Shown here piece after piece: positions 1 to 64,000 of a stretch of 64,000 nucleotides of DNA. This DNA is from Mucilaginibacter sp. UR6-11 (GTDB lineage: Bacteria > Bacteroidota > Bacteroidia > Sphingobacteriales > Sphingobacteriaceae): NCBI RefSeq assembly GCF_020880695.1, contig NZ_JAJIWO010000002.1, positions 310,001 to 374,000 on the forward strand. The letters are read 5' to 3'. A model generated the notes under the pieces. It did not search any database. It was given only the letters and a program-made list of their open reading frames with translations, and was not told where the DNA came from. The position numbers and the translations under genes were made by a program. Each line of letters begins with the position of its first letter. Position 1 is the stretch's first letter.

Positions 1-257
1 CAGACAACGGCCAGTAAAAGGCACCGGGTTCACTATCTGATTTTTAAGACCGTACTGTCTGTCGATGCGCCGGCAAAACAACAAGCTAATCTGTTTACTT
101 CCTCATTAAGTGCATTAGCCAACAGTTATGTCCCGATGTTGGCCGCTTATTGTGATATCCCGTCAGAACAACATACGTGGCGGATAAGCACCACGACGTT
201 GTACAACGGCTGGAACTGGCCCATCAACAATGGCTGGGCGAGATGTTTTCGCGATAA
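1..257 (+). pseudogene. decayed gene end, probably a sulfatase C-terminus
   Basis: There is no intact gene in the first 394 bases. The frame starting at base 1 reads DIPSEQH at 154-174. Skipping to the third frame at 175-177 continues as VADKHHDVVQRLELAHQQW and stops at 255-257. Joined across this shift, the stretch resembles the DPSEQHNVADKHPDVV ending common in secreted sulfatases, so I infer a one-base deletion near 175 in a sulfatase-like gene. Frame 1 itself stays open to 315 and contains TTT..G..W...NGWA, which weakly resembles trehalase, so the family is uncertain. The region upstream does not align well with either. The left part is cut by the window edge. Confidence 0.3.
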
Positions 258-394
258 CGTCCGTTCCGCAATCGTATGCGTAACTTTTAAGTATCAGATA
301 TCATTTTTTATTTAATTTGATGGATATTTGATAATAGCCGGTTTCCGATATCGGCCAAACCAATTGACCATTTTAAATAAATCATTTATATCCC

Positions 395-1750
395 ATGGAA
401 AAATCCCGTCGTACTTTTATAAGGCAGGCATCAATAGCTAGTGCCGGTGTAATGCTGGCCAAAACCAGTTTCAGCGCTAAAAGTTATAACCGCATCATTG
501 GGGCCAATGACCGTGTACGGGTTGGTGTCGTTGGGTTTTCTGACAGGCACCGCAGTTCGCATATCCCCAGCTTTATGAACCACTACAAAGAATTAAATTT
601 TGAGGTGGTTGCGGTATCAGATATCTGGAACAAACGCCGTGAAGAGGGCGCCGCTATCTGGAAAGGTAAAATGCAGAATGACGTAAAAGCCTATCGTAAT
701 AACGAAGAATTATATGGCAGTAAAAGTATAGACGCGGTATTTATAAGCACTGCCGATTTCCAGCACGCGCGCCATGCCATTGAGGCTGTGAAAGCGGGCT
801 GCGATGTCTATGTGGAAAAACCGTTTGCCGAAACCATGGAAGATGCGCGGGCGGCATTAAAAGCGATAAAAGAAACAGGTAAGATCGTGCAGATAGGGTC
901 ACAGCGCCGCAGCGGTGCAAATTACCATGCAGCCGATGATTTTATTAAATCGGGCAAGTTTGGGCCGATAACCATGGTTGAATTAACCTGGAACGTTAAC
1001 CAGCCCGGGCGCTGGCGCAGGCCCGAACTGCTAAACGTATTAAAAGAAAAAGATACCGACTGGAAACGCTTTATCATGAACCGTCCTTATGAGCCGTTTG
1101 ACCCGCGTAAATACTTGGAATTCCGTTTATTCTGGCCCTTCTCATCGGGTTTAGCGGGGCAGTGGATGAGCCACCAGATTGATACCGTACACTGGTTTAG
1201 CGGCCTGAAGCATCCGCGCAGCGTAGTTGCCAATGGGGGCATTTATATGTGGAAAGATGGCCGCCGTAACTGGGATACCCTGATGGCTGCTTTTGATTAC
1301 GGCCCGCTGGACGATCCGTCTACGGGTTTTCAGGTAACATTTGGTTCGCGCATGCATAATGGCGATGAGAACCCGGCCGAGATCTATTACTCGAACGGTG
1401 GCGAACTAAATTTGATCACCAATAAAATATCACCAAGGGGCGGGCTTACAGAAAAAATGGCTGCCGCAATGGGCATGAAAGCTAACCTGTTGCCAGAGAT
1501 CAGCCTGAAAGATACCGAGCATGTAGTTGCCTCGGCCAATACCGGTGGCGACATCTTAACTTCAAACCATGTACGCAACTGGATGGAATGTGTGCGCAGC
1601 CGTAAACAACCCAATGCGCCGGTTGAAGCGGGCTACAGCCACTCTATAGCCAACATCATGACCAATGCCGCGGTACATACCGGTTACAAAGCTACGTTTG
1701 ATGAAAGTACGCAGGAGGTAATGGCTAATGGTAAGGTATTTAAGTTTTAA
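395..1750 (+). CDS. Gfo/Idh/MocA family oxidoreductase, Tat-exported
   Basis: An NAD(P)-dependent oxidoreductase of the Gfo/Idh/MocA family, 451 residues, a usual length for the exported type. The N-terminus has a twin-arginine signal (SRRTFIRQ, residues 4-11) and a short hydrophobic segment, so the folded protein is probably exported to the periplasm with its cofactor. A Rossmann strand VRVGVVGFSDR follows at 41-51, with the family's EKP motif at 141-143 containing the catalytic lysine. The C-terminal half is the alpha/beta substrate domain. The stop codon lies 3 bp before the next gene, and the three genes to 3663 look like one operon of sugar-active secreted proteins. The substrate is not evident; related exported enzymes act on sugars or glycosides. 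Confidence 0.93.
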   Translation: MEKSRRTFIRQASIASAGVMLAKTSFSAKSYNRIIGANDRVRVGVVGFSDRHRSSHIPSFMNHYKELNFEVVAVSDIWNKRREEGAAIWKGKMQNDVKAYRNNEELYGSKSIDAVFISTADFQHARHAIEAVKAGCDVYVEKPFAETMEDARAALKAIKETGKIVQIGSQRRSGANYHAADDFIKSGKFGPITMVELTWNVNQPGRWRRPELLNVLKEKDTDWKRFIMNRPYEPFDPRKYLEFRLFWPFSSGLAGQWMSHQIDTVHWFSGLKHPRSVVANGGIYMWKDGRRNWDTLMAAFDYGPLDDPSTGFQVTFGSRMHNGDENPAEIYYSNGGELNLITNKISPRGGLTEKMAAAMGMKANLLPEISLKDTEHVVASANTGGDILTSNHVRNWMECVRSRKQPNAPVEAGYSHSIANIMTNAAVHTGYKATFDESTQEVMANGKVFKF

Positions 1751-1753
1751 ATC

Positions 1754-2797
1754 ATGAAACCGGGTAGCAAAATATTTATCGCGGTAACGCTGGCCGTTGC
1801 CTCGACCACCGTGGTTGCGCAGCAGCAGCCGGTAAAGTTTGTAAAATCGGCAAAAGACAGGAAAATTGAAGTATGGGTAGGCGGCGAACCCTTCACTGCT
1901 TTTTTATATCCTGATTCGCTGGAAAAGCCTGTGCTGTATCCCATACGGGCAGCTAATGGCACCGTGGTTACGCGTAGTTTTCCTTTGGAAAAAAGGGCTG
2001 GCGACCCAACCGATCATCCCCATCATATCGGCCTTTGGTTTAATTATGAAAACCTGAACGGGCTTGATTTTTGGAACAATAGCTACGCGATACCGGCGGC
2101 TAAGAAAAGCCAGTACGGCTGGGTCCGCACCGATAAGATTTTAGAAACTAAAAATGGCACCACCGGTGTATTGGTTTATCATGCTAACTGGACCAACCAG
2201 GCCAGAGAGGTGATACTGGAAGAAACCACCAAATTTGAAATCAGCGGTACCGCCAATCAACGCATTATAGACCGGACAACAACTTTAAAAGCTAAAGTTG
2301 ATGCCAGGTTTACCGACGCTAAAGATGGTATGCTTGGCCTGCGCCTGGCGCACGAATTGCAGATGCCAACCAAAGAGGACCAGAAATTTACCGACGATAA
2401 AGGCATTGTCACTATAGTTAAAGGTGGTACTGATAATTTGGCCAACGGCAACTATATAACCAGCGCCGGCAAAACCGGCGATGCTGCGTGGAGCACACGT
2501 GGCGTATGGTGCAAAGTTTATGGTAAAATGGGTAAAGACTCGGTAAGCATTGCCATTATAGATCATCCGCACAACCCTAATTACCCCACGTTTTGGCATG
2601 CGCGCGGTTACGGCCTTTTTGCCGCAAACCCGTTGGGCGAGAAGATTTTCACCAACGGTAAATCAGAAAAGAACCTCACTTTAAAAAAGGGCGAATCGGT
2701 TACTTTCCGTTATCGAATTATCATCAACAATAATAAAGGCAATACATTATCTGCTGCTCAGCTTAATCAGTCAGCAGCCGATTTTGCGAAAAACTAG
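1754..2797 (+). CDS. PmoA/DUF6807 family secreted protein
   Basis: 347 residues with a signal peptide ending near VVAQQQ (about residue 23). The body matches the family annotated as PmoA or DUF6807 in Bacteroidota: the DHPHHIGLWF motif at 87-96, the WFNYENLNG..DFW segment and a C-terminal HPHNPNYPTFWHARGYG block. The PmoA name comes from a historical link to methane oxygenase and should not be read as function. These proteins are usually found beside MocA-type oxidoreductases and sugar hydrolases, as here, so a role in glycan or sugar handling is an inference. The conserved histidines suggest a metal or sugar site. It starts 3 bp after the oxidoreductase stop and ends 2 bp before the next start. 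Confidence 0.85.
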   Translation: MKPGSKIFIAVTLAVASTTVVAQQQPVKFVKSAKDRKIEVWVGGEPFTAFLYPDSLEKPVLYPIRAANGTVVTRSFPLEKRAGDPTDHPHHIGLWFNYENLNGLDFWNNSYAIPAAKKSQYGWVRTDKILETKNGTTGVLVYHANWTNQAREVILEETTKFEISGTANQRIIDRTTTLKAKVDARFTDAKDGMLGLRLAHELQMPTKEDQKFTDDKGIVTIVKGGTDNLANGNYITSAGKTGDAAWSTRGVWCKVYGKMGKDSVSIAIIDHPHNPNYPTFWHARGYGLFAANPLGEKIFTNGKSEKNLTLKKGESVTFRYRIIINNNKGNTLSAAQLNQSAADFAKN

Positions 2798-2799
2798 CT

Positions 2800-3663
2800 A
2801 TGGCGACTTCTTTAAAAAAATACTTCCAAACTAATGTTAAACAGTCACTGGTTTTATCGCTGCTATTGATCCTGCTGGTCTCTTTTTCGCAAAAAAAAGA
2901 ATTGAAGTGGATGGCCATCGGCGACTCGATCACCTATCTTAACGACAAGCCTGAGCTAACCAGGAACCGAATAACCAAAGGTTATATGAGCAGGGTGGTT
3001 GATGAGTTACCTTATATCCATTTCGCCAACCACAGTTTTGGCGGGCTTACGGCTAAAAACATTGCAGATAATATTAATAACCTGGGACTGGAAAAGGCAG
3101 ACTTTTATTCGGTTTTTTTGGGGACCAATGATTGGTGGACATCATTGCCTATAGGAACTTTTGCCGATTACCAAAATGATACCGGCAACCAAACCGCTTA
3201 TGGATCGTACCGCACCATCGTCAATAAAATCCGCAGTCTTAATAGTGACGCAGTTATTATATTTATCACACCATTTCAGCGTACCGATTATGTGGATATT
3301 AATAACTCGGCAAGTATAATCTATGGATCTTATAAGGCAAAGAACGGCCACTTCCTGTCGGAATATGCTGATGTTATGAAAACCATTGCCAAAGCAGAAA
3401 ATTTTAAACTGGTAGACCTGTATTATAAAAGCGGTGTAACACCCAAAAACGCAGTTAAATACCGCCGCCTGCGCGATCCGAAGACCGGCGGGTATAAGAA
3501 TTACAAATATCCCGAATATATAGGCATGCCATTTAACCCGGCCACTGATGATTATCCGTACCCTGTTGATGCCATGAACTACACCTATGACGGCCTGCAC
3601 CCGACAGATAAGGGCCATGCGTTGATAGCCAAAATGCTGGTTAAGCTAATGAAGAAATATTAA
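2800..3663 (+). CDS. SGNH/GDSL hydrolase, secreted
   Basis: 287 residues with an N-terminal hydrophobic segment (about 17-30). The SGNH esterase blocks are visible: block I GDSI with nucleophile Ser43, block II glycines at 81-82, block III GTND at 108-111, and block V YDGLHPT with Asp264 and His267 completing the triad. Such enzymes remove acyl groups from carbohydrates or act as lipases. The third position in an operon with an exported oxidoreductase and a DUF6807 protein makes carbohydrate deacylation the more likely role, by inference. The start at 2800 is 2 bp after the previous stop. Confidence 0.9.
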   Translation: MATSLKKYFQTNVKQSLVLSLLLILLVSFSQKKELKWMAIGDSITYLNDKPELTRNRITKGYMSRVVDELPYIHFANHSFGGLTAKNIADNINNLGLEKADFYSVFLGTNDWWTSLPIGTFADYQNDTGNQTAYGSYRTIVNKIRSLNSDAVIIFITPFQRTDYVDINNSASIIYGSYKAKNGHFLSEYADVMKTIAKAENFKLVDLYYKSGVTPKNAVKYRRLRDPKTGGYKNYKYPEYIGMPFNPATDDYPYPVDAMNYTYDGLHPTDKGHALIAKMLVKLMKKY

Positions 3664-3669
3664 ACGGAT

Positions 3670-3996
3670 TTAATTGATCAGTTTAGATTTCAAACGTTCG
3701 TATTCTTCATCGCTAATTTGGTTTGCGGCATGCAGTGCTGCAAGTTTCTGTAATTCATCGGCCGTTGAAGCAGTGGCCGCCGGTTGTTGAGACATGGCCT
3801 GCAGCATCGCGCTTTCCATAGCCTGGTCTTCTAATTTCTTAGAGGACAGCACAATTATTAAACCGATTAAAGCTAAAAATAACCCGAGAAAAAATCCGGC
3901 TACGGCCCCGATTTTCCGCTTGGAACCTACTATTGCACAAATAATGGCAAAAAATAAACAAATGATGGCGAATTGCATAGTGATAAGATTAGACAA
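3670..3996 (-). CDS. small membrane protein with C-terminal SHOCT domain
   Basis: 108 residues. Two hydrophobic helices occupy roughly residues 7-24 and 30-51. A short polar linker leads to a C-terminal segment (about 79-107, DELQKLAALHAANQISDEEY) that matches the SHOCT short C-terminal domain. SHOCT is thought to mediate oligomerisation of membrane-associated proteins, but this family has no assigned biochemical activity. It converges with the SGNH gene with only 6 bp between stops and is not obviously in an operon. Confidence 0.8.
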   Translation of the reverse strand: MSNLITMQFAIICLFFAIICAIVGSKRKIGAVAGFFLGLFLALIGLIIVLSSKKLEDQAMESAMLQAMSQQPAATASTADELQKLAALHAANQISDEEYERLKSKLIN

Positions 3997-4047
3997 TAAA
4001 TCTATCCGGTTTAATTGAAAATTGCAAATTTATGATTTAGCCGCGGC

Positions 4048-4710
4048 TCATATTTTTGACAGCGCCCGGATATCTTCAATCTCCAAAACAGACTTGGGAT
4101 ATCCTTTTAACACAGCGTTTACCATGGCTTGCGCTACTTCATGCAAGGTAAGCAGCTGTTTAGGAATAAAAATATTTAACAGCGGATACAGCGGCGCAAT
4201 GAACTTATAAAATGTCTTCAGGCTTTTTTGACCTTCAACCGGTTTCATAAAGCCGGGACGAAAGTTGTACGTCTTTTTAAAAGGCAAAGCGATTAACGCG
4301 TTTTCAGTCCGGCCTTTTACGCGGGCCCACATGATGTTTCCTTTTTCAGAAGCATCAGTATATGCCCCGGATACGTAGGTAAATACCATATCCTTATTAA
4401 GCCTGGCTAAGGTTTCAGCAAAATGCAGGGTAAGATCATAAGTAACATGCGTGTACGCCGGCTCCTTCATCCCTATGGAGCTGACGCCGGCGCAAAAGAA
4501 GCAGGCATCATAGCCGACTAACTGACCGGTCACTTTATCCAGTTCAAAAAAATTAGGTACCAGTAATTCCTTGAGTTTTGGATGTTGCTTTTGATATGGT
4601 TTGCGGTTAACCATCAACACTTCTGCAACCGCCGGGTTATCCAGGCAATCTAACAATACACCTTCGCCTACCATGCCGGTAGCGCCAGTAATTATGACTT
4701 TAATTTTCAT
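4048..4710 (-). CDS. NAD(P)-binding epimerase-like protein (atypical SDR)
   Basis: I start this gene at the ATG whose complement lies at 4708-4710, giving MKIKVIITGATGMVG, rather than 39 bases further out, because the Rossmann fold begins immediately. GATGMVG at 9-15 is the dinucleotide-binding loop. The later segment MWARVKGRTEN corresponds to the YxxxK active site of atypical short-chain dehydrogenases, but the tyrosine position is Trp. It may therefore bind NAD(P) without classical dehydrogenase activity. This form recurs in small bacterial NAD-dependent epimerase-like proteins. 220 residues, no signal peptide, cytoplasmic. Substrate unknown. Confidence 0.82.
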   Translation of the reverse strand: MKIKVIITGATGMVGEGVLLDCLDNPAVAEVLMVNRKPYQKQHPKLKELLVPNFFELDKVTGQLVGYDACFFCAGVSSIGMKEPAYTHVTYDLTLHFAETLARLNKDMVFTYVSGAYTDASEKGNIMWARVKGRTENALIALPFKKTYNFRPGFMKPVEGQKSLKTFYKFIAPLYPLLNIFIPKQLLTLHEVAQAMVNAVLKGYPKSVLEIEDIRALSKI

Positions 4711-4822
4711 GGTCCGCTTATATGTGATGTTAGTGTAGACGAACAACAATATAAAACATTTTAAATTATTTTATTTAAGTAGCGTTCAGACCCGGATCAA
4801 ATTTACCACGCGGCCGGCGAAA

Positions 4823-5485
4823 CTAATCTCTCACTGCATCAACTATTAATGAAGTATAACCCAGTTTACCGCCCTGATTGCGCGGATCATACCGGCGCGA
4901 ACGGTGGATCATACCGCCGTCAAGTGTCCAGTCGGTATAATTAAATTTTCCATTCTCATCCCAGTATTCAAGCAGTTCAACCCTAAAACCTGCTTTTTCA
5001 AGGCGACTTTTCATCACATCATAGGTGTATAATATTTTATGATCATCGGCACCAACACCGCTGCCGCCAACACGTACCCATTCAATATATTCTTTATCCG
5101 GGTTATTACCGTCGGGCACAGCAATTCTTAACCGCCCGCCCTTTTGTAGGTAATCATAACAGTTTTGGTTTGACAGGCGGGTCTCTTCATCAGGGATATG
5201 CTCCCAAACGTGCTCGGCCAGGATATTGGTTAGGCGGTTATCGCCAAAAAGGCGTTGCCAGTCTGATGCCTTACTGGCGTCCAGCGCATCATATTCAGAC
5301 AGGATCCACTCTTTCCCCAGCTTGATTTTTGACGAGCCAATGGTCAGCTTTCTTTTTTTTAAGATATAAAAGTTAAACCTGATCTCTAAAGATCCTATTA
5401 CTCTCATTAAAGCATGCTTTATCATAAGGGATACTGTTTTTCTGTGCCGCGGTTTTGCAGGTTCAATTATAGGCATTTTTATCAC
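4823..5485 (-). CDS. predicted SAM-dependent methyltransferase-like protein
   Basis: 220 residues. The middle resembles the COG4627-type predicted methyltransferases often found in surface-polysaccharide loci: LTIGSSKIKLG..W at 47-60, then ILAEHVWEHIP..E at 88-100, YLQKGGRLRIAVPDG, and a region with DDHKILYTYDVM. The glycine-rich SAM loop is degenerate (IGSS where IGSG is expected), so cofactor binding is uncertain. The N-terminal 40 residues are basic with no signal peptide. It stands alone, divergent from the response regulator across a roughly 300-bp gap. Confidence 0.7.
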   Translation of the reverse strand: MIKMPIIEPAKPRHRKTVSLMIKHALMRVIGSLEIRFNFYILKKRKLTIGSSKIKLGKEWILSEYDALDASKASDWQRLFGDNRLTNILAEHVWEHIPDEETRLSNQNCYDYLQKGGRLRIAVPDGNNPDKEYIEWVRVGGSGVGADDHKILYTYDVMKSRLEKAGFRVELLEYWDENGKFNYTDWTLDGGMIHRSRRYDPRNQGGKLGYTSLIVDAVRD

Positions 5486-5791
5486 CCTTTTGAAACAGAA
5501 AAACCACTTTTAACGATAGGTTTGTTTTACTATAGATTACGTAGTTGTGCTATACCAAAATATTGTTAACCATTACTGTATTTGTTAAACAAGTTATAAC
5601 TATTTGCCAGTTGTAAATAGAACAAACGCAAATAAGGCTCTTTTCATTTATCTGTATTTGTCCATTATTTGTCCACAGGTAAAATGGTGTCAGCAGCTTT
5701 TAAAGATGTAGTTTTACGTGGGTTGTTTTGAGTAAACTTGTGTAAGGCAATGGCTTACGCGCCTTACTTAAATTAATCGATACATGAACAT
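5486..5791. other. intergenic region between divergent genes
   Basis: About 300 bases with no convincing ORF. A possible plus-strand -7 box for the response regulator is TAAACTTG at 5733-5740, with a T-rich -33-like stretch at 5711-5714. I see no strong hairpin or repeat. Confidence 0.3.
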
Positions 5792-6160
5792 ATGGCCAAA
5801 CTCAACATCTATATTGTGGAAGACTCGCCGATAATTGCGGCTGCTCTTAAGCAGCTCATTATTAAGCTTGGCCATACGGTCGCAGGTGTTTCAGAGTCAT
5901 ATGAAGATGCCGTTGAGCATTTATCTAAGGCTGCTATAGATATGGTTATTACTGATATCATGCTAAGTGGTAAAAAAAACGGCATAGACTTGGGCGCTTA
6001 TGTAAAAGAGCACCTTAATGTTCCGGTTATTTATCAGTCATCAATCACAGATACCGGGATTGTATACGATGCTATGCGTACCGGGCCGCTTGCTTACCTG
6101 GTTAAGCCGGTTGGCCGGCAGGAATTATCAACCGCGTTGTTAAGCGTAGAAGCCGTCTAA
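5792..6160 (+). CDS. single-domain response regulator (CheY-like receiver)
   Basis: 122 residues, a receiver domain only. Acidic pocket E10-D11, phosphoacceptor D55 (VITDIML), the switch Ser/Thr region at 83-86 (SSIT) and the conserved K105-P106 are all present, so it should be phosphorylatable. There is no output domain; such proteins act as phosphorelay shuttles or bind partner proteins. No kinase is adjacent; the nearest histidine kinase in this window is the TPR hybrid at 24958, far away. It ends in a convergent arrangement with the shikimate kinase gene. Confidence 0.92.
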   Translation: MAKLNIYIVEDSPIIAAALKQLIIKLGHTVAGVSESYEDAVEHLSKAAIDMVITDIMLSGKKNGIDLGAYVKEHLNVPVIYQSSITDTGIVYDAMRTGPLAYLVKPVGRQELSTALLSVEAV

Positions 6161-6275
6161 TTAATTTATATATATAATATATACCCCCTGCCTGATTCCT
6201 TACGGGCCACTATGCAGTTATTGTAATTAAAGCACCGGTAGCCTGTGCAAATAAACCGGTCAATAGGGTTGCCGG

Positions 6276-6773
6276 TTAAGCAATAATGCCGGCCAACTTT
6301 TCAACCGTTATATCAATACCGTTAACGATATGGGTGGCCTGTTGGTAAAAACCTTCCCGCTCTGCCAGTTTTTCAGCAATAAAAGCCACCAGTTCGTCAC
6401 CATGAAGCCCCTGTATTAAGGGTCGGGTTGATTTTCCTTTATCCAGCCGCTCAGCAAGGGTTTTCGGCGATAGCTTGATATACAACGTCTGGCCATTGGT
6501 ATTCATCCACTCCATATTATCAAAAAAGCATGGCAACCCGCCACCGGTTGATACAACTGCATTTTCAGGGTAATCTGTTTCCTTTAATATGGATGATTCT
6601 AATTGCCGGAATGCGTCCTGCCCGTATTGTGTAAAATAATCAGCTATACTCATACCAGCTTTGGCTTCCAGTATATGGTCAAGGTCCAAACACTCATAAC
6701 CCAGGTAGTTAGCTAATTTGCGGCTCCAGGTGGTTTTGCCGCAGCCCATAAATCCTATAAAAAATATTCTCAT
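6276..6773 (-). CDS. aroK: shikimate kinase
   Basis: Phosphorylates shikimate at the 3-hydroxyl with ATP in aromatic amino acid synthesis. I choose the ATG at 6773 (MRIFFIGFMG), which overlaps the permease stop by 4 bp, over an in-frame ATG 27 bases upstream. The 165 residues fit the family. Walker A is GFMGCGKT at 7-14. DLD at 30-32 and the GGG loop at 77-79 bind shikimate, and the STRPLI lid arginine follows. Cytoplasmic. It is the last gene of a tightly coupled four-gene set running down from 9512, so its expression is tied to a membrane permease and a DoxX-like protein, which is not an obvious functional match. Confidence 0.95.
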   Translation of the reverse strand: MRIFFIGFMGCGKTTWSRKLANYLGYECLDLDHILEAKAGMSIADYFTQYGQDAFRQLESSILKETDYPENAVVSTGGGLPCFFDNMEWMNTNGQTLYIKLSPKTLAERLDKGKSTRPLIQGLHGDELVAFIAEKLAEREGFYQQATHIVNGIDITVEKLAGIIA

Positions 6774-7828
6774 TGTAACTTTACTCTCGGGTCTATCCAT
6801 ACATAAACAACATCAACCAGCATATTTATCACCACAAAAATAAAAGCGATAAACAAAATAGCGCCCATTACCACCGGAAAGTCTGACATCTCCAACGCAT
6901 TTACGGTTGTTTTGCCCAGCCCGTTATAGCCAAACACATATTCTACAAAAAACGATCCTGCCAGTAATGAGGCAAACCAGGTAGCAATGGCTGTGATAAC
7001 CGGGTTTAGTGCATTTTTTAAAGCATGACGGTAAATAATAGTGCTGTTGCTTAACCCCTTGGCCCTGGCGGTGCGGATATAATCCTGGCCCAAAACGTCG
7101 AGCATGGCATTGCGGGTAAGCTGTACAATAATGGCCAGCGGCCTAAGGCCCAGGGTTACCATGGGTAAAATTAAATTCTTCCAGGTAATAACTTCGCCTT
7201 TAAACGGATCATAACTGTATAAACTGCCCGACATATTAAGACCAGTATACTTACTCAATACAAAGCCAAATATCCAGGCAATGATAATACCTGCAAAAAA
7301 AGACGGAGCCGAAATGCCCAGCGTTGAAAATGCAAGCGCAGAGCGATCGATCCAGGTGTCTTTATGGACGGCACTTAATATCCCCAAAAATATACCGATA
7401 ACTATAGCAAACAACATGGCTGTGGTGGCCAGTATAAGGGTGTTGGGCACAACCTCAAGCAGCATTGAAGCAACATCCTTGCTGGTTTGGTAGGACCGGC
7501 GCAGATAAGGCCATTTTAATGCCACTACCTTTTGCTGCGAAACTGCAAACAGCGGGATGTAGTGATACCTTAGTCGTTCGGCAGGTGTGTTAAGGTGGAT
7601 ACCAATTGCCGACAGATCATTCATATAGTACAGAAATTGCACCGGTTTTGGTTTATCCAGTCCAAACTCCTTACGAATGGCTTGTAATGATTGTACATCG
7701 GCCCGCTGGCCCTGCGTCATCCGGGCCGGGTCAACCGGTAAAATATTGAACAGAAAAAAAACCACTACCACAATCCCCAGCATTACTGCCGAGCCATAAA
7801 AAAACTTGCGGATAAGGTAGCCGATCAT
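6770..7828 (-). CDS. ABC transporter permease, DppB/OppB type
   Basis: 352 residues with about six membrane helices. The first helix (residues 9-29) is followed by the conserved NILPVDPA segment seen in DppB/OppB permeases, then a long periplasmic loop with a DPF insertion. The cytoplasmic EAA loop is recognisable as DYIRTARAKGLSNSTIIYRHALKNA. A dipeptide/oligopeptide importer also needs a DppC-type permease, ATPases and a binding protein, and none of these is in the window. The gene overlaps the preceding DoxX-like gene by 4 bp and aroK by 4 bp, so it is translationally coupled to both. The inner-membrane location is clear; substrate and partners are not. Confidence 0.93.
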   Translation of the reverse strand: MIGYLIRKFFYGSAVMLGIVVVVFFLFNILPVDPARMTQGQRADVQSLQAIRKEFGLDKPKPVQFLYYMNDLSAIGIHLNTPAERLRYHYIPLFAVSQQKVVALKWPYLRRSYQTSKDVASMLLEVVPNTLILATTAMLFAIVIGIFLGILSAVHKDTWIDRSALAFSTLGISAPSFFAGIIIAWIFGFVLSKYTGLNMSGSLYSYDPFKGEVITWKNLILPMVTLGLRPLAIIVQLTRNAMLDVLGQDYIRTARAKGLSNSTIIYRHALKNALNPVITAIATWFASLLAGSFFVEYVFGYNGLGKTTVNALEMSDFPVVMGAILFIAFIFVVINMLVDVVYVWIDPRVKLQ

Positions 7829-8976
7829 TGCTGTTGCAGATGTTTTTTTACCAGGTGGTCATAATCAGGTACTGTGTGGTAATGCCACTTATTAATAATG
7901 GTTCCGTTTTTAAGCAACATAACGCCCGGATTTGATCTGACCATTGATTTTAACGGAACGCCATCGGCATAAAATATTTCGCTTACCAGGTGATATTGTT
8001 TGGCAAATGCTGCCGCATCTGCCGGCGATGCCGAAGTCAGCAATATCGTGCGCATGTTAAAGTTTTGTGTCAGATTGGTTGCCAGGGCATTCAGGCGGTT
8101 AATAGCCGGGCCATCGGTTTTCTTTAAATCATAAGCTACAATTACCAGGCTATAAAACGGGTTGCTAAGCAGTTCTTTGGTATAGTCATTACGTTGCGCA
8201 TCCTCCAGGGTAAGGTCTGCTATTTTTGGCGAAAAGCCTTTTTTTACCAATCTGCTTTCGGGTGTGCCTACTACCTCCCAGTTGTTGTCCTTCCAGATAC
8301 CTGTTTTAAGGTATTCTTTATCGGTCATAGTTTTGGCGGCACCCGTTTTTTTGTTTTTAAGGTTGTAGGTTAACTCAAACTCATCCGGCATGGCGCCCGG
8401 CGGGATCATCATTTCGTTTGGGATATTGGCGCCGACTTTATAAGGTAAAAAATCAACAACCGGTAAAAAGTTATAAGTGAAGAGACCAAATCCTATCGAG
8501 AACACAATGGCAATAACCAATAATCTTTCGTTGGTTTTGGGACTGAACACCGGGGTAAGGCTTTCTTTGTTTTTAAACAGCACTACAATCAGCAACAACA
8601 ACACCAGGTCCTTGCTAAACGATTGCCAGGGGGTTAGTGGAATAGCATCGCCAAAACAGCCGCAGGTTTGCACCACTTTAAAAAACGCCGAATAAAAGGT
8701 TAAAAAGGCAAAGAAGATAATAATGAGCAGCAGGCCCCAGGCTACCTGTTTGGCCCTGGCGCCAATTAATAATGCAAAACCCAGGATCATTTCCATCGCG
8801 CAAAGCAAAATAGCAAAGCCAAGCGCCAGGCTATTTAAAAAGGTAATATGAAATACCTCGAAGTACTCTTCCAATTTATAGGAGAAGCCCAGCGGGTCAT
8901 TAGCCTTGATCAGGCCCGAAAAGATAAACAACAGGCCCACGCTGATTCTGCAGAACCATAATAATCCGTTTTTCAT
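7825..8976 (-). CDS. DoxX/MauE-like membrane protein with thioredoxin-like C-terminus (BT_3928 type)
   Basis: 383 residues. The first half has four DoxX-like helices (LLWFCRISVGLLFIFSGLIK at the N-terminus) and a conserved TCGCFGD motif at the end of the second helix pair, as in MauE-type proteins that serve disulfide chemistry. A further helix near 150-170 leads to a periplasmic C-terminal domain of thioredoxin-like layout (NPFYSLVIVAYDL, later SNPGVMLLKNGTIINKWH) with no CxxC. This is the Bacteroidota BT_3928 family, commonly beside a DUF1599 gene, as here. Function is unassigned; a redox role is an inference. It overlaps the DUF1599 stop by 4 bp. Confidence 0.87.
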   Translation of the reverse strand: MKNGLLWFCRISVGLLFIFSGLIKANDPLGFSYKLEEYFEVFHITFLNSLALGFAILLCAMEMILGFALLIGARAKQVAWGLLLIIIFFAFLTFYSAFFKVVQTCGCFGDAIPLTPWQSFSKDLVLLLLIVVLFKNKESLTPVFSPKTNERLLVIAIVFSIGFGLFTYNFLPVVDFLPYKVGANIPNEMMIPPGAMPDEFELTYNLKNKKTGAAKTMTDKEYLKTGIWKDNNWEVVGTPESRLVKKGFSPKIADLTLEDAQRNDYTKELLSNPFYSLVIVAYDLKKTDGPAINRLNALATNLTQNFNMRTILLTSASPADAAAFAKQYHLVSEIFYADGVPLKSMVRSNPGVMLLKNGTIINKWHYHTVPDYDHLVKKHLQQQ

Positions 8977-9512
8977 TTTACGCCCAGTTTAATCAACGCA
9001 AATACCGCGTAATTCAAAATATCCTGGTAGTTGGCTTTTATCCCTTCTGATGCCAGGGTCAGGCCTTTATTATCTTCTATCTGCTTTACCCGCAACAGCT
9101 TCATCAATATCAAATCGGTTAATGAACTTATGCGCATATCCCGCCAGGCCTCGCCATAATCATGGTTTTTAGCAAACATCAAATCCTTTGTTTCTTTTAC
9201 TTTATCATCAAACATGCGGCCTACATGATCCGGAGCCAGTTCAACAGGTGTTTCGGCGGTGCACTCCAGCTGCATCATCGCGATAACGCAGTAATTAACT
9301 ATGCCTATGTATTCGCCGGTAATATCTTCGCCCACTTTTGAAATTTTCTTTTCTTCAAGCGTGCGGATGCGCTGCGCTTTGATAAAGATCTGGTCGGTGA
9401 TTGATTCCAGGCGGAGGATGCGCCAGGCGGTACCATAATCATGGGTTTTCTTCATGAAAAGCCCTTTGCAAATATTAACTACGGCTTCGTATTCGGCTGA
9501 TGTATTGTTCAA
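8973..9512 (-). CDS. DUF1599 protein with internal duplication
   Basis: 179 residues, two tandem copies of DUF1599. Copy one runs from KKTHDYGTAWRILR (about 21) and copy two from AKNHDYGEAWRDMR (about 114), each followed by a helix ending in NY...M/A.QL or similar. The HDYG.AWR signature is present in both copies. The family is linked to nucleotide-modification or MazG-like folds, but its activity is not established. Cytoplasmic. It is the first gene of the minus-strand operon and is divergent from folP, an arrangement I recall as frequent in Bacteroidota. Confidence 0.88.
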   Translation of the reverse strand: MNNTSAEYEAVVNICKGLFMKKTHDYGTAWRILRLESITDQIFIKAQRIRTLEEKKISKVGEDITGEYIGIVNYCVIAMMQLECTAETPVELAPDHVGRMFDDKVKETKDLMFAKNHDYGEAWRDMRISSLTDLILMKLLRVKQIEDNKGLTLASEGIKANYQDILNYAVFALIKLGVK

Positions 9513-9669
9513 ATGTCGTAATATAATGGAATACTTTTTATTACATAAATCATGTGGTTGCAGGGCTAATTTTCCATCCCATTATTGCTCCTTGTTCGGG
9601 GGTCACAGATTCTAATTCGTCTACTGTTATGATTTTGTTCAAAGTAGCTTAACTTTATCAATTATAACA

Positions 9670-10536
9670 ATGGCTAAAGATACGGTTTTTCATAAAAAGG
9701 CAACGCTAAATGCGGGCGGGAGGCTCATTGATTTGAGTACGCCCCAAATAATGGGCATAATTAACCTTACGCCTGATTCTTTTTATGGCGGCAGCCGCCA
9801 ACCCGCTGTAGCTGACGCATTGCAGCAAGCCGAAAAAATGCTGGCAGCCGGCGCCGCTTTTCTTGACCTGGGTGCGTACTCATCCCGGCCGGGCGCAGCT
9901 GATATTTCTGTACAGGAAGAAACAGAACGGTTATTGCCGGTTGTCGAAGCTTTGGCAGACGGATTTCCGGAGGCTGTTTTATCGATAGATACTTTTCGCG
10001 CGCAGGTTGCCGAAGCCGCTGTCAGGTCGGGCGCGCATATCATCAATGACATATCGGGCGGGCAACTGGATACGGATATGTTTGCCACTGTCGCCCGGTT
10101 AAAAGTGCCGTATGTTTTAATGCACATGAAAGGAACCCCCCAAACCATGAACGGCCTGGCTGATTACGACGATGTGTTTAACGAAGTATTGGATTATTTT
10201 ACAGAACGCTACCAGCAGTTAAAAAATCTGGGCGTTGCTGATGTTATTCTCGATCCCGGATTTGGGTTTGCCAAGAAACCGGTGCAGAGTTATGCCTTAT
10301 TAAACCGGTTGGAAGAGTTTAACCGGCTGGAGCTGCCCCTGTTGGTGGGCGTATCACGTAAAAAAATGATCTACAACCTGTTGGGCATTACTGCCGATGA
10401 CGCCTTAAACGGCACCACCGTAATAAATACCATAGCGCTAACTAAAGGCGCTGACATTTTAAGGGTGCATGATGTTAAACAGGCTATTGAAGCGGTTAAG
10501 CTATGGGAGGCCGTAAATCAGCTGCATCCGTTGTAA
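9670..10536 (+). CDS. folP: dihydropteroate synthase
   Basis: Joins 6-hydroxymethyl-dihydropterin diphosphate to p-aminobenzoate in folate synthesis; it is the sulfonamide target. 288 residues, normal length. The signature IMGIINLTPDSFYGG opens the TIM barrel, DLGAYSSRPGA is the second substrate loop, and ILDPGFGFAKK and GVSRKKM provide pterin and phosphate contacts. Cytoplasmic. It is transcribed away from the DUF1599 operon, with a 157-bp shared promoter region. Confidence 0.96.
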   Translation: MAKDTVFHKKATLNAGGRLIDLSTPQIMGIINLTPDSFYGGSRQPAVADALQQAEKMLAAGAAFLDLGAYSSRPGAADISVQEETERLLPVVEALADGFPEAVLSIDTFRAQVAEAAVRSGAHIINDISGGQLDTDMFATVARLKVPYVLMHMKGTPQTMNGLADYDDVFNEVLDYFTERYQQLKNLGVADVILDPGFGFAKKPVQSYALLNRLEEFNRLELPLLVGVSRKKMIYNLLGITADDALNGTTVINTIALTKGADILRVHDVKQAIEAVKLWEAVNQLHPL

Positions 10537-10660
10537 AAAGAGGGCAGGTAGGCGGTTGCCGTGTAGAAGATAAATAATCAGGTCTTATACCTTCTATTAT
10601 TCTAAAAAGGGCAATATATAACCGTCCGGGTTGGCTATATACAATTTGCGCCAAAAAAAA

Positions 10661-11845
10661 TTAATTAAAATTCCACCAAACTGCTTTTTTAGGCGGATCA
10701 CCCAGCGTATAAGGCTCGCCGATACGCGGAACATTCACCTGCATCCCCAGCTTTTCGGCAGCGGGCAGAAGCTTTTCTATAGGTTCGTTCCAGGGCTGAT
10801 CAGCTTCTTCAAACTTGGCCCAGTGAACAGGCTGCAGCAAGCGTGCCTGCAGGTCAACGGCGGCCTGGGCGGTTTGCCCCAGCCAAAGATGTGTCCATGG
10901 CCAGTTGGGACTGTACTGCCCGCATTCCAGTAGCGCCAGATCGAACGGGCCGTATTGCAGGCCTATTTGTTTAAACAGCGGCCCATACCCGCCATCACCA
11001 CCGTAGAACATCCGGTAACGGCCCGCCTGTATCACGTAAGATGCCCAAAGCGTTTTGTTTTCCTGGCTGTAAGTACGGTTGCTTTTGTGCTGTGCCGGCG
11101 TAGCGGTGATCTGCAGACCGCCGGGTAGCGTGGTGGATTGGTTCCAGTTCAGCTCGATGATCTTTTTAGGATCATATCCCCAGTACACCAGATCTGAACC
11201 TACACCCATTGGCACTACGGCCAGTTTGATCTGATCTTTTAATTGCACCAAAGTATGGTAATCCAGGTGGTCATAGTGGTCGTGCGAAATGATCAGCACG
11301 TCAATCGGTGGCATATCCTTCGCGTGATAATGCTTAGTGCCGGGAAATGCCGTAATCAATCCGGGTACCGGCCCTGCATGGTTGCTAAAAATAGGATCGA
11401 TGAGTATATTACCCTGGCTGGTTTTGATCAGTACAGATGAATGCCCGAACCAAACGACGGTTGGCGCAGGATCAGGCAGTGTGTTCAAATCGGTTTTTAC
11501 CCATGGCAGTGCATGAGACGGACGGATGGTTTCAGGACGGGACTGGAATATAAGATTGTGTTTGATCGTTTTATCAGCACGTTCAGCTAAATTTTCGAAG
11601 CTGCCATTTTTATAATTAGGCAAAGCCTCTAATCGCGCCAGCTCATCGCCGGCTGGGTCTTTACCCATTGATCTTACAATACTACACCCAGCTGCCACCG
11701 TCAACAACAGCACAACCATCCCAATCCCCACATATCTGTATTTCATACCGTTAAAATAACGCTTAAGTTTCATTGATATTTTATCAAAGAGCAAAATTAA
11801 TAATACGCTGGCAACAGTAAGCCGTTCAGGTACAATCGTTAACAT
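10661..11845 (-). CDS. MBL-fold metallohydrolase, NAPE-PLD/UlaG-like, membrane-anchored
   Basis: 394 residues. The metal-binding motif SHDHYDH (His188, His190, Asp192, His193) and VWFGHSSVLI, with a late GGDGGYG block, place it with the NAPE-PLD/UlaG-like MBL hydrolases that cleave phosphodiester or lactone bonds. The N-terminus has one hydrophobic stretch (10-20) and then MKYRYVGIGMVVLLLTVAAGC, a lipoprotein signal with Cys54. Starting at Met34 would make a normal lipoprotein. The outer ATG is, however, preceded by AGGAGG five bases upstream, which is unusual for this phylum, so I keep the long start. Substrate unknown. Confidence 0.85.
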   Translation of the reverse strand: MLTIVPERLTVASVLLILLFDKISMKLKRYFNGMKYRYVGIGMVVLLLTVAAGCSIVRSMGKDPAGDELARLEALPNYKNGSFENLAERADKTIKHNLIFQSRPETIRPSHALPWVKTDLNTLPDPAPTVVWFGHSSVLIKTSQGNILIDPIFSNHAGPVPGLITAFPGTKHYHAKDMPPIDVLIISHDHYDHLDYHTLVQLKDQIKLAVVPMGVGSDLVYWGYDPKKIIELNWNQSTTLPGGLQITATPAQHKSNRTYSQENKTLWASYVIQAGRYRMFYGGDGGYGPLFKQIGLQYGPFDLALLECGQYSPNWPWTHLWLGQTAQAAVDLQARLLQPVHWAKFEEADQPWNEPIEKLLPAAEKLGMQVNVPRIGEPYTLGDPPKKAVWWNFN

Positions 11846-11850
11846 AATTT

Positions 11851-11856
11851 CCTCCT
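11851..11856 (-). promoter_or_regulatory. strong Shine-Dalgarno sequence
   Basis: On the minus strand AGGAGG lies five bases before the ATG at 11845. I noticed no comparably strong site in front of other genes here, as expected for Bacteroidota. It supports the outermost start of the MBL-fold gene. Confidence 0.5.
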
Positions 11857-11961
11857 GTTAGGAAACACGCAATACTCATCCAATTGCTTTCGCCGCTTTC
11901 GCGAAGGATTCAGGTTAAGTAACCTTGTTTGCTTATCTTAGCGACATATACTATCTTGAAC

Positions 11962-12465
11962 ATGAAAAAACCAGTCTATTTCTCTATTGCCTTATTACTT
12001 ATCGTAAGCACATCTTGTCGCATGCGGAATAATCACGTTAAAGAAACTCAATCTGCTACCAGCCAGCCAAGCCCGCAAAAGGCTTTTTTTGCTACTATGC
12101 AAATTCGGGATACGATAAGAACAGGCGCCCCGGTTGAGCTGGTTTTCACCGTCTATAACCATACGGACAGCCTGGTGAAATTCCTTAGGTGGCAGACACC
12201 TTTCGAACCATTGATGAGCCAATATCTGGAGATCAAGGATGAACAAGGAGAAGAAGTGCTTTATAAAGGGCCCATGGCAAAAAGGATGATGCCCCCGCCG
12301 GCGTCGAGTTACCTGGCGCTGAATCCTATGGATAGTTTGGTAGCTAAGGTGGATATTTTAAAAGGCTATGCATTGACCCGGCCTGCAAAATATACCATCA
12401 CTTATACCAGTGAAAATGTCAGCGGTCTTAAAGTGCGGAAACAGGTATCATTCGTATACCGGTAA
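11962..12465 (+). CDS. lipoprotein resembling the N-terminal domain of M35 metallopeptidases
   Basis: I start at the ATG at 11962 (MKKPVYFSIALLLIVSTSC), a lipoprotein signal with Cys19, instead of 33 bases upstream. The 167-residue product is one beta-sandwich. Its core reads PVELVFTVYNHTDSLVKFLRWQTPFE, LEIKDEQGEEVLYKGPMAKR, and YLALNPMDSLVAKVDI. This pattern matches, from memory, the N-terminal domain of bacterial M35 (deuterolysin-like) proteases, where it precedes the catalytic domain. No catalytic domain is fused here. Next downstream is a secreted HExxH protein of another family, so an inhibitor or chaperone role is possible. That is inference. Confidence 0.7.
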   Translation: MKKPVYFSIALLLIVSTSCRMRNNHVKETQSATSQPSPQKAFFATMQIRDTIRTGAPVELVFTVYNHTDSLVKFLRWQTPFEPLMSQYLEIKDEQGEEVLYKGPMAKRMMPPPASSYLALNPMDSLVAKVDILKGYALTRPAKYTITYTSENVSGLKVRKQVSFVYR

Positions 12466-12543
12466 TCCGCTTTAATATTTCCAAATGGCGAACACAAGGA
12501 TATTTAAAATAATACTTTTGACGCTTACTATTATAATTACCCT

Positions 12544-13623
12544 ATGAAATACAGAATCGGCTTTTTGTTGATTTTTATTTTTTCAACAGCTAATGCGCAA
12601 CAAAAAGTTCAGTCGACAGTAGACCGGCGTGTGGAACTGTTCAGCATTATCTTCAGGCTGGCCGGAAATCCGGAGTATAATATGAAGCTGGATAAAATTT
12701 ACGTAAATGATATTCAAACTTATTTCGAAAAATATAAACAGCTGCCGGTAGTGGATTTCGCAAAAAAACTTGCCCGGGAAAAAAACATGGGCTTCTCAAA
12801 GGTGATGTTTCTTGCGGTAGCCCTGGAGTTTAAAAACAACCGGTTTTCGCTGATTAAGGGAGCGGAGAGCACGCTAGCAGGAAAATGGGACATGAAGGAT
12901 GCCGCGAAATTTGTTGGTCTGGCAAATGACTTTTACCAGCTGTCCGGCTTTGAAAATTTCCTGTCCGCCCATCAGGCATACTATTCAGCAGCTACCAGCC
13001 GCTTCGATCAATCTGTAACTGAGTTTGACCAAAACTGGTACCTTAACTACTACGGTGAACACGATATAGCTTACCAGGTAGTTTTAGGCCTTGGTGATGG
13101 CGGGGCCAATTATGGCCCATTCGTAAAACCAAATAAACAACAAAAGCTGATTTATGCGGTGATGGGCTCCTGGACATTTAATGAAAGTGGGCAACCCATT
13201 TTCCCTAAAGAGATATATTTAACTTACCTGATCCATGAATTTAACCATTCGTTTGTTGATCATCTGCTGGAAGATAATGACAGCCTTGAAAGGCAGTTGA
13301 AAACCAGCGGCGAAGCTTTATTGAAGGCACAGGCCGCGGCGATGAAACTGGAAGGCTATGAAGACTGGCACAGCCTGATCAATGAATCCTTAGTAAGGGC
13401 TTCAGTGGTGAGATACATGATGGATAACCACCAGGATAAGCAGGAAATTGAGGCTGAGATTTTGAAGCAAACGAAAAAAGGATTTTTATGGACAAATGAA
13501 CTGGTTTTTTTGTTGGGGGAATATGAATCCTCCAGAAGCAGATATCCTACTTTAAAAAGCTTTTATCCGCGGATTATTTCTTTTTTTAACACCACCACCC
13601 GACAGCTTAATCAGGGAAAATAA
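12544..13623 (+). CDS. DUF4932 secreted zinc-peptidase-like protein
   Basis: 359 residues with a signal peptide ending at TANAQQ (about residue 18). The body matches DUF4932, a Bacteroidota family. YLIHEFNHSFVDHLLE contains HExxH (HEFNH), the usual zinc-peptidase helix, preceded by WTFNESGQPIFP and followed by conserved acidic residues. It is therefore likely a periplasmic metallopeptidase, though no substrate is known. It lies 78 bp after the M35-propeptide-like lipoprotein on the same strand, and the two are probably cotranscribed. Confidence 0.85.
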   Translation: MKYRIGFLLIFIFSTANAQQKVQSTVDRRVELFSIIFRLAGNPEYNMKLDKIYVNDIQTYFEKYKQLPVVDFAKKLAREKNMGFSKVMFLAVALEFKNNRFSLIKGAESTLAGKWDMKDAAKFVGLANDFYQLSGFENFLSAHQAYYSAATSRFDQSVTEFDQNWYLNYYGEHDIAYQVVLGLGDGGANYGPFVKPNKQQKLIYAVMGSWTFNESGQPIFPKEIYLTYLIHEFNHSFVDHLLEDNDSLERQLKTSGEALLKAQAAAMKLEGYEDWHSLINESLVRASVVRYMMDNHQDKQEIEAEILKQTKKGFLWTNELVFLLGEYESSRSRYPTLKSFYPRIISFFNTTTRQLNQGK

Positions 13624-13694
13624 CGGGGAATGGGATCCCGTTCCGGTCGATGATTTGATGCCACAAAACCGGATTGGCTTGAGATTTTTTGAGC

Positions 13695-13730
13695 AAAAAA
13701 AACGCTTAAACCAGATGATTTAAGCGTTTT
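13695..13730 (-). terminator. rho-independent terminator (tRNA-Asp)
   Basis: A perfect 12-bp stem pairs 13699-13710 with 13719-13730 across an 8-base loop. The minus-strand side is followed by a run of T (complement of the A tract at 13695-13702), placing it just downstream of the minus-strand tRNA. It could also end the plus-strand DUF4932 transcript. Confidence 0.8.
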
Positions 13731-13753
13731 AAAGGGAAGTGAATCCTCTTTAG

Positions 13754-13827
13754 CGGAATGGACGGGACTCGAACCCGCGACCCCATGCGTGACAGGCATG
13801 TATTCTAACCAGCTGAACTACCACTCC
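13754..13827 (-). tRNA. tRNA-Asp (GTC)
   Basis: A 74-base cloverleaf on the minus strand. The acceptor stem GGAGTGG pairs with CCATTCC (one G-U) and discriminator G, as expected for Asp. The D arm contains AGCTGGTTAGA. The anticodon stem-loop is ATGCCTGTCACGCAT with anticodon GTC. The T arm has GGTTCGAGTCC. The CCA end is not encoded. Confidence 0.96.
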
Positions 13828-14043
13828 GTTTGGGATGGCAAATATACCCTTCATTTTTTATTACACAAGTTATTTTTTGAAAAAACTTTTAAAACGCAAT
13901 TAATCAGTGTTTTAACTGTGATAAAGCATTCTCCGGGTACTGTATTATTTATCCGCAATACAGATTGTTGCGCTTAAAGGGATACAAACAGCACGCATAA
14001 TAGCTGCAAGTCATCTGCCTTTTATTCAGTATTTGTGTTTTTT

Positions 14044-14286
14044 CTAATATATTCCTCTAAAAAACCCGGATAGAGATACATCAAAGTAATAACATACTTT
14101 ACGCAGGGTTTCTATCCTAATATCAATTTTACCTGATTCAAGCCTGGCGATATTGATATTGGTATCAGAGTAAAATTTTTCTTGGGTAACCTGGTTTTGC
14201 CTTCGTAACCGCTTTATCTGAAGCGAAATTTTACGTTTAAAGGCATTGTCAGAGTTATCAAGATATTCAAAATCAGTTAATAACAT
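14044..14286 (-). CDS. small XRE-family helix-turn-helix regulator
   Basis: 80 residues. The central part is a Cro/C1-type HTH: QIKRLRRQNQVTQEKFYSDTN, then INIARLESGKIDIRIETLRK and YYFDVSLSGFF. It probably binds DNA as a dimer. It has no partner toxin, kinase or phage gene next to it. Its promoter would lie in the AT-rich 14290-14400 stretch, upstream of the divergent small-RNA candidate. Targets unknown. Confidence 0.85.
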   Translation of the reverse strand: MLLTDFEYLDNSDNAFKRKISLQIKRLRRQNQVTQEKFYSDTNINIARLESGKIDIRIETLRKVCYYFDVSLSGFFRGIY

Positions 14287-14399
14287 GATGTGATGGGCTG
14301 CTAAAGATTAATATCCAAACAATAATTCAACTTTATTAAAAGCTAAAATAGAAAAAAATCTTAAATCTTTATTTTTTAATTCTGACGAATAAGTCATTG

Positions 14400-14427
14400 T
14401 TGCTATGGTTTAATGACAATACATTTG
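14400..14427 (+). promoter_or_regulatory. Bacteroidota-type promoter
   Basis: The -7 box TACATTTG at 14420-14427 fits TAnnTTTG, and a TTG at 14400-14402 (or 14397-14399) lies 17-20 bases upstream as the -33 element. Initiation would fall near 14433, where the first hairpin begins. Confidence 0.5.
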
Positions 14428-14432
14428 TTCTG

Positions 14433-14519
14433 TTATCACCGCCCTACATCTACCTATGAAAAATAACGGCGTGATAATACATCAAAGTGAATTCTCAGAC
14501 ACCCAAGCTGAGGTTTTTT
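14433..14519 (+). ncRNA. candidate small RNA with two hairpins
   Basis: A promoter-like sequence ends just upstream. The first hairpin pairs 14433-14443 (TTATCACCGCC) with 14468-14477 (GGCGTGATAA) with one bulge. A second hairpin pairs CTCAG at 14494-14498 with CTGAG at 14508-14512 and is followed by GTTTTTT, an intrinsic-terminator layout. The result would be an RNA of about 87 nt, independent of the acyl-CoA dehydrogenase gene downstream, or its attenuated leader. I do not recognise the family. Identified from sequence pattern only. Confidence 0.4.
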
Positions 14520-14566
14520 GTTCTTTGTTTTGGGTTTAATCAATAGTTTAAATTAATTAGGGGAAA

Positions 14567-14594
14567 GGGAGCTTCAAAAGAGCTCTCTTTTTTT
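14567..14594 (+). terminator. terminator-like hairpin upstream of acyl-CoA dehydrogenase
   Basis: A 7-bp stem pairs 14567-14573 with 14581-14587 (loop TCAAAAG) and is followed by seven T. It sits 59 bases before the start of the next gene, so it would either end the small-RNA transcript or act as an attenuator. Confidence 0.65.
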
Positions 14595-14652
14595 GGCCCA
14601 AATTTTTGCTATGCATGCATAATATTATATCTTTACTTTTTATCGTCCTTAT

Positions 14653-15792
14653 ATGTATTTTGAACTATCGGAAGAACAATTAATGATACGCCAGGCCGCA
14701 CGCGATTTTGCCCAGGCAGAATTAAAACCAGGTGTGATTGAGCGTGATGAGCAGCAAAAGTTTCCGGCAGAGCAGGTGAAGATGATGGGCGAACTTGGCT
14801 TTTTGGGAATGATGACATCTCCGCAATATGGCGGCAGCGGTATGGACGCTATTTCATACGTATTAGTAATGGAAGAGCTTTCAAAGGTTGATGCATCGGC
14901 ATCGGTAGTAGTATCGGTTAATAATTCATTGGTCTGTTATGGCCTTGAAAAGTATGGAACCGAGGCGCAAAAACAAAAATACCTGGTGCCTTTAGCCAAA
15001 GGCGAAGTAATAGGCGCGTTCTGTTTATCTGAACCTGAAGCCGGCTCTGACGCCACAGCACAAGCTACTACGGCTGTGGACATGGGGGATCATTACCTGC
15101 TCAATGGCACAAAAAACTGGATAACCAATGGGGGCACAGCATCTACCTACCTAGTAATGGCACAAACCAATGCAGGTAAGCGGCATCATGGTATTAATGC
15201 TATAATAGTAGAGAAGGGGATGCCGGGCTTCACTGTAGGCGCCAAAGAGAATAAGCTGGGCATACGGGGTTCTGACACCCACTCGCTGCACTTTAATGAC
15301 GTTAAAGTACCTAAAGAGAACAGAATAGGTGAAGATGGCTTTGGCTTTAAGTTTGCCATGAATGTTTTGGAAGGCGGGCGCATTGGCATTGCTGCGCAGG
15401 CTTTGGGTATAGCATCGGGGGCCTATGAGCTGGCTTTAAACTATGCCCGCGAGCGTAAAGCCTTTGGTAAAACACTGGCCGATCTGCAGGCCATACAGTT
15501 TAAACTGGCTGATATGGCTACAGAAATTGAGGCGTCCCGTTTATTATGTTTAAAGGCCGCCTGGTTAAAAGATAATGATCTGCCCTACGCCCAGGCAAGC
15601 TCAATGGCAAAGCTGTATGCATCACAAACTGCTATGAAAACTACGGTTGAGGCAGTGCAGATTCACGGCGGCTATGGCTTTGTTAAGGAATATCACGTAG
15701 AGCGTTTAATGCGCGACGCCAAGATAACCCAGATTTATGAGGGCACTTCCGAAATTCAACGGATTGTCATTTCGCGCGAGGTATTGAAATAA
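14653..15792 (+). CDS. acyl-CoA dehydrogenase
   Basis: An FAD-dependent acyl-CoA dehydrogenase carrying out the first oxidation of beta-oxidation or branched-chain degradation; cytoplasmic, normally a tetramer. 379 residues is typical for the short/medium-chain group. The signature CLSEPEAGSDA binds FAD and substrate, and LNGTKNWITNGG is the next conserved block. The C-terminal YEGTSEIQR contains the catalytic base Glu363 in the position used by short- and medium-chain enzymes. Electron-transfer flavoprotein genes are not in the window. The substrate chain length cannot be told from sequence alone. Confidence 0.95.
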   Translation: MYFELSEEQLMIRQAARDFAQAELKPGVIERDEQQKFPAEQVKMMGELGFLGMMTSPQYGGSGMDAISYVLVMEELSKVDASASVVVSVNNSLVCYGLEKYGTEAQKQKYLVPLAKGEVIGAFCLSEPEAGSDATAQATTAVDMGDHYLLNGTKNWITNGGTASTYLVMAQTNAGKRHHGINAIIVEKGMPGFTVGAKENKLGIRGSDTHSLHFNDVKVPKENRIGEDGFGFKFAMNVLEGGRIGIAAQALGIASGAYELALNYARERKAFGKTLADLQAIQFKLADMATEIEASRLLCLKAAWLKDNDLPYAQASSMAKLYASQTAMKTTVEAVQIHGGYGFVKEYHVERLMRDAKITQIYEGTSEIQRIVISREVLK

Positions 15793-15835
15793 CCAGCTGA
15801 TTTTATTTAGTTTTGGTTGACATCAATTTACCGCA

Positions 15836-17068
15836 ATGAAAATCAGACCCTTATTAACAGCATTTATCATCATCCTGACTTATAATGCCAGCTACGCACA
15901 ATCGTTACTTAAAACTGGCGTTTGGCGCGGAGTAACTCAAACAGCGTCGGGTGTTGAAATTCCTTTTAATTTTGAGGCGAGCACCGTTGCAAAGCATAGC
16001 CAATTGGCTATCATAAACGGAAATGAACGCATTAAAGTAACTGATGTAAAATACCAGGGTGACTCTGTTTTTATAAAGATGCCTTTGTTTGATTCAGAGT
16101 TTAGACTAAAGCACGCCGGCGGCAAACTTACCGGCAAATGGATAAAAAACCTGGGCGATAAATATGTTGCCATGAATTTTAACGCAACGCCCAATACGCC
16201 GTGGAGATTTAAGGCACCAAACAAACCGGCATTTAATGTTACCGGCAGGTGGGCAGTTCCGTTTGTCAGCGATGGCAAAACTGATATGACGGTGGGCGAG
16301 TTTAAACAGGTTGGCTCAAAACTTACCGGTACCTTTTTGTCAACCACGGGCGACTACCGTTACCTTGAAGGCGTGGTTAGCGGTAACAAGTTGTACTTAT
16401 CATGCTTTGATGGCGGCCATGATTATTTATTTACGGCAAAAATTAACGGCAACCGTATAACCGGCGGCAAATTTTATGCAGGCTTAACCAGCATTGATAC
16501 CTGGACCGGCGTTAAAGACCCTAATGCTAAACTACCGGACGCCTTTTCGCTTACAGCACTTAAGCCCGGCTATAAAAAACTGGCTTTTACTTTTAAGGAT
16601 ATCAATGGTAAAAACGTTTCTTTAACTGATGCACGTTACAAGAACAAAGTTGTAATCGTACAGATATTGGGTTCATGGTGCCCTAACTGTATGGATGAAA
16701 CGGCGTACCTGGTTAACTTCTATAAAAAGTTTCATCCAAAAGGTGTTGAAGTAGTTGGCCTGGCTTATGAACGTACCCGGGATTTTGCAAAATCACAAAG
16801 AACCGTAAGGCAGCTAAAAAACCGTTTTAACATACCGTACCCGATTTTACTAACCGGTTATACGCCCGCCGCAGGTGAGCCGGCCAAAAGCTTGCCGATG
16901 ATGGCAAAGGTTTTGGGTTTCCCTACTACTATCATGATTGATAAAAAAGGGAATGTGCGTAAGATCCACACTGGCTTTAGCGGGCCGGGCACGGGCGAAC
17001 ATTATACTGATTTCATTACCGAGTTTGAGCGCCTGACTATCCATATGCTGGAAGAACAGGGGTATTAA
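15836..17068 (+). CDS. secreted thioredoxin-like (TlpA/ResA) protein
   Basis: 410 residues with signal peptide MKIRPLLTAFIIILTYNASYAQ. Residues 23-230 form a Bacteroidota-type beta-rich N-terminal region. The C-terminal domain is thioredoxin-like: a strand VVIVQILGSWCPNC with redox cysteines Cys282 and Cys285, then ETAYLVNFYKKFHPKG, and a cis-proline segment LGFPTTIMIDKKG. It probably reduces periplasmic disulfides, unlike the two Cys-less relatives at 51976 and 53182. It follows the dehydrogenase by 43 bp on the same strand. Confidence 0.9.
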   Translation: MKIRPLLTAFIIILTYNASYAQSLLKTGVWRGVTQTASGVEIPFNFEASTVAKHSQLAIINGNERIKVTDVKYQGDSVFIKMPLFDSEFRLKHAGGKLTGKWIKNLGDKYVAMNFNATPNTPWRFKAPNKPAFNVTGRWAVPFVSDGKTDMTVGEFKQVGSKLTGTFLSTTGDYRYLEGVVSGNKLYLSCFDGGHDYLFTAKINGNRITGGKFYAGLTSIDTWTGVKDPNAKLPDAFSLTALKPGYKKLAFTFKDINGKNVSLTDARYKNKVVIVQILGSWCPNCMDETAYLVNFYKKFHPKGVEVVGLAYERTRDFAKSQRTVRQLKNRFNIPYPILLTGYTPAAGEPAKSLPMMAKVLGFPTTIMIDKKGNVRKIHTGFSGPGTGEHYTDFITEFERLTIHMLEEQGY

Positions 17069-17078
17069 GATCTTAACA

Positions 17079-18329
17079 TTAGCTTTTTTCTTCCCAAACC
17101 ATACATAAATGTAAAATGGTTTCGACAGCCTTTTGCATGTCCTGTACAGATACCCACTCCTGTTTGCCATGAAAAGCGTGTTCGCCCGCAAAGATATTAG
17201 GACAGGGAAGGCCCATAAATGATAGCCTGGATCCGTCTGTGCCACCCCTTATGCTACATAATTTGGCATCAAGCCCGGCGCGCCTGATGGCCTCCATGCC
17301 ATATTCAACAATCTGCGGGCGCTCATTTAGTTTTTGCTTCATATTACGATATTGCGGCTTAACCTGTAGTTCGTAACTTGAGTTCGGAAAATCTTCTAAA
17401 ACTTCCTCCGTTGCCTTCCTTATCTCGTTAGCATAGCTAACCAGCATTTCTTCGTCAAAATCACGGATAATAAAATCAACTATAGCCTGCTCTACATGCC
17501 CGTTTATCCCAACCGGGTGTATAAAGCCTTCCCTGCCCTCTGTATTCTCGGGCGAAAGCTCATATGGCAACATTGCCACAATTATAGAAGCGATTTTTAT
17601 AGCGCTTTCCATTTTATCCTTTGCAAAGCCCGGATGAGCGCTTATCCCTTTTATAATCAGTTTAGCACCATTGGCGCTAAAAGTTTCATTTTCCATGTTC
17701 CCGGCGCTCTCGCCGTCAATAGTATAGCCGGCATAGGCACCCAGTTTTTTAATATCAACCTTATCTACGCCCCGGCCAATTTCTTCGTCCGGCGTAAACA
17801 AAATCCGGATCGTGCCATGTTTAATTTCCGGATGATTGACCAACTGGTAGCAGGCATCCATAATTTCGGCTATGCCGGCTTTATTATCGGCGCCCAATAA
17901 CGTCGTTCCGCTGGCTGTAATAATATCATTATTTAACTGGTTCTTCAGGTCGGGATGCTCACTTATCTGCAATACCTGCGCTGGGTCATCCGGTAATATG
18001 ATCGCGGCACCCTGGTAATTTTTATGAACAATAGGTTTAACGCCGGCTCCGCTGCAATCGGGCGAGGTATCCATGTGCGAGCAAAAGCAGATTACAGGTA
18101 CGTCCGGCTTATCGCTATTAGCCGGTATAGTGGCGTATACATACCCAAATTCGTCCAGATGTGCATCATTTACACCTATCTCCAAAAGCTCATCTACCAG
18201 TAATTTCCCCAGGTTTTTTTGCTTTTCAGTTGATGGACAGGTTGTTGATTCCGGATCTGATTGGGTATCTATTTTTACATAGCGTAAAAAGCGTTCGGTA
18301 ACAGTAAAATTCGTCGATTTAAAGTTCAT
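17079..18329 (-). CDS. pepT: peptidase T (tripeptidase)
   Basis: A zinc aminotripeptidase of family M20B, 416 residues. HMDTSPDCSG carries His85 and Asp87, LGADNKAGIAEI supplies the bridging Asp, and TPDEEIGRGVD supplies the catalytic and metal Glu pair. IRGGTDGSRLSFMGLPCPNIFAGEHAFHG gives the late ligands and is highly characteristic. Cytoplasmic; it releases N-terminal residues from tripeptides. The gene converges on the thioredoxin-like gene with 10 bp between stops. Confidence 0.96.
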   Translation of the reverse strand: MNFKSTNFTVTERFLRYVKIDTQSDPESTTCPSTEKQKNLGKLLVDELLEIGVNDAHLDEFGYVYATIPANSDKPDVPVICFCSHMDTSPDCSGAGVKPIVHKNYQGAAIILPDDPAQVLQISEHPDLKNQLNNDIITASGTTLLGADNKAGIAEIMDACYQLVNHPEIKHGTIRILFTPDEEIGRGVDKVDIKKLGAYAGYTIDGESAGNMENETFSANGAKLIIKGISAHPGFAKDKMESAIKIASIIVAMLPYELSPENTEGREGFIHPVGINGHVEQAIVDFIIRDFDEEMLVSYANEIRKATEEVLEDFPNSSYELQVKPQYRNMKQKLNERPQIVEYGMEAIRRAGLDAKLCSIRGGTDGSRLSFMGLPCPNIFAGEHAFHGKQEWVSVQDMQKAVETILHLCMVWEEKS

Positions 18330-18396
18330 TTATTTGTGGTCTTTTAATATATTTGGCTAAGTTAAACAGTTATTATAGAATTGATTAAGATTGATT

Positions 18397-19125
18397 TTGA
18401 GAAAGCTTATATTATTTTTTATTTTGGTAGGTGCAGGAGCAGCTGTTAGAGCCCAAACCAGCTACAACTATGGTAAGTATGGAATCGGTTTTTTTGCCAG
18501 TTCTAACTTTCCGTATGCCGATTTAAAGACTGCCAATAAAGGTAAAACCTATAATATAACGGGTTATTATAATTTAACACCATACGTGCCTTTGGGGTTA
18601 GAGTTTCAGTTCGGCGGCCTTTCCGGCGGCAGCATTGTTACTGATGAAAGCAGGCGGCAATATGACAATCATTACAAAGCTTTTATTTTTCATGGTGATT
18701 TTGCGCTGGGCCAAATAATAGATTATGACCGCGACCCTTTTATGAAGGTTATAAAAGATTTTTATATGGGTACCGGCGTAGGTATTATAAATAATAATAT
18801 GGCCTTTATACAACGGACCAATCTAAACGGATCACCCAATTTGCCACCAGGCACCTATACTTTCCCGGGCCAAAACTCAAGTACCAATTTGGTAATACCT
18901 ATCCGCTTCGGCTATGAGTTTAAAATATATAATGGTTATGATGAGCCTTTTATGGGAATAAATATTGGTTATATACACAATGTAACCCTGGGCGAAGGGT
19001 TAGACGGCTATTCAGACCCGGGAACCGGTTTTAAAAACAACTCGCCCGATCAATACCGCCAGATAATAGTTGGTGTAAAAATTAATTTTGGCCAATCTGT
19101 ACCTTACACCAAAGCAATAAACTAA
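18397..19125 (+). CDS. outer-membrane beta-barrel protein
   Basis: About 242 residues. No ATG or GTG suits the start; TTG at 18397 (or 18391) gives a signal peptide RKLILFFILVGAGAAVRAQ. The mature part alternates aromatic and polar residues in barrel-like strands (YGIGFFASS, PLGLEFQFGGL, VIPIRFGYEFKIY, PFMGINIGYIHN) and ends QIIVGVKINFGQ. No family name can be given. Only 1 bp separates its stop from the next TTG start. Confidence 0.75.
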   Translation: MRKLILFFILVGAGAAVRAQTSYNYGKYGIGFFASSNFPYADLKTANKGKTYNITGYYNLTPYVPLGLEFQFGGLSGGSIVTDESRRQYDNHYKAFIFHGDFALGQIIDYDRDPFMKVIKDFYMGTGVGIINNNMAFIQRTNLNGSPNLPPGTYTFPGQNSSTNLVIPIRFGYEFKIYNGYDEPFMGINIGYIHNVTLGEGLDGYSDPGTGFKNNSPDQYRQIIVGVKINFGQSVPYTKAIN

Positions 19126-19126
19126 A

Positions 19127-19486
19127 TTGAATTTAGAAGAACTACGTGATCATTGCCTGGAAAAACCGGGCGTAAGCGAAGGCTTTCCCTTTGGCGAGGA
19201 TACTTTGGTTTTTAAAGTGGGCGGTAAAATATTTTTACTGACAGGGTTAGAGCAGGGAGACCGTTTTAATGTAAAATGCGACCCCGAGCTTGCGATTGAG
19301 CTTCGTGAACGTTATACCGAAGTTCAGCCCGGCTATCACATGAATAAAAAAATGTGGAACACGGTTTTGATGACCGGTACGCTTACCCGTAAACAACTGC
19401 TTGATATGGTTGATCATTCTTATGAGCAGGTTGTTAAAAGTCTCCCTAAAAAAATCCAGGCCGAAATTACCGGCGCTACCCAATAA
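19127..19486 (+). CDS. MmcQ/YjbR family protein
   Basis: 119 residues, the full family length. LEELRDHCLEKPGVSEGFPFGEDTLVFKVGGKIF and PGYHMNKKMWNTVLM are the usual MmcQ/YjbR blocks; the fold resembles CyaY and is often called DNA-binding on thin evidence. The start is TTG at 19127, the only in-frame start giving the complete domain, 1 bp after the preceding stop, so translation is probably coupled. Cytoplasmic. Confidence 0.9.
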   Translation: MNLEELRDHCLEKPGVSEGFPFGEDTLVFKVGGKIFLLTGLEQGDRFNVKCDPELAIELRERYTEVQPGYHMNKKMWNTVLMTGTLTRKQLLDMVDHSYEQVVKSLPKKIQAEITGATQ

Positions 19487-19528
19487 TTATTACTTTAACG
19501 GCCATTATTATTTTTCCGGGAACCCGTC

Positions 19529-21271
19529 ATGAAAACAATACTGCTTTGCCTCTTTGCCTGTTTACTTTTTGGCCCCGCTAAAGCACAGTTAACCCCTTTT
19601 GAGTTAAGCAGGGATAAAAACTATACCGCAACTTATCCCGAGGTTATTGATTACTATAATAAACTGGCCAGGAATAATCCCCAGCTTAAACTGATCAATT
19701 ATGGGATTACTGATATTGGTAAGCCGTTAACATTGGTGGTTTTATCGCGTGATAAGGTTTTTGATCCGGCGCTGATAAAGAGGCAAAACAAACGGGTACT
19801 GTTAATTAATAACGGGATCCATCCCGGCGAGCCGGAAGGGATTGATGCCAGCATGATGTTTGCGCGCGATCTGCTCAAAAAAAATGCGCTTCCTAAAAAC
19901 GTGGTTATTTGCATAGTTGCCCTTTATAATATAGACGGTAGCCTTAACCGGGGCCTGAGCCGCATTAATCAAAACGGGCCGGATGCTTACGGCTTCAGGG
20001 GCAACTCGCGCAACCTGGATCTTAACCGCGATTTTATCAAAGCCGACAGCCGCAATACACTGGCGCTCGAGCAGATCATCAATACCTGGAAACCCGAAAT
20101 ATTTTTAGACAATCATACCAGCGACGGCGCCGATTACCAGTACGTAATGACGCTGATTGAAACACAGAAGGATAAGCAGAACCCCATACTTGCTGAATAC
20201 ACATCCAAAACGCTCTCGCCCGAACTTTATAAACGCATGAAACAAAGCGGCTTTGAAATGATCCCTTATGTTGAAAGCGAAGAAAACATACCAGACTCAG
20301 GCATTGTAAGTTTTTTAGAAACGCCCCGGTTTGCAACCGGCTATACGTCGCAACATAACATTATCAGCTACATTACGGAAACGCATATGCTGAAAGCTTT
20401 TAATAAGCGAGTTTATGCTACCTATAACTTTATGCAGGCCCTGGTTGATGTTAACGAGCGCGACGCCAAACTGATTGGCGAGGTGAGGGCCCGCGCCGAC
20501 GAACAGGTGAAACAACAAAAAATTTTTGCCTTAAACTGGGATGTTGATAACAAACACTATGATACACTTGTATTTAAGGGTTATACGGCCCGCTATAAAC
20601 CCAGCGAGGTTAGCGGCCTTACGCGCTTATATTATGACCGCGGTGAACCGTATACAAAAACCATCAAATATTTTGATAACTACGTAGCCACCGCGACGGC
20701 AGACAAGCCCATCGCTTATATAATACCCCAGGCCTGGGGAAAGATCATCGACTTGTATAAGCTTAATAAAGTAGTCATGCACCCGCTGGCGCATGATACC
20801 ACCCTTGAGTTGCAGATGTATTACCTGGCCGATTATAAGACCGCCACGCACCCTTACGAGGGGCATTATCTGCATACTAATGTGAAGCTGACCCCGGCTA
20901 TAATGAAAATTAAATGTTATGCGGGCGACTATGTTGTATTTACCAACCAGCCGCTCAACCGGTTTATTGTTGAAACACTGGAGCCCCAGGGAGTTGACTC
21001 CTATTTTGCGTGGAACTTTTTTGATTCGGTGCTGGGTTCAAAAGAAGGCTATTCGCCCTATGTTTTTGAAGACGTTGCTGCCGGATTATTAAAAACGCAT
21101 CCTGATATACGTAAAAAGCTGGACGATGAAAAAGCAAAAGATCCGGCAATAGCCAACAGCGCGTCGGCCCAGTTAAATTTTGTTTACCGCAATTCGACGT
21201 ATTTCGAAAAAACCTATCTTCGTTACCCGGTAGGGCGCCTGCTGGTAACTGCCAAACTTGATCTAAAATAA
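19529..21271 (+). CDS. M14 family zinc carboxypeptidase, secreted
   Basis: 580 residues with signal peptide MKTILLCLFACLLFGPAKAQ. NNGIHPGEPEGIDAS provides zinc ligands His98 and Glu101. RNLDLNRDF is the substrate-binding block, and IFLDNHTSDGADYQY supplies the third zinc ligand His. The N-terminal third is the carboxypeptidase fold and the C-terminal part is an all-beta extension usual in Bacteroidota members. Likely periplasmic or outer-surface removal of C-terminal residues or cell-wall peptides. It is 3 bp from the rhomboid gene on the same strand. Confidence 0.92.
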   Translation: MKTILLCLFACLLFGPAKAQLTPFELSRDKNYTATYPEVIDYYNKLARNNPQLKLINYGITDIGKPLTLVVLSRDKVFDPALIKRQNKRVLLINNGIHPGEPEGIDASMMFARDLLKKNALPKNVVICIVALYNIDGSLNRGLSRINQNGPDAYGFRGNSRNLDLNRDFIKADSRNTLALEQIINTWKPEIFLDNHTSDGADYQYVMTLIETQKDKQNPILAEYTSKTLSPELYKRMKQSGFEMIPYVESEENIPDSGIVSFLETPRFATGYTSQHNIISYITETHMLKAFNKRVYATYNFMQALVDVNERDAKLIGEVRARADEQVKQQKIFALNWDVDNKHYDTLVFKGYTARYKPSEVSGLTRLYYDRGEPYTKTIKYFDNYVATATADKPIAYIIPQAWGKIIDLYKLNKVVMHPLAHDTTLELQMYYLADYKTATHPYEGHYLHTNVKLTPAIMKIKCYAGDYVVFTNQPLNRFIVETLEPQGVDSYFAWNFFDSVLGSKEGYSPYVFEDVAAGLLKTHPDIRKKLDDEKAKDPAIANSASAQLNFVYRNSTYFEKTYLRYPVGRLLVTAKLDLK

Positions 21272-21274
21272 ATA

Positions 21275-21904
21275 ATGGAATATTTAAACCAGGCTCCAGT
21301 AGCTTCTATCATACTTGTAATTACCGTTCTGACGTCTGTTCTGACTTTTAGCAATGAAGAGTGGTTTGGCAAATTAATGCTGCATCCGTATAGCGTTTAC
21401 CGCGGCAAAAATGTCTATACGGTAATAACAAGCGGGCTTATCCACAAAGACTGGATGCACCTGTTTTTTAACATGATCTCTTATTATTGTTTTGCTTTTA
21501 CGCTGGAGGGTGTTATTGGCCACTGGCAGTTTGGCTTGCTGTATGTAGCCAGTTTAATATTAAGCGATATGCCATCAGTAGCCAAACATAAAAATGATTT
21601 TTGGTACAACAGCCTTGGCGCATCGGGTGCGGTTAGTGCGGTAATATTTAGCTATATCCTGTATGACCCAATGGCAAGTATGTATATCATACCCTTTCCG
21701 TTCCCTATTAAGGCCATAATCTTTGGTGTATTATACCTGGTTTATTGTAATTATGCCGCTAAACACTCGCGTGATAATATCAATCACGACGCGCACATGT
21801 TTGGCGCCCTGTCGGGAGTGGCTATTACTTTAATCCTTAATCCGGCGGTTGCGCCCGAGTTTATTCATAAAATCACCGCGGGAGTTCAATCAATGCTGCA
21901 TTAA
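21275..21904 (+). CDS. rhomboid family intramembrane serine protease
   Basis: 209 residues, six predicted helices. MHLFFNM is the helix 2 motif. GASGAV contains the catalytic Ser117, and NHDAHMFGALSG contains the catalytic His174, with a further conserved His at 171. It cleaves membrane-anchored proteins inside the membrane. It starts 3 bp after the M14 gene, so the two are likely coexpressed. Its last 32 bp overlap the convergent gene on the minus strand. Confidence 0.93.
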   Translation: MEYLNQAPVASIILVITVLTSVLTFSNEEWFGKLMLHPYSVYRGKNVYTVITSGLIHKDWMHLFFNMISYYCFAFTLEGVIGHWQFGLLYVASLILSDMPSVAKHKNDFWYNSLGASGAVSAVIFSYILYDPMASMYIIPFPFPIKAIIFGVLYLVYCNYAAKHSRDNINHDAHMFGALSGVAITLILNPAVAPEFIHKITAGVQSMLH

Positions 21905-22862
21905 CAAAATTGCCGTCAGCATCAAACAAAAAGCTCATAGGCTCTTCCGGATTTTTGATGATCTCCAACAGGAGGAAACCCCAGTTTTTCCAGAAATTTT
22001 CAAGCACCTGCCCGTAAATTTTGTTTTGCCAATCGTCAAACAGCGGTTTGCTGCTTATCCCGCGCAACGGCATAGCTTCTATAAACAGCTCTTCACCAAC
22101 AGGCAAAAGATTGTATTCGGGCAGGCGGTTAAATAAGTAGGCCGAATAAAAAATCCTCCCGCTAAACTCCTCAAACTGTATCGGGTGCAAAGGCTGGTTA
22201 TTTATCTTATCAATAGTTTCCCGGTGATATTGACGATTGGCGCCATTATCCTGAAAACAAATGATCAGGCCAAAGTCCTTAATCCGCAACGCAAGCGTAA
22301 GTGTATTGATCTCATCGCGGTAGCCAAATTCTTTTTCATCATTATCAACCTTAAATAAAAACAGGCTGAAGGGCTTAAATTCTTCGAAAAAAACCGGCAG
22401 ATTGATGCTTTGCAGCATTAAATGCAGGTTGCTAAACTTATGGATAATGGATTGCGAAATGTTAAACTCCTCGCCCTGCGCATACTGCTGGCGAATACCT
22501 GCCTGTATCTCGTTAAAGATTATCCCGTACAGCAACTTGCCGGCCCACTGAAAAAGCTGCAGCTCATCAACAGCCTTAACAGCGTCATAGCCGCCATTAA
22601 ACGCCGCAGCTATCCGGGCCTCGAGGGGCTCAAGGTAAGTTTCATTAACGCTGGCAGCGCAGGGCAACTTAATATCTTTGTAGGTGGCCATGCTTTCGTC
22701 CAGCAATTTAAACGGCTTTTCCTCCAGCTCATAAAGGCTCATTAACCATTGCGGAAAAACCTGTATTTTTTCTTCTTCACTGTTAAGTGTTTGTCCGGTT
22801 AAAAAGCAAACCTTGTTGCTAAAGTTTGAAGACTCAAATGGTGCGTATAATTTTACGGGCAT
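21873..22862 (-). CDS. conserved hypothetical protein (about 329 aa)
   Basis: I do not recognise this protein. I start at the ATG at 22862 (MPVKLYAPFESSNFSNKVCFLTGQ), seven residues inside the longest frame. It has no signal peptide or membrane segment. The N-terminal CFLTGQTL segment looks like a small strand-turn with a single Cys. The middle is helical, with many hydrophobic aromatics (LFQWAGKLLYGIIFNEIQAGI). The C-terminal half is mixed (FGLIICFQDNG, ...NKIYGQVLENFWKNWGFLLLEIIK). It resembles proteins annotated as hypothetical in Bacteroidota and is probably cytoplasmic. Confidence 0.75.
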   Translation of the reverse strand: MPVKLYAPFESSNFSNKVCFLTGQTLNSEEEKIQVFPQWLMSLYELEEKPFKLLDESMATYKDIKLPCAASVNETYLEPLEARIAAAFNGGYDAVKAVDELQLFQWAGKLLYGIIFNEIQAGIRQQYAQGEEFNISQSIIHKFSNLHLMLQSINLPVFFEEFKPFSLFLFKVDNDEKEFGYRDEINTLTLALRIKDFGLIICFQDNGANRQYHRETIDKINNQPLHPIQFEEFSGRIFYSAYLFNRLPEYNLLPVGEELFIEAMPLRGISSKPLFDDWQNKIYGQVLENFWKNWGFLLLEIIKNPEEPMSFLFDADGNFVNAALIELPR

Positions 22863-22917
22863 GGCCGCAAAGATAGCCATCATTTTAAAAAGAATAATTT
22901 AGCTTTGGGATTATAAC

Positions 22918-23931
22918 ATGAAACTGACTTATCAACCATTTGAGCTTGTGCTTAAACATCCGTTTACAATAGCCAGGTTCTCGCGCACGTCAACACCTGT
23001 TATGCTGGTTAATATAGCGCACGAAGGCTTTACGGGATATGGCGAAGCCTCAATGGTGCCCTATATGGGCGAAAGCCATGAAAGTGCGGCAGCCTTTTTA
23101 AATAAGGTAGATGCCGGCCGGTTTAAGTTTCCTTTTGATTTTGACGAGATCATTAATTACCTGGATAGCCTTGTTCCCGGCAACCCGGCCGTTAAAGCTG
23201 CGATAGATATTGCCTTACACGACCTGGAGGGCAAATTATTAAACCAGTCCTGCTGGCAACTGGCCGGCAGCAATCCTGCTTTAATGCCCGTAACCAGCTA
23301 TACCATTGGTATTGACACGCCGGATATTTTCCGCGAAAAAGTAAAAGAAGCAGCAGGGTTTAAAGTGATTAAAGTGAAGCTGGGCCGTGACAGCGATAAA
23401 GAATTGATCAATATTATCCGGTCGGTGACTGATGTCCCTATTTATGTTGATGCCAACCAGGGGTGGACGGACCGGAACCAAAGCCTTGACCTTATTTTTT
23501 GGTTACAGCAACAGGGTGTAATGCTTGTTGAGCAGCCCATGGCCAAAACAGACATTGACGGCAATGCCTGGCTAACCCAGCACAGCCCGATACCCATTAT
23601 TGGCGACGAGGCCGTACAGCGGCTGCCCGATGTTGAAAAAGCCAAAGGTGTGTATCATGGCATAAATATTAAACTCATGAAATCTGCCGGGCTGTACGGG
23701 GCACAACAAATGCTGCAAAGAGCCCGGCAGCTGGGGCTAAAAGTACTTATAGGTTGTATGAGCGAAACCAGCTGCGCCTCGTTAGCGGCGGCGGCACTTG
23801 CCCCGCAGTGCGACTGGGCCGATATCGACGGGCCGTTTTTAACCACCAACAACCCGTTTAAAACGCCTGATTTTGCAGCTGGAAAATATGTATTAAGTGA
23901 TACTGCGGGGTTAGGCGTGACATTTAAATAA
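22918..23931 (+). CDS. L-Ala-D/L-Glu epimerase (dipeptide epimerase)
   Basis: An enolase-superfamily enzyme of the muconate-lactonising subgroup, 337 residues. The catalytic lysines are in KVIKVKLG (K152, K154) and NIKLMKS (K252). The magnesium ligands are D178, E205 and D230. The family epimerises L-Ala-D-Glu and related dipeptides released from peptidoglycan and feeds them to peptidases. Exact substrate specificity cannot be read from sequence. It is divergent from the minus-strand hypothetical gene, and an MBL-fold gene follows 50 bp later. Cytoplasmic. Confidence 0.92.
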   Translation: MKLTYQPFELVLKHPFTIARFSRTSTPVMLVNIAHEGFTGYGEASMVPYMGESHESAAAFLNKVDAGRFKFPFDFDEIINYLDSLVPGNPAVKAAIDIALHDLEGKLLNQSCWQLAGSNPALMPVTSYTIGIDTPDIFREKVKEAAGFKVIKVKLGRDSDKELINIIRSVTDVPIYVDANQGWTDRNQSLDLIFWLQQQGVMLVEQPMAKTDIDGNAWLTQHSPIPIIGDEAVQRLPDVEKAKGVYHGINIKLMKSAGLYGAQQMLQRARQLGLKVLIGCMSETSCASLAAAALAPQCDWADIDGPFLTTNNPFKTPDFAAGKYVLSDTAGLGVTFK

Positions 23932-23981
23932 ATTTAGTGTTATATTTTTATCGCCGCTCAAAAACAGGTTAATTTGTAGTA

Positions 23982-24797
23982 ATGTCATTATTTGTAGCCT
24001 CATTAAATTCCGGAAGCAATGGTAACTGTTATTACATTGGTAATGAGCAGGAAGCGGTATTGATTGATGCAGGCATTTCATGCCGCGAAACAGAGACAAG
24101 GATGGCGCGCCTTGGCTTGTCCATGCGTAAAGTAAAGGCAATTTTCATTTCGCATGAACATTCAGACCATATACGCGGGGTAACGGTATTGGCTAAAAAG
24201 TATCAGTTGCCGGTTTATATTACCCCGCTTACCCTGCAATATGGCGGCTTAAGGCTGGATGACCTGGTAGCGGAGTTTATGGCAGAGCAGACCATCAGCA
24301 TTGGCGGGTTGCTGATAACCGCATTCGCTAAAATACATGATGCCGCGCATCCGCATAGTTTTACGGTTGCCTGCGGCGATATCAAAGTAGGCGTGTTTAC
24401 AGACCTTGGCGCGGTTTGCGAAAACCTTATCCAGCACTTTCAGCAATGTCATGCTGCTTTCCTGGAAGCCAACTATGACGAAGAAATGCTGGATAGCGGC
24501 AGCTATCCCTATCACTTAAAACGCCGGATCCGGGGCGGCATGGGCCACTTGTCCAATAAACAGGCGCTGGCTTTGTTTATAGATTATAAGCCGGCTTACA
24601 TGAGCCACCTGTTTTTATCGCACCTGTCTAAAGACAACAACGACCCCGCTTTGGTTCATAACCTGTTCAATACGCATGCCCGTGGCGCCGAAGTTATAGT
24701 GGCCTCGCGTTACCATGAAACTGCCGTTTACCATATCAGCGGGGCATCTGCCCCGGCATACGCCCCGCTGGCGGGCCTTCAAACCACCTTGTTTTAG
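23982..24797 (+). CDS. MBL-fold hydrolase, WalJ/YycJ-like
   Basis: 271 residues. The metal motif SHEHSDH (His58, His60, Asp62, His63) follows an N-terminal LNSGSNGNCYYIG segment, the two together being typical of WalJ/YycJ. GVFTDLGAVCENL and GHLSNKQAL continue the pattern. Such proteins act on nucleic-acid 5' ends and have been tied to DNA or cell-wall stress signalling in Firmicutes; the role in Bacteroidota is unassigned. Cytoplasmic. Confidence 0.9.
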   Translation: MSLFVASLNSGSNGNCYYIGNEQEAVLIDAGISCRETETRMARLGLSMRKVKAIFISHEHSDHIRGVTVLAKKYQLPVYITPLTLQYGGLRLDDLVAEFMAEQTISIGGLLITAFAKIHDAAHPHSFTVACGDIKVGVFTDLGAVCENLIQHFQQCHAAFLEANYDEEMLDSGSYPYHLKRRIRGGMGHLSNKQALALFIDYKPAYMSHLFLSHLSKDNNDPALVHNLFNTHARGAEVIVASRYHETAVYHISGASAPAYAPLAGLQTTLF

Positions 24798-24957
24798 AAC
24801 CGGGTGTTGCTCTCCTTTTTCTTACATTTTTTTACTTTTAGTTGAAATAACTTACCGAAATGTTTTGTAGCTTAGCTTCAGAGGATCTTCTGCATATAAT
24901 CCTTTAATCCTAAATAATTCAAACGGTAAACCCGTAACTTTATCCGTATAGCAAGGT

Positions 24958-27171
24958 ATGAAACTACCCCTGCAGCAAGATGACCACCAACGCGTAATGT
25001 CTTTATTAGACGAAGCGTATGCCTGCAGAACCAATAATTTAAAACGAAGCACAGCCCTGGCCCGGGAGGCGCTTAGCCTTAGCCAAAAACTTAATGAAAT
25101 CGGTTTGGTTGCCAAAAGCCTTAGCCACGCTGCACTTTTTGCCATGATACTGGGCGAATATGAAAGCGCTTTGGATATGTCGGCCCAGGCTATCAAGATC
25201 TATGAATCCTTAAATGACGATAAAGGAATAGCCGACGCCAAGTATAACATTGCCGGCGTATACTATAAAACCAATAACTATCACCTGGGCCTGGTTAATT
25301 TGGTTGATTGCATTAATACCTATCGGAAATATAATGATTACCATAATCTTGCCCGTTCACATAAATCATTAGGTACCGTTTATGAATATTTTGGCGATGA
25401 AAAAAACGCCATTATCACCTATGAAGATTCCATAGACGCTGCAAAAAAAGCGGGCGACCTTAACCTCGAATCAAATGCCTATAACCCGTTATCAGGGATC
25501 TATCTGAAAAAACAGGATATAAAGATGGCCTCCGAACTGATCGAGATGTCTATAGCCATGAAAACCCAAACCAGCGATATCCGCGGTCTGGCATTTGCTT
25601 ATTATGGCCGGGGCAAAGTTTATACGGCGAAAAAACAATTTGCCAAAGCTGAAGATGATTTTAAAGCATCGATAAATATTCATCTGGCAATGGGTGAAAC
25701 CCTGGGACTGGGCATGGCCTACCATAAGCTGGCATCATTATATGTTTTAATGGGCCAACTGGCGCAGGCAAAAGAGGTATTGCAAAAAGGGCTTGATTTT
25801 AGTACCGAGTATCACCTGTCAATGGTGAAATTTAAATGCTACCATTTATTTTATGATATTTTTAAGCTGGAGAATGACCCCATAAACGCGCTTAAATTTT
25901 TAGAGTTATACCTCAAAGAACGCGAAAGTGTTATTAACGCCCAAACATTAAAGGTGATTGAGAATTATGATCTCATCAATAAAATGGAGGCCATTAAAAA
26001 GGAGGCGCAATTACAACTGGAAAAAGCGGAGATCATCGAAAAAAAGAACCTTGCCGAGCAGACAGCGATTGTAAAACAGGAGTTCCTTTCAACCATGAGC
26101 CATGAAATACGCACGCCTTTAAATGCGATCATTACCATTGCCTCATTACTATCTGACAAAACCGACAAGGAGGAGCAGGAATTGATCAATGCCTTAAGGT
26201 TTGCCTCAAATAGCTTATTGCTGTTAATAAATGATATCCTTGACTTTACCAAGCTGGAAGCCGGCAAAACCAGCCTTGAAATGCGGCCGGCCGATTTTAA
26301 ACAGCTGTTAAATAATATAAAGAAAACCTACGAGAGCCTTGCCCGTGAAAAGGGGCTGGTGCTTGATCTGAAGATAGACAACCGCCTTGCCGATTCATAT
26401 GAGCTGGACGAGAACAAGCTGGGGCAGATATTGGGCAATTTAATAACCAACGCTATCAAGTTCACTTATTTTGGGCAGGTGGATATCATTACCGAAAAAA
26501 TAAGCACTACGGGTTATAAAGACACCATCCGCTTTAAAGTAAATGACACGGGTATTGGCATAGCGCCAAATTATCTCCAGGATATTTTTGAGAGTTTCTC
26601 ACAACCCCAATCCATTACTACAAAAAAACAAGGGGGTTCCGGGCTTGGCCTGGCTATTGTTAAAAAACTGGTTAACCTGCACGGAAGCGACATCCTGGTG
26701 ACAAGCACCGAAGGCATCGGATCGAGTTTTTATTTTGATTTGAGGTTAAAAAAGGCCGAGAGCCCTGATAAGCCCTTTTCAAAACACACAGAAAGCCTGA
26801 AGGGTAAAACGATATTACTGGCTGAAGATAACGTGATCAACGCCATGGTGATAACTAAACTGCTCTCTAACTGGAAGGTAAAAACCGAACACGTTAAAAA
26901 CGGGTTTGAAGCTGTTGAAAAAACAAAGCAAAAAGCGTTCGACTTTATTTTGATGGACATACACATGCCTGAAATGGATGGTTTTCAGGCTACAAAAAAT
27001 ATTATCTCGGCTGCGGATAACCCTAATAAAAAGACGCCAATATTTGCGTTAACCGCAGATGTAACCGCCGAATACCAGACGGAATTCCATTCATACTTTA
27101 CAGGGTTTTTACGTAAACCTATCGAAGTGGAAAAGTTATACGATGCTTTGCTTGACAGCATCCGGAGATAG
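24958..27171 (+). CDS. cytoplasmic TPR hybrid histidine kinase
   Basis: 737 residues, with no signal peptide or membrane helix. Residues 1-340 are tetratricopeptide repeats. A coiled coil near 340-370 leads to the dimerisation domain with phosphorylated His382 (STMSHEIRTPLNA). The ATPase domain has the N box (DENKLGQILGNLITNAIKFT), G1 (DTGIGI) and G2 (GGSGLGLAIV). A C-terminal receiver has the acidic pair in LLAEDN, phosphoacceptor Asp667 and conserved Lys720. It senses an internal or protein-borne signal through the TPRs and relays phosphate to its own receiver. No output regulator or histidine phosphotransfer gene is nearby. Confidence 0.93.
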   Translation: MKLPLQQDDHQRVMSLLDEAYACRTNNLKRSTALAREALSLSQKLNEIGLVAKSLSHAALFAMILGEYESALDMSAQAIKIYESLNDDKGIADAKYNIAGVYYKTNNYHLGLVNLVDCINTYRKYNDYHNLARSHKSLGTVYEYFGDEKNAIITYEDSIDAAKKAGDLNLESNAYNPLSGIYLKKQDIKMASELIEMSIAMKTQTSDIRGLAFAYYGRGKVYTAKKQFAKAEDDFKASINIHLAMGETLGLGMAYHKLASLYVLMGQLAQAKEVLQKGLDFSTEYHLSMVKFKCYHLFYDIFKLENDPINALKFLELYLKERESVINAQTLKVIENYDLINKMEAIKKEAQLQLEKAEIIEKKNLAEQTAIVKQEFLSTMSHEIRTPLNAIITIASLLSDKTDKEEQELINALRFASNSLLLLINDILDFTKLEAGKTSLEMRPADFKQLLNNIKKTYESLAREKGLVLDLKIDNRLADSYELDENKLGQILGNLITNAIKFTYFGQVDIITEKISTTGYKDTIRFKVNDTGIGIAPNYLQDIFESFSQPQSITTKKQGGSGLGLAIVKKLVNLHGSDILVTSTEGIGSSFYFDLRLKKAESPDKPFSKHTESLKGKTILLAEDNVINAMVITKLLSNWKVKTEHVKNGFEAVEKTKQKAFDFILMDIHMPEMDGFQATKNIISAADNPNKKTPIFALTADVTAEYQTEFHSYFTGFLRKPIEVEKLYDALLDSIRR

Positions 27172-27214
27172 CGGACACGAGGTGGTAGTAGTAGTTTATT
27201 TAAGAGCAATTACA

Positions 27215-27246
27215 TAAAAAAAGGAGAAGTCCGCTAAAACTTCTCC
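27215..27246 (-). terminator. terminator for the DUF4142 gene or readthrough
   Basis: An 8-bp stem pairs GGAGAAGT at 27223-27230 with ACTTCTCC at 27239-27246. The T run follows only on the minus strand (complement of the A tract at 27216-27222), so it serves leftward transcripts. Confidence 0.55.
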
Positions 27247-27405
27247 TCTAAAATTAACTGATCTCATTATTCTCATAAAGAACGAATTGGTTTAGTCCGA
27301 TTGTAATAAGGCCACAAATGTATATAATCCTACCGACTTGGTAGAATAAATTTTGGTTTTATTGAATTTTTGCGATTTTTTCGATGTTTTTATCCCTTTT
27401 TCATC

Positions 27406-27441
27406 AAAAAAGCACATAAATGATCCATTTATGTGCTTTTT
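27406..27441. terminator. bidirectional terminator
   Basis: A 12-bp perfect stem (27411-27422 with 27426-27437) and a 3-base loop are flanked by A on one side and T on the other. It can stop both the hybrid kinase and the DUF4142 transcripts. Confidence 0.85.
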
Positions 27442-27465
27442 TTGCTTTTTTTTCAATAAAACGGC

Positions 27466-28047
27466 TTATTTCAAGCTTGATTTAATCTTATTGATGTTAT
27501 CAAGGTGCCCTTTTATAGTTGGTAAGGTCTTGTCAGCAAACGCTTTAAGGTCCGCATCTTTTACATCTTTAGACGCTTTTTCAAACAGGTCAACTGTCGC
27601 TTTGTGATCAGATACCATTTTGCTTACGTAAGCCTTATCAAAATCGGTTGTTGATTTTTTTGAAAGATCTTCAATAGCCTTTTTTGAGTCGGCATTAACA
27701 GAATCAGGCAGCGTTATATTTTTAGTTTTGGCAATTGCTTTTAACTCGTCGGCTGCTTTGGTATGATCCATGATCATCATGTTGGCAAACTCTTTTACAG
27801 AAGGGTTAACCGCTTTGGTAGTAGCAAGCTGGCTTAACTGGATCTCAGTCATACCGCCGTTGGCCGCGTCAACAGCAAATTTAGCGTCGTCAGCAACTAC
27901 GGCAATACCTGTTTGGCCGGTAGTGGTAGTATCTTTAACTTTGTTTACGCTGTCGGCAGATTCTGTACTGTCTTTTTTAGTGTTGTTACAAGCCTGGAAC
28001 ATTAATCCGGCTGCTGCAATCATTACAATTGAACTTAACTTTTTCAT
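27466..28047 (-). CDS. DUF4142 lipoprotein
   Basis: 193 residues. The lipoprotein signal MKKLSSIVMIAAAGLMFQAC places Cys20 at the anchor. A low-complexity Thr/Ser linker leads to a DUF4142 helical bundle (VKEFANMMIMDHTKAADELKAI). Members are surface or periplasmic helical proteins of unproved function with a ferritin-like layout and no conserved metal site that I can see. It stands alone between terminators and the dehydrogenase/permease pair. Confidence 0.9.
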   Translation of the reverse strand: MKKLSSIVMIAAAGLMFQACNNTKKDSTESADSVNKVKDTTTTGQTGIAVVADDAKFAVDAANGGMTEIQLSQLATTKAVNPSVKEFANMMIMDHTKAADELKAIAKTKNITLPDSVNADSKKAIEDLSKKSTTDFDKAYVSKMVSDHKATVDLFEKASKDVKDADLKAFADKTLPTIKGHLDNINKIKSSLK

Positions 28048-28105
28048 AGGTTTACTTTTTTAATTTCTAACTAAACCCATTGAAAACTAATATGTTTCAA
28101 GAAAT

Positions 28106-29065
28106 TTAATTATTTATAACATTAACCGGTTGCCCCGCTATAAACGCATTAAGATTACTGATAACCGTGGCCATTAACCGGCCCCGCGCTTCTTTGGCCG
28201 CCCAGGCAATATGCGGCGTAACGATGCAGTTTTTGGCGGTAAAAATGGGGTCATCGGCAAGGGGCGGTTCTTTTGACAGCACATCTATACCGGCACCGGC
28301 AATGATATTATTATTTAATGCATCGGCCAGATCGGCGTCATTAACAATCGGTCCGCGCGATGTATTAATTAAAAAAGCGGATGGCTTCATCTTCTTTAAA
28401 TTTTCAGCATTGATCAATCCCTGGGTTTCGGGAGTTAGGGGGCAATGGATGCTGATCACATCGGCCTGTTGCAGCAGCTCATCCAAATTTACCCATTTAA
28501 AATTTTTGCGGTGCGACTGATCTGTTTGCCGCCTGCCGGTTGCCATAACATTCATGTCAAATGCGGCGGCAATATCTGCAACCTTTTGGCCGATGGTGCC
28601 AAAACCGATAATGCCCAGGGTCTTGCCCGCCAGCTCAACTAGCGGGTAATCCCAAAAACAAAAATCAACCGAGCGGGCCCACTTGCCGTTCATCACTTCG
28701 TCGCTGTGTTTTTGCACGTGCAGGCACAGTTCCAATAACAACGCAAAAACAAACTGTGCCACCGCGCCGGTACCATACCCCGGCACATTGCTTACCACAA
28801 TGCCTTTTTGTTTGCACACGGCGGTATCAACAATGTTATAACCGGTGGCCAGTACGCCAACGTATTTAAGGTCAGGAAGCTGGTTAAGCGTAGCTTCATC
28901 AAGCGGGGTTTTGTTGGTTAACACCACAGCGGCCCCCGCGCAGCGCGCGGCTATATCATTATAGGGCGTGCGGTCATGGATCGCAACTTCGCCCAATTGC
29001 GTTAAGGCATCCCATGACAGGTCGCCGGGGTTAAGTGTATATCCGTCCAGTACTACTATCTTCAT
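28106..29065 (-). CDS. D-2-hydroxyacid dehydrogenase
   Basis: 319 residues, close to NAD-dependent glycerate, hydroxypyruvate or glyoxylate reductases. LGIIGFGTIGQKVADIA is the NAD loop. Catalytic Arg is in NTSRGPIV, Glu in SKEPP and His in PHIAWAA. Its start overlaps the permease stop by 4 bp, so the enzyme is coupled to a lactate-permease-family transporter. That supports glycolate, lactate or glycerate as substrate, by inference. A glycerate kinase is 8.4 kb away. Cytoplasmic. Confidence 0.9.
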   Translation of the reverse strand: MKIVVLDGYTLNPGDLSWDALTQLGEVAIHDRTPYNDIAARCAGAAVVLTNKTPLDEATLNQLPDLKYVGVLATGYNIVDTAVCKQKGIVVSNVPGYGTGAVAQFVFALLLELCLHVQKHSDEVMNGKWARSVDFCFWDYPLVELAGKTLGIIGFGTIGQKVADIAAAFDMNVMATGRRQTDQSHRKNFKWVNLDELLQQADVISIHCPLTPETQGLINAENLKKMKPSAFLINTSRGPIVNDADLADALNNNIIAGAGIDVLSKEPPLADDPIFTAKNCIVTPHIAWAAKEARGRLMATVISNLNAFIAGQPVNVINN

Positions 29066-30825
29066 AAGATCTTTTTTTGCCGGTCCTTTTCACCAGTTAG
29101 CTTAAGCAAAATAATAAAAACAGCAATGATCAAAGCTGTTAGTATTAGCCATACATAACCCGGCAAAGCCGCTTTTAAAGGTAAAGCATTTAACGCACTA
29201 ACCGGCGCAGCTACCGGGATTATCCCCGTAAACCAATACGCCTGTCCTAAAACCAGCAAACTTAAAAACAACAGGATAATAAAGCTATGCTTTAGGGTAA
29301 ATCTAAATAGTGCCGATTCTTTACCTACCAGGTTACCGGCCGCTGCCGCAACTGCTATAGATTGCGGGGATATCATTTTACCAACCACCCCGCCCGAGCA
29401 GTTGGCCGCTACGGTAACCACCGGCGCTACACCTATCCGGGTTGCGGTTACGTATTGCAGCCTGGCAAATAAAGCGTTCGACGCCGTATCTGATCCCGTG
29501 ATAAAAACGCCCAGCCAGCCTAACACCGGTGCAAAGAAAGGAAATAACGGGCCCGTATTGGCGAGCAATAACGCTATGGTTGTAGTAATGCCCGAATCAT
29601 TAACCATATAGGCAAAGCTTAAAACCGACATGATGGTAACAATAGGCAACTTCAGTTGGTTCATCGTTTCGCCAAATACTTTTAATCCCCGGCTAAAAGT
29701 TAAACCCACTACCGGTATAGCTGCCAAGGCCGCCAGAAATACCGCGGTGCCCGCTGCCGATAAATAATTGAATTTAAAAATGTGCGATAAGGGTATGCCT
29801 TTTGAATCGGCTATAGCATTATGTAAACCGGGAAATGCAAACTGCCATTGCCCCCTGGCGTTTAAAAATTCTTTTACAGGCGGTAGCCCCCAGGTAAGGA
29901 TAATGATGGTTAACAATAAAAATGGCGCCCAGGCGGTAATGATCTGGTTCAATGAATAGGCGTCTTTTACGATTGCAAGCGGCGGCTTCTCGTTTTTGAA
30001 ACGCCAGATAGTTGTTGGTTTCCAGAACCTTAAAAACACCACTAAAACTACTATGGAACCAATACCCGCGATAATATCCGGCAACGCCGGGCCAATAAAA
30101 TTAGCCGTAAAAAACTGCAACAGGGCAAATGACCCGCCCGAAATAAGAATAGCCGGGAACACTTCCATGGCTTTTTTAAAGCCGGACATCAGTATAACAA
30201 GATAAAGCGGCGTTATTAATGATAACAGGGGCAGGGTTCGGCCAATCATTTGTGAGATCTGCATCTCGGGCAAACCCGATACCTGCGAAGCCACAGCAAT
30301 AGGGATCCCTACCGAACCAAAGGCCACAGGTACAGTGTTGGCAACCAGGCATAAACCAGTGGCATACAAGGCGTCAAACTCCAGGCCAACCAACATGGCG
30401 GCCGTAATAGCCACGGGTGCACCAAAGCCCGCGGTACCCTCTAAAAATGCACCGAACGAAAACGCAATTAAGATGGCCTGCAACCGCCTGTCGGCAGTTA
30501 TGGTTGCCATAGAATGTTTAATGATTTCAAACTGGCCGCTTTTAACGGTGAGGTTAAACAGGAATACCGCGCTTATTACAATCCAGCAGATGGGAAAGAA
30601 CCCGTACAGCGCGCCATTGGCTATTGATAGAAACGCCAGTTTTGCCGGCATGCCATAAACCGTTAATGCTATCAGGGTGGCAACAGCGCAAGCCATTAAA
30701 CTGGCTTTATAGCCCTTTGTTTTTTTGATGATGAGCGCCCAGAAAATAACCAATACGGGCACTATCGCAACCAGTGCGGACAGCGTAAGGTTATGAAGGG
30801 GATCAACGGGCTGTATCCAGGTCAT
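29062..30825 (-). CDS. lctP: L-lactate permease family transporter
   Basis: 587 residues and at least a dozen hydrophobic helices. The N-terminal WIQPVDPLHNLTLSALVAIVP and the blocks FGAFLEGTAGFGAPVAI, GSDTASNALFARLQ and CSGGVVGKMISPQSIAVA are those of the LctP family, which imports lactate and glycolate with protons. It is the first gene of a two-gene unit with the hydroxyacid dehydrogenase (4-bp overlap). Inner membrane. Choice of lactate or glycolate is not visible. Confidence 0.94.
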   Translation of the reverse strand: MTWIQPVDPLHNLTLSALVAIVPVLVIFWALIIKKTKGYKASLMACAVATLIALTVYGMPAKLAFLSIANGALYGFFPICWIVISAVFLFNLTVKSGQFEIIKHSMATITADRRLQAILIAFSFGAFLEGTAGFGAPVAITAAMLVGLEFDALYATGLCLVANTVPVAFGSVGIPIAVASQVSGLPEMQISQMIGRTLPLLSLITPLYLVILMSGFKKAMEVFPAILISGGSFALLQFFTANFIGPALPDIIAGIGSIVVLVVFLRFWKPTTIWRFKNEKPPLAIVKDAYSLNQIITAWAPFLLLTIIILTWGLPPVKEFLNARGQWQFAFPGLHNAIADSKGIPLSHIFKFNYLSAAGTAVFLAALAAIPVVGLTFSRGLKVFGETMNQLKLPIVTIMSVLSFAYMVNDSGITTTIALLLANTGPLFPFFAPVLGWLGVFITGSDTASNALFARLQYVTATRIGVAPVVTVAANCSGGVVGKMISPQSIAVAAAAGNLVGKESALFRFTLKHSFIILLFLSLLVLGQAYWFTGIIPVAAPVSALNALPLKAALPGYVWLILTALIIAVFIILLKLTGEKDRQKKIL

Positions 30826-30929
30826 GGTAATTGGTGAAATAAATCTAATAATTATTTAGATCATAATCACCTATTCACACTTTGCATTGCGGATCAGCCG
30901 CCGTTAAAACAGCAGCGTTGTTTGGTTGC

Positions 30930-33239
30930 TTAGTTTGTTTTTATCGACGGATCAGCTTTTGCGGGTGTAACCAGTTCATCTATAGTAAATGATTTTTGCC
31001 TGGCCGCTAATCTGGTGCGCGTGGCTTTTACATCGGCGGAGGTAACCTTGTCGCCCTTGTTTTGCCATGAACGGCGCACAAAATTCATCACCTGTGCCAG
31101 GTCATCATCCGTAAAATCCTTATTGTCGGCAAAGCCGGGCATTTCGCCGCCAATTTCGGGGGCCTGGTATAAATGGCCTGCAACCTTAACCGGCCCGGTT
31201 AGCCCTTTTAACAAGATAGAGATCATGGTGATCTTGTTGCCGTTCACAATTTCTGATTTATTTAATGGCGGGGCCAATGATTTTATACCGTTCCCGTCGT
31301 CGCCATGGCAGGTTTTACAAACGGTGCCATACATGGCCACCCCTTTGGGATAATACTTGGCCATTAGTTTAGGGTCGCTGTTTAGTTTGGCCTCCTCAAT
31401 GGCTGTAACTACCCGGTCTATCCGTTTATTAATAGTAAGGCTGGTATCGGGCAGATAGGTTAGCATTTGTTTTTGGAAAGCCTCTTCCCGGCCCTGCAGG
31501 TTTGACACAATGGCATCAGACACATAAATATTTTTAGGATGTTTTTTTGCCAGGCTAAACAGGATATTGTCGGCAGCTTTCCTGTCAAACGGCTGGATAG
31601 AATTGGTTACAAAGCCAACGTAAGGCGCGGCGGTGGTATCATTAACCATTTGCGCTAACAGGCCTGCAAACTCCCGGTAATTATTTTGGCCGATCACGGT
31701 TGGCGATACGGTTAATGCCTGCATGCGGATATTCCATTGCGCTGATTTTAGCAAAGCCAGAACCTCGCCGGCCTGTAGGGCGCCAAAACCCTCTAATGTC
31801 CATAAAGCATGCGTAACCAGCAGCGGGTTGGTTGATTTGAGCGCCCCGCGCAACGCGGCGATTGCCTGCTGTGGTTTGCTGTCAACCAGTAGTTGCTGCG
31901 CTTTGTCGCGTACATAGCCGTTAGGGTTTCCCAAAAGGTCAACCAGCTTTAAAGGGTCATCCGGGAAAGTAACATTTACCGGTTTTTTTCCTGCCGGATA
32001 AACTTTATACAGCCTGCCGCATGAAAGCGGTTTAGTTAACTGCCGTTTGTCTATCTCGTTTTTTAAATAGGGTGTTAAGTAGGTGCGGTGCTGTATTATC
32101 CCCCGGTACATATCAACGATGTATAATGCGCCATCCGGTCCGTCGTACAAACTTACCGGGCGGAAACGCTCATCAACACTGGCCAGGAATTCACGGCCAT
32201 GATAAGCTTCGCGGCCCTTAACCACATTGCCTTTTTCTGTCAGGATATCCCGTTTGATCAGGTTGGCAGACGGTTCGGCAACAAAGGCATTGAAAGCGTA
32301 ACCGGGCCCGAATAACCCACCGCGATAGATCATCGGCCCGCAGGCTGCGGTAAAGTTTACCAGGCGCAGGCTGTCATCCAGAATGCCTTTCATATAACCA
32401 CGGTTTACCCCCGGTGTAGGGCGTATGGGGAAAGTGCGGTTATCTGCAACCGTGCGTTCGTTAAAACCGGCCAGGCTTTTTTGGTTTTTATTGGTCAGGC
32501 CCAGGCCGGGCGGAAAATAATCGCCGTCGAGATTGGTTGAGTTATCATTGGCATACATGCGGCCCTGGTCGTCCTGCGTTATGCCCCACTGGCCCTTTTC
32601 ATGTGCGGTTTCTATCAGCCATTTATCACCCTTTTTGCGGTATCTTTTGGCCGAGTTGGCATTGTAGATCCAGTTATCCAAACCGCGATATAAACCATTT
32701 GGCTGATGCTCTACATTACCGCCGTCGGTATATTTTGCATCTACCAAAGTTCTTTTAACCGGTTTGTCGTTAGCCAGTTCATAGTAGTAAAGGCGGGGCG
32801 GCTCTGCAACCAATATGCCGTTTTCAATCAAACAGAAGGCGCGCGGCATCACCAGCGAATCAATAACCACTTTACGGGTATCCATCACGCCGTCTTTATT
32901 TTTATCGGTTAATATAACCACTTTAGCGTTGGGTACGTCTTCACCATGGCCGGCGGTGTCCGGCATATAATCCTCCATCTCCAGTGCCCAGATACGGCCC
33001 TTTTTATCAAACGTAATGGCAACGGGGGTACTGATCAACGGTTCTGAGGCGACCAGCGAGATGGCCATGCCAGGCTCAAGTTTCATTTTGCTGATCGATT
33101 GATCGGCGGGTACAACCGGCGAGGAACTGATATCGGCCTTTGGCGGATTAGTAGCAACGGCCAGCAACTTATGTGTTGTACATTGGTACAAAACACCGGC
33201 CGCAAGCAGTAGTAACATGATATAACTATACTTTTTCAT
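30930..33239 (-). CDS. PVC-type dehydrogenase with beta-propeller, HEAT-like repeats and cytochrome c
   Basis: 769 residues with a lipoprotein-like start (LLLLAAGVLYQC). The N-terminal half is a six-bladed beta-propeller of the PQQ-like sugar dehydrogenase group (FDKKGRIWALEMEDY, GPDGALYIVDMYRG). A helical HEAT-like stretch follows around 430-580. The C-terminal cytochrome c has CKTCH (Cys641, Cys644, His645) and axial Met700 in GGEMPGF. It is likely a periplasmic dehydrogenase passing electrons to a haem. The family name comes from Planctomycetes/Verrucomicrobia, but Bacteroidota also carry it. The substrate is probably a sugar or polyol. Confidence 0.87.
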   Translation of the reverse strand: MKKYSYIMLLLLAAGVLYQCTTHKLLAVATNPPKADISSSPVVPADQSISKMKLEPGMAISLVASEPLISTPVAITFDKKGRIWALEMEDYMPDTAGHGEDVPNAKVVILTDKNKDGVMDTRKVVIDSLVMPRAFCLIENGILVAEPPRLYYYELANDKPVKRTLVDAKYTDGGNVEHQPNGLYRGLDNWIYNANSAKRYRKKGDKWLIETAHEKGQWGITQDDQGRMYANDNSTNLDGDYFPPGLGLTNKNQKSLAGFNERTVADNRTFPIRPTPGVNRGYMKGILDDSLRLVNFTAACGPMIYRGGLFGPGYAFNAFVAEPSANLIKRDILTEKGNVVKGREAYHGREFLASVDERFRPVSLYDGPDGALYIVDMYRGIIQHRTYLTPYLKNEIDKRQLTKPLSCGRLYKVYPAGKKPVNVTFPDDPLKLVDLLGNPNGYVRDKAQQLLVDSKPQQAIAALRGALKSTNPLLVTHALWTLEGFGALQAGEVLALLKSAQWNIRMQALTVSPTVIGQNNYREFAGLLAQMVNDTTAAPYVGFVTNSIQPFDRKAADNILFSLAKKHPKNIYVSDAIVSNLQGREEAFQKQMLTYLPDTSLTINKRIDRVVTAIEEAKLNSDPKLMAKYYPKGVAMYGTVCKTCHGDDGNGIKSLAPPLNKSEIVNGNKITMISILLKGLTGPVKVAGHLYQAPEIGGEMPGFADNKDFTDDDLAQVMNFVRRSWQNKGDKVTSADVKATRTRLAARQKSFTIDELVTPAKADPSIKTN

Positions 33240-33469
33240 GCGTGTGGGTTAATTGGTTATGTATACAGGTTGTATACACAAGCTCGGAATAAATAACGCT
33301 TAATTTTTTATAAAAATGGTTCTATTTTATCACTAAAACAGAAATTTGGCCGGGAAATTAGTTTCGTAATAATTATTTTACTTTGCACGGGTAAGACCAG
33401 CAGCCTTTTGGCTGATTTTTTTTACCGACATTAGCACTAATCAAACCTATCAGTACAAACCAATTATAA
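33240..33469 (+). promoter_or_regulatory. GH92 leader with -7 box and terminator-like hairpin
   Basis: A -7-like box TACTTTG lies at 33379-33385. A 5-bp GC stem CAGCC/GGCTG (33401-33405 with 33410-33414) with loop TTTT is followed by eight T at 33416-33423, 47 bases before the GH92 start. It could terminate early transcripts (attenuation) or just be a leftover terminator. No good -33 element is evident. Confidence 0.4.
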
Positions 33470-35764
33470 ATGAAAAAAGTAATCATTTGCGCTATCGCGA
33501 TAGCTTTCACCATGCGTTTATCGGCACAAACAAAAACGCCTGCCGACTATGTTGACCCGTTTATTGGATGCAGCACCAGCGCTGCTGAAGCAGGCGTTTT
33601 ACATGGCCTGGGCAAAACCTTCCCCGGCGCCGCTACGCCTTTTGGTTTGGTGCAGGTAAGCCCCAATACCATAACCGGTGGCGATAACGGCCCGGGCTAC
33701 AGCTACGAAATGGAATATATAGAGGGCTTTGCCTTTACGCAAATGAGCGGCATTGGCTGGTACGGCGACTTGGGCAACTTTTTAGTTACGCCCACAACCG
33801 GCCCGTTGCATGTTGTTGCCGGCCGGCATACAGAACTACCGGGCTATCGCTCAAAATACAGTAAGAAGGATGAGGTGGCCAAGGCAGGTTACTACGCCGC
33901 CACCCTTACCGACTATAAGATCCGTACCGAGGTTACTGCGGCGCCGCATAGCGGCATTATGCGGTTTACGTTCCCCGCAAACCACCAGTCACGCATCCAG
34001 ATAGATCTGGCGCGCCGGGTTGGGGGCACATCAACTGAACAATATATTAAAGTGGTTGATGACCATACCATTGAGGGCTGGATGAAATGCACGCCCGACG
34101 GCGGCGGTTGGGGCGACGGAGCAGGCAAAGCCGACTATACCGTTTATTTTTATGCGCAGTTTAGTAAACCGCTTAAAAACTACGGGGTTTGGCGTGCCGA
34201 TATCCCGGATGGTATTTCGCGTAAAAGCGAGAGCGTTACCAGCCTGAAATATGATTCGCTGATTGCAAAAGCGGCAATCCTGCCCGGCATTAAGCAGCAA
34301 CAGGGCAAGCACCTTGGTTTTTATACCGAATTTGCCACCAGCCCCGGAGAGGTTGTATTGATGAAAGCCGGCATATCCTTTTCAAGCACGGCCGGTGCCA
34401 AACTTAACTTAACCACTGAAATACCTGCCTGGGATTTTAATAAGACACGCGCGCAAACCAAAGCTTTATGGGACAAAAGCCTGTCGCAGATTAGCATAGC
34501 CGGCGGTACCGAGGCCCAGAAGACGGTTTTTTATACTGCTTTATACCATACCATGATTGACCCGCGCGCGACAAGTGATGTGGACGGCACCTATATGGGC
34601 GCCGATATGAAGCCGCACCATACCAGCAAATTTACCAAGCGGTCGGTATTTAGCGGCTGGGACGTATTCAGGAGCCAGTTTCCGTTGCAGACCATTATCA
34701 ATCCGTCAGTAGTGAGCGATATGGTGAACTCATTGATTGAGATTGCCGGCCAAAGCGGCAATAACTACCTGGAAAGGTGGGAGCTTTTAAATGCTTACTC
34801 CGGGTGCATGGTGGGTAACCCCGCGCTGCCGGTAATTGCTGATGCGTACAGCAAAGGCATCCGTAATTTTGATCTGCAGAAAGCTTATAAATATTCGTGC
34901 AATACGGTTGAGAAGTTTGGTAATAAGCCCGGGCCGCATGCCATGGATATTTCAACAACATTAGAATATGGGTTTGATGAATGGTGCATGTCAAAACTGG
35001 CAACCTGGCTGGGGCACCCGGAGGACGTTAAATTGTATGCCGACAGGGGGCAAACCTATAAACAGATCTTCGACCCTGAGAAAGGCTGGTTCAGGCCGAA
35101 GAATGCCGACGGTACCTGGGCGCCATGGCCGAAGAGAGGCCGGCTGCAACAGGACTATGGCACGGTTGAAAGTAACCCGTATCAGCAGGGCTGGTTTGTG
35201 CCGCATGATATTGACGGGATGGCGGAACTAATGGGTGGCCGCGAAAAAACCATAGCCGACCTGAACTCGTTTTTTGAAAACACACCAGAAAATTTTACGT
35301 GGAACGATTACTATAACCAGGCCAATGAACCGGTGCATTTAGTGCCTTTCCTGTTTAACCGGCTGGGTACCCCGTGGCTAACCCAAAAATGGGTGCGCAA
35401 AATTTGCGTTAACGGCTACACAACCGGGGTTGAAGGATTGGTTGGTAATGAGGACGTGGGCCAGATGTCGGCCTGGTATGTTTTGGCAGCCAGTGGCCTG
35501 CACCAGGCTACGCCGGGCGATCCGCGATATGAGATATTTAGCCCGACGTTTAGCAGGGTTGCTATCCGCGCAGGCGCTACGGGTAAAATATTTACCATAG
35601 TTGCCAAAGGCAATTCGCCGGCCAATGTTTATATTCAATCAGCCAAACTAAACGGCAAACCTTATAACAAATGTTATATCAGTCATCAGCAGATATTGGC
35701 CGGCGGTGTTTTAGAGTTTGTTATGGGATCGAAGCCGAATAAACAGTGGGGGATAGGATCATGA
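33470..35764 (+). CDS. GH92 alpha-mannosidase-like glycoside hydrolase
   Basis: 764 residues with signal peptide MKKVIICAIAIAFTMRLSAQ. GH92 hallmarks are clear: DYVDPFIGC at the N-terminus, TFPGAATPFGLVQVSPNT, GWDVFRSQFPL, GNEDVGQMSAWYVLAASGLH near the catalytic acids, and IFSPTFSRVAI. GH92 enzymes are calcium-dependent exo-alpha-mannosidases, mostly acting on host or fungal mannans and N-glycans, in the periplasm. The next gene overlaps by 4 bp. No SusC/SusD pair is adjacent, so it is not a full polysaccharide utilisation locus. Confidence 0.96.
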   Translation: MKKVIICAIAIAFTMRLSAQTKTPADYVDPFIGCSTSAAEAGVLHGLGKTFPGAATPFGLVQVSPNTITGGDNGPGYSYEMEYIEGFAFTQMSGIGWYGDLGNFLVTPTTGPLHVVAGRHTELPGYRSKYSKKDEVAKAGYYAATLTDYKIRTEVTAAPHSGIMRFTFPANHQSRIQIDLARRVGGTSTEQYIKVVDDHTIEGWMKCTPDGGGWGDGAGKADYTVYFYAQFSKPLKNYGVWRADIPDGISRKSESVTSLKYDSLIAKAAILPGIKQQQGKHLGFYTEFATSPGEVVLMKAGISFSSTAGAKLNLTTEIPAWDFNKTRAQTKALWDKSLSQISIAGGTEAQKTVFYTALYHTMIDPRATSDVDGTYMGADMKPHHTSKFTKRSVFSGWDVFRSQFPLQTIINPSVVSDMVNSLIEIAGQSGNNYLERWELLNAYSGCMVGNPALPVIADAYSKGIRNFDLQKAYKYSCNTVEKFGNKPGPHAMDISTTLEYGFDEWCMSKLATWLGHPEDVKLYADRGQTYKQIFDPEKGWFRPKNADGTWAPWPKRGRLQQDYGTVESNPYQQGWFVPHDIDGMAELMGGREKTIADLNSFFENTPENFTWNDYYNQANEPVHLVPFLFNRLGTPWLTQKWVRKICVNGYTTGVEGLVGNEDVGQMSAWYVLAASGLHQATPGDPRYEIFSPTFSRVAIRAGATGKIFTIVAKGNSPANVYIQSAKLNGKPYNKCYISHQQILAGGVLEFVMGSKPNKQWGIGS

Positions 35765-37002
35765 TCAAGGAAACCGGACCGGCTTTAAGAAAACTATTTG
35801 TCTTTCTGCTTTGCCTTACCGGATTTACCGTGGCTTTTGCCCATACCCCCAAACCGGATTATAAATTCAGGAAAACGATTTCGCGCGAAGTGCTTGAAAA
35901 CTACCTGGACCGGTCCGTTACCATGCAAAGCCTGTTGATTGGCCAGGGCAATTTTGATGATAATTTAAGGATGATCAAAAACATCGGCGCCAAATTTATT
36001 GGCCGGGCCGTGTGCCAGTGGGGCCAGGAGGCAGAGATCCCTAAAAACCTGGTCAAGGAAAAAGAGCTGGCCGCCAGGGTACACGCTGCTGATCCGGATA
36101 TTATTTTGCAGGCATGTATTTTTGAGATCGTAACACCGCAGGTAAATGAGCTGGCGGTCCCTGAATGGGCCTTTAAGGCGCTGAACCTGCCCGTGGAAAA
36201 ACGGAATTTCAGCTACGATGCGATGTTGTATCCCGATGGGAAATTTAAAGGGCAATGGGGCCGCGGTTCGGTACCCGATGTAAGTCAGAACGAAACAAAA
36301 TTGTTTTTCTATTACCTGGGGGCGTCCTATATTAATGCGGGTATTGAGGGGCTGCATTTTGGCCAGGTAGAGCTGATGAATAAAAATGATAAAAACCTTG
36401 ACCATTACGCACAGATACTGGGGCTGATACGTGATTATGCCCACAAACATGCCCGCCGTAAAATGGTGATCTGCGATTCGCATGTACCGGGCGGCGGCTT
36501 TGTGAAGGACGGGCATTTATTAATGGATGTACATGCGTTCCCGCTAAGGATAAAAGAAATTCCGGACAGGCCCGAAGAGGCAAAACTGGAAGTTGGCCAT
36601 ACTGACGCCTTGTTTTTACGCAGTAAAGGCGGCATTACTCCCAGTGGGTGGAGCTGCGAACATTTGCCATACCTGGTTGAGTTTGATAACTATGGTGTAA
36701 GCAAGCAACCCAGCCAGGCAAAAGCAGCAGGTCTTTCTATCTGGGTATGGGGATATGATGAAATAAGCTGGTTTGCTCATCAGCCGGCGGCATATCGGCA
36801 AAACTGGTTGCATTATGCCTATGATTGGGTAAAGAAAACCGACCCTAACGGCCATGTGGAAATGCCGGGCGGGCGGCAGACAACCTCGCCAATTGATAAA
36901 AAACGCTGGTATTATGCCAACAACCCCGGTACTGCCGTACCTGACGGGTACGGTGATGAGGATACCATCCGTGATATATGGGCAGCCGGTACAGAAAAAT
37001 AA
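35761..37002 (+). CDS. unrecognised secreted protein coupled to GH92
   Basis: 413 residues from the ATG at 35761, which overlaps the GH92 stop as ATGA; a longer in-frame start at 35746 is less likely. The N-terminus is a signal peptide (LFVFLLCLTGFTVAFAH). No family is recognised. The body alternates strand- and helix-like stretches, as a TIM barrel would. GIEGLHFGQVELM and LVEFDNYG carry acidic residues where clan-A glycosidases keep the acid/base and nucleophile, and SIWVWGYDEISWFAHQ is another conserved-looking block. The GH92 coupling suggests glycan processing. The fold and the catalytic residues are guesses. Confidence 0.8.
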   Translation: MIKETGPALRKLFVFLLCLTGFTVAFAHTPKPDYKFRKTISREVLENYLDRSVTMQSLLIGQGNFDDNLRMIKNIGAKFIGRAVCQWGQEAEIPKNLVKEKELAARVHAADPDIILQACIFEIVTPQVNELAVPEWAFKALNLPVEKRNFSYDAMLYPDGKFKGQWGRGSVPDVSQNETKLFFYYLGASYINAGIEGLHFGQVELMNKNDKNLDHYAQILGLIRDYAHKHARRKMVICDSHVPGGGFVKDGHLLMDVHAFPLRIKEIPDRPEEAKLEVGHTDALFLRSKGGITPSGWSCEHLPYLVEFDNYGVSKQPSQAKAAGLSIWVWGYDEISWFAHQPAAYRQNWLHYAYDWVKKTDPNGHVEMPGGRQTTSPIDKKRWYYANNPGTAVPDGYGDEDTIRDIWAAGTEK

Positions 37003-37006
37003 CCAT

Positions 37007-37041
37007 AAAAAAAAGCCGCTTATAGATAAGCGGCTTTTTTT
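37007..37041. terminator. bidirectional terminator
   Basis: A 9-bp stem pairs 37014-37022 with 37027-37035 (loop TAGA), with A before and T after. It ends the GH92 operon and, on the other strand, the small minus-strand gene at 37043. Confidence 0.9.
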
Positions 37042-37042
37042 A

Positions 37043-37372
37043 TTATATCAGTGATGTGGTGAATTTATTGATCCCCATGCTTCGCAGCCGGACAAGAATG
37101 CTAAAGATCTCTTTATTAATGTTGGCCAGGGACAGCCGCTTTTTATGCTTGATCTCGACGGCTGTTATTACGTCGTTTAATTCTTGCATAATGTTGTCAG
37201 CTAACGGCGTATGGTTGTCTGCCTGAACAGCATCGCTAATCCCCGATGTTTTCCTTAAAAGGTAATTGGTATTGTTTAAACGAATACCGTATATCAATTG
37301 ATGTTCGTCTTCTCTTGTGATATGATTTACAGTAAAGAAATAGGTTTGACTATTAATATGTGCCTGAATCAT
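37043..37372 (-). CDS. small hypothetical protein
   Basis: 109 residues, not recognised. It is polar with no signal peptide or membrane helix. The N-terminal half looks beta-rich (INSQTYFFTVNHI, QLIYGIRLNNTNYLLRKTSG) and the C-terminal half helical (DNIMQELNDVITAVEIKHKK). It is flanked by the terminator at 37007-37041 and by glycerate kinase on the same strand. Possibly a free-standing small gene. Confidence 0.6.
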   Translation of the reverse strand: MIQAHINSQTYFFTVNHITREDEHQLIYGIRLNNTNYLLRKTSGISDAVQADNHTPLADNIMQELNDVITAVEIKHKKRLSLANINKEIFSILVRLRSMGINKFTTSLI

Positions 37373-37490
37373 AAGATATAAAAATTAAGTACAGATATAA
37401 ATGCAATTAACATGCCACCTTACAACTTTACGTTGTCAGCAGGTTATAAGCTGCCTTAAAAGAAAAAATCAGGGTACGGCGGGTCGGGTT

Positions 37491-38615
37491 TTAAGCAAGG
37501 GAGTTGCCCAACTGTAAGGCAGTGTGCTCCAGGTTTTCGCGGGTGTTTTTTAGCGCGGTTTGCAGATCGTCAGTATTCTTATTAATTGCAAGCAAAATAT
37601 CAAAATATTGGTTTAATGCCCTGATCGGTTCAGATGGCACTATCCCGGCTAAACCAACCACCTTAATGTTTCTTTTTTTTGCCCGCGACGCCACTACGGC
37701 GGGTGCCTTGCCTTGCAAAGTTTGCTCGTCAATGCTGCCCTCACCGGTAATTACCAGGTCGGTATTTTGCAGTGCTGCATCAAAACCGGTGAGGTTTAAA
37801 AAGCTATCGGCACCGCTAACCAGTTTGGCATTTATAAATGCAAATAACCCGGCGGCGGCACCACCTGCGGTACCACTGTGCTTAATTGTAGTCATATCTT
37901 TACCGGTTTGCTGCAATGCAATGGCGGCAAAATTGGTAAGCATCCGGTCAAGCTGTACAACCTCAGCCCCCGTAGCCCCTTTCTGCGGCCCAAAAACCGC
38001 GGCAGCGCCCCGGTCGCCTAACAGCGTACTGTCAACATCGCACAAAACGATGATTTCACAATCCAAAATGCGCTTATCTAAACCGGTTGTATCAATTTGC
38101 TTAAGGTTAATAAGCGCTTCGGGCACAGGTTTCAAAATTGCCCCGTCACCGGCAAGAAAATTAATACCCAGTGCGTTTAAAATACCGGCGCCACCGTCTA
38201 CCGTTGCCGAACCGCCCATCCCGATAATGATTTTGTTAACGCCCTTATCAAGCGCTGCTTCAATCAGCTCACCGGTGCCGGTGCTGGTAGCCAGCATCGG
38301 ATGCAGGTCACCGGCATCCAACAACCTCAAACCTGATGCCGCCGCCATTTCAATAACCGCTGTCTGTCCGTTATCAACCAGCCCGAAAGCCGCCGTTATC
38401 TGGTGGCCGTAGGCATCATGTACAGCCACATTGATTAACTCGCCGCCCAGGTGTTTAATCAGCAGGTCGCCTGTGCCGTCGCCGCCATCGCCAACCGGGA
38501 AAAGCCGGCAATTACAATCCAGCTTACTCTGTTTCAACCCGGATGCTATTGCCGCTGCAACGCCTTGCGCATCAAGGCTGTTTTTAAAGGCGTTGGGGGC
38601 GATCAAAATATTCAT
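37491..38615 (-). CDS. glycerate kinase (GlxK/GarK family)
   Basis: 374 residues. MNILIAPNAFKNSLDAQGVAAAI, VGDGGDGTGDLLI and IGMGGSATVDGGAGIL are the hallmarks of the class II bacterial glycerate kinases. DVDSTLLGDRGAAAVFGPQKGA and TGEGSIDEQTLQGKAP continue the family pattern. It phosphorylates glycerate (2-phosphoglycerate is the usual product) and feeds lower glycolysis. Together with the hydroxyacid dehydrogenase at 28106 and the lactate/glycolate-type permease at 29062 it could form a short glycolate or glycerate route, though the genes are not contiguous. Cytoplasmic. Confidence 0.93.
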   Translation of the reverse strand: MNILIAPNAFKNSLDAQGVAAAIASGLKQSKLDCNCRLFPVGDGGDGTGDLLIKHLGGELINVAVHDAYGHQITAAFGLVDNGQTAVIEMAAASGLRLLDAGDLHPMLATSTGTGELIEAALDKGVNKIIIGMGGSATVDGGAGILNALGINFLAGDGAILKPVPEALINLKQIDTTGLDKRILDCEIIVLCDVDSTLLGDRGAAAVFGPQKGATGAEVVQLDRMLTNFAAIALQQTGKDMTTIKHSGTAGGAAAGLFAFINAKLVSGADSFLNLTGFDAALQNTDLVITGEGSIDEQTLQGKAPAVVASRAKKRNIKVVGLAGIVPSEPIRALNQYFDILLAINKNTDDLQTALKNTRENLEHTALQLGNSLA

Positions 38616-38683
38616 ACGCTAAACTAAGCGTATTTTGCTATATTATGTATCACCTCATCCGCAAAGCGAATAAATTAGGGCAA

Positions 38684-38758
38684 TAAAAAAACCATAATCT
38701 TTTTAACTCATCTGCAAACCGTTTAAGGCCTGCCTTCGTCAAAAAAACTATGGTTTTT
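38684..38758 (-). terminator. possible long-loop terminator
   Basis: Minus-strand AAAACCATA near 38749-38757 can pair with TATGGTTTT near 38688-38696, then seven T follow, downstream of the PRC-barrel gene. The roughly 53-nt loop contains a nested AAGGC/GCCTT hairpin at 38725-38736. Confidence 0.4.
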
Positions 38759-38777
38759 AATTATGGTACTTTTCTGT

Positions 38778-39530
38778 TTAGTAGCCGATTTTGCCTAAAC
38801 CCGGTTCTTCTTTTTCAATAGAAGCATCAAAGGGGTTTTTCACAGCCGGATCGGTTGCTTCTCCGCCAATTGCACTTTGGTCAAGGCTGCCTTCGCTTAC
38901 GGGCAAGTTTGACCTGGTAGTTGCGCCACGGTCATAAAACCGGTCCACATCAAAATAATCGTGGTTATAAAACCCGTTACGATCATACACCAGCGTAGTT
39001 GCCGATCCTTCAAACGCATGCCTGGTAGCTAACTCCATTTCAGGGCTTACACTACCGGGTACATAGCCCGGCAATAAAACCAGCTGGGCTGCTGTTGCCG
39101 GTATAATTACTACATTTCCATCATAAGCAGGGTTGTACATGCCGCTTTCGTTACCTTCATAAATAACGGCCGAATGATCTACGGGGTCAATCACGGTAAC
39201 GCTATTAACGGTGCTGCCATCTGTGCCGGCCACTGCTTCGCTTAAATCATTGCTGCTGCTATATAACTGGGCTATACCTATCGGTATCAGCACGTTTTTT
39301 CCGTCGGTGACATCTATTTCACTGTCTTCAAGGCTAACAACCAAATAACGCACTTTGCGCGCCTGCGGGTCGAACAGCATTTCGGCTACCTCGCCAATTT
39401 TTAAGCCCTGCTCATTTTTTACGTCCCAGTTTTTTATATCCGGTTCGCCGTCTACTATCTCGTAACCACTACCACTTAGTTCTTCCAGGTGGGTTGATCT
39501 ATATGCTTCATTATTATTGTCGAAACTCAT
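38778..39530 (-). CDS. PRC-barrel domain protein
   Basis: About 250 residues from the ATG at 39530 (MSFDNNNEAYRSTHLEEL), chosen over a start 54 bases upstream that overlaps the OmpA-like gene. Residues 30-90 form the PRC barrel (DIKNWDVKNEQGLKIGEVAEMLFDPQARKVRYLVVSL). The C-terminal half has a second conserved stretch (YDGNVVIIPATAAQLVLLPG) and a disordered tail. There is no signal peptide. Such proteins are often stress-induced in Bacteroidota. The OmpA-like gene lies just upstream on the same strand. Confidence 0.85.
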   Translation of the reverse strand: MSFDNNNEAYRSTHLEELSGSGYEIVDGEPDIKNWDVKNEQGLKIGEVAEMLFDPQARKVRYLVVSLEDSEIDVTDGKNVLIPIGIAQLYSSSNDLSEAVAGTDGSTVNSVTVIDPVDHSAVIYEGNESGMYNPAYDGNVVIIPATAAQLVLLPGYVPGSVSPEMELATRHAFEGSATTLVYDRNGFYNHDYFDVDRFYDRGATTRSNLPVSEGSLDQSAIGGEATDPAVKNPFDASIEKEEPGLGKIGY

Positions 39531-39561
39531 GTCTTTAAATTTTAAGTAATTTCCCTCTTGA

Positions 39562-40179
39562 TTATTTATGGTCCGGAAAGGCAACTATCTGCACATTACG
39601 GTTTTGTTGCCTGCCGCTTGCGGTTGCATTACTTGCTACCGGTTTACTTTCGCCAAACGTGTGTAATGATACTTTGGTTGAGTCAAGCCCGTTGGCTACC
39701 AGCCAGTTTTTAACCGCTACTGCGCGCCATCCGCCCAGGTCGGCATTGTGTTGGCCTGTACCGGTTGAATCGGTATTGCCGTAAATGGCTATAGGCGCAC
39801 CGTTAAAGCGTTTGTTTAATGAAGCCGCTATCTGTTTAAGCTTGGCACCCGCGCTGCCCTGCAACGTGTTTTTATCGCTGCCGAACAGGATGTTTTCGCC
39901 CAATGTGTAGATGGTATATTTATCTGTACCCGTAACGGCGATATCTTTATCCGTAACATCAGGGTCGGTAGTAGCCGGTGCGTTAAAATCCACATTGTTC
40001 CAGTCGGGTTGTGTTACCGCAATAGTTTCTTTACTACTGGTAGAGTCAGTAACTACCTGGGTGGTTTTGCCGTTACATCCTTTTAGCAGGAGCAGTAAAA
40101 CCAATATCGCGAAAATTGCCAGTAAAAGCCAGATCCACCAGGGGGCCGACTTTTTGGGTTGAACATCTAATTGTGCCAT
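39562..40179 (-). CDS. OmpA-family protein, inner-membrane anchored
   Basis: 205 residues. A single N-terminal helix (WWIWLLLAIFAILVLLLLL, about 14-32) anchors it, followed by a Thr/Asp-rich linker and an OmpA-like peptidoglycan-binding domain. In that domain ILFGSDKNTLQ, IYGNTDSTGTGQHNADLGGWRA and LHTFGESKP.....GRQQNRNVQIVAF fit the peptidoglycan-binding motif. It may tether the envelope. The leader contains the palindrome at 40214-40231. Confidence 0.9.
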   Translation of the reverse strand: MAQLDVQPKKSAPWWIWLLLAIFAILVLLLLLKGCNGKTTQVVTDSTSSKETIAVTQPDWNNVDFNAPATTDPDVTDKDIAVTGTDKYTIYTLGENILFGSDKNTLQGSAGAKLKQIAASLNKRFNGAPIAIYGNTDSTGTGQHNADLGGWRAVAVKNWLVANGLDSTKVSLHTFGESKPVASNATASGRQQNRNVQIVAFPDHK

Positions 40180-40574
40180 GTTGTGTGTGTGTTTGTTTTA
40201 AATGGATAATGATCTGCAGTAATTACTGCAGCCATCCGTTAAGAAAAATAATTTCCCTTCAGAGTGAATAAAGAAGGGATGGGGATAGAAAATGTTTTAT
40301 AAATTAAATATTTAATTTATAGGATTAAAAATTCAACGGGTAATAGTGCTGCAATGATTCTTGCCGTCGCGGCGCAAAGCCGGCGCCATTGGTTACCGCC
40401 GGGTGTACTATATAATTTACTGGTTTTAAAAAAGATGAATATAATAATATGCAGTCAACCAGAAGTTTACCGGCTAATATGGGCCTAAATCGCCTTTTGG
40501 GGGCCTAATTGCAAAAGGGTTCGTTTTTTGCAGGTGTGATCCCGCAGAAATCTTCAATCTGTTACTTATACTTT
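40180..40574. other. intergenic region with palindrome
   Basis: 395 bases between the divergent OmpA-like and GAF/PAS genes. It is AT-rich, with one perfect 18-bp palindrome (CTGCAGTAATTACTGCAG, 40214-40231), possibly an operator or 5' UTR stem for the OmpA-like gene. Nothing else is recognised. Confidence 0.5.
40214..40231. promoter_or_regulatory. 18-bp palindrome upstream of the ompA-like gene
   Basis: CTGCAGTAATTACTGCAG is a perfect inverted repeat 35 bases before the minus-strand start at 40179. GGAT/ATCC flanks at 40204-40207 and 40234-40237 may extend it. It could be an operator or an mRNA hairpin. Confidence 0.35.
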
Positions 40575-41684
40575 ATGGAGCAAGCAGAACACAAGCGATT
40601 AGAAATAGTACGGCGGTTTAAAGCATTAAATTTAAGTAAGAGCCAGGAGTTAAATGACCTGGTGCTGCTGGCCTCTGAGATATGCAATACACCGATCGCC
40701 ATGATCACCCTCATGGATGACGACATACAATGGATAGAATGCGCCATAGGTGCGGACATAGACCACAACAGCCGCGAAAATTCATTTTGTAAATACCTGG
40801 TTGAGGCCGAGGACGTATTGGTTGTGCCGGATGCGCTTAAAGACTCCCGCTTTACAGAAAACCCAATCGTTACAGGCCCGGCCCATATCAGATCATACGC
40901 CGGGGCGCCGCTGATCACCAGCGACGGTTACCATGTAGGTTCGTTATGTGTATTTGATCAAAAACCGCATTCGTTTTCGGCCAGGGAAACCAGGTTACTG
41001 GCCATCTTATCAAAACAGGTAGTTAACCTGATGGACCTGGAACTGAGCCTGCAAACCGTAAAATTGCAAAAAGAAATTATTATAGCTTCCGAGCAAAAGC
41101 TTCGTGCGTATTTTAACAGCTCCTCGTCCAGTCATATGCTGCTCGGCAAGGATCTGGAGATCCTGGATTTTAACCAGGCCTGCCAAAATTTTGTTGCCAA
41201 ATTAAATTTGAAACACGTAGTACTGGGGGCTAACGTTCTTGATTATGTCAGGCCGTCTTTTAAAACTAAATTTGTGGACTTTTTCAAGAAAGCGTTAGGC
41301 GGAAAATCAACCTACTATGAAATTTTAATGGAGTATGAAACCGGGCCAGCCTGGTGGAAAATAGGGTTTGAACCGGTTAAAGACGAGCATGGGAAAATTA
41401 TCAGCGTAAGTTACCAGGCCACGGATATCACCGAAAGTAAACAGCAAATAGCAGAAATCGTATCCAAAAACGAGTCGCTTTTAAATATCGCCTATATCCA
41501 GTCGCATGGTTACCGCAAACCGGTGGCCTCTATCATGGGCCTGATGAATATCATTAAGGGTGAGGATTATAAGCCGCAAAAAGAATGTTTATTAATGATG
41601 GAAGAAGCCGTTAATGAACTGGACGAAAAAATTAAAGAAGTGGTTAATTGCACAGATATCAATAGCTGCAAGAATTCTGCCTGA
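40575..41684 (+). CDS. GAF-PAS protein with DHp helix but no kinase ATPase domain
   Basis: 369 residues from the ATG at 40575 (MEQAEHKRLEIVRRF); a TTG further out is less likely. Residues 1-165 form a GAF domain (APLITSDGYHVGSLCVFDQ). PAS follows at about 190-305 (WKIGFEPVKDEHGKIISVSYQATDITE). The C-terminal 60 residues resemble a DHp helix (IAYIQSHGYRKPVASIMGL) with His in the position of the phosphorylated His, but the gene stops without an HATPase domain. It may be a phosphotransfer partner, a decoy or a regulator of another kinase. Confidence 0.85.
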   Translation: MEQAEHKRLEIVRRFKALNLSKSQELNDLVLLASEICNTPIAMITLMDDDIQWIECAIGADIDHNSRENSFCKYLVEAEDVLVVPDALKDSRFTENPIVTGPAHIRSYAGAPLITSDGYHVGSLCVFDQKPHSFSARETRLLAILSKQVVNLMDLELSLQTVKLQKEIIIASEQKLRAYFNSSSSSHMLLGKDLEILDFNQACQNFVAKLNLKHVVLGANVLDYVRPSFKTKFVDFFKKALGGKSTYYEILMEYETGPAWWKIGFEPVKDEHGKIISVSYQATDITESKQQIAEIVSKNESLLNIAYIQSHGYRKPVASIMGLMNIIKGEDYKPQKECLLMMEEAVNELDEKIKEVVNCTDINSCKNSA

Positions 41685-41736
41685 AACTATTTAGGGCTCT
41701 ATTGACGGTTCAACATATATAAGAGACCGGCCGGCT

Positions 41737-42603
41737 TTATTTTTCGTTTATTTTTTTAGTGAATTGGGCCTGCAAATCTTTTAATTGCGCATCATATCCT
41801 TTCCTGTCTATAAAAGCCGCCGGATTATAGGCCGAGCCGGGCCTGTGCTTATCATAAAGACCAAACTGGCTGGCATGCGATGCCAGCCAAATATCAAATG
41901 TCAGTTTTTTCATTGCTGCCAGGGTATAGGCATAATCAGCGGCAATATGCGGGTACGCAGGGATCTCTGAGAATTTTTTATCCGTAATAATGGTAGGCAG
42001 GTTGGCAATCAGCACCCTGTACTTTCGTTTGCTGTCTTTCACATCAAACAAAAAACTGCACGAGCCTTTGGTATGCCCCGGATGATGAAGCACCACCAGC
42101 GACATACCGCCTAATTTTACAGTATCGCCGTTATGTAACAGCCGGTCTGCCTTTACAGGGGCATAGGGGCTTGTTGTACTGCCCAAAGCATAATCAGACC
42201 GGCCGCCGTCGGCTAATACGGCAGCGTCGCCTGCATCCACCATCATTTTGGCGCCGGTAAGCTTCTTTATGGCCGCCATAGCGCCCATGTGGTCATAATG
42301 GGCCTGGGTGGTTAAAAGAATTTTGGTGTCGGCCAATTTAAAGCCCAGGGCTTCAATACCTGTTTTAATAACCGGTGCCGACGATGCCAGCCCGGTGTTG
42401 ATCAGTATATTACCCTTCGGCGTTACAATCAGGTAGCAGGCCAGGTCATAAGTACCCACATAATACAGGTTACCCGCAATTTGAAAAGGGGGATAAGGCT
42501 TTGACCATTCAGGGTGCGCAGTTGTTGAGGGTTCGGCTACTTTTTGCGCCAGGGCCAAATAGTTAACACCTAACAGGATGATCAGGAACAGGTACTTTTT
42601 CAT
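41737..42603 (-). CDS. subclass B3 metallo-beta-lactamase, GOB-like
   Basis: 288 residues with signal peptide ending LALAQ (about 20). The first metal motif reads QAHYDH (Gln100, His102, Asp104, His105), with Gln where most B3 enzymes have His, the exchange known from GOB of Elizabethkingia. His177 in HHPGHTKGS and His243 in SHASQFGLY complete the zinc ligands. PYAPVKADRLLHNGDTV and RPGSAYNPAAFIDRKGY are typical B3 blocks. Periplasmic. The family hydrolyses penicillins, cephalosporins and carbapenems, but activity here is an inference. Confidence 0.93.
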   Translation of the reverse strand: MKKYLFLIILLGVNYLALAQKVAEPSTTAHPEWSKPYPPFQIAGNLYYVGTYDLACYLIVTPKGNILINTGLASSAPVIKTGIEALGFKLADTKILLTTQAHYDHMGAMAAIKKLTGAKMMVDAGDAAVLADGGRSDYALGSTTSPYAPVKADRLLHNGDTVKLGGMSLVVLHHPGHTKGSCSFLFDVKDSKRKYRVLIANLPTIITDKKFSEIPAYPHIAADYAYTLAAMKKLTFDIWLASHASQFGLYDKHRPGSAYNPAAFIDRKGYDAQLKDLQAQFTKKINEK

Positions 42604-42755
42604 GCATACGAATATTGATAACGACTAATATAGATGTTGGGTATCGTAGTTGCAAACGAGTGCATGATAGAGCCCACTGTCTGTCACTTATCCTAAACTG
42701 TTTTTTTAATATAATTCCGAACATCGTTTGTATCAGAAACGGACACCCAAAACCA

Positions 42756-42778
42756 TTAATTAGTTGACAACTAATTAA
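42756..42778. promoter_or_regulatory. perfect 23-bp palindromic operator candidate
   Basis: TTAATTAGTTG-A-CAACTAATTAA has two perfect 11-base arms around one central base. It is 48 bp upstream of the serine-hydrolase ATG. The shape and the TAGTTGACAACTA core resemble MarR-family operators, but no MarR gene is in this window. It may also control the B3 beta-lactamase, whose start is 153 bp away. Confidence 0.6.
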
Positions 42779-42792
42779 AAATCAGTATTTTG
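42764..42792 (+). promoter_or_regulatory. promoter for the serine hydrolase
   Basis: TTG at 42764-42766 (-33) and TATTTTG at 42786-42792 (-7, TAnTTTG) are 19 bp apart. The -33 element falls inside the palindrome, so a bound protein would block the polymerase. Confidence 0.45.
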
Positions 42793-42826
42793 AATAAATG
42801 GCATAGCATTTGGTCCCCATTGAGAC

Positions 42827-43906
42827 ATGAAAAAACTAGTCCTGGCTTTTGCTTTGTTTGCATTATGCGCAAATGTTTTTGCACAATCTTCTGAAACCGG
42901 TAAGTTTATTGAGGCATTTACAAAGAAAAATAACTTTAACGGAACGATTCTTATCGAGCAAAATTCAAAGACCATTTATAAGAAAAGCTTTGGATTTGCA
43001 AACTTGCCCTTTAAAGTGCCTACTACAACCGATACAAAATACAAGGTTGCGTCCATTACCAAAGCGTTTACTTCTGTCCTGATATTGCAATTAGTTGAGC
43101 AGGGAAAAATTGATTTAGAAAAACCGATTACGACCTACTTACCCGCGTATAAAGGCGCTGGCGGAATTAAAGTGACGATCAAACAATTGTTGAATATGAC
43201 TTCCGGCATGCGCAATTTTGATGAGAACGGAGCATCGCTGGACTCTGTTTTAAGAAACGGGATACCACAATACCAGTTACCTTTTACCTCTGATCAATTG
43301 TTGACTAAATTTTGCAGCTACCCCTTGGTCAAAGAACCAGGTAAGGAATTTGACTACAATAACGCCGATTTTATTATTCTTGGAAAGGTTATCGAAAAAA
43401 TCAGCGGCAAAAGCTATGAACAAAATTTACAGGAAAAAATATTCCAGCCTTTACAAATGGCCAGTTCAGGACTTTTGTCACAAAACAAGATCATTGACAA
43501 ACTGGCTGACACCTATTTTTACCGGGGCGACCTTAAAGCATTGGTTAATGACCTGCCTGTATACATGGAAAACTGGTATGCAGCAGGAGCGATCTATTCA
43601 ACAGCTGACGATATCCTGAAATTTTCAAACGCTTTATTTAGTGGAAGATTGTTAAAACAGGAAACTATGAACCAAATGTTTACTTCCGGGCTTGGTGAAT
43701 ATGGCTTGGGCGTTTGGGTATATCTGAAGTATGAAATCAATCATAAAATGTTTACCATTGTTAAGCGGCCCGGTTCTATAATGGGCGCTCAGGCCATGCT
43801 CTTTCATATACTCGAAGATGGGTCAACCATTATCATCTTAAGTAATACAGGCACTGTAAGCCTGGATGATTTCGCGGCTGACATCGCCAGGCAAATTATT
43901 AAATAA
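42827..43906 (+). CDS. serine hydrolase, class C beta-lactamase/PBP-like
   Basis: 359 residues with signal peptide (MKKLVLAFALFALCANVFAQ). SITK at Ser76-Lys79 and YNN at Tyr177-Asn179 fit SxxK and YxN of the serine beta-lactamase/DD-peptidase family. No KTG box is obvious. It is more likely a D-aminopeptidase- or esterase-type member than a true AmpC, but it sits divergent from a metallo-beta-lactamase with a shared palindrome, so a drug or cell-wall role is possible. Periplasmic. Confidence 0.9.
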   Translation: MKKLVLAFALFALCANVFAQSSETGKFIEAFTKKNNFNGTILIEQNSKTIYKKSFGFANLPFKVPTTTDTKYKVASITKAFTSVLILQLVEQGKIDLEKPITTYLPAYKGAGGIKVTIKQLLNMTSGMRNFDENGASLDSVLRNGIPQYQLPFTSDQLLTKFCSYPLVKEPGKEFDYNNADFIILGKVIEKISGKSYEQNLQEKIFQPLQMASSGLLSQNKIIDKLADTYFYRGDLKALVNDLPVYMENWYAAGAIYSTADDILKFSNALFSGRLLKQETMNQMFTSGLGEYGLGVWVYLKYEINHKMFTIVKRPGSIMGAQAMLFHILEDGSTIIILSNTGTVSLDDFAADIARQIIK

Positions 43907-44006
43907 TCAGGCACTATAACATCAACATCGGGCTGGTTTTCAATGCGATACAACCGCTGCAAAAAATTATGCACGCCCTTTGCAAACGAATGCAGGCAGG
44001 TAAACA

Positions 44007-44034
44007 AAAGGCTCCCGGTATACCGGGAGCCTTT
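44007..44034. terminator. bidirectional terminator
   Basis: A 28-base perfect palindrome (AAAGGCTCCCGGTA and its complement) ends in CTTTA. It lies between the convergent serine-hydrolase and TonB-type genes and can stop both transcripts. Confidence 0.85.
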
Positions 44035-44079
44035 ATCAATCTTTTGAAAATTTAATATTATTCACTGCCTTATGATATA

Positions 44080-46488
44080 TCAATTGCTTATATCGTCATT
44101 ACTTATGCCCCGTTTATTTTTCTTTATCGATTCTTTTAATTTTCCTAATTTATAACTCAGGGATGCGCCGAATGAGCTGAAGTTCTGCTGATCGTGGCTT
44201 ACCTGGTCAAAATTTGGCCCGAATGAATGGGTAGTGTTAATGCGGTAGCGTTTGTACGGATTATTAGTGAAGGCCGAAAAAGTCAGTTTATCTTTAATAA
44301 TATCCTTGCTCATATTAAACGATGTGCTGATATACGCGTTTGATTGCTGCTGAACGGTAAGCTGGCCGCCATTTACGTAGATATTAATGCCGGTTCGCCA
44401 GCCATTGTTTAATTTCAGGCCCGAAGTAAGGTTGGCGTTAAACATAAACCCATGATTGCGTATTGGCTGGCCGTTGCTTACCCCGGTTGCCCAGCCATGT
44501 GCCAGGCCACCGTTCAGGCTAACATTCCAGGTTTGGGTTAACGGATAGTTGAAGTTAATATTGGTTCCTAATGCCTTAGCGGTTCCGGTATTTTCAAAAC
44601 GTGTACGGGTAATATTGGTTACTTCATCATACGAAGATACCGGGAAGATAAGACCCTTTATCCAATTATACTGCAGGTTAAAAAACAGGTTGCCTTTGCC
44701 GCCCCAATCAAACCCAAATCGTACCTGGTTACCCGTTGTGGGGCGTAGATCAGGATTGCCGGAAGTTTCGAAGGTGGGGTTTGACCGGTCAACAAAAGGA
44801 TTTAACTGGTTGATACCCGGGCGCTGGATGCGCTGGTTCCAGCCAAAGCTAATACCTGTGGTTTTAAAGCGCCGGCTTAGGGCTACAGCAGGTACTACGT
44901 TAAAATATTTTTGTGATACCTGCGAAGCAGTCGACATAAAATCGGCAGCAATATCAGTATATTCAACCCTGACACCGGCTTTTAGCGACCAATTGTTGAT
45001 GGTATATTGATAAGAGTTGTAGCCGGCCAGGATAGTTTGCCGGTTGTTAAAAGTATTTGTTTTTGAGGGGTCGGCTAAATAATTGCCGCCTGAATCCTCG
45101 GCTAAATACTGAAAGTCGCTTTCGTTAAACCGGATAATTGCTTTTAAGCCTGCTTCAATGTTGATCTTATTGAGCGGATAGACATGATCTAACTGCACGG
45201 TATGCTCGCTCATTACGCTTTTATTAGCCTGGCGAAAATCGGGCAGCGCGTAATTTACCCTGTTGTTAAAAAGCTGACCGGCATTTTGGTTATTGGCAAA
45301 GCCATAATACCGGTAAGAAAAAGTAGTGAGTTGATTTTTGTTTCGGCGATAACCTTTCTGATAATTGACAGCCAGGTCTGCGCCTTTCCCGTTATTGTCA
45401 TTGTCTGTCAGCAGATCATAGCGCTGGGTAATAGCGGCGTCCTCACCTAATACTGAGTTTTGTGACGACCGCCCGGTCCCTTTGCTTCCGTTCACATTAA
45501 ACTGCCCCGAGATCAAATTAAGCGAATCGATCTCATAACTTAATTCCACACCCAGGTAAGCATTCTGATTGTCGCTCTTGCGGTCGCCTGACTGGAAAAG
45601 AGCTGATGACAGATCCTTACTGGTACGCAAAACGTCGTTTGTTGTTACGGGATTATTAGCCAGGCCACCACCGCCAAAAGCCGACAGACCAAACTTACCG
45701 GATTTGGTGGTAAATGATCCCCCGACAGACTGGCCGCCCGCCGGAAAGCGTTCGTTAATATTGATGTTGGCGTTATAGCCGTCGTCTATCGTTTTATTGG
45801 TGATGATATTAATGATGCCGGCCAACCCTTCTGCATCATATTTGGAAGAAGGTGTGGTGATAACTTCGATTTTTTGGATGCTGGATGCAGGCATGCTTTT
45901 TAAGACGTCTTTTGGATTGCGTTCCAACAAGCTCGATGGTTTGCCATTGATAAAGATCCGGTAAGCCGGGCTGCCGCTTAACTGGATGTTATCTTCAGCA
46001 TCAACCGTTAATAACGGGACCTTTCGCATCATCTCCAATACATTGTTGAATTTGCTGGTAGCATCGGCCTGTATATCGTAAGTAATCCGGTCAGCTTCCT
46101 GTTTAATAACCGGTCGGTTAGCCTTTATAGCTACAGCTTTAATTTGCGTGGCCGAGGCGCTGATAACCACATCCCCTAAATCAAGCGGCCTGTTACCGTC
46201 AGTATTGATATTTATGGATTTACCCGTATAGCCAACCAGTGTAAAACTGATTATAAATTTCCCCGGCTTAACATCACTGATGGTAAAAGTGCCATCCATT
46301 TTGCCGACAACCGTTTTTAGCTGCTGGTTATTCAGGTCTTTAAGTGCCACCGTGACAAATTCGGCAGGCTGCCGGGTTACCGAATCAATAAGCCGCCCTT
46401 TAATGTTACTGCCGGCGGTGCTTTGTGCAAGCGATGCATATACCCCCACGCACCAAAGTAATAAGGTTAAAGTTGTTTTTAGTTTCAT
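44080..46488 (-). CDS. TonB-dependent-type outer-membrane receptor (OMP beta-barrel family)
   Basis: 802 residues. The signal peptide ends near SLAQ (about 22). A CarboxypepD-regulatory-like domain follows (GRLIDSVTRQPAEFVTVALKD). The plug domain shows VLEMMRKVPLLTVDAEDNIQLSG, FINGKPSSLL and IEVITTPSSKYDAEGLAGIINIIT. The C-terminal 500 residues are a beta-barrel (outer-membrane beta-barrel family 3). No TonB box is certain. No SusD-like lipoprotein is nearby, so it is more likely a receptor for peptides, metals or small compounds than part of a starch-type locus. Confidence 0.9.
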   Translation of the reverse strand: MKLKTTLTLLLWCVGVYASLAQSTAGSNIKGRLIDSVTRQPAEFVTVALKDLNNQQLKTVVGKMDGTFTISDVKPGKFIISFTLVGYTGKSININTDGNRPLDLGDVVISASATQIKAVAIKANRPVIKQEADRITYDIQADATSKFNNVLEMMRKVPLLTVDAEDNIQLSGSPAYRIFINGKPSSLLERNPKDVLKSMPASSIQKIEVITTPSSKYDAEGLAGIINIITNKTIDDGYNANININERFPAGGQSVGGSFTTKSGKFGLSAFGGGGLANNPVTTNDVLRTSKDLSSALFQSGDRKSDNQNAYLGVELSYEIDSLNLISGQFNVNGSKGTGRSSQNSVLGEDAAITQRYDLLTDNDNNGKGADLAVNYQKGYRRNKNQLTTFSYRYYGFANNQNAGQLFNNRVNYALPDFRQANKSVMSEHTVQLDHVYPLNKINIEAGLKAIIRFNESDFQYLAEDSGGNYLADPSKTNTFNNRQTILAGYNSYQYTINNWSLKAGVRVEYTDIAADFMSTASQVSQKYFNVVPAVALSRRFKTTGISFGWNQRIQRPGINQLNPFVDRSNPTFETSGNPDLRPTTGNQVRFGFDWGGKGNLFFNLQYNWIKGLIFPVSSYDEVTNITRTRFENTGTAKALGTNINFNYPLTQTWNVSLNGGLAHGWATGVSNGQPIRNHGFMFNANLTSGLKLNNGWRTGINIYVNGGQLTVQQQSNAYISTSFNMSKDIIKDKLTFSAFTNNPYKRYRINTTHSFGPNFDQVSHDQQNFSSFGASLSYKLGKLKESIKKNKRGISNDDISN

Positions 46489-46619
46489 CTGTAAGTTGTT
46501 TTGGGGGTTAGACTACAGGCGGCCGTACTATGTTACACATAGTACTAAAATATTGCATAGAACTTTAAGATTTTGATAAAGCGCTTACAATTCACAGCTT
46601 AAAAGCCGGGATACGCTAA

Positions 46620-46840
46620 GCGGGCCATCGGTTAACCCGGAGCACGGGATGTTTGAGGAGAAGTGATGATGCCAGGTTGGTGGCTTGTAATTCGGGCGTT
46701 GCCTCCGGCCCGTGCTTTCCACTCATACTGCGCGGGCATTAGCCGCGGGCCGGTATCCGTTTCAATCACTAACGCAACAGCAGGGTGTGCGTCTGCAAAA
46801 GGGACGGGACAGGTTGGGCTGGGCGGACGCACTTCACCGC
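46620..46840. repeat. GC-rich dispersed-repeat-like segment
   Basis: Both strands carry short frames without a sensible start or family, such as HSYCAGISRGPVSVSITNATAG on the plus strand. I recall such frames as recurring spurious proteins in Mucilaginibacter and Pedobacter genomes, which would make this an intergenic repeat. That memory cannot be checked here. Within the window it appears once. Confidence 0.3.
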
Positions 46841-46841
46841 A

Positions 46842-46867
46842 CGTCATTGCGAGGAACGAAGCAATCT
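46842..46867. repeat. REP-like palindromic element
   Basis: CGTCATTGCGAGG-AACGAAGCAATCT has an ATTGC/GCAAT stem (46846-46850 with 46861-46865). This GCGAGGAACGAAGCAAT core is widely scattered in intergenic DNA of several bacterial groups. Only one copy is in the window. Confidence 0.65.
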
Positions 46868-46873
46868 AACACT

Positions 46874-47079
46874 GTCCGAAGTTTGCAACTTCGGACGACT
46901 ATGCCCGTAGTCTTTAGACTACCGGACCAAGTTAGCGCTGTCAGAATAATAATGCCAACAATGCCCGCTTGCCCGCTGTCCGAAGTTTATAATTTCGGAC
47001 GACTATGCGAGTAGTCTAAAGACTACCGGCCAAGTTAGCGCCGCCAGAATAATAATGCCAACAACGCCCGCCCGGCTCT
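46874..47079. repeat. two direct copies of a 104-bp double-hairpin unit
   Basis: Copy one is 46874-46977 and copy two starts at 46978. Each begins with a stem GTCCGAAGTT...AACTTCGGAC, then a 7-bp stem GTAGTCT/AGACTAC, then a shared CCAAGTTAGCG and AGAATAATAATGCCAACAA tail. Substitutions fall mostly in loops or as a G-U pair, so structure is conserved. Non-coding. Confidence 0.8.
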
Positions 47080-47219
47080 CCAAATTTTCGTATCTTTGAG
47101 TAACCTATACGCCTGGGGCCGGCCCGTAAATCAGCCTAAAAATTTCAAACACATTTTTACCTGTTTTTTGAAGGATTGCATTTATTTGATTGATAATCAG
47201 AGTTTTATACTAAAATGTC

Positions 47220-47387
47220 ACTACCGGTATAACCCCCAATACCCGAAAAACACCATTTTTTACTACCGGCATAGCGCCTGATACCTGAAAAGTGCCCTGT
47301 TTTACTACCGGTGAAAACGGCAATACCCGGAAAAAGGTGTTTTTTACTACCGCCAACCGGCTTTATATCGGTGTTAATTAATTACTG
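47220..47387. repeat. 42-bp tandem repeats
   Basis: ACTACCGG recurs at 47220, 47262 and 47304, with ACTACCGC at 47346, exactly 42 bases apart. Three full units and one decayed unit each carry ATACC(C/T)G then an A tract, then a T tract. All forward frames contain stops, so it is not coding. Phased A/T tracts suggest curved DNA. Confidence 0.8.
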
Positions 47388-47440
47388 CGTACACCAATAA
47401 CCCGGCCGGCCAGAGTTAATAATTAGGGTTCCGCCAAACC

Positions 47441-47469
47441 AAAAAGGCCCGGGAAAATATCCCGGGCCC
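47441..47469 (-). terminator. terminator of the sdh operon
   Basis: A 9-bp GC-rich stem pairs 47446-47454 with 47460-47468. On the minus strand it is followed by TTTTT (complement of 47441-47445), 30 bp after the sdhB stop. Confidence 0.85.
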
Positions 47470-47498
47470 CTGGCAATTGTTGTAAGTTTAAATTATCG

Positions 47499-48293
47499 TT
47501 ATTCGCCGCCGCCGCTATGGTCATGCACTTTTTCCTCGCGGAAAAGCTTGGCGCTGAAATAGTCGTTATTCATGCGGCTGATGTTGGTCAGCGTGATTTC
47601 TTTAGGGCATTCAGCCTCGCAGGCGCCGGTGTTGGTGCAGTTACCAAAGCCTTCTTCGTCCATTTGGGCTACCATGCTTTGTACGCGGCTCCAGCGCTCG
47701 GGCTGGCCCTGGGGCAACATGCCCAGCTGCGATACTTTGGCCGATACGAACAACATAGCCGAAGCGTTTTTACAAGCTGCCACGCAGGCGCCGCAACCGA
47801 TACAGGTGGCCGAGTTGAAAGCCTCGTCGGCAATAACCTTAGGGATGGGGATGATATTGGCATCGGGCACACCACCGGTATTTACCGATACGTAACCGCC
47901 GGCCTGCTGGATCCTGTCAAACGCTGCACGGTCGACCGCCAGGTCTTTGATAACCGGGAAAGCTGCTGCGCGCCACGGCTCGATGGTAATGGTTTCGCCG
48001 TCATGAAAGCTGCGCATGTGCAGCTGGCAGGTAGTAATGGCGCGTTTTGGTCCATGCGGACGGCCGTTGATATATAACGAGCACATACCGCAAATGCCTT
48101 CGCGGCAGTCGTGGTCAAAATGGATGGGCTCATCCCCTTTAAGGGAAAGGCTTTCATTCACTACATCCAGCATTTCTAAAAATGACATATCCGGCGAGAT
48201 ATTCTCGGCCTTGTAAGTCACCATTTTCCCGCTGCTGTTAGCGTCTTTTTGTCTCCACACCTTAAGTGTCAGATTCATGTTTCCGTCGCTCAT
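47499..48293 (-). CDS. sdhB: succinate dehydrogenase/fumarate reductase iron-sulfur subunit
   Basis: 264 residues. The plant-type ferredoxin cysteines are in CREGICGMC and the following CQLHM. The second part has [15 protein letters not shown] and [12 protein letters not shown] for the 4Fe-4S and 3Fe-4S centres. It passes electrons from the flavoprotein to quinone through the membrane subunit. Last gene of the sdh operon; a di-iron gene separates it from sdhA. Cytoplasmic face of the inner membrane. Confidence 0.96.
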
Positions 48294-48300
48294 TTTCTTT

Positions 48301-48963
48301 TTAAATTTGAGGTGTGAGATCTGACGCCTGTGCGTCTAAAATCTCAAATTGTTCTTCACTAGTTATTACCGGCTTTTTAAGAATTCTATTTTTTTCTTTA
48401 AAGCCTTCGCAATATGTATTTGTATCTTCTATTTTAAAACCACGTTCAAGGTCAATGTCGTTTTTGCGTTTATGCTCGCCCCAGGCAAAAAACCGTTCGA
48501 AAAACGGGAGCAGTTTATTGCTTTTTATCTGTTCATAAAAGTAAACTTCGTGCTCTTTTTCCTTCAGGCTCATCTCGTACAAGATCTCATCATGCTCAGT
48601 AATACCCTGGGCATTAAAAAGCCTTTTCATCCGCACATATTCGCATACGTTACCGCTTTCTAAACTGCCGGCAAAGTAAAATGGCATAAACCAACCTATC
48701 AAATAACAACTCGCGCTTATCGTTTTACCTATAACATGATCCCTAAACTCGTACCATTTTGAAGTTGGCACGTTATACAGATCCATCATTTTCAGCACTT
48801 CGGCCCTATGATTCCACTCGTCTATCTCAATTTGTTTGATAGCCGTTTTCTCATCAGCCTTACTTACAGCACCCGCATGTCCCTGGTAAGCAAACGCCGC
48901 GGCTTTCTCGCCCGAGTATGCCTGCTTCAATAGTCTAACCAAAATAGGGTCTGTAATGGTCAT
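48301..48963 (-). CDS. Coq7-like ferritin-fold di-iron protein inside the sdh operon
   Basis: 220 residues. The di-iron signature is complete: E19 (YSGEKAA), ExxH at E49-H52 (DEWNH), E102 (SLESGN), ExxH at E135-H138 (EKEH), with spacings of 30 and 33 as in ferritin-like/Coq7 four-helix bundles. A hydrophobic stretch ([16 protein letters not shown], 84-99) suggests membrane contact, as in Coq7. It begins 3 bp after the sdhA stop and ends 7 bp before sdhB. Coq7 hydroxylates ubiquinone precursors, but this lineage uses menaquinone, so the substrate must be something else. MiaE-like or ferritin-like roles are alternatives. Confidence 0.8.
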
Positions 48964-48966
48964 TCC

Positions 48967-50901
48967 TTATTTATAGCTACGCTGTGTTAAATGAACAAAT
49001 TCAAAGTCCAGCGCTTCTTTGTGCAATTCCTCCGGCTGGTTATCACCTTTGTACTGCCATGCACCTACGAAAGCAAATACATCGTCATTACGCAGGGCCT
49101 CGCCCTCTTCGGTCTGTGATTCCAGGCGGAAGTGGCCGCCGCATGATTCTTTGCGCATCAGGGCGTCGTCAACCATTAGTTCGCCAAGCTCCAGGAAGTC
49201 GGCCACGCGGCCGGCCCTTTCCAGTGAAGCGTTTACTTCTTCGTTAGCGCCAACTACCAAAGCGTTCTTCCAGAAATCGGCACGCAGGGCCTGTATCAAC
49301 CCTTTGGCTTTGGTAAGGCCCTCTTCGGTACGTGCCATGCCGCAATATTCCCACATAATGTGGCCCAGGTCGCGGTGGTATTCGTTTACCGTTTTGGTTC
49401 CTTTTAAAGCCAGCAATGAGTTGATACGGTCAACCACGTCCTGTTTGGTTTTGGTAAAAGCAGGGTGGCTGGCGTCAACCGGTTTCGGACCGATGGTAGC
49501 CAGGTAATCGCCCAGGGTAAACGGAATAACGAAATATCCGTCAGACAGCCCCTGCATCAATGCCGAGGCGCCCAGGCGGTTTGCGCCGTGGTCGCTAAAG
49601 TTACACTCGCCCAGGGCATAAAGGCCCGGTACGTTGGTGCTTAAGTTATAATCAACCCAAAGGCCGCCCATAGTATAGTGTACGGCCGGGTAAATGCGCA
49701 TAGGTTGGGTATATGGGTCCTCATCGGTAATCTGATAGTACATATCAAACAGGTTACCGTATTTGGCGGCTACCGCATCTTTGCCCAAACGTTTAATCGC
49801 GTCAGCAAAGTCAAGGAAAACGGCAATGCCCGATCCGCCTACGCCGCGGCCATCGTCAACCATTTCTTTAGCGTTACGTGATGCCACGTCGCGCGGAACC
49901 AGGTTACCAAATGATGGATATTTGCGTTCCAGGAAATAATCGCGGTCCTCTTCAGCTACCTGTGCGGCAGTGATCTGTTTGGTGCGCAATTTCTCGGCTA
50001 CTTCTTTTGTTTTAGGCGCCCATACACGGCCGTCGTTACGTAACGACTCAGACATCAGCGTTAGCTTGCTCTGATGATCGCCGGTAACCGGGATACAGGT
50101 TGGGTGTATTTGGGTATAGCAGGGGTTGGCAAAAAACGCACCGCGTTTATGCGCACGCCAGGCCGCTGTAACGTTTGATCCGATGGCGTTGGTTGACAGG
50201 TAGAACACGTTACCATAACCGCCGGTACATAGCAGTACCGCGTGGCCGGTATGGGTATCAATTTCGCCGGTAACCAGGTTACGGGTGATGATGCCCTTGG
50301 CATGGCCGTCAACGGTAACCACGTCCAGCATTTCGCTGCGGGTATACATTTTAACCTTACCCTTGTGGATCTGGCGGTTTAATGCCGAGTAAGCGCCTAA
50401 TAATAATTGTTGTCCGGTTTGGCCACGTGCGTAAAACGTACGTGATACCTGCGAGCCACCAAATGAGCGGTTGTCCAGCAGGCCGCCGTACTCGCGGGCA
50501 AACGGTACGCCCTGCGCCACGCACTGGTCTATAATATTTACCGATACTTCGGCCAGGCGATATACGTTGCCTTCGCGGGCGCGGTAATCGCCGCCTTTAA
50601 TGGTATCATAAAATAACCGGTAAACGCTGTCGCCATCATTCTGGTAATTTTTGGCCGCATTGATACCACCCTGTGCAGCAATAGAGTGCGCACGGCGCGG
50701 GCTATCCTGGAAACAAAATGCTTTTACATTATAACCCAACTCGGCCAGCGATGCTGCTGCTGATGCACCTGCTAAACCGGTACCTACAACTATTACATCG
50801 TATTTACGCTTGTTGGCAGGGTTAACCAGCTTTAAGTTAAATTTATGCTTGCTCCATTTTTCGGCTAATGGGCCCTGCGGAATTTTAGCATCTAAACTCA
50901 T
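48967..50901 (-). CDS. sdhA: succinate dehydrogenase/fumarate reductase flavoprotein subunit
   Basis: 644 residues. [20 protein letters not shown] binds [20 protein letters not shown] carries the covalent-FAD region, HPTCIPV the active-site block, and [17 protein letters not shown] the substrate loop. This is the Bacteroidota-type SdhA, somewhat longer than the E. coli form. It oxidises succinate or reduces fumarate on the cytoplasmic side. The ferritin-like gene follows with a 3-bp gap, so all four genes of the operon are probably one transcript. Confidence 0.96.
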
Positions 50902-50987
50902 GTTTTGTTTATGTTTTTGGCTGATTTGGTTGATTGGTTAATTACTTAAGTCCATCAACTGGTTCAACTTAATCTAACTCTATTTAA

Positions 50988-51776
50988 CTATTTACTGATA
51001 CTGTGCAGATAATAATAATACACCGGCATCAGCGCAAATCCCAGCGGGATGATCACCGCAAAGAACCAAGTGCCTATAAATTTTACTACCGGTGTGTATT
51101 TACGGTGTGTCCAGCCTAAGGTCTGGAACGCGCTCTGGAAACCATGCAGCAGGTGGAACGATAAGCTGCCCATTGCAATTACATAGATGATAACATACCA
51201 GAGGTTACTGAAACTGGCAGCCACCTTGGTGTGCAGATCCTTAACCCTGACAATCTCCTCATCATTTTCTGTGGTTGATGAATGTTCAAAGGTTGGGTCG
51301 GCAGGTGTAAAATCCGTAACGGTACGCTGGTTGGTCAGCACGTTGGTGCGGTATTCTTTAAAGCCTACGCTATCGGTAAATTTGTATTTATACCAAAAAT
51401 CGCCCATATGGATCACGATAAACAAAAACAGGATAGAACCCAGCAGCCCCATGTTTTTTGACGACCATGATGCCGGCGCCTTATTTTGCGATGCATAAGC
51501 AACCGGGCGCGCCTTGCGATTTTGAACGGTTAATATTAAGGCGTAAAGGGCGTGTACCAATATAGCCAGGTAAAGCAGGTAAGCTATCACTTCTATCGGC
51601 GGGAAATGCGTCAGGAAGTTGGCATACACATTAAAACCATAACCCTGGTCATTTTTAAACAGGAACAGGTTGCCGCCCAGGTGTACGATAATAAATGTAC
51701 ACAAAAACAAGCCTGTTAAAGCCATTATCAGCTTTTTGCCCAGCGATGAGTTAAAGGTTTGTTTAATTTCGCTCAT
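50988..51776 (-). CDS. sdhC: succinate dehydrogenase cytochrome b subunit
   Basis: 262 residues with five predicted helices, the single-subunit b558-type anchor typical of Bacteroidota and epsilon-type enzymes. KLIMALTGLFLCTFIIVHLGGNLFLF is the first helix, and further haem histidines are in VHALYAL, FIVIHMGDFW and SFHLLHGFQSAF. It holds two haems and the menaquinone site. First gene of the operon. Confidence 0.95.
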   Translation of the reverse strand: MSEIKQTFNSSLGKKLIMALTGLFLCTFIIVHLGGNLFLFKNDQGYGFNVYANFLTHFPPIEVIAYLLYLAILVHALYALILTVQNRKARPVAYASQNKAPASWSSKNMGLLGSILFLFIVIHMGDFWYKYKFTDSVGFKEYRTNVLTNQRTVTDFTPADPTFEHSSTTENDEEIVRVKDLHTKVAASFSNLWYVIIYVIAMGSLSFHLLHGFQSAFQTLGWTHRKYTPVVKFIGTWFFAVIIPLGFALMPVYYYYLHSISK

Positions 51777-51802
51777 TATTTTATTGTAAATGAATATTTA
51801 CG

Positions 51803-51810
51803 CAAAAGTA
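51803..51810 (-). promoter_or_regulatory. -7 box for the sdh operon
   Basis: The minus-strand TACTTTTG fits TAnnTTTG, 26 bases before the sdhC start. The -33 element is not clear. Confidence 0.45.
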
Positions 51811-51919
51811 TTTATTAAAAGCCAAAAGATATAAATGGTTTCTATTAATTAACAGGCAATCCATTATTTAGAAACAATCTAATAAAGAGTGTATTTTTTC
51901 TGTTAATATTCGTTTCTGA

Positions 51920-51952
51920 TTTTGTAGCTAACTATAATTTGCAGTAATTTGG
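51920..51952 (+). promoter_or_regulatory. promoter of first TlpA-like gene
   Basis: TTTTG at 51920-51924 and TAATTTGG at 51945-51952 are 20 bp apart. The -7 box ends 23 bp before the ATG at 51976, the same distance as in the next paralogue. Confidence 0.55.
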
Positions 51953-51975
51953 CCTTATCAAAAACCTATGCCGTT

Positions 51976-53118
51976 ATGAAATACATCAGCTTTTTATTTT
52001 TACTCCTAGTATTCGCATCGTGCAAGCATATGCAGGGCGATATTGAAATTAACGGTATTGCAAAAGGTGTAACTTATGGCAATGTTATTATAAAGGATCA
52101 GGCCAATACCAATATTTTCAGGGCCGATATTGAAGCCGGCAAATTTAATATCAAGTCTTATTTACAGTATGCCGGATATTACAAAATGCTTTACGCATCA
52201 AAAGCGACGAAGGGCGGCTCGCGCGAGATCGAGGTGTACCTTGAACCCGGTACCTATACCATTGATATCAATCAGGATAAGATCAACGATTACCCGCTTA
52301 TCACTTCCTCATCTGAAACCCAGACACAATTATCAGCCTATAACAATGTGCGGGATTCGCTGAGGCACGAGGCGCGTCAAAGAGCCATCGCCATAAATAA
52401 TCAGATGAGGGGTGTAAACAGCGATAACGGCGTAAAATCAATGTCAGACCTGGATACGTTGAATAAACTGCAAACAGCCGAGTTAAAAGCTAACCAGGTT
52501 GATGAAATGAATGTTTTCAATGCCTTTATGGCTAAATATCCTGATAATGAAATTGCCGCACACCTGCTTAAGGCTTTAGATTATCAGAATGACCCGGTAG
52601 GTTATTATAAGCTTTTTCAAAAATTCAGTCCCGTTGCCAGAAACAGTGATGATGGTAAGCAGCTGGAAGTTAAACTTAAAGAACTAAGTAAACTGGCGCC
52701 CGGCAGCCCGGCCCCGGCTATTACCGGCACCACGCCTGATGGCAGGGAGCTGGATATCAAAGCCATGAAGAAGAAGATCTTTTTACTTGACTTTTGGCGG
52801 TCAAGCAATGGTTCGAGCCGGGATAATCATCAGCAAATTATAACCCAGCTGTTGCAGTTGAAGCCCAAAGGCTTTGATGTGGTTAGTATTTCTTTTGATA
52901 CCGATAAAGATAAATGGCTGGCGGCTGTAAAATCAGATAAAATGGACTGGACCCAACTATCAGATCTTAAAGGAGACGACTCGCCCAACGGCGCTACCTG
53001 GGGGATCAAAAGCATCCCGGCTTATTTCCTGTTAGATGGGGGCGGTAAGATCATAGCCCGTATTGCCGACTTTGCCGACGTACCTGCGGCGGTTGATGAA
53101 TACATGAAAAAACATTAA
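51976..53118 (+). CDS. TlpA-like lipoprotein without CxxC
   Basis: 380 residues from the ATG at 51976. A TTG start 27 bases upstream is unlikely, because MKYISFLFLLLVFASC is a complete lipoprotein signal with Cys16. Residues 20-110 match DUF4369 (IEINGIAKGVTYGNVIIKDQ). A helical linker is followed by an AhpC/TSA thioredoxin fold (APGSPAPAITGTTPDGREL, FLLDFW). The cis-Pro strand IPAYFLL is present, but the active-site WCxxC is WRSSNGSSR, so it cannot do thiol redox. It may bind a peptide or haem-like ligand, or serve as structural scaffold. Confidence 0.88.
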   Translation: MKYISFLFLLLVFASCKHMQGDIEINGIAKGVTYGNVIIKDQANTNIFRADIEAGKFNIKSYLQYAGYYKMLYASKATKGGSREIEVYLEPGTYTIDINQDKINDYPLITSSSETQTQLSAYNNVRDSLRHEARQRAIAINNQMRGVNSDNGVKSMSDLDTLNKLQTAELKANQVDEMNVFNAFMAKYPDNEIAAHLLKALDYQNDPVGYYKLFQKFSPVARNSDDGKQLEVKLKELSKLAPGSPAPAITGTTPDGRELDIKAMKKKIFLLDFWRSSNGSSRDNHQQIITQLLQLKPKGFDVVSISFDTDKDKWLAAVKSDKMDWTQLSDLKGDDSPNGATWGIKSIPAYFLLDGGGKIIARIADFADVPAAVDEYMKKH

Positions 53119-53126
53119 TTACTAAA

Positions 53127-53158
53127 TTTTTAGTTTTTAATATTTTATGGTAATTTGG
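53127..53158 (+). promoter_or_regulatory. promoter of second TlpA-like gene
   Basis: TTTT at 53127-53130 and TAATTTGG at 53151-53158 are 20 bp apart. The -7 box ends 23 bp before the ATG at 53182. The box and distance match the first paralogue, which points to promoter duplication. Confidence 0.5.
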
Positions 53159-53181
53159 TTGCACCTATTACCTTTTTCGCC

Positions 53182-54315
53182 ATGAAATATTTATACCTGC
53201 TCTTTATTGCTGTGGCTTTTGCCGGATGTACCCGCAATGAGATTGAAATAACAGGCACTGCCTACGGCGTTGCTGACGGGACTATATTATTAAAGGACGC
53301 TTCCGGGCAGACACTGGCCGGCGTTAACATCAGTAACGGCAGGTTCCATATCGGCAAAACCTATTTACCATATTCCTATTATGGTACGCTAACCCTATCC
53401 CAAGCGGGCAAAAGTGCACAGGATTTTGAACTTTATCTGGAGCCTGGCCAATACGAGATTGTGTTCGATAAAAATAACTTAAACAATTATCCACAGGTGA
53501 CCTCGGGGTCGGCCATACAAAACCAGCTCTCGGCTTATCATGCCCTGGATGAAGAAATAAAGGACGCCTCCGAACAAAAACTCCGGTTGCTTGACGGAAA
53601 ATACAAACGCGCCATAAAATCGCCCCAAAAGTGGGATGACAGCACCACGAGTATTGCCAACCAGGCACAAATTGAGCGGACAAAGGCATTGGGCATTGGC
53701 CAACAGGTGATGATGGCTTATGTAAACAAATATCCTAAAAATGAGATAGCAGCGCACATGATGCAGGGGATGGACTTTGAGGCGGATCCGGCCGGTTATT
53801 ATGCCGTTTATCAAAAATTAACCTCGTCACAAAAAAATAGTGACGAAGGCAAAGCCATAGGCAGTAAACTAAAAGCGATCATCCGTTTGGTGCCCGGTGC
53901 ACCGGCCCCGCCCATTGTCGGCACCACGCCAGATGGCAAAACGGTAGACCTGGCCGCCCTGCACAAAAAAGTTATACTGGTTGAGTTTTGGAAGGCCGCT
54001 AATGTGGCGAGCCGCAGAAACCACCAGGTTATGGTGAGTAATCCTTTCCCGGCTATGATGAGCAATAAGCTGGCCATTGTGAGCGTATCGCTTGACAGAA
54101 AGCGCGATTGGTGGCTGGGATCCATGCGGGATGATAAATTAACCTGGACCCAGGTTTCTGATCTGAAAGGGATCGACTCGCCCAACAGGAATAACTGGGC
54201 CATTGATGATTTACCAACCTATTATTTGCTTGACGGCAAGGGCCGTATTATTGAGCGTAACGTATCGTTTAACCACATCTCAACATCTGTAGGTAATTAT
54301 CTGGACAGCCATTAA
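53182..54315 (+). CDS. second TlpA-like lipoprotein without CxxC (tandem paralogue)
   Basis: 377 residues from the ATG at 53182; lipoprotein signal MKYLYLLFIAVAFAGC with Cys16. The domain order is as in the previous gene: DUF4369 (IEITGTAYGVADGTILLKDA), a helical linker with NEIAAHM, then thioredoxin fold (VPGAPAPPIVGTTPDGKTV, ILVEFW). The CxxC position reads WKAANVASR. The cis-Pro segment is LPTYYLL. It is clearly a tandem duplicate, diverged in the linker. The last 4 bp overlap the convergent pdeM gene. Confidence 0.88.
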   Translation: MKYLYLLFIAVAFAGCTRNEIEITGTAYGVADGTILLKDASGQTLAGVNISNGRFHIGKTYLPYSYYGTLTLSQAGKSAQDFELYLEPGQYEIVFDKNNLNNYPQVTSGSAIQNQLSAYHALDEEIKDASEQKLRLLDGKYKRAIKSPQKWDDSTTSIANQAQIERTKALGIGQQVMMAYVNKYPKNEIAAHMMQGMDFEADPAGYYAVYQKLTSSQKNSDEGKAIGSKLKAIIRLVPGAPAPPIVGTTPDGKTVDLAALHKKVILVEFWKAANVASRRNHQVMVSNPFPAMMSNKLAIVSVSLDRKRDWWLGSMRDDKLTWTQVSDLKGIDSPNRNNWAIDDLPTYYLLDGKGRIIERNVSFNHISTSVGNYLDSH

Positions 54316-54977
54316 GCAATCGGCATTACTTTATCTTTCAATACGGCAAATATACGGTCGGTTTTTAAACTGCGGATAGCTACCCGGCCGGTAAACTTAC
54401 CAAATGACGGCAGTATACCCTGCCTTTTGCCAAATGCAAAACAGGGCAGCGTTACGCCCTGCCGCCCTTTGCCTTTTAAACTTACCCCGGGGTGGATATG
54501 CCCGCAAAATACATAACCGTTTAATTGGTCCAGCTCCCCGTCATCCTGCGGATGGTGCAGCATTAAAAAAGGTTCTAATAATAAGGAGTGGTGCAGGCCG
54601 ATATTCAATTCGTGGTAATGGTCATCATGCACGATATCGTGATTTCCGCGTATCAGGATGATCTCCAGCTTTGGGAATTGTTGCCGCCATAGCTTGAACC
54701 AATCCCAGTCGGCATTCATATCACTATGGAAAAGATCACCCAGGAATATTATTTTTTCGGGACGGTATTCGTGGATCAGGTCTGATAGTACCGCCAGATC
54801 ATTTTGCTCCATATCGCGCGGGACAGCGATACCTGCCTTACGGAAATGCCCAACCTTGCCTAAATGAACATCGGCAGCTATCAGCGCCTTTTGCTGCTGC
54901 CAGTAAATGGCCCGCTGGGGTAATAATAACAGGTCCTGATCTAATAATGTAAAAGGGGTGGCCGCACTCATCGTCAT
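54312..54977 (-). CDS. pdeM: PdeM-type metallophosphoesterase
   Basis: 221 residues. The metallophosphoesterase motifs are DVHLG, FLGDLFHSD, IRGNHD and FCGHIHPG. The order and the TPFTLLDQDLLLLPQRAIYW start match ligase-associated DNA-damage-response endonuclease PdeM. In other genomes this family often lies with a DNA ligase, an exonuclease and a helicase; none of these is in the window. Probably cytoplasmic. Confidence 0.85.
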   Translation of the reverse strand: MTMSAATPFTLLDQDLLLLPQRAIYWQQQKALIAADVHLGKVGHFRKAGIAVPRDMEQNDLAVLSDLIHEYRPEKIIFLGDLFHSDMNADWDWFKLWRQQFPKLEIILIRGNHDIVHDDHYHELNIGLHHSLLLEPFLMLHHPQDDGELDQLNGYVFCGHIHPGVSLKGKGRQGVTLPCFAFGKRQGILPSFGKFTGRVAIRSLKTDRIFAVLKDKVMPIA

Positions 54978-55135
54978 AGTTAATGCAAAAGTAGTAAAAG
55001 GTAATTTTATTGTAGGGCGATCACCGGCTGATGATAATAAGTTATTTAAATGCCGTAATTAAACGCAGATCAACATTAGCGCTTACCGCCTGATTTTTCT
55101 CCGAAAAATTAAATATCTTGTTACTTTTAAGTAAG

Positions 55136-58054
55136 ATGAAAAAATTAACTGCCTTTTTAATTGGTGCAGCACTTGTACCGGCATTGAGCGCCGGTGCGCA
55201 AACCGTCGACCCTGACGATGCCGGATCGGCCCTGAAAAACCTTAAGCAGCTACAGGAACAATTGCAATATGCTCCGTTGGCAGCCGGGGCAGCGCGTGTT
55301 GGGCAAATAAACCAAATGTTAAAGTTGGGGGTATGGGACAGGGCCTGGAAGCTGATTAACGCTGCGCCTGTTACCGCAGACAGCCGCCTGCTAAAAGCCG
55401 ACTACCTGCTATTGCATAATGATTTTTTTAATGCCGAAGCACAGGTGAATGCGGTGCTTAAAACCCGGCCCGAAAATATAAAGGCCCGGCAACTTAAAGC
55501 AACCTTACAGATACAGGCATGGCGATTACCGGAAGCCATTGCCATCTGCAAAAATATATTAAAATCACATCCCGAATCTGAAGCTACTGAGTTGATTATG
55601 GGTAGGGCAATGCTGTTGCAAAAAAGGTATCCCGAAACGCTGGCTATTGCCAGGAAGATTGAAAGCCGCGACGCTGCCAGCGCCGGCGCTTACCAGTTGG
55701 AGGCCGACGTTTATTTTTGGGATCAGCACCCGGAGCTGGCAGAGGCGCCGCTGAAAAAATCGTTGGCGATCGATCCTTATAATGCCGATGCCCGGTTTAG
55801 TTATGGTTATGCCATTTGGCGCCGGGTTGATGCCATGCAGTTAAACGCAATGGCCGCACAATGGGAGGTAGCGTTGACGGTTAATCCCCTGCATTTTTCA
55901 ACCAACTGGCATTGGGGCAACGGGCATACCAACCTAACCTATGCCGACTATGCCCAAAAAGATGATGATGAAGTGCGCACCGCTTTAGAAAAAGCAGATG
56001 CCTTATTCAGCGCCAATAAAATTGACGAAGCCATAGCATATACCCGCACCGTGCAGCGAAAATATCCGGCATCGGTATTGCCGCTGATGCACCGCGGCTC
56101 GCTTTACTACAGTGCTTTTGATATGAACCGCCGGCTAAGGCTGGATTCGGCCGAGCGTATTTTCAGGCAAATCCTGCTGTTGAAAAAGCATTACGGGCCT
56201 GCGCACAATGGATTGGCAGCCGTAATCAAGTCTAAGCGGATCCCTTACCTTTCTATTTATGACTCGGTAACCCGCGTATTGCAAAATGTAAAGATCACCG
56301 ATATGAAAAACTTTGAACAGGTTTTTCCGGATGTGTCTTATTATCCCGGCAATTTGGCCAAAGCCATGGTTTGGAACCAGCTATATGCTGCGGTGGTTTA
56401 TTTTCCGTTCCTGTCAAAACAGGGAGAGACATTCCGGGTATCGCCGCTGCATATTGACCTGGCAATTACTATGCATTCGCCCTATTTCAGGTTCATGACG
56501 ACTTTTGATAACCGCCAGTGGATGGATATCCGCGGGGTGGGCAGCGGCTGCGCAGATATGGAATATGTTGAACGCGGAGCCTATCAGGAGCGAAATGTCA
56601 TTTTGCATGAATATACCCACCTTTATCATGGCACGGTGTTTACTGACGAAGAAAGCCGGCAGGTTAGGGCACATTACTATAAAGCAATGGCCGAACACCG
56701 GACATTGGACTATTATTCCCAAAATAATGAGTCGGAGTATTTTGCACAAACTTACCCGGCTTATTTTGAACCTGTAAAAGTGCACCCCTTGGATTTTAAA
56801 TCGATGAACACCACCAATGATCTGAAGACAAAAGATCCGGGGATGTATGCGTTTATTGATAAACTGGTAAAAAAACAGCGGGCTTACCTGGGCGGCGACA
56901 AAGGCGCCATGGCCGATAACTGGGCACAGGTATACCTTAATTTAAGCCAGTCGAGACGGGGCAGCGGCCCGGGGGAAATGCAGGCCTGCCTGGATACCTC
57001 ACTTAGTTATGATGATAAGTATCTGCCAACTTACCTTGCCTGTTCGAGATTAAAATCGGCTCAAAAAGATTTTGCCGGTGCTGCCCAATGGTTGGAAAAA
57101 GCTGAAGCCATTAACCCCCGCTACGCACCCATTTATGTGGCGCGGGCTGATTTGGCGCTGGCCCGGTATAACGCAAAGCTGATCGATCAGCCTGAAGCCG
57201 TTAACCAGCAAGCCGGTTTTTTAAACAAAGCCTACAAACTGGAAGATGATTACCAGGAGCTGGCGGCCATCAACCTAAAACTGCGCGAGATGTACCGCCA
57301 TAACGGGCAAATAGCCGACGCCATTGCTGCTGCCGAAGCTTATGTAAAAACGGCCGCTACCGTATCCACCTATTTAAGAGATCAAAGGGATGATGCGGCT
57401 GCGTTTGTGGCATCGCTTAAATCAGAACTGGGCTATACTGAGCCGGTAATTACTTTGCAACATTTAGTGGAGCAGAAACCGCAGAATTTTGAATACCGTA
57501 CCATGTATGCCGATGCCCTTGCTGCTAATAAACACTATGACCGGGCAATAGTCACCCTGCAACAGGCCCAGCGTATTTTAAAGGCGAGCGGCAGCGGCCG
57601 TGCCGGTTTCGACCTGCAAATTGCCGAGTTTTATAACAACCTGCACCAGCCGGATTCGGTAGCTAAATACCAGGCCGCTTCGGGTCTGGGTACACCAATC
57701 AGTAACAGATATGGGCGTAACGCCGATAATAGCCTGCGAAATATCCGCCTGATGGCGGCGGCAGGCAATATTGAAAAGGCAACAGAAGCGCTAAAGGCCC
57801 TCCCGGCAACCGGCGACAATGCTTATCTGAGCGAGTTGGCCTATACGCAGGGTAAATTGCAGGAAACAGCCAACCCCGAACTGGCGGCGGTAAGTTATGA
57901 AACCGCTATCAGGTATAATCCCTATATGTTTAAGGCGTATCCCTGGTTGTTGAGTTATTATAATAAAAACGGCCTGCCGGCTAAAAGCAGGGCTTTGAAA
58001 GACAATCTTAATTCTTTAAAAATACAACCCGGCCCCGGTATCGGGCCAATGTAA
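55136..58054 (+). CDS. large TPR protein with embedded HExxH metallopeptidase
   Basis: 972 residues from the ATG at 55136 (MKKLTAFLIGAALVPALSAGAQ signal). Residues 30-400 and 590-970 are tetratricopeptide repeats. Between them lies a metallopeptidase-like domain: HEYTH at 491-495 and a downstream NNESEYFAQ with Glu532/534, a usual gluzincin third ligand. The Met/Tyr-rich approach (YVERGAYQERNVILHEYTH) fits. It is probably periplasmic. TPR arms on both sides would position protein substrates; no partner gene is evident. Confidence 0.82.
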   Translation: MKKLTAFLIGAALVPALSAGAQTVDPDDAGSALKNLKQLQEQLQYAPLAAGAARVGQINQMLKLGVWDRAWKLINAAPVTADSRLLKADYLLLHNDFFNAEAQVNAVLKTRPENIKARQLKATLQIQAWRLPEAIAICKNILKSHPESEATELIMGRAMLLQKRYPETLAIARKIESRDAASAGAYQLEADVYFWDQHPELAEAPLKKSLAIDPYNADARFSYGYAIWRRVDAMQLNAMAAQWEVALTVNPLHFSTNWHWGNGHTNLTYADYAQKDDDEVRTALEKADALFSANKIDEAIAYTRTVQRKYPASVLPLMHRGSLYYSAFDMNRRLRLDSAERIFRQILLLKKHYGPAHNGLAAVIKSKRIPYLSIYDSVTRVLQNVKITDMKNFEQVFPDVSYYPGNLAKAMVWNQLYAAVVYFPFLSKQGETFRVSPLHIDLAITMHSPYFRFMTTFDNRQWMDIRGVGSGCADMEYVERGAYQERNVILHEYTHLYHGTVFTDEESRQVRAHYYKAMAEHRTLDYYSQNNESEYFAQTYPAYFEPVKVHPLDFKSMNTTNDLKTKDPGMYAFIDKLVKKQRAYLGGDKGAMADNWAQVYLNLSQSRRGSGPGEMQACLDTSLSYDDKYLPTYLACSRLKSAQKDFAGAAQWLEKAEAINPRYAPIYVARADLALARYNAKLIDQPEAVNQQAGFLNKAYKLEDDYQELAAINLKLREMYRHNGQIADAIAAAEAYVKTAATVSTYLRDQRDDAAAFVASLKSELGYTEPVITLQHLVEQKPQNFEYRTMYADALAANKHYDRAIVTLQQAQRILKASGSGRAGFDLQIAEFYNNLHQPDSVAKYQAASGLGTPISNRYGRNADNSLRNIRLMAAAGNIEKATEALKALPATGDNAYLSELAYTQGKLQETANPELAAVSYETAIRYNPYMFKAYPWLLSYYNKNGLPAKSRALKDNLNSLKIQPGPGIGPM

Positions 58055-58060
58055 CAAAAC

Positions 58061-58090
58061 CAGGCAGCCACCCAATTGGATGGCTGCCTG
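58061..58090. terminator. bidirectional hairpin between TPR-peptidase and exbD
   Basis: A 10-bp perfect stem (58061-58070 with 58081-58090) has a loop containing CCAATTGG. T follows on the minus strand (GTTTTG), so it best serves exbD. Confidence 0.65.
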
Positions 58091-58100
58091 TATGGATAGG

Positions 58101-58637
58101 TTACTGATTGTAAATATTGTCCCGCTTCAATAAATTAACCTCGCCGGGTGTTATGTCTACTATGGCACGCATGTTATTGTTTGTGATATTCAGCTCATCC
58201 ATCATATTCACCATGTTAGCGTAGTTTGACTGGTCGCTGGGTTTTATCAGTACGATCATGTCTTTGCCCTGTTGCTGCTTTATACGCGCACTTTGTTCAA
58301 GCAACGCCCTGCGTATGCCGTTTTTACCAAAATTGTCAACCGACGGCTGAGTTAAAGGATGCCCCGGCTGGCCGATGTACCATTCCAGTTTATTATTGGC
58401 TCCCAATAAAACAGTCATTGTTCGCGACTCGGGCACTTTGATACGCGTATCGCCCTGGTCGGGCATTACCAGGTCCATTGCCGTGGGCTTTTGCAGAGTA
58501 GTGGTAAGGATGAAAAAGGTGATCAGCAAAAAAGCCAGATCTACCATGGCTGTTAAGTCAACACGGGTTGATTTTTTGTTGCTTTTGGTCCGGCCGCCGT
58601 TATTATCCGCAGCGGGTTTGGTTTCTAATTCTGCCAT
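58101..58637 (-). CDS. ExbD/TolR family biopolymer transport protein
   Basis: 178 residues. One N-terminal helix contains VDLTAMVDLAFLLITFFILTTTL, with Asp in the helix as required for proton use in ExbB-ExbD. The C-terminal periplasmic domain has MVLIKPSDQSNYANMVNMMDELN. It energises TonB or Tol transport. No exbB or tonB gene is next to it in the window, unlike the usual exbB-exbD-exbD order. Inner membrane. Confidence 0.92.
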   Translation of the reverse strand: MAELETKPAADNNGGRTKSNKKSTRVDLTAMVDLAFLLITFFILTTTLQKPTAMDLVMPDQGDTRIKVPESRTMTVLLGANNKLEWYIGQPGHPLTQPSVDNFGKNGIRRALLEQSARIKQQQGKDMIVLIKPSDQSNYANMVNMMDELNITNNNMRAIVDITPGEVNLLKRDNIYNQ

Positions 58638-58820
58638 AACTTTAAGATTGGTGCCATAGGGCGTTAATAATTAGGTTGATTGCCAGGTGAGTGCCCGACT
58701 AATTATTAAACGCAACATTATTGCATTTTGTTTCAATCTTAATAAAGTATTTTCAGGCAGTTTTTGCCTGTTGTTCGGATATAAAAGGATAGGGGTAAAC
58801 CGGCCGTATATCTGGAATAA

Positions 58821-59276
58821 TTAACCCGTAGCCTCGGCTTTTTTAAGCAACTGATAGCCAATACCAGCAAATACGGCAAAAACCACATGCGCCGGGATTA
58901 ACTGTAAATAGTATTTATTAAAACTTAAAACCGGGGGCAGCGGATGCAGCTTAAACGTAGTTTTCCAAATTGCTACCGCAATAATGCCGCTAACGCCGCC
59001 AAGCAGTAAATTCCGTTTGATGGACGATTTGATCTTTTTACGGCTCCAAAGCTCAACATATACCAGGGCAAACAGCAAGCCGACAGCATAATGAGCGGCC
59101 CAGCCGGTTAGTTGTTTTTCTTCTTTGTTTAGCATGGGCAGCAGGTTGTGTGCCAGTTGGCCCAGGCGTTCGGGCTCGCTAAAGTTTTCGCCGTCCAGTT
59201 CAGAAACCAGGTAGCTAAACGCTGTCATAAATGTGGTGCCGGTAATGCCTGCTACTAAAATATCCCTGGTTTTCAT
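58821..59276 (-). CDS. membrane protein of unknown function (about 4 helices)
   Basis: 151 residues, not recognised. Hydrophobic helices are near residues 5-25, 60-78, 90-105 and 122-145. Short conserved-looking HYAVGLLFALVYVELW and AHVVFAVFAGIGYQLL segments resemble DUF1440/YagU-like inner-membrane proteins, but the match is weak. No operon partner. Confidence 0.7.
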   Translation of the reverse strand: MKTRDILVAGITGTTFMTAFSYLVSELDGENFSEPERLGQLAHNLLPMLNKEEKQLTGWAAHYAVGLLFALVYVELWSRKKIKSSIKRNLLLGGVSGIIAVAIWKTTFKLHPLPPVLSFNKYYLQLIPAHVVFAVFAGIGYQLLKKAEATG

Positions 59277-59551
59277 AGTATAGTATTTGTCTGAATAACA
59301 CCGGCCGGTTTCTAACTGTTTTGACTATTAGTAAAATCCTGAAATTTTAGCAATCCGGTCGCCTGCAGAGGTTAAGCTCCCGGCATTAGCATAGGTAGTC
59401 AAAAAATGCCCGGGAATGTAATAATTTCATATCACTTTAGGGTAAAGGGCCACCTGGGCGGGTGGCTTTTTTGTTTACTCCATCTTTTTTATAAATTTAG
59501 GCAGCGATATTAACCGCTCAACTGATCTCCCAAAAAAAGTTCAATAATCTC
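59277..59551. other. intergenic region with hairpins
   Basis: 275 bases. One stem pairs CCCGGCATT (59379-59387) with AATGCCCGGG (59405-59414), with one bulge. A terminator-like stem with T run follows at 59449-59472, listed separately. No good promoter is evident. Confidence 0.5.
59449..59472 (+). terminator. terminator-like hairpin in the leader of the S9 peptidase gene
   Basis: A 6-bp GC stem GCCACC/GGTGGC (59449-59454 with 59461-59466) is followed by six T. It lies 80 bases before the peptidase ATG and after no plus-strand gene, so it is either an attenuator or the end of a short RNA. Confidence 0.7.
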
Positions 59552-62044
59552 ATGAAGAAATTTTATCTATTCTTTCTACTTGCACTATCTCTATATCAGG
59601 TAAAGGCCCAAACGCCCGTTGTAACCCCGCCTCCCGCTAAAGGCAATTATCAGCTGGCTTCCAAATTCTCTGCCGATAAGATCAAAAAGATGGTTTTCTC
59701 GACGGTTGTCGACCCGCATTGGTTAAAGCTATCCAACCGGTTTTGGTACGTTTATGAAACCAGCGATATTAAAAGCTGGTATTTGGTTGACCCCGCCGCG
59801 CATTCAAAAAGGCGGATGTTTGATAACGAAAAGCTGGCCGCACTGATAACCTTAATTGTTAAGGACCCCTTTGACGCGCAACACCTGCCTATTGAAAACC
59901 TGAAATTTACAAAGGATGAAACCAGTATCCAATTTGAGCTGAAAAGTACCATTGATGTGGTAAAGAAGGATCGAAAGGATAAAAAAGCGGCCGACTCACT
60001 GGAGAAAAAGACTTTTTACTTTACTTATAACCTGCAAACCAATAAGCTGGCCGAGTTAAAAGATTTTAACAAGGTTAAGCCTAAGCCTGCCTGGGCCTCA
60101 ATAGCGCCCGATAGCTCGGCCATTGTGTTCTCAAAAAACTTTAACCTGTACTGGATGGATAAAGAGAATTACAAAAAAGCCGTAAAAGATGAAAACGACA
60201 GTACCATTGTTGATCATCAGCTGACTAAAGACGGCATTGAATTTTATGCCTACGGCAGCTCAAGGGGCGATGATGAAATTAATATGGATAAAACCAAGGC
60301 CGCCAAAAAAAGAAGGCCCGCCGGTGTGTTATGGTCGCCCGATTCGAAGTATTTCGTGATGGAGCGCGTGGACGAACGTAAAGTAAAGGACCTTTGGGTG
60401 ATCAACAGCATTGCCGATCCGCGCCCTACTTTAGAAACTTACAAATATCATTTACCCGGCGAAAAAGAGTCGCCTTTAAATGAAATGATCTTGTTTGATT
60501 TTGCTGATAAATCTTACAAAAAACTAAATACCACCCTGTTTAAAGACCAGGACCTGGGCCTTTGGCGCGCGCCGACGCTGCAAAAAAACAGGGATGACGA
60601 ATTTAGCCCTAACGTTTGGCTGGGTACTACAAGCAAGTTTTATTTTTACCGGACTTCGCGCGACTTAAAACGCATCGATGTTTGCAGCGTTGACATCAAA
60701 ACCGATAAGGTTATTGTGCAGGCGCAGGAGCGCATGAATACGTATGTAGAGATTGCTACGCCGGGTTTAATTAACGGCGGTAAGGAACTGGTAGAGTGGA
60801 GCGAGCGCGACGGCTGGGCGCATTTTTATTTGTATGATGACGCCGGTAACCTGAAAAATCAGATCACATCGGGTTCTTTCCACTGCGACGATATTGTCAA
60901 GATCGACGAAAAAAACCGCGTGCTGTATTTTACCGCATCTGGCCGCGAACCCGGCGAGAGCCCTTACTATGTGCACCTGTACCGGGTTAACCTGGATGGC
61001 AGCGGATTGAAATTGCTGAATCCCGGTAACTTTAACCATACCAGCAGCCTGAATGATAACCCTACCTATTTTGTCGATAATTTTTCAAGGGTTAATGCTG
61101 CACCAAAATCAATATTATATGATAATACGGGCCGTAAGATAATGGACCTGGAAGCCGCCGACCTTTCAAGATTACTGGCCGCCGGATATAAATTCCCGGA
61201 GCCCTTTAAGATCAAAGCGGATGATGGTATTACCGATCTGTACGGTGTAATGTACAAGCCCTTTGATTTTGACCCGGCCAAAAAATACCCGATTATTGAA
61301 TATGTTTACCCCGGCCCGCAAACCGAGGCTATAAACATAGGCTTTACCACCAGCATGAATTATGTTGACCGTTTGGCACAACTTGGCTTTATAGTGGTAA
61401 GTGTTGGTAACCGCGGCGGCAGCCCTGAGCGTTCAAAATGGTACCATAACTTTGGCTATGGCAACCTGCGCGATTATGGCCTGGCTGATAAAAAGGCGGC
61501 GGTTGAGCAACTGGCAGACCGTTTTCCGTTTATCGACATTAGCAGGGTTGGTATTACCGGCCACTCGGGTGGCGGTTTTATGAGCGCGGCGGCTATGTTT
61601 GTTTATCCTGATTTCTTTAAGGTTGCGGTGTCTGAGTCGGGTAACCATGATAACAGCGTATACAACCGCTGGTGGAGCGAAAAACACAATGGGGTTAAAG
61701 AAGTAATTTCGGCCAAAGGTGACACTACTTTTCAATACACCATTGATAAGAATCCGGATATCGCCAAAAATCTTAAAGGCAACCTGATGCTGTCAACCGG
61801 TGATATTGATAATAATGTGAATCCGGCAAATACTATCCGCGTAATTAACGCGCTGATAAAAGCCAATAAACGGTTTGATTATGTACTGTTACCGGGCCAG
61901 CGCCACGCTTATGGTGATATGACCGAATATTTCTTTTGGCGCAAAGCGGATTATTTTGTACAGCACCTGCTGGGCGATTACTCACAACCGGTAGATATTT
62001 TAGAAATGACGCGTGAAGTTGAAATGAACGGCAAAAGGAAATAA
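59552..62044 (+). CDS. S9 family dipeptidyl-peptidase IV-like protease
   Basis: 830 residues with signal peptide (MKKFYLFFLLALSLYQVKAQ). The N-terminal beta-propeller is of DPP-IV type (residues 40-540). The catalytic alpha/beta hydrolase domain has Ser in GITGHSGGGFMS, Asp in STGDIDNNVNP and His in PGQRHAYGD. The YPGPQTEAI and GGSPERSKWYHNFGYG blocks are S9 family markers. It releases dipeptides in the periplasm, usually from Xaa-Pro peptides. Likely works with M14 and PepT peptidases in protein scavenging. Confidence 0.95.
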   Translation: MKKFYLFFLLALSLYQVKAQTPVVTPPPAKGNYQLASKFSADKIKKMVFSTVVDPHWLKLSNRFWYVYETSDIKSWYLVDPAAHSKRRMFDNEKLAALITLIVKDPFDAQHLPIENLKFTKDETSIQFELKSTIDVVKKDRKDKKAADSLEKKTFYFTYNLQTNKLAELKDFNKVKPKPAWASIAPDSSAIVFSKNFNLYWMDKENYKKAVKDENDSTIVDHQLTKDGIEFYAYGSSRGDDEINMDKTKAAKKRRPAGVLWSPDSKYFVMERVDERKVKDLWVINSIADPRPTLETYKYHLPGEKESPLNEMILFDFADKSYKKLNTTLFKDQDLGLWRAPTLQKNRDDEFSPNVWLGTTSKFYFYRTSRDLKRIDVCSVDIKTDKVIVQAQERMNTYVEIATPGLINGGKELVEWSERDGWAHFYLYDDAGNLKNQITSGSFHCDDIVKIDEKNRVLYFTASGREPGESPYYVHLYRVNLDGSGLKLLNPGNFNHTSSLNDNPTYFVDNFSRVNAAPKSILYDNTGRKIMDLEAADLSRLLAAGYKFPEPFKIKADDGITDLYGVMYKPFDFDPAKKYPIIEYVYPGPQTEAINIGFTTSMNYVDRLAQLGFIVVSVGNRGGSPERSKWYHNFGYGNLRDYGLADKKAAVEQLADRFPFIDISRVGITGHSGGGFMSAAAMFVYPDFFKVAVSESGNHDNSVYNRWWSEKHNGVKEVISAKGDTTFQYTIDKNPDIAKNLKGNLMLSTGDIDNNVNPANTIRVINALIKANKRFDYVLLPGQRHAYGDMTEYFFWRKADYFVQHLLGDYSQPVDILEMTREVEMNGKRK

Positions 62045-62053
62045 AGCTCAATC

Positions 62054-62083
62054 AACCCCTCTCCCCAACGGAGAGGGGTTTTA
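62054..62083 (+). terminator. rho-independent terminator of the S9 gene
   Basis: An 11-bp stem AACCCCTCTCC/GGAGAGGGGTT (62054-62064 with 62070-62080) is followed by TTA. It lies 10 bases after the stop. Confidence 0.85.
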
Positions 62084-62141
62084 TTTCGAAGTATGCTTGT
62101 AAAAAAGCTAAATTTACTATCGTCATATCAACAGCTACCCA

Positions 62142-62852
62142 ATGACCGTTAAATTACTCATTATTGTCCCGTGTTATAATGAGCAGGCCGCCCTGCCGGA
62201 TTTGCTGACAGAACTGGACAAGTTAAGTATACCTGGATATGAAATTACCACGCTGGTAGTTAATGACTGCTCAACAGATGATACCTATGCGGTCGCCATT
62301 CGGCACAACGTAAAAGTGCTTAACCTGCCCATCAACCTGGGTATTGGCGGCGCGGTGCAAAGCGGGCTGATTTATGCATTCAATCATCAATTTGATCTGG
62401 CCGTACAACTGGACGGCGACGGCCAGCATCCGCCAAAAGAATTAACTAAACTGTTGACCTGCCACCGGGCCACGGGCGCCAACCTGGTTATTGGCTCAAG
62501 GTTTATTAAGAAGGAAGGTTTTCAATCGTCATTTACGCGCAGATTGGGCATTGGCTATTTTCACCGGCTTAACCGGTTTTTTACCGGGATGTATATTTTT
62601 GACAGCACCTCGGGCTTTCGCTTGTTTGATAAAAAAGCAATTGAACTGGCGTCGGTTTATTACCCGGATGACTATCCGGAACCCGAATCACTGGTGTATT
62701 TCGCAAAAGCGGGTTTTAGTATAGAAGAAACGCCCGTTATAATGGCCGGCCGGGTTAGCGGACAATCGTCTATCAGAAATTTTGCTTCTTTGTATTATTG
62801 TATAAAAGTTACCATCGCTATGTTTTTTTCGGCAATACGTAAAACCCAATAA
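62142..62852 (+). CDS. family 2 glycosyltransferase, polyprenyl-phosphate type
   Basis: 236 residues. The N-terminal strand LLIIVPCYNEQAALPDLLTEL, then VVNDCSTDDTYAVA (nucleotide-sugar site) and AVQLDGDGQHPPKEL (metal/acceptor site) are GT2 motifs. The product resembles dolichol-phosphate mannosyltransferase-like enzymes. There is no membrane domain. The DUF2304 membrane protein starts 2 bp after the stop and is probably its partner, as in many Bacteroidota. The role is probably supply of lipid-linked sugar for surface glycans. Confidence 0.93.
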   Translation: MTVKLLIIVPCYNEQAALPDLLTELDKLSIPGYEITTLVVNDCSTDDTYAVAIRHNVKVLNLPINLGIGGAVQSGLIYAFNHQFDLAVQLDGDGQHPPKELTKLLTCHRATGANLVIGSRFIKKEGFQSSFTRRLGIGYFHRLNRFFTGMYIFDSTSGFRLFDKKAIELASVYYPDDYPEPESLVYFAKAGFSIEETPVIMAGRVSGQSSIRNFASLYYCIKVTIAMFFSAIRKTQ

Positions 62853-62854
62853 TT

Positions 62855-63208
62855 ATGGCCCGCATACAGATCATTACCATTATTACCAGTTTATTGTTCC
62901 TGTTTTATATTTCAAAACTGATTATAAAAGGCAGGCTGCGCGAAGAATATTCCATCGTTTGGTGCGTTTGCACACTGATACTGGTGATCTTTTCTTTTTG
63001 GCGCAGCGGACTGGAAGTAATGTCAAAATTATTTGGTGTTTATGAGGCCCCCAACCTGGTATTTACCGCCTGCATTTTTGCTATACTGATTTATTTGCTG
63101 CATCTAAGCGTGGTAGCCTCAAAACTGCATAAGCAAAACAAGCAACTGGCACAGGATATCGCTTTACTGAAAGAAAAAATTTACCGGGAAGACGGCCAGA
63201 TCGTTTAG
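62855..63208 (+). CDS. DUF2304 small membrane protein
   Basis: 117 residues with three helices (about 4-22, 34-49 and 66-88) and a charged, coiled-coil-like tail (SKLHKQNKQLAQDIALLKEKI). GRLREEYSIVWCV is the family signature. The 2-bp spacing to the GT2 gene implies translation coupling and joint function in lipid-linked sugar handling. Confidence 0.92.
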   Translation: MARIQIITIITSLLFLFYISKLIIKGRLREEYSIVWCVCTLILVIFSFWRSGLEVMSKLFGVYEAPNLVFTACIFAILIYLLHLSVVASKLHKQNKQLAQDIALLKEKIYREDGQIV

Positions 63209-63232
63209 GGCTCCTTGCGCCGGCAGGCGTTA

Positions 63233-63685
63233 CTAAACCCCAAACTGCCCCAAATGATGATCCAGGTGTTTATAAAACATGATATTCCATTCGGCGGCCG
63301 ATAGTTTGCCAAAAGAATGCGATTCTTTATTGTCAAAATATGCCTCGCCCAGTTGTTGGGTTTGATTAAGATGACTTAACAGGCGGATTTTTTCGGCCTC
63401 AAAGTTTTTTTCATCTTTTATTAAAAAAGCCGGGGCGGTTGGGGCGCTGTGTTTATAAGGCGCAGGGCCAACCACCTTATTTTTTACCAGCATTTTCAGG
63501 ATTAATTTCATAAACGGATTGGGCCTGGGATGTTTGTCGGTATAAACCATCTCATAGCTGACATTGGTATGGGCCAGCATTTGTGCTACCGTCATTTTAC
63601 CCCAAAGCGGTTGGCTGTCGGGCCTAAGTTTATTGATGCGATAGATAAGTTCCATCACATCGGCGGGGTTAAATACACTTTTCAT
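63233..63685 (-). CDS. DinB-like protein (DUF1569)
   Basis: 150 residues from the ATG at 63685; a longer frame starts 42 bases upstream. VMELIYRINKLRPDSQPLWGKMTVAQMLAHTNVSYEM has the DinB-type His in a helix, and the C-terminal NIMFYKHLDHHLGQFG has the other His residues of a metal site. DUF1569 belongs to the DinB/YfiT helical bundle; function not established, possibly thiol- or metal-dependent. Cytoplasmic. Confidence 0.88.
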   Translation of the reverse strand: MKSVFNPADVMELIYRINKLRPDSQPLWGKMTVAQMLAHTNVSYEMVYTDKHPRPNPFMKLILKMLVKNKVVGPAPYKHSAPTAPAFLIKDEKNFEAEKIRLLSHLNQTQQLGEAYFDNKESHSFGKLSAAEWNIMFYKHLDHHLGQFGV

Positions 63686-63788
63686 CAGGGTTGATTTATA
63701 TAAAGATGGCAATTTACTGCCGGACATTCAAACGAAAAAAGGTCCGGGGAATTATACCATACCGTCGCAAAGTTTGTAATTTTAAAAA

Positions 63789-64000
63789 ATGCGCCGGGGA
63801 TATCAACTTGCTATATTATTAATGCTGCTGCTTTACTGTACCGGTATCTTTGCCCGACAACCGGTTAGGCCATTCCCCCAGCACAGCCATTATTTTGCGG
63901 GGACAATAACACCCGCCCATATCAGTCAGGCTCAATTGGATAACGCTGTCCGTACTTTTTACCTGTCCTGGAAAAGGCGCTTCGTAAAAAATGTCCCCGG
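63789..64000 (+). CDS. start of a probable GH8 glycoside hydrolase (partial)
   Basis: The ATG at 63789 opens a frame that runs off the window (about 70 residues visible). It has a signal peptide (RGYQLAILLMLLLYCTGIFAR). RPFPQHSHYFAGTITPAHISQAQLDNAVRTFYLSW then matches the start of secreted GH8 endo-beta-glucanase/xylanase-type enzymes, from memory. The catalytic part is beyond the window. It is on the opposite strand to the DinB-like gene and starts 104 bp from it. Confidence 0.6.
   Translation, partial: MRRGYQLAILLMLLLYCTGIFARQPVRPFPQHSHYFAGTITPAHISQAQLDNAVRTFYLSWKRRFVKNVP

Follow-up and report, generated by a model that had tools for sequence, protein, structure and literature searches.

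The window, which is the whole 64-kb stretch of DNA from the soil bacterium Mucilaginibacter sp. UR6-11 analyzed here, contains an sdh operon on the minus strand with the 5'-to-3' order sdhC, sdhA, X, sdhB, where X is the name we use for a Coq7-type di-iron protein gene. Profile searches identified sdhC (50988..51776; a cytochrome b558-type membrane subunit of 262 aa; TIGR02046, 163 bits), sdhA (48967..50901; the flavoprotein subunit, 644 aa; NCBIfam NF005749, 1155 bits), and sdhB (47499..48293; the iron-sulfur subunit, 264 aa; NCBIfam NF005746, 434 bits), each above the cut-off of its NCBIfam model. X (48301..48963, minus strand; 220 aa) was recognized by its ORF, its relatives, purifying selection, and its AlphaFold model. 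The sdhA/X junction is TAA-GGA-ATG, with 3 bp between the genes, and AAAGAAA separates the stop codon of X (TAA) from the ATG of sdhB, a gap of 7 bp. The original prediction had placed a real ORF at exactly these distances, and its coordinates were confirmed. The sole strong terminator-like hairpin of the operon, detected by a consensus scan at 47471-47443 on the minus strand (12 pairs, 8 of them G-C, followed by a T-rich sequence), lies 3' of sdhB. Because of this location, sdhA-X-sdhB are predicted to be a likely cotranscribed unit.

The gap between X and sdhB is as short as 7 bp because the last codons of X run through an inverted repeat of the sdhA-sdhB spacer (48304..48350; 16-nt arms, found by repeat search), so that the repeat is read through and encodes the last residues of the protein. 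This repeat occurs once in the 64-kb window, and comparable arms were found in the sdhA-sdhB spacers of relatives. In the other sdh-located copies, X was separated from sdhB by about 50-226 bp, or the ORF calls overlapped. X had been described as locked between sdhA and sdhB; the spacing is right for UR6-11, but the 7-bp interval is peculiar to this genome among the sdh-located copies compared. The idea that X always lies within a spacer hairpin was also discarded; it is true of L013, and in UR6-11 the whole hairpin falls inside the 3' end of X.

The sdhA-sdhB spacers of Mucilaginibacter-like genomes were mostly either short (0-190 bp) or about 470-490 bp long. These spacers (L094-L123, and 48304-48350 in the window) often carried a degenerate inverted repeat with arms of about 20-35 nt; the repeat differed in sequence type from genome to genome, for example TAGTATCAAGTAGCTAGTATCAAG and AGATTTGAGATGTGAGAC. 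Some of the spacers of about 470-490 bp (L103, L113, L118, and L119) were bounded by repeat arms and had room for a small ORF. In L006 and L017, a 23S_rRNA_IVP (PF05635) ORF was present between X and sdhB within the sdh operon (L006:972-1325). The repeat-flanked spacers and this ORF suggest a small mobile unit. A thioredoxin-like (AhpC/TSA-looking) gene at 51949-53118 is divergent to sdhC; several relatives also have related genes beside sdhC, in some cases two in tandem.

We next compared the di-iron site of X with that of COQ7, using a human COQ7 reference sequence identical to PDB 7ssp. The ligand numbers of the original prediction (E19, E49/H52, E102, and E135/H138) were exact. On the minus strand, the ligand codons are those of E19 (48907..48909; COQ7 E60), E49 (48817..48819; COQ7 E90), H52 (48808..48810; COQ7 H93), E102 (48658..48660; COQ7 E142), E135 (48559..48561; COQ7 E178), and H138 (48550..48552; COQ7 H181). 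Two tyrosines, each seven residues after a ligand, accompany them: Y26 (48886..48888; E19+7, COQ7 Y67), assigned from the COQ7 motif as quoted in PMC9774615, and Y109 (48637..48639; E102+7, COQ7 Y149 and AOX Tyr220, the latter from PMC7904559). The prediction had let itself depend on conservation of the ligands in homologues, and all six, together with both tyrosines, were invariant in 71/71 aligned homologues; for E19-Y26 and E135/H138 this conservation is partly enforced because the segments EKAAAFAY and KEKEHEV were used as patterns in the GTDB scan, and for E49, H52, E102, and Y109, which lie outside the patterns, it is unbiased.

All 89 X copies fit the motif E-X6-Y-X22-E-X2-H-X49-E-X6-Y-X25-E-X2-H, and no match to the ligand-plus-tyrosine motif was found in 199,983 shuffled copies. 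The E. coli bacterioferritin (Bfr) used for comparison has neither the spacing of this motif nor the second Tyr. The COQ7 motif of Manicki et al., in the form in which PMC9774615 quotes it, is E-X6-Y-X22-E-X2-H-X48-E-X6-Y-X28-E-X2-H. X therefore has all eight residues of this motif, and every copy differs from it in two spacers, X49 for X48 and X25 for X28. The likeness is closer than the family spacing originally claimed for the ligands, since both active-site tyrosines also fit COQ7. The redox relay E60/H148/Y149 of COQ7 is incomplete in X: E19 and Y109 are present, and the position of His148 is occupied by Glu108, which is invariant in 71/71 homologues. Among X genes, pairwise dN was about 0.07-0.19, and dS approached or exceeded saturation. 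These results indicate that X is under strong purifying selection where it is retained.

A Tyr seven residues after the third-helix Glu is shared by X and COQ7 and also by alternative oxidase, in which Tyr220 follows Glu213 (ligands Glu123, Glu162, His165, Glu213, Glu266, and His269; PMC7904559). Alternative oxidase and PTOX are, like the protein proposed here, di-iron carboxylate proteins meeting quinol at the membrane. X might thus be a menaquinol oxidase that reduces O2 to water, a relief valve beside a menaquinol-making SDH; its co-location with sdh in one clade and its nature as a self-contained single gene of patchy presence would suit such a role. However, the AOX ligand spacing (123/162/165/213/266/269) is clearly unlike that of X, no sequence match to Pfam AOX was obtained at E values up to 1, and most X copies lie away from any dehydrogenase. 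We regard a menaquinol oxidase as improbable.

Family membership was examined with profile searches. The best Pfam match of X was COQ7 (PF03232, which covers COQ7/CLK-1, the 5-demethoxyubiquinone hydroxylase, an NADH-dependent enzyme of coenzyme Q synthesis with COQ9 as its partner), with 20.4 bits against a gathering cut-off of 23.5 (E 4e-4) and an alignment that spans residues 10-73 only. A COQ7 match at E<0.01 was obtained for 30/71 family members. When ten members were scanned singly, the others with a match scored 13.4-20.3 bits, all below the cut-off, and none of 21 family genomes yielded a protein above the COQ7 cut-off. Alignments of X with COQ7 by HMMER, hhalign, and PSSM were non-significant over the whole length, with a thin COQ7 set of three sequences (human and two atypical rhizobial plasmid copies); over helices 1-2, the comparison with COQ7 gave 9/59 identities. 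The same three methods gave no significant whole-length match between X and Bfr. Thus, of the designation "Coq7-like," the active-site layout stood but formal COQ7 membership did not: judged by the tests run, X appears COQ7-like by site geometry and is not a formal member of PF03232. The other families that had been proposed for checking, ferritin-like proteins and MiaE, are taken up below; of the Pfam families searched, COQ7 was the best but sub-threshold, and MiaE gave no match at E values up to 1.

Rubrerythrin (PF02915) showed sub-threshold local similarity, with 14.8 bits for X against a gathering score of 22.8, at most 17.4 bits in ten members, and sub-threshold matches in 16/71 members. 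X has no rubredoxin domain. A PDB sequence search with the single X protein gave no match, and a search with the family profile gave weak ferritin-like matches only. A PADLOC match to a defence system (14.4 bits, E 0.003) was judged to be due to chance, phage families gave no convincing match, and no paper on the X family was found in the literature. Because no Pfam or NCBIfam model exceeds its threshold, annotation will miss or mislabel the family.

AlphaFold modeled the window X protein as a ferritin-like four-helix bundle with a disordered tail (pLDDT 81.6) and its shorter Flavobacterium homologue L038 as a ferritin-like bundle with a pLDDT of 90.7. In the L038 model, the third helix is unbroken over 50 residues (69-118; 48610..48759 on the minus strand) and contains E102. 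Hydropathy analysis located the most hydrophobic stretch of X (residues 77-95) in this helix. The 19-residue Kyte-Doolittle maximum was 1.18 for the window X and 1.38 as the X family mean, compared with 1.56 for COQ7, which also has a hydrophobic stretch before its third-helix Glu, and 0.61 for Bfr. The hydrophobic third helix is possibly a site of membrane or lipid contact. Foldseek and VIA-align identified YciE, YciF, mini-bacterioferritin, and bacterioferritins as the nearest overall folds to the X model, with Z about 16 (Z 16 for both 9qq4 and 3ogh). Human COQ7 was among the Foldseek matches (TM 0.59/0.66) and outside the best 50 VIA-align matches; many ferritins, YciE/YciF, and mini-bacterioferritin matched the X fold at least as well as COQ7. 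The arrangement that defines the ferritin-like di-iron superfamily, a four-helix bundle with E, ExxH, E, ExxH, was found in the X models combined with the invariant ligands. The modeled fold places X in this superfamily and does not single out COQ7, since neither Foldseek nor VIA-align distinguishes COQ7 from ferritins; its absence from the best 50 VIA-align matches does not tell against COQ7 either.

These structural neighbors and the sub-threshold Rubrerythrin matches raise the alternative that X is a soluble ferritin-like stress protein of the rubrerythrin, YciE/YciF, or mini-bacterioferritin type, which would reduce peroxide or store or oxidize iron and thereby aid cells with a ROS-leaking SDH. 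The proximity of X to FNR, Fe-S genes, or SDH in some lineages could be read in the same way. Nevertheless, neither a rubredoxin domain nor a Rubrerythrin match over the cut-off was found in X, its ligand spacing and second Tyr are unlike Bfr, the only ferritin compared in sequence, and its third helix is the more hydrophobic. Since, in addition, most X neighbors are not stress genes, we consider a stress protein unlikely.

The distribution of X was then investigated. Counting the UR6-11 genome in each set, X was found in 4/60 relatives searched, 7/300 genomes of the order, and 2/392 genomes of the phylum. The GTDB scan yielded 214 relatives in contigs, of which 80 were kept; by their titles, all of these belong to Bacteroidota, including Mucilaginibacter, Flavobacterium, Chitinophagaceae, Cytophagaceae, Chryseolinea, and others. 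No relatives were found in viral contigs or in plasmids. As far as these searches show, X is a narrow family with a patchy, chromosomal distribution. Across 86 genomes with X, the upstream neighbors fell into 43 families, the commonest being SdhA (8) and FNR (8), and no conserved neighbor indicating a substrate was found. X lay beside sdhA in 8/86 genomes and elsewhere in the remaining 78.

The order sdhA-X-sdhB was present in at least eight diverged Mucilaginibacter-like genomes, so that the insertion, whose restriction to one strain would have told against the original prediction, is not unique to UR6-11. The sdh-located copies formed one clade (support 100/100). On the sdhA tree, the presence and absence of X requires at least six changes (gains or losses), and a single holder clade was rejected (p-AU 7e-6). 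The simplest reading is one gain at the sdh site followed by repeated loss, and transfer among species may also have occurred. The maintenance of X between sdhA and sdhB in these diverged genomes of one clade and its probable cotranscription, with the 3-bp spacing and the terminator-like hairpin only after sdhB, would be expected if X acted on SDH or its quinone site, either as a Complex II subunit or as a dedicated modifier. Such a subunit should be constantly present in sdh operons, but 27 of the 30 sdhA-sdhB loci of the genus that were fetched lack X and 3 contain it. SDH thus occurs without X in most of the genus, X has been lost repeatedly, X is located away from sdhA in 78/86 of the genomes that carry it, and X behaves as a guest in another operon as well. 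The role as a modifier of Complex II suggested by the original prediction therefore fell, with most homologues elsewhere, most close relatives having sdhA-sdhB without X, and further copies in a flavobacterial Fe-S/ferredoxin operon; it is the least supported of the explanations and very improbable. The sdh position is uninformative on function and is not evidence for a Complex II role.

In Flavobacterium, the gene order was mrp-nifU-FNR-X, with ferredoxin close on the 3' side in 5/8 cases, and X often overlapped FNR by 1 bp. Profile and motif analysis showed that this FNR is TrxR-like without CxxC and that the ferredoxin is of the 2Fe-2S type. FNR and ferredoxin were ruled out as dedicated partners of X, as the same mrp-nifU-FNR-ferredoxin operon exists without X in relatives. 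Because both this operon and sdhA-sdhB occur without X in relatives, we conclude that X is a guest in core operons. The flavobacterial position between FNR and a 2Fe-2S ferredoxin would nonetheless provide a ready electron supply, and a COQ7-type site suits O2-dependent hydroxylation generally. X may accordingly hydroxylate a non-quinone substrate, such as tRNA (as in MiaE), a carotenoid, a fatty acid, or a sulfonolipid. With neither a match to MiaE or another hydroxylase family in Pfam at E values up to 1 nor a consistent lipid, pigment, or RNA neighbor, we regard this as distinctly unlikely.

The quinone of the host was assessed from its biosynthetic genes. In the UR6-11 genome and nine others, VitK2_biosynth (MqnA/MqnD-type) proteins were detected over the cut-off, one of them weakly, and no MenB over the cut-off was found in the same ten genomes. 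The gene content thus points to a host with menaquinone (futalosine route) and no COQ7 over the cut-off, and the earlier description of a menaquinone-only host held. Within the genus, genomes with and without X are alike in their menaquinone genes; the patchiness of X among menaquinone users shows that none of the essential quinone steps requires it.

These results indicate that the X family is a real, well-conserved, and undescribed variant of COQ7-type di-iron enzymes. It shares with COQ7/CLK-1 four Glu, two His, two Tyr, a near-identical spacing, and a four-helix bundle, but differs in the sub-threshold Pfam score, little identity outside the site, Glu108 for His148, another C-terminal part, and a host that makes menaquinone, not ubiquinone. 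Our preferred explanation, to which we give a little less than an even chance, is that X encodes a self-contained di-iron monooxygenase, optional for its hosts and probably in contact with the membrane, whose substrate is a (naphtho)quinone or another lipid and whose gene hitchhikes in core operons. The four-helix bundle would bind two irons, which would activate O2. Through its long, hydrophobic third helix, the protein would contact the membrane and admit a lipid-like substrate, and X would hydroxylate or otherwise oxidize a quinone or another isoprenoid or lipid. As menaquinone is the host quinone, the simplest substrate would be a menaquinone-type naphthoquinone. The electron source may be NADH or the quinol pool, with the substrate quinone relaying the electrons as it does in COQ7; alternatively, reduced ferredoxin may supply them. 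In COQ7, the quinone substrate mediates reduction of the enzyme by NADH (PMC7615680; PMC9774615). A self-contained, substrate-reduced enzyme of this kind would suit a gene that moves by itself and functions in many settings. The seat between sdhA and sdhB would give X steady expression and translation with a core respiratory operon. Against a di-iron monooxygenase of this type stand the sub-threshold Pfam score, the non-significant whole-length comparisons with COQ7, a fold that resembles ferritins at least as closely, the lack of a conserved neighbor indicating a substrate, Glu108 for His148, the C-terminal part unlike that of COQ7, and the patchy presence among menaquinone users.

COQ7-type hydroxylases are known as ubiquinone enzymes, and X keeps the same active-site grammar in menaquinone-only bacteria, which points either to an undescribed modification of a quinone or lipid in aerobic Bacteroidota or to COQ7 geometry having been put independently to other chemical use. 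A bolder form of the monooxygenase explanation, which we consider rather doubtful, is that X is the first quinone-ring hydroxylase/oxidase for menaquinone-type naphthoquinones, a COQ7-type di-iron enzyme, sporadic in aerobic Bacteroidota, making an undescribed hydroxylated or demethylmenaquinone-derived quinone that tunes the respiratory pool. The repeated slipping of X into core operons is also a warning against inferring function from operon position alone.

Several further arrangements of X were observed. In a sister genus (L008, L009, and L011), X follows a gene with an NlpE-C domain and faces a VitK2_biosynth (MqnD-type) menaquinone gene. A tie between X and the futalosine pathway, considered from this neighbor, was rejected as a general rule, as genomes of the genus without X have the same genes and other lineages do not have the neighbor. 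In L052 and L080, X directly follows the isoprenoid gene GcpE/IspG and overlaps its end. In L005, a partial second copy of the C-terminal part of X is located about 2 kb downstream of the complete gene (1501-1677; G015 C70:14598-14774) and is a duplication remnant.
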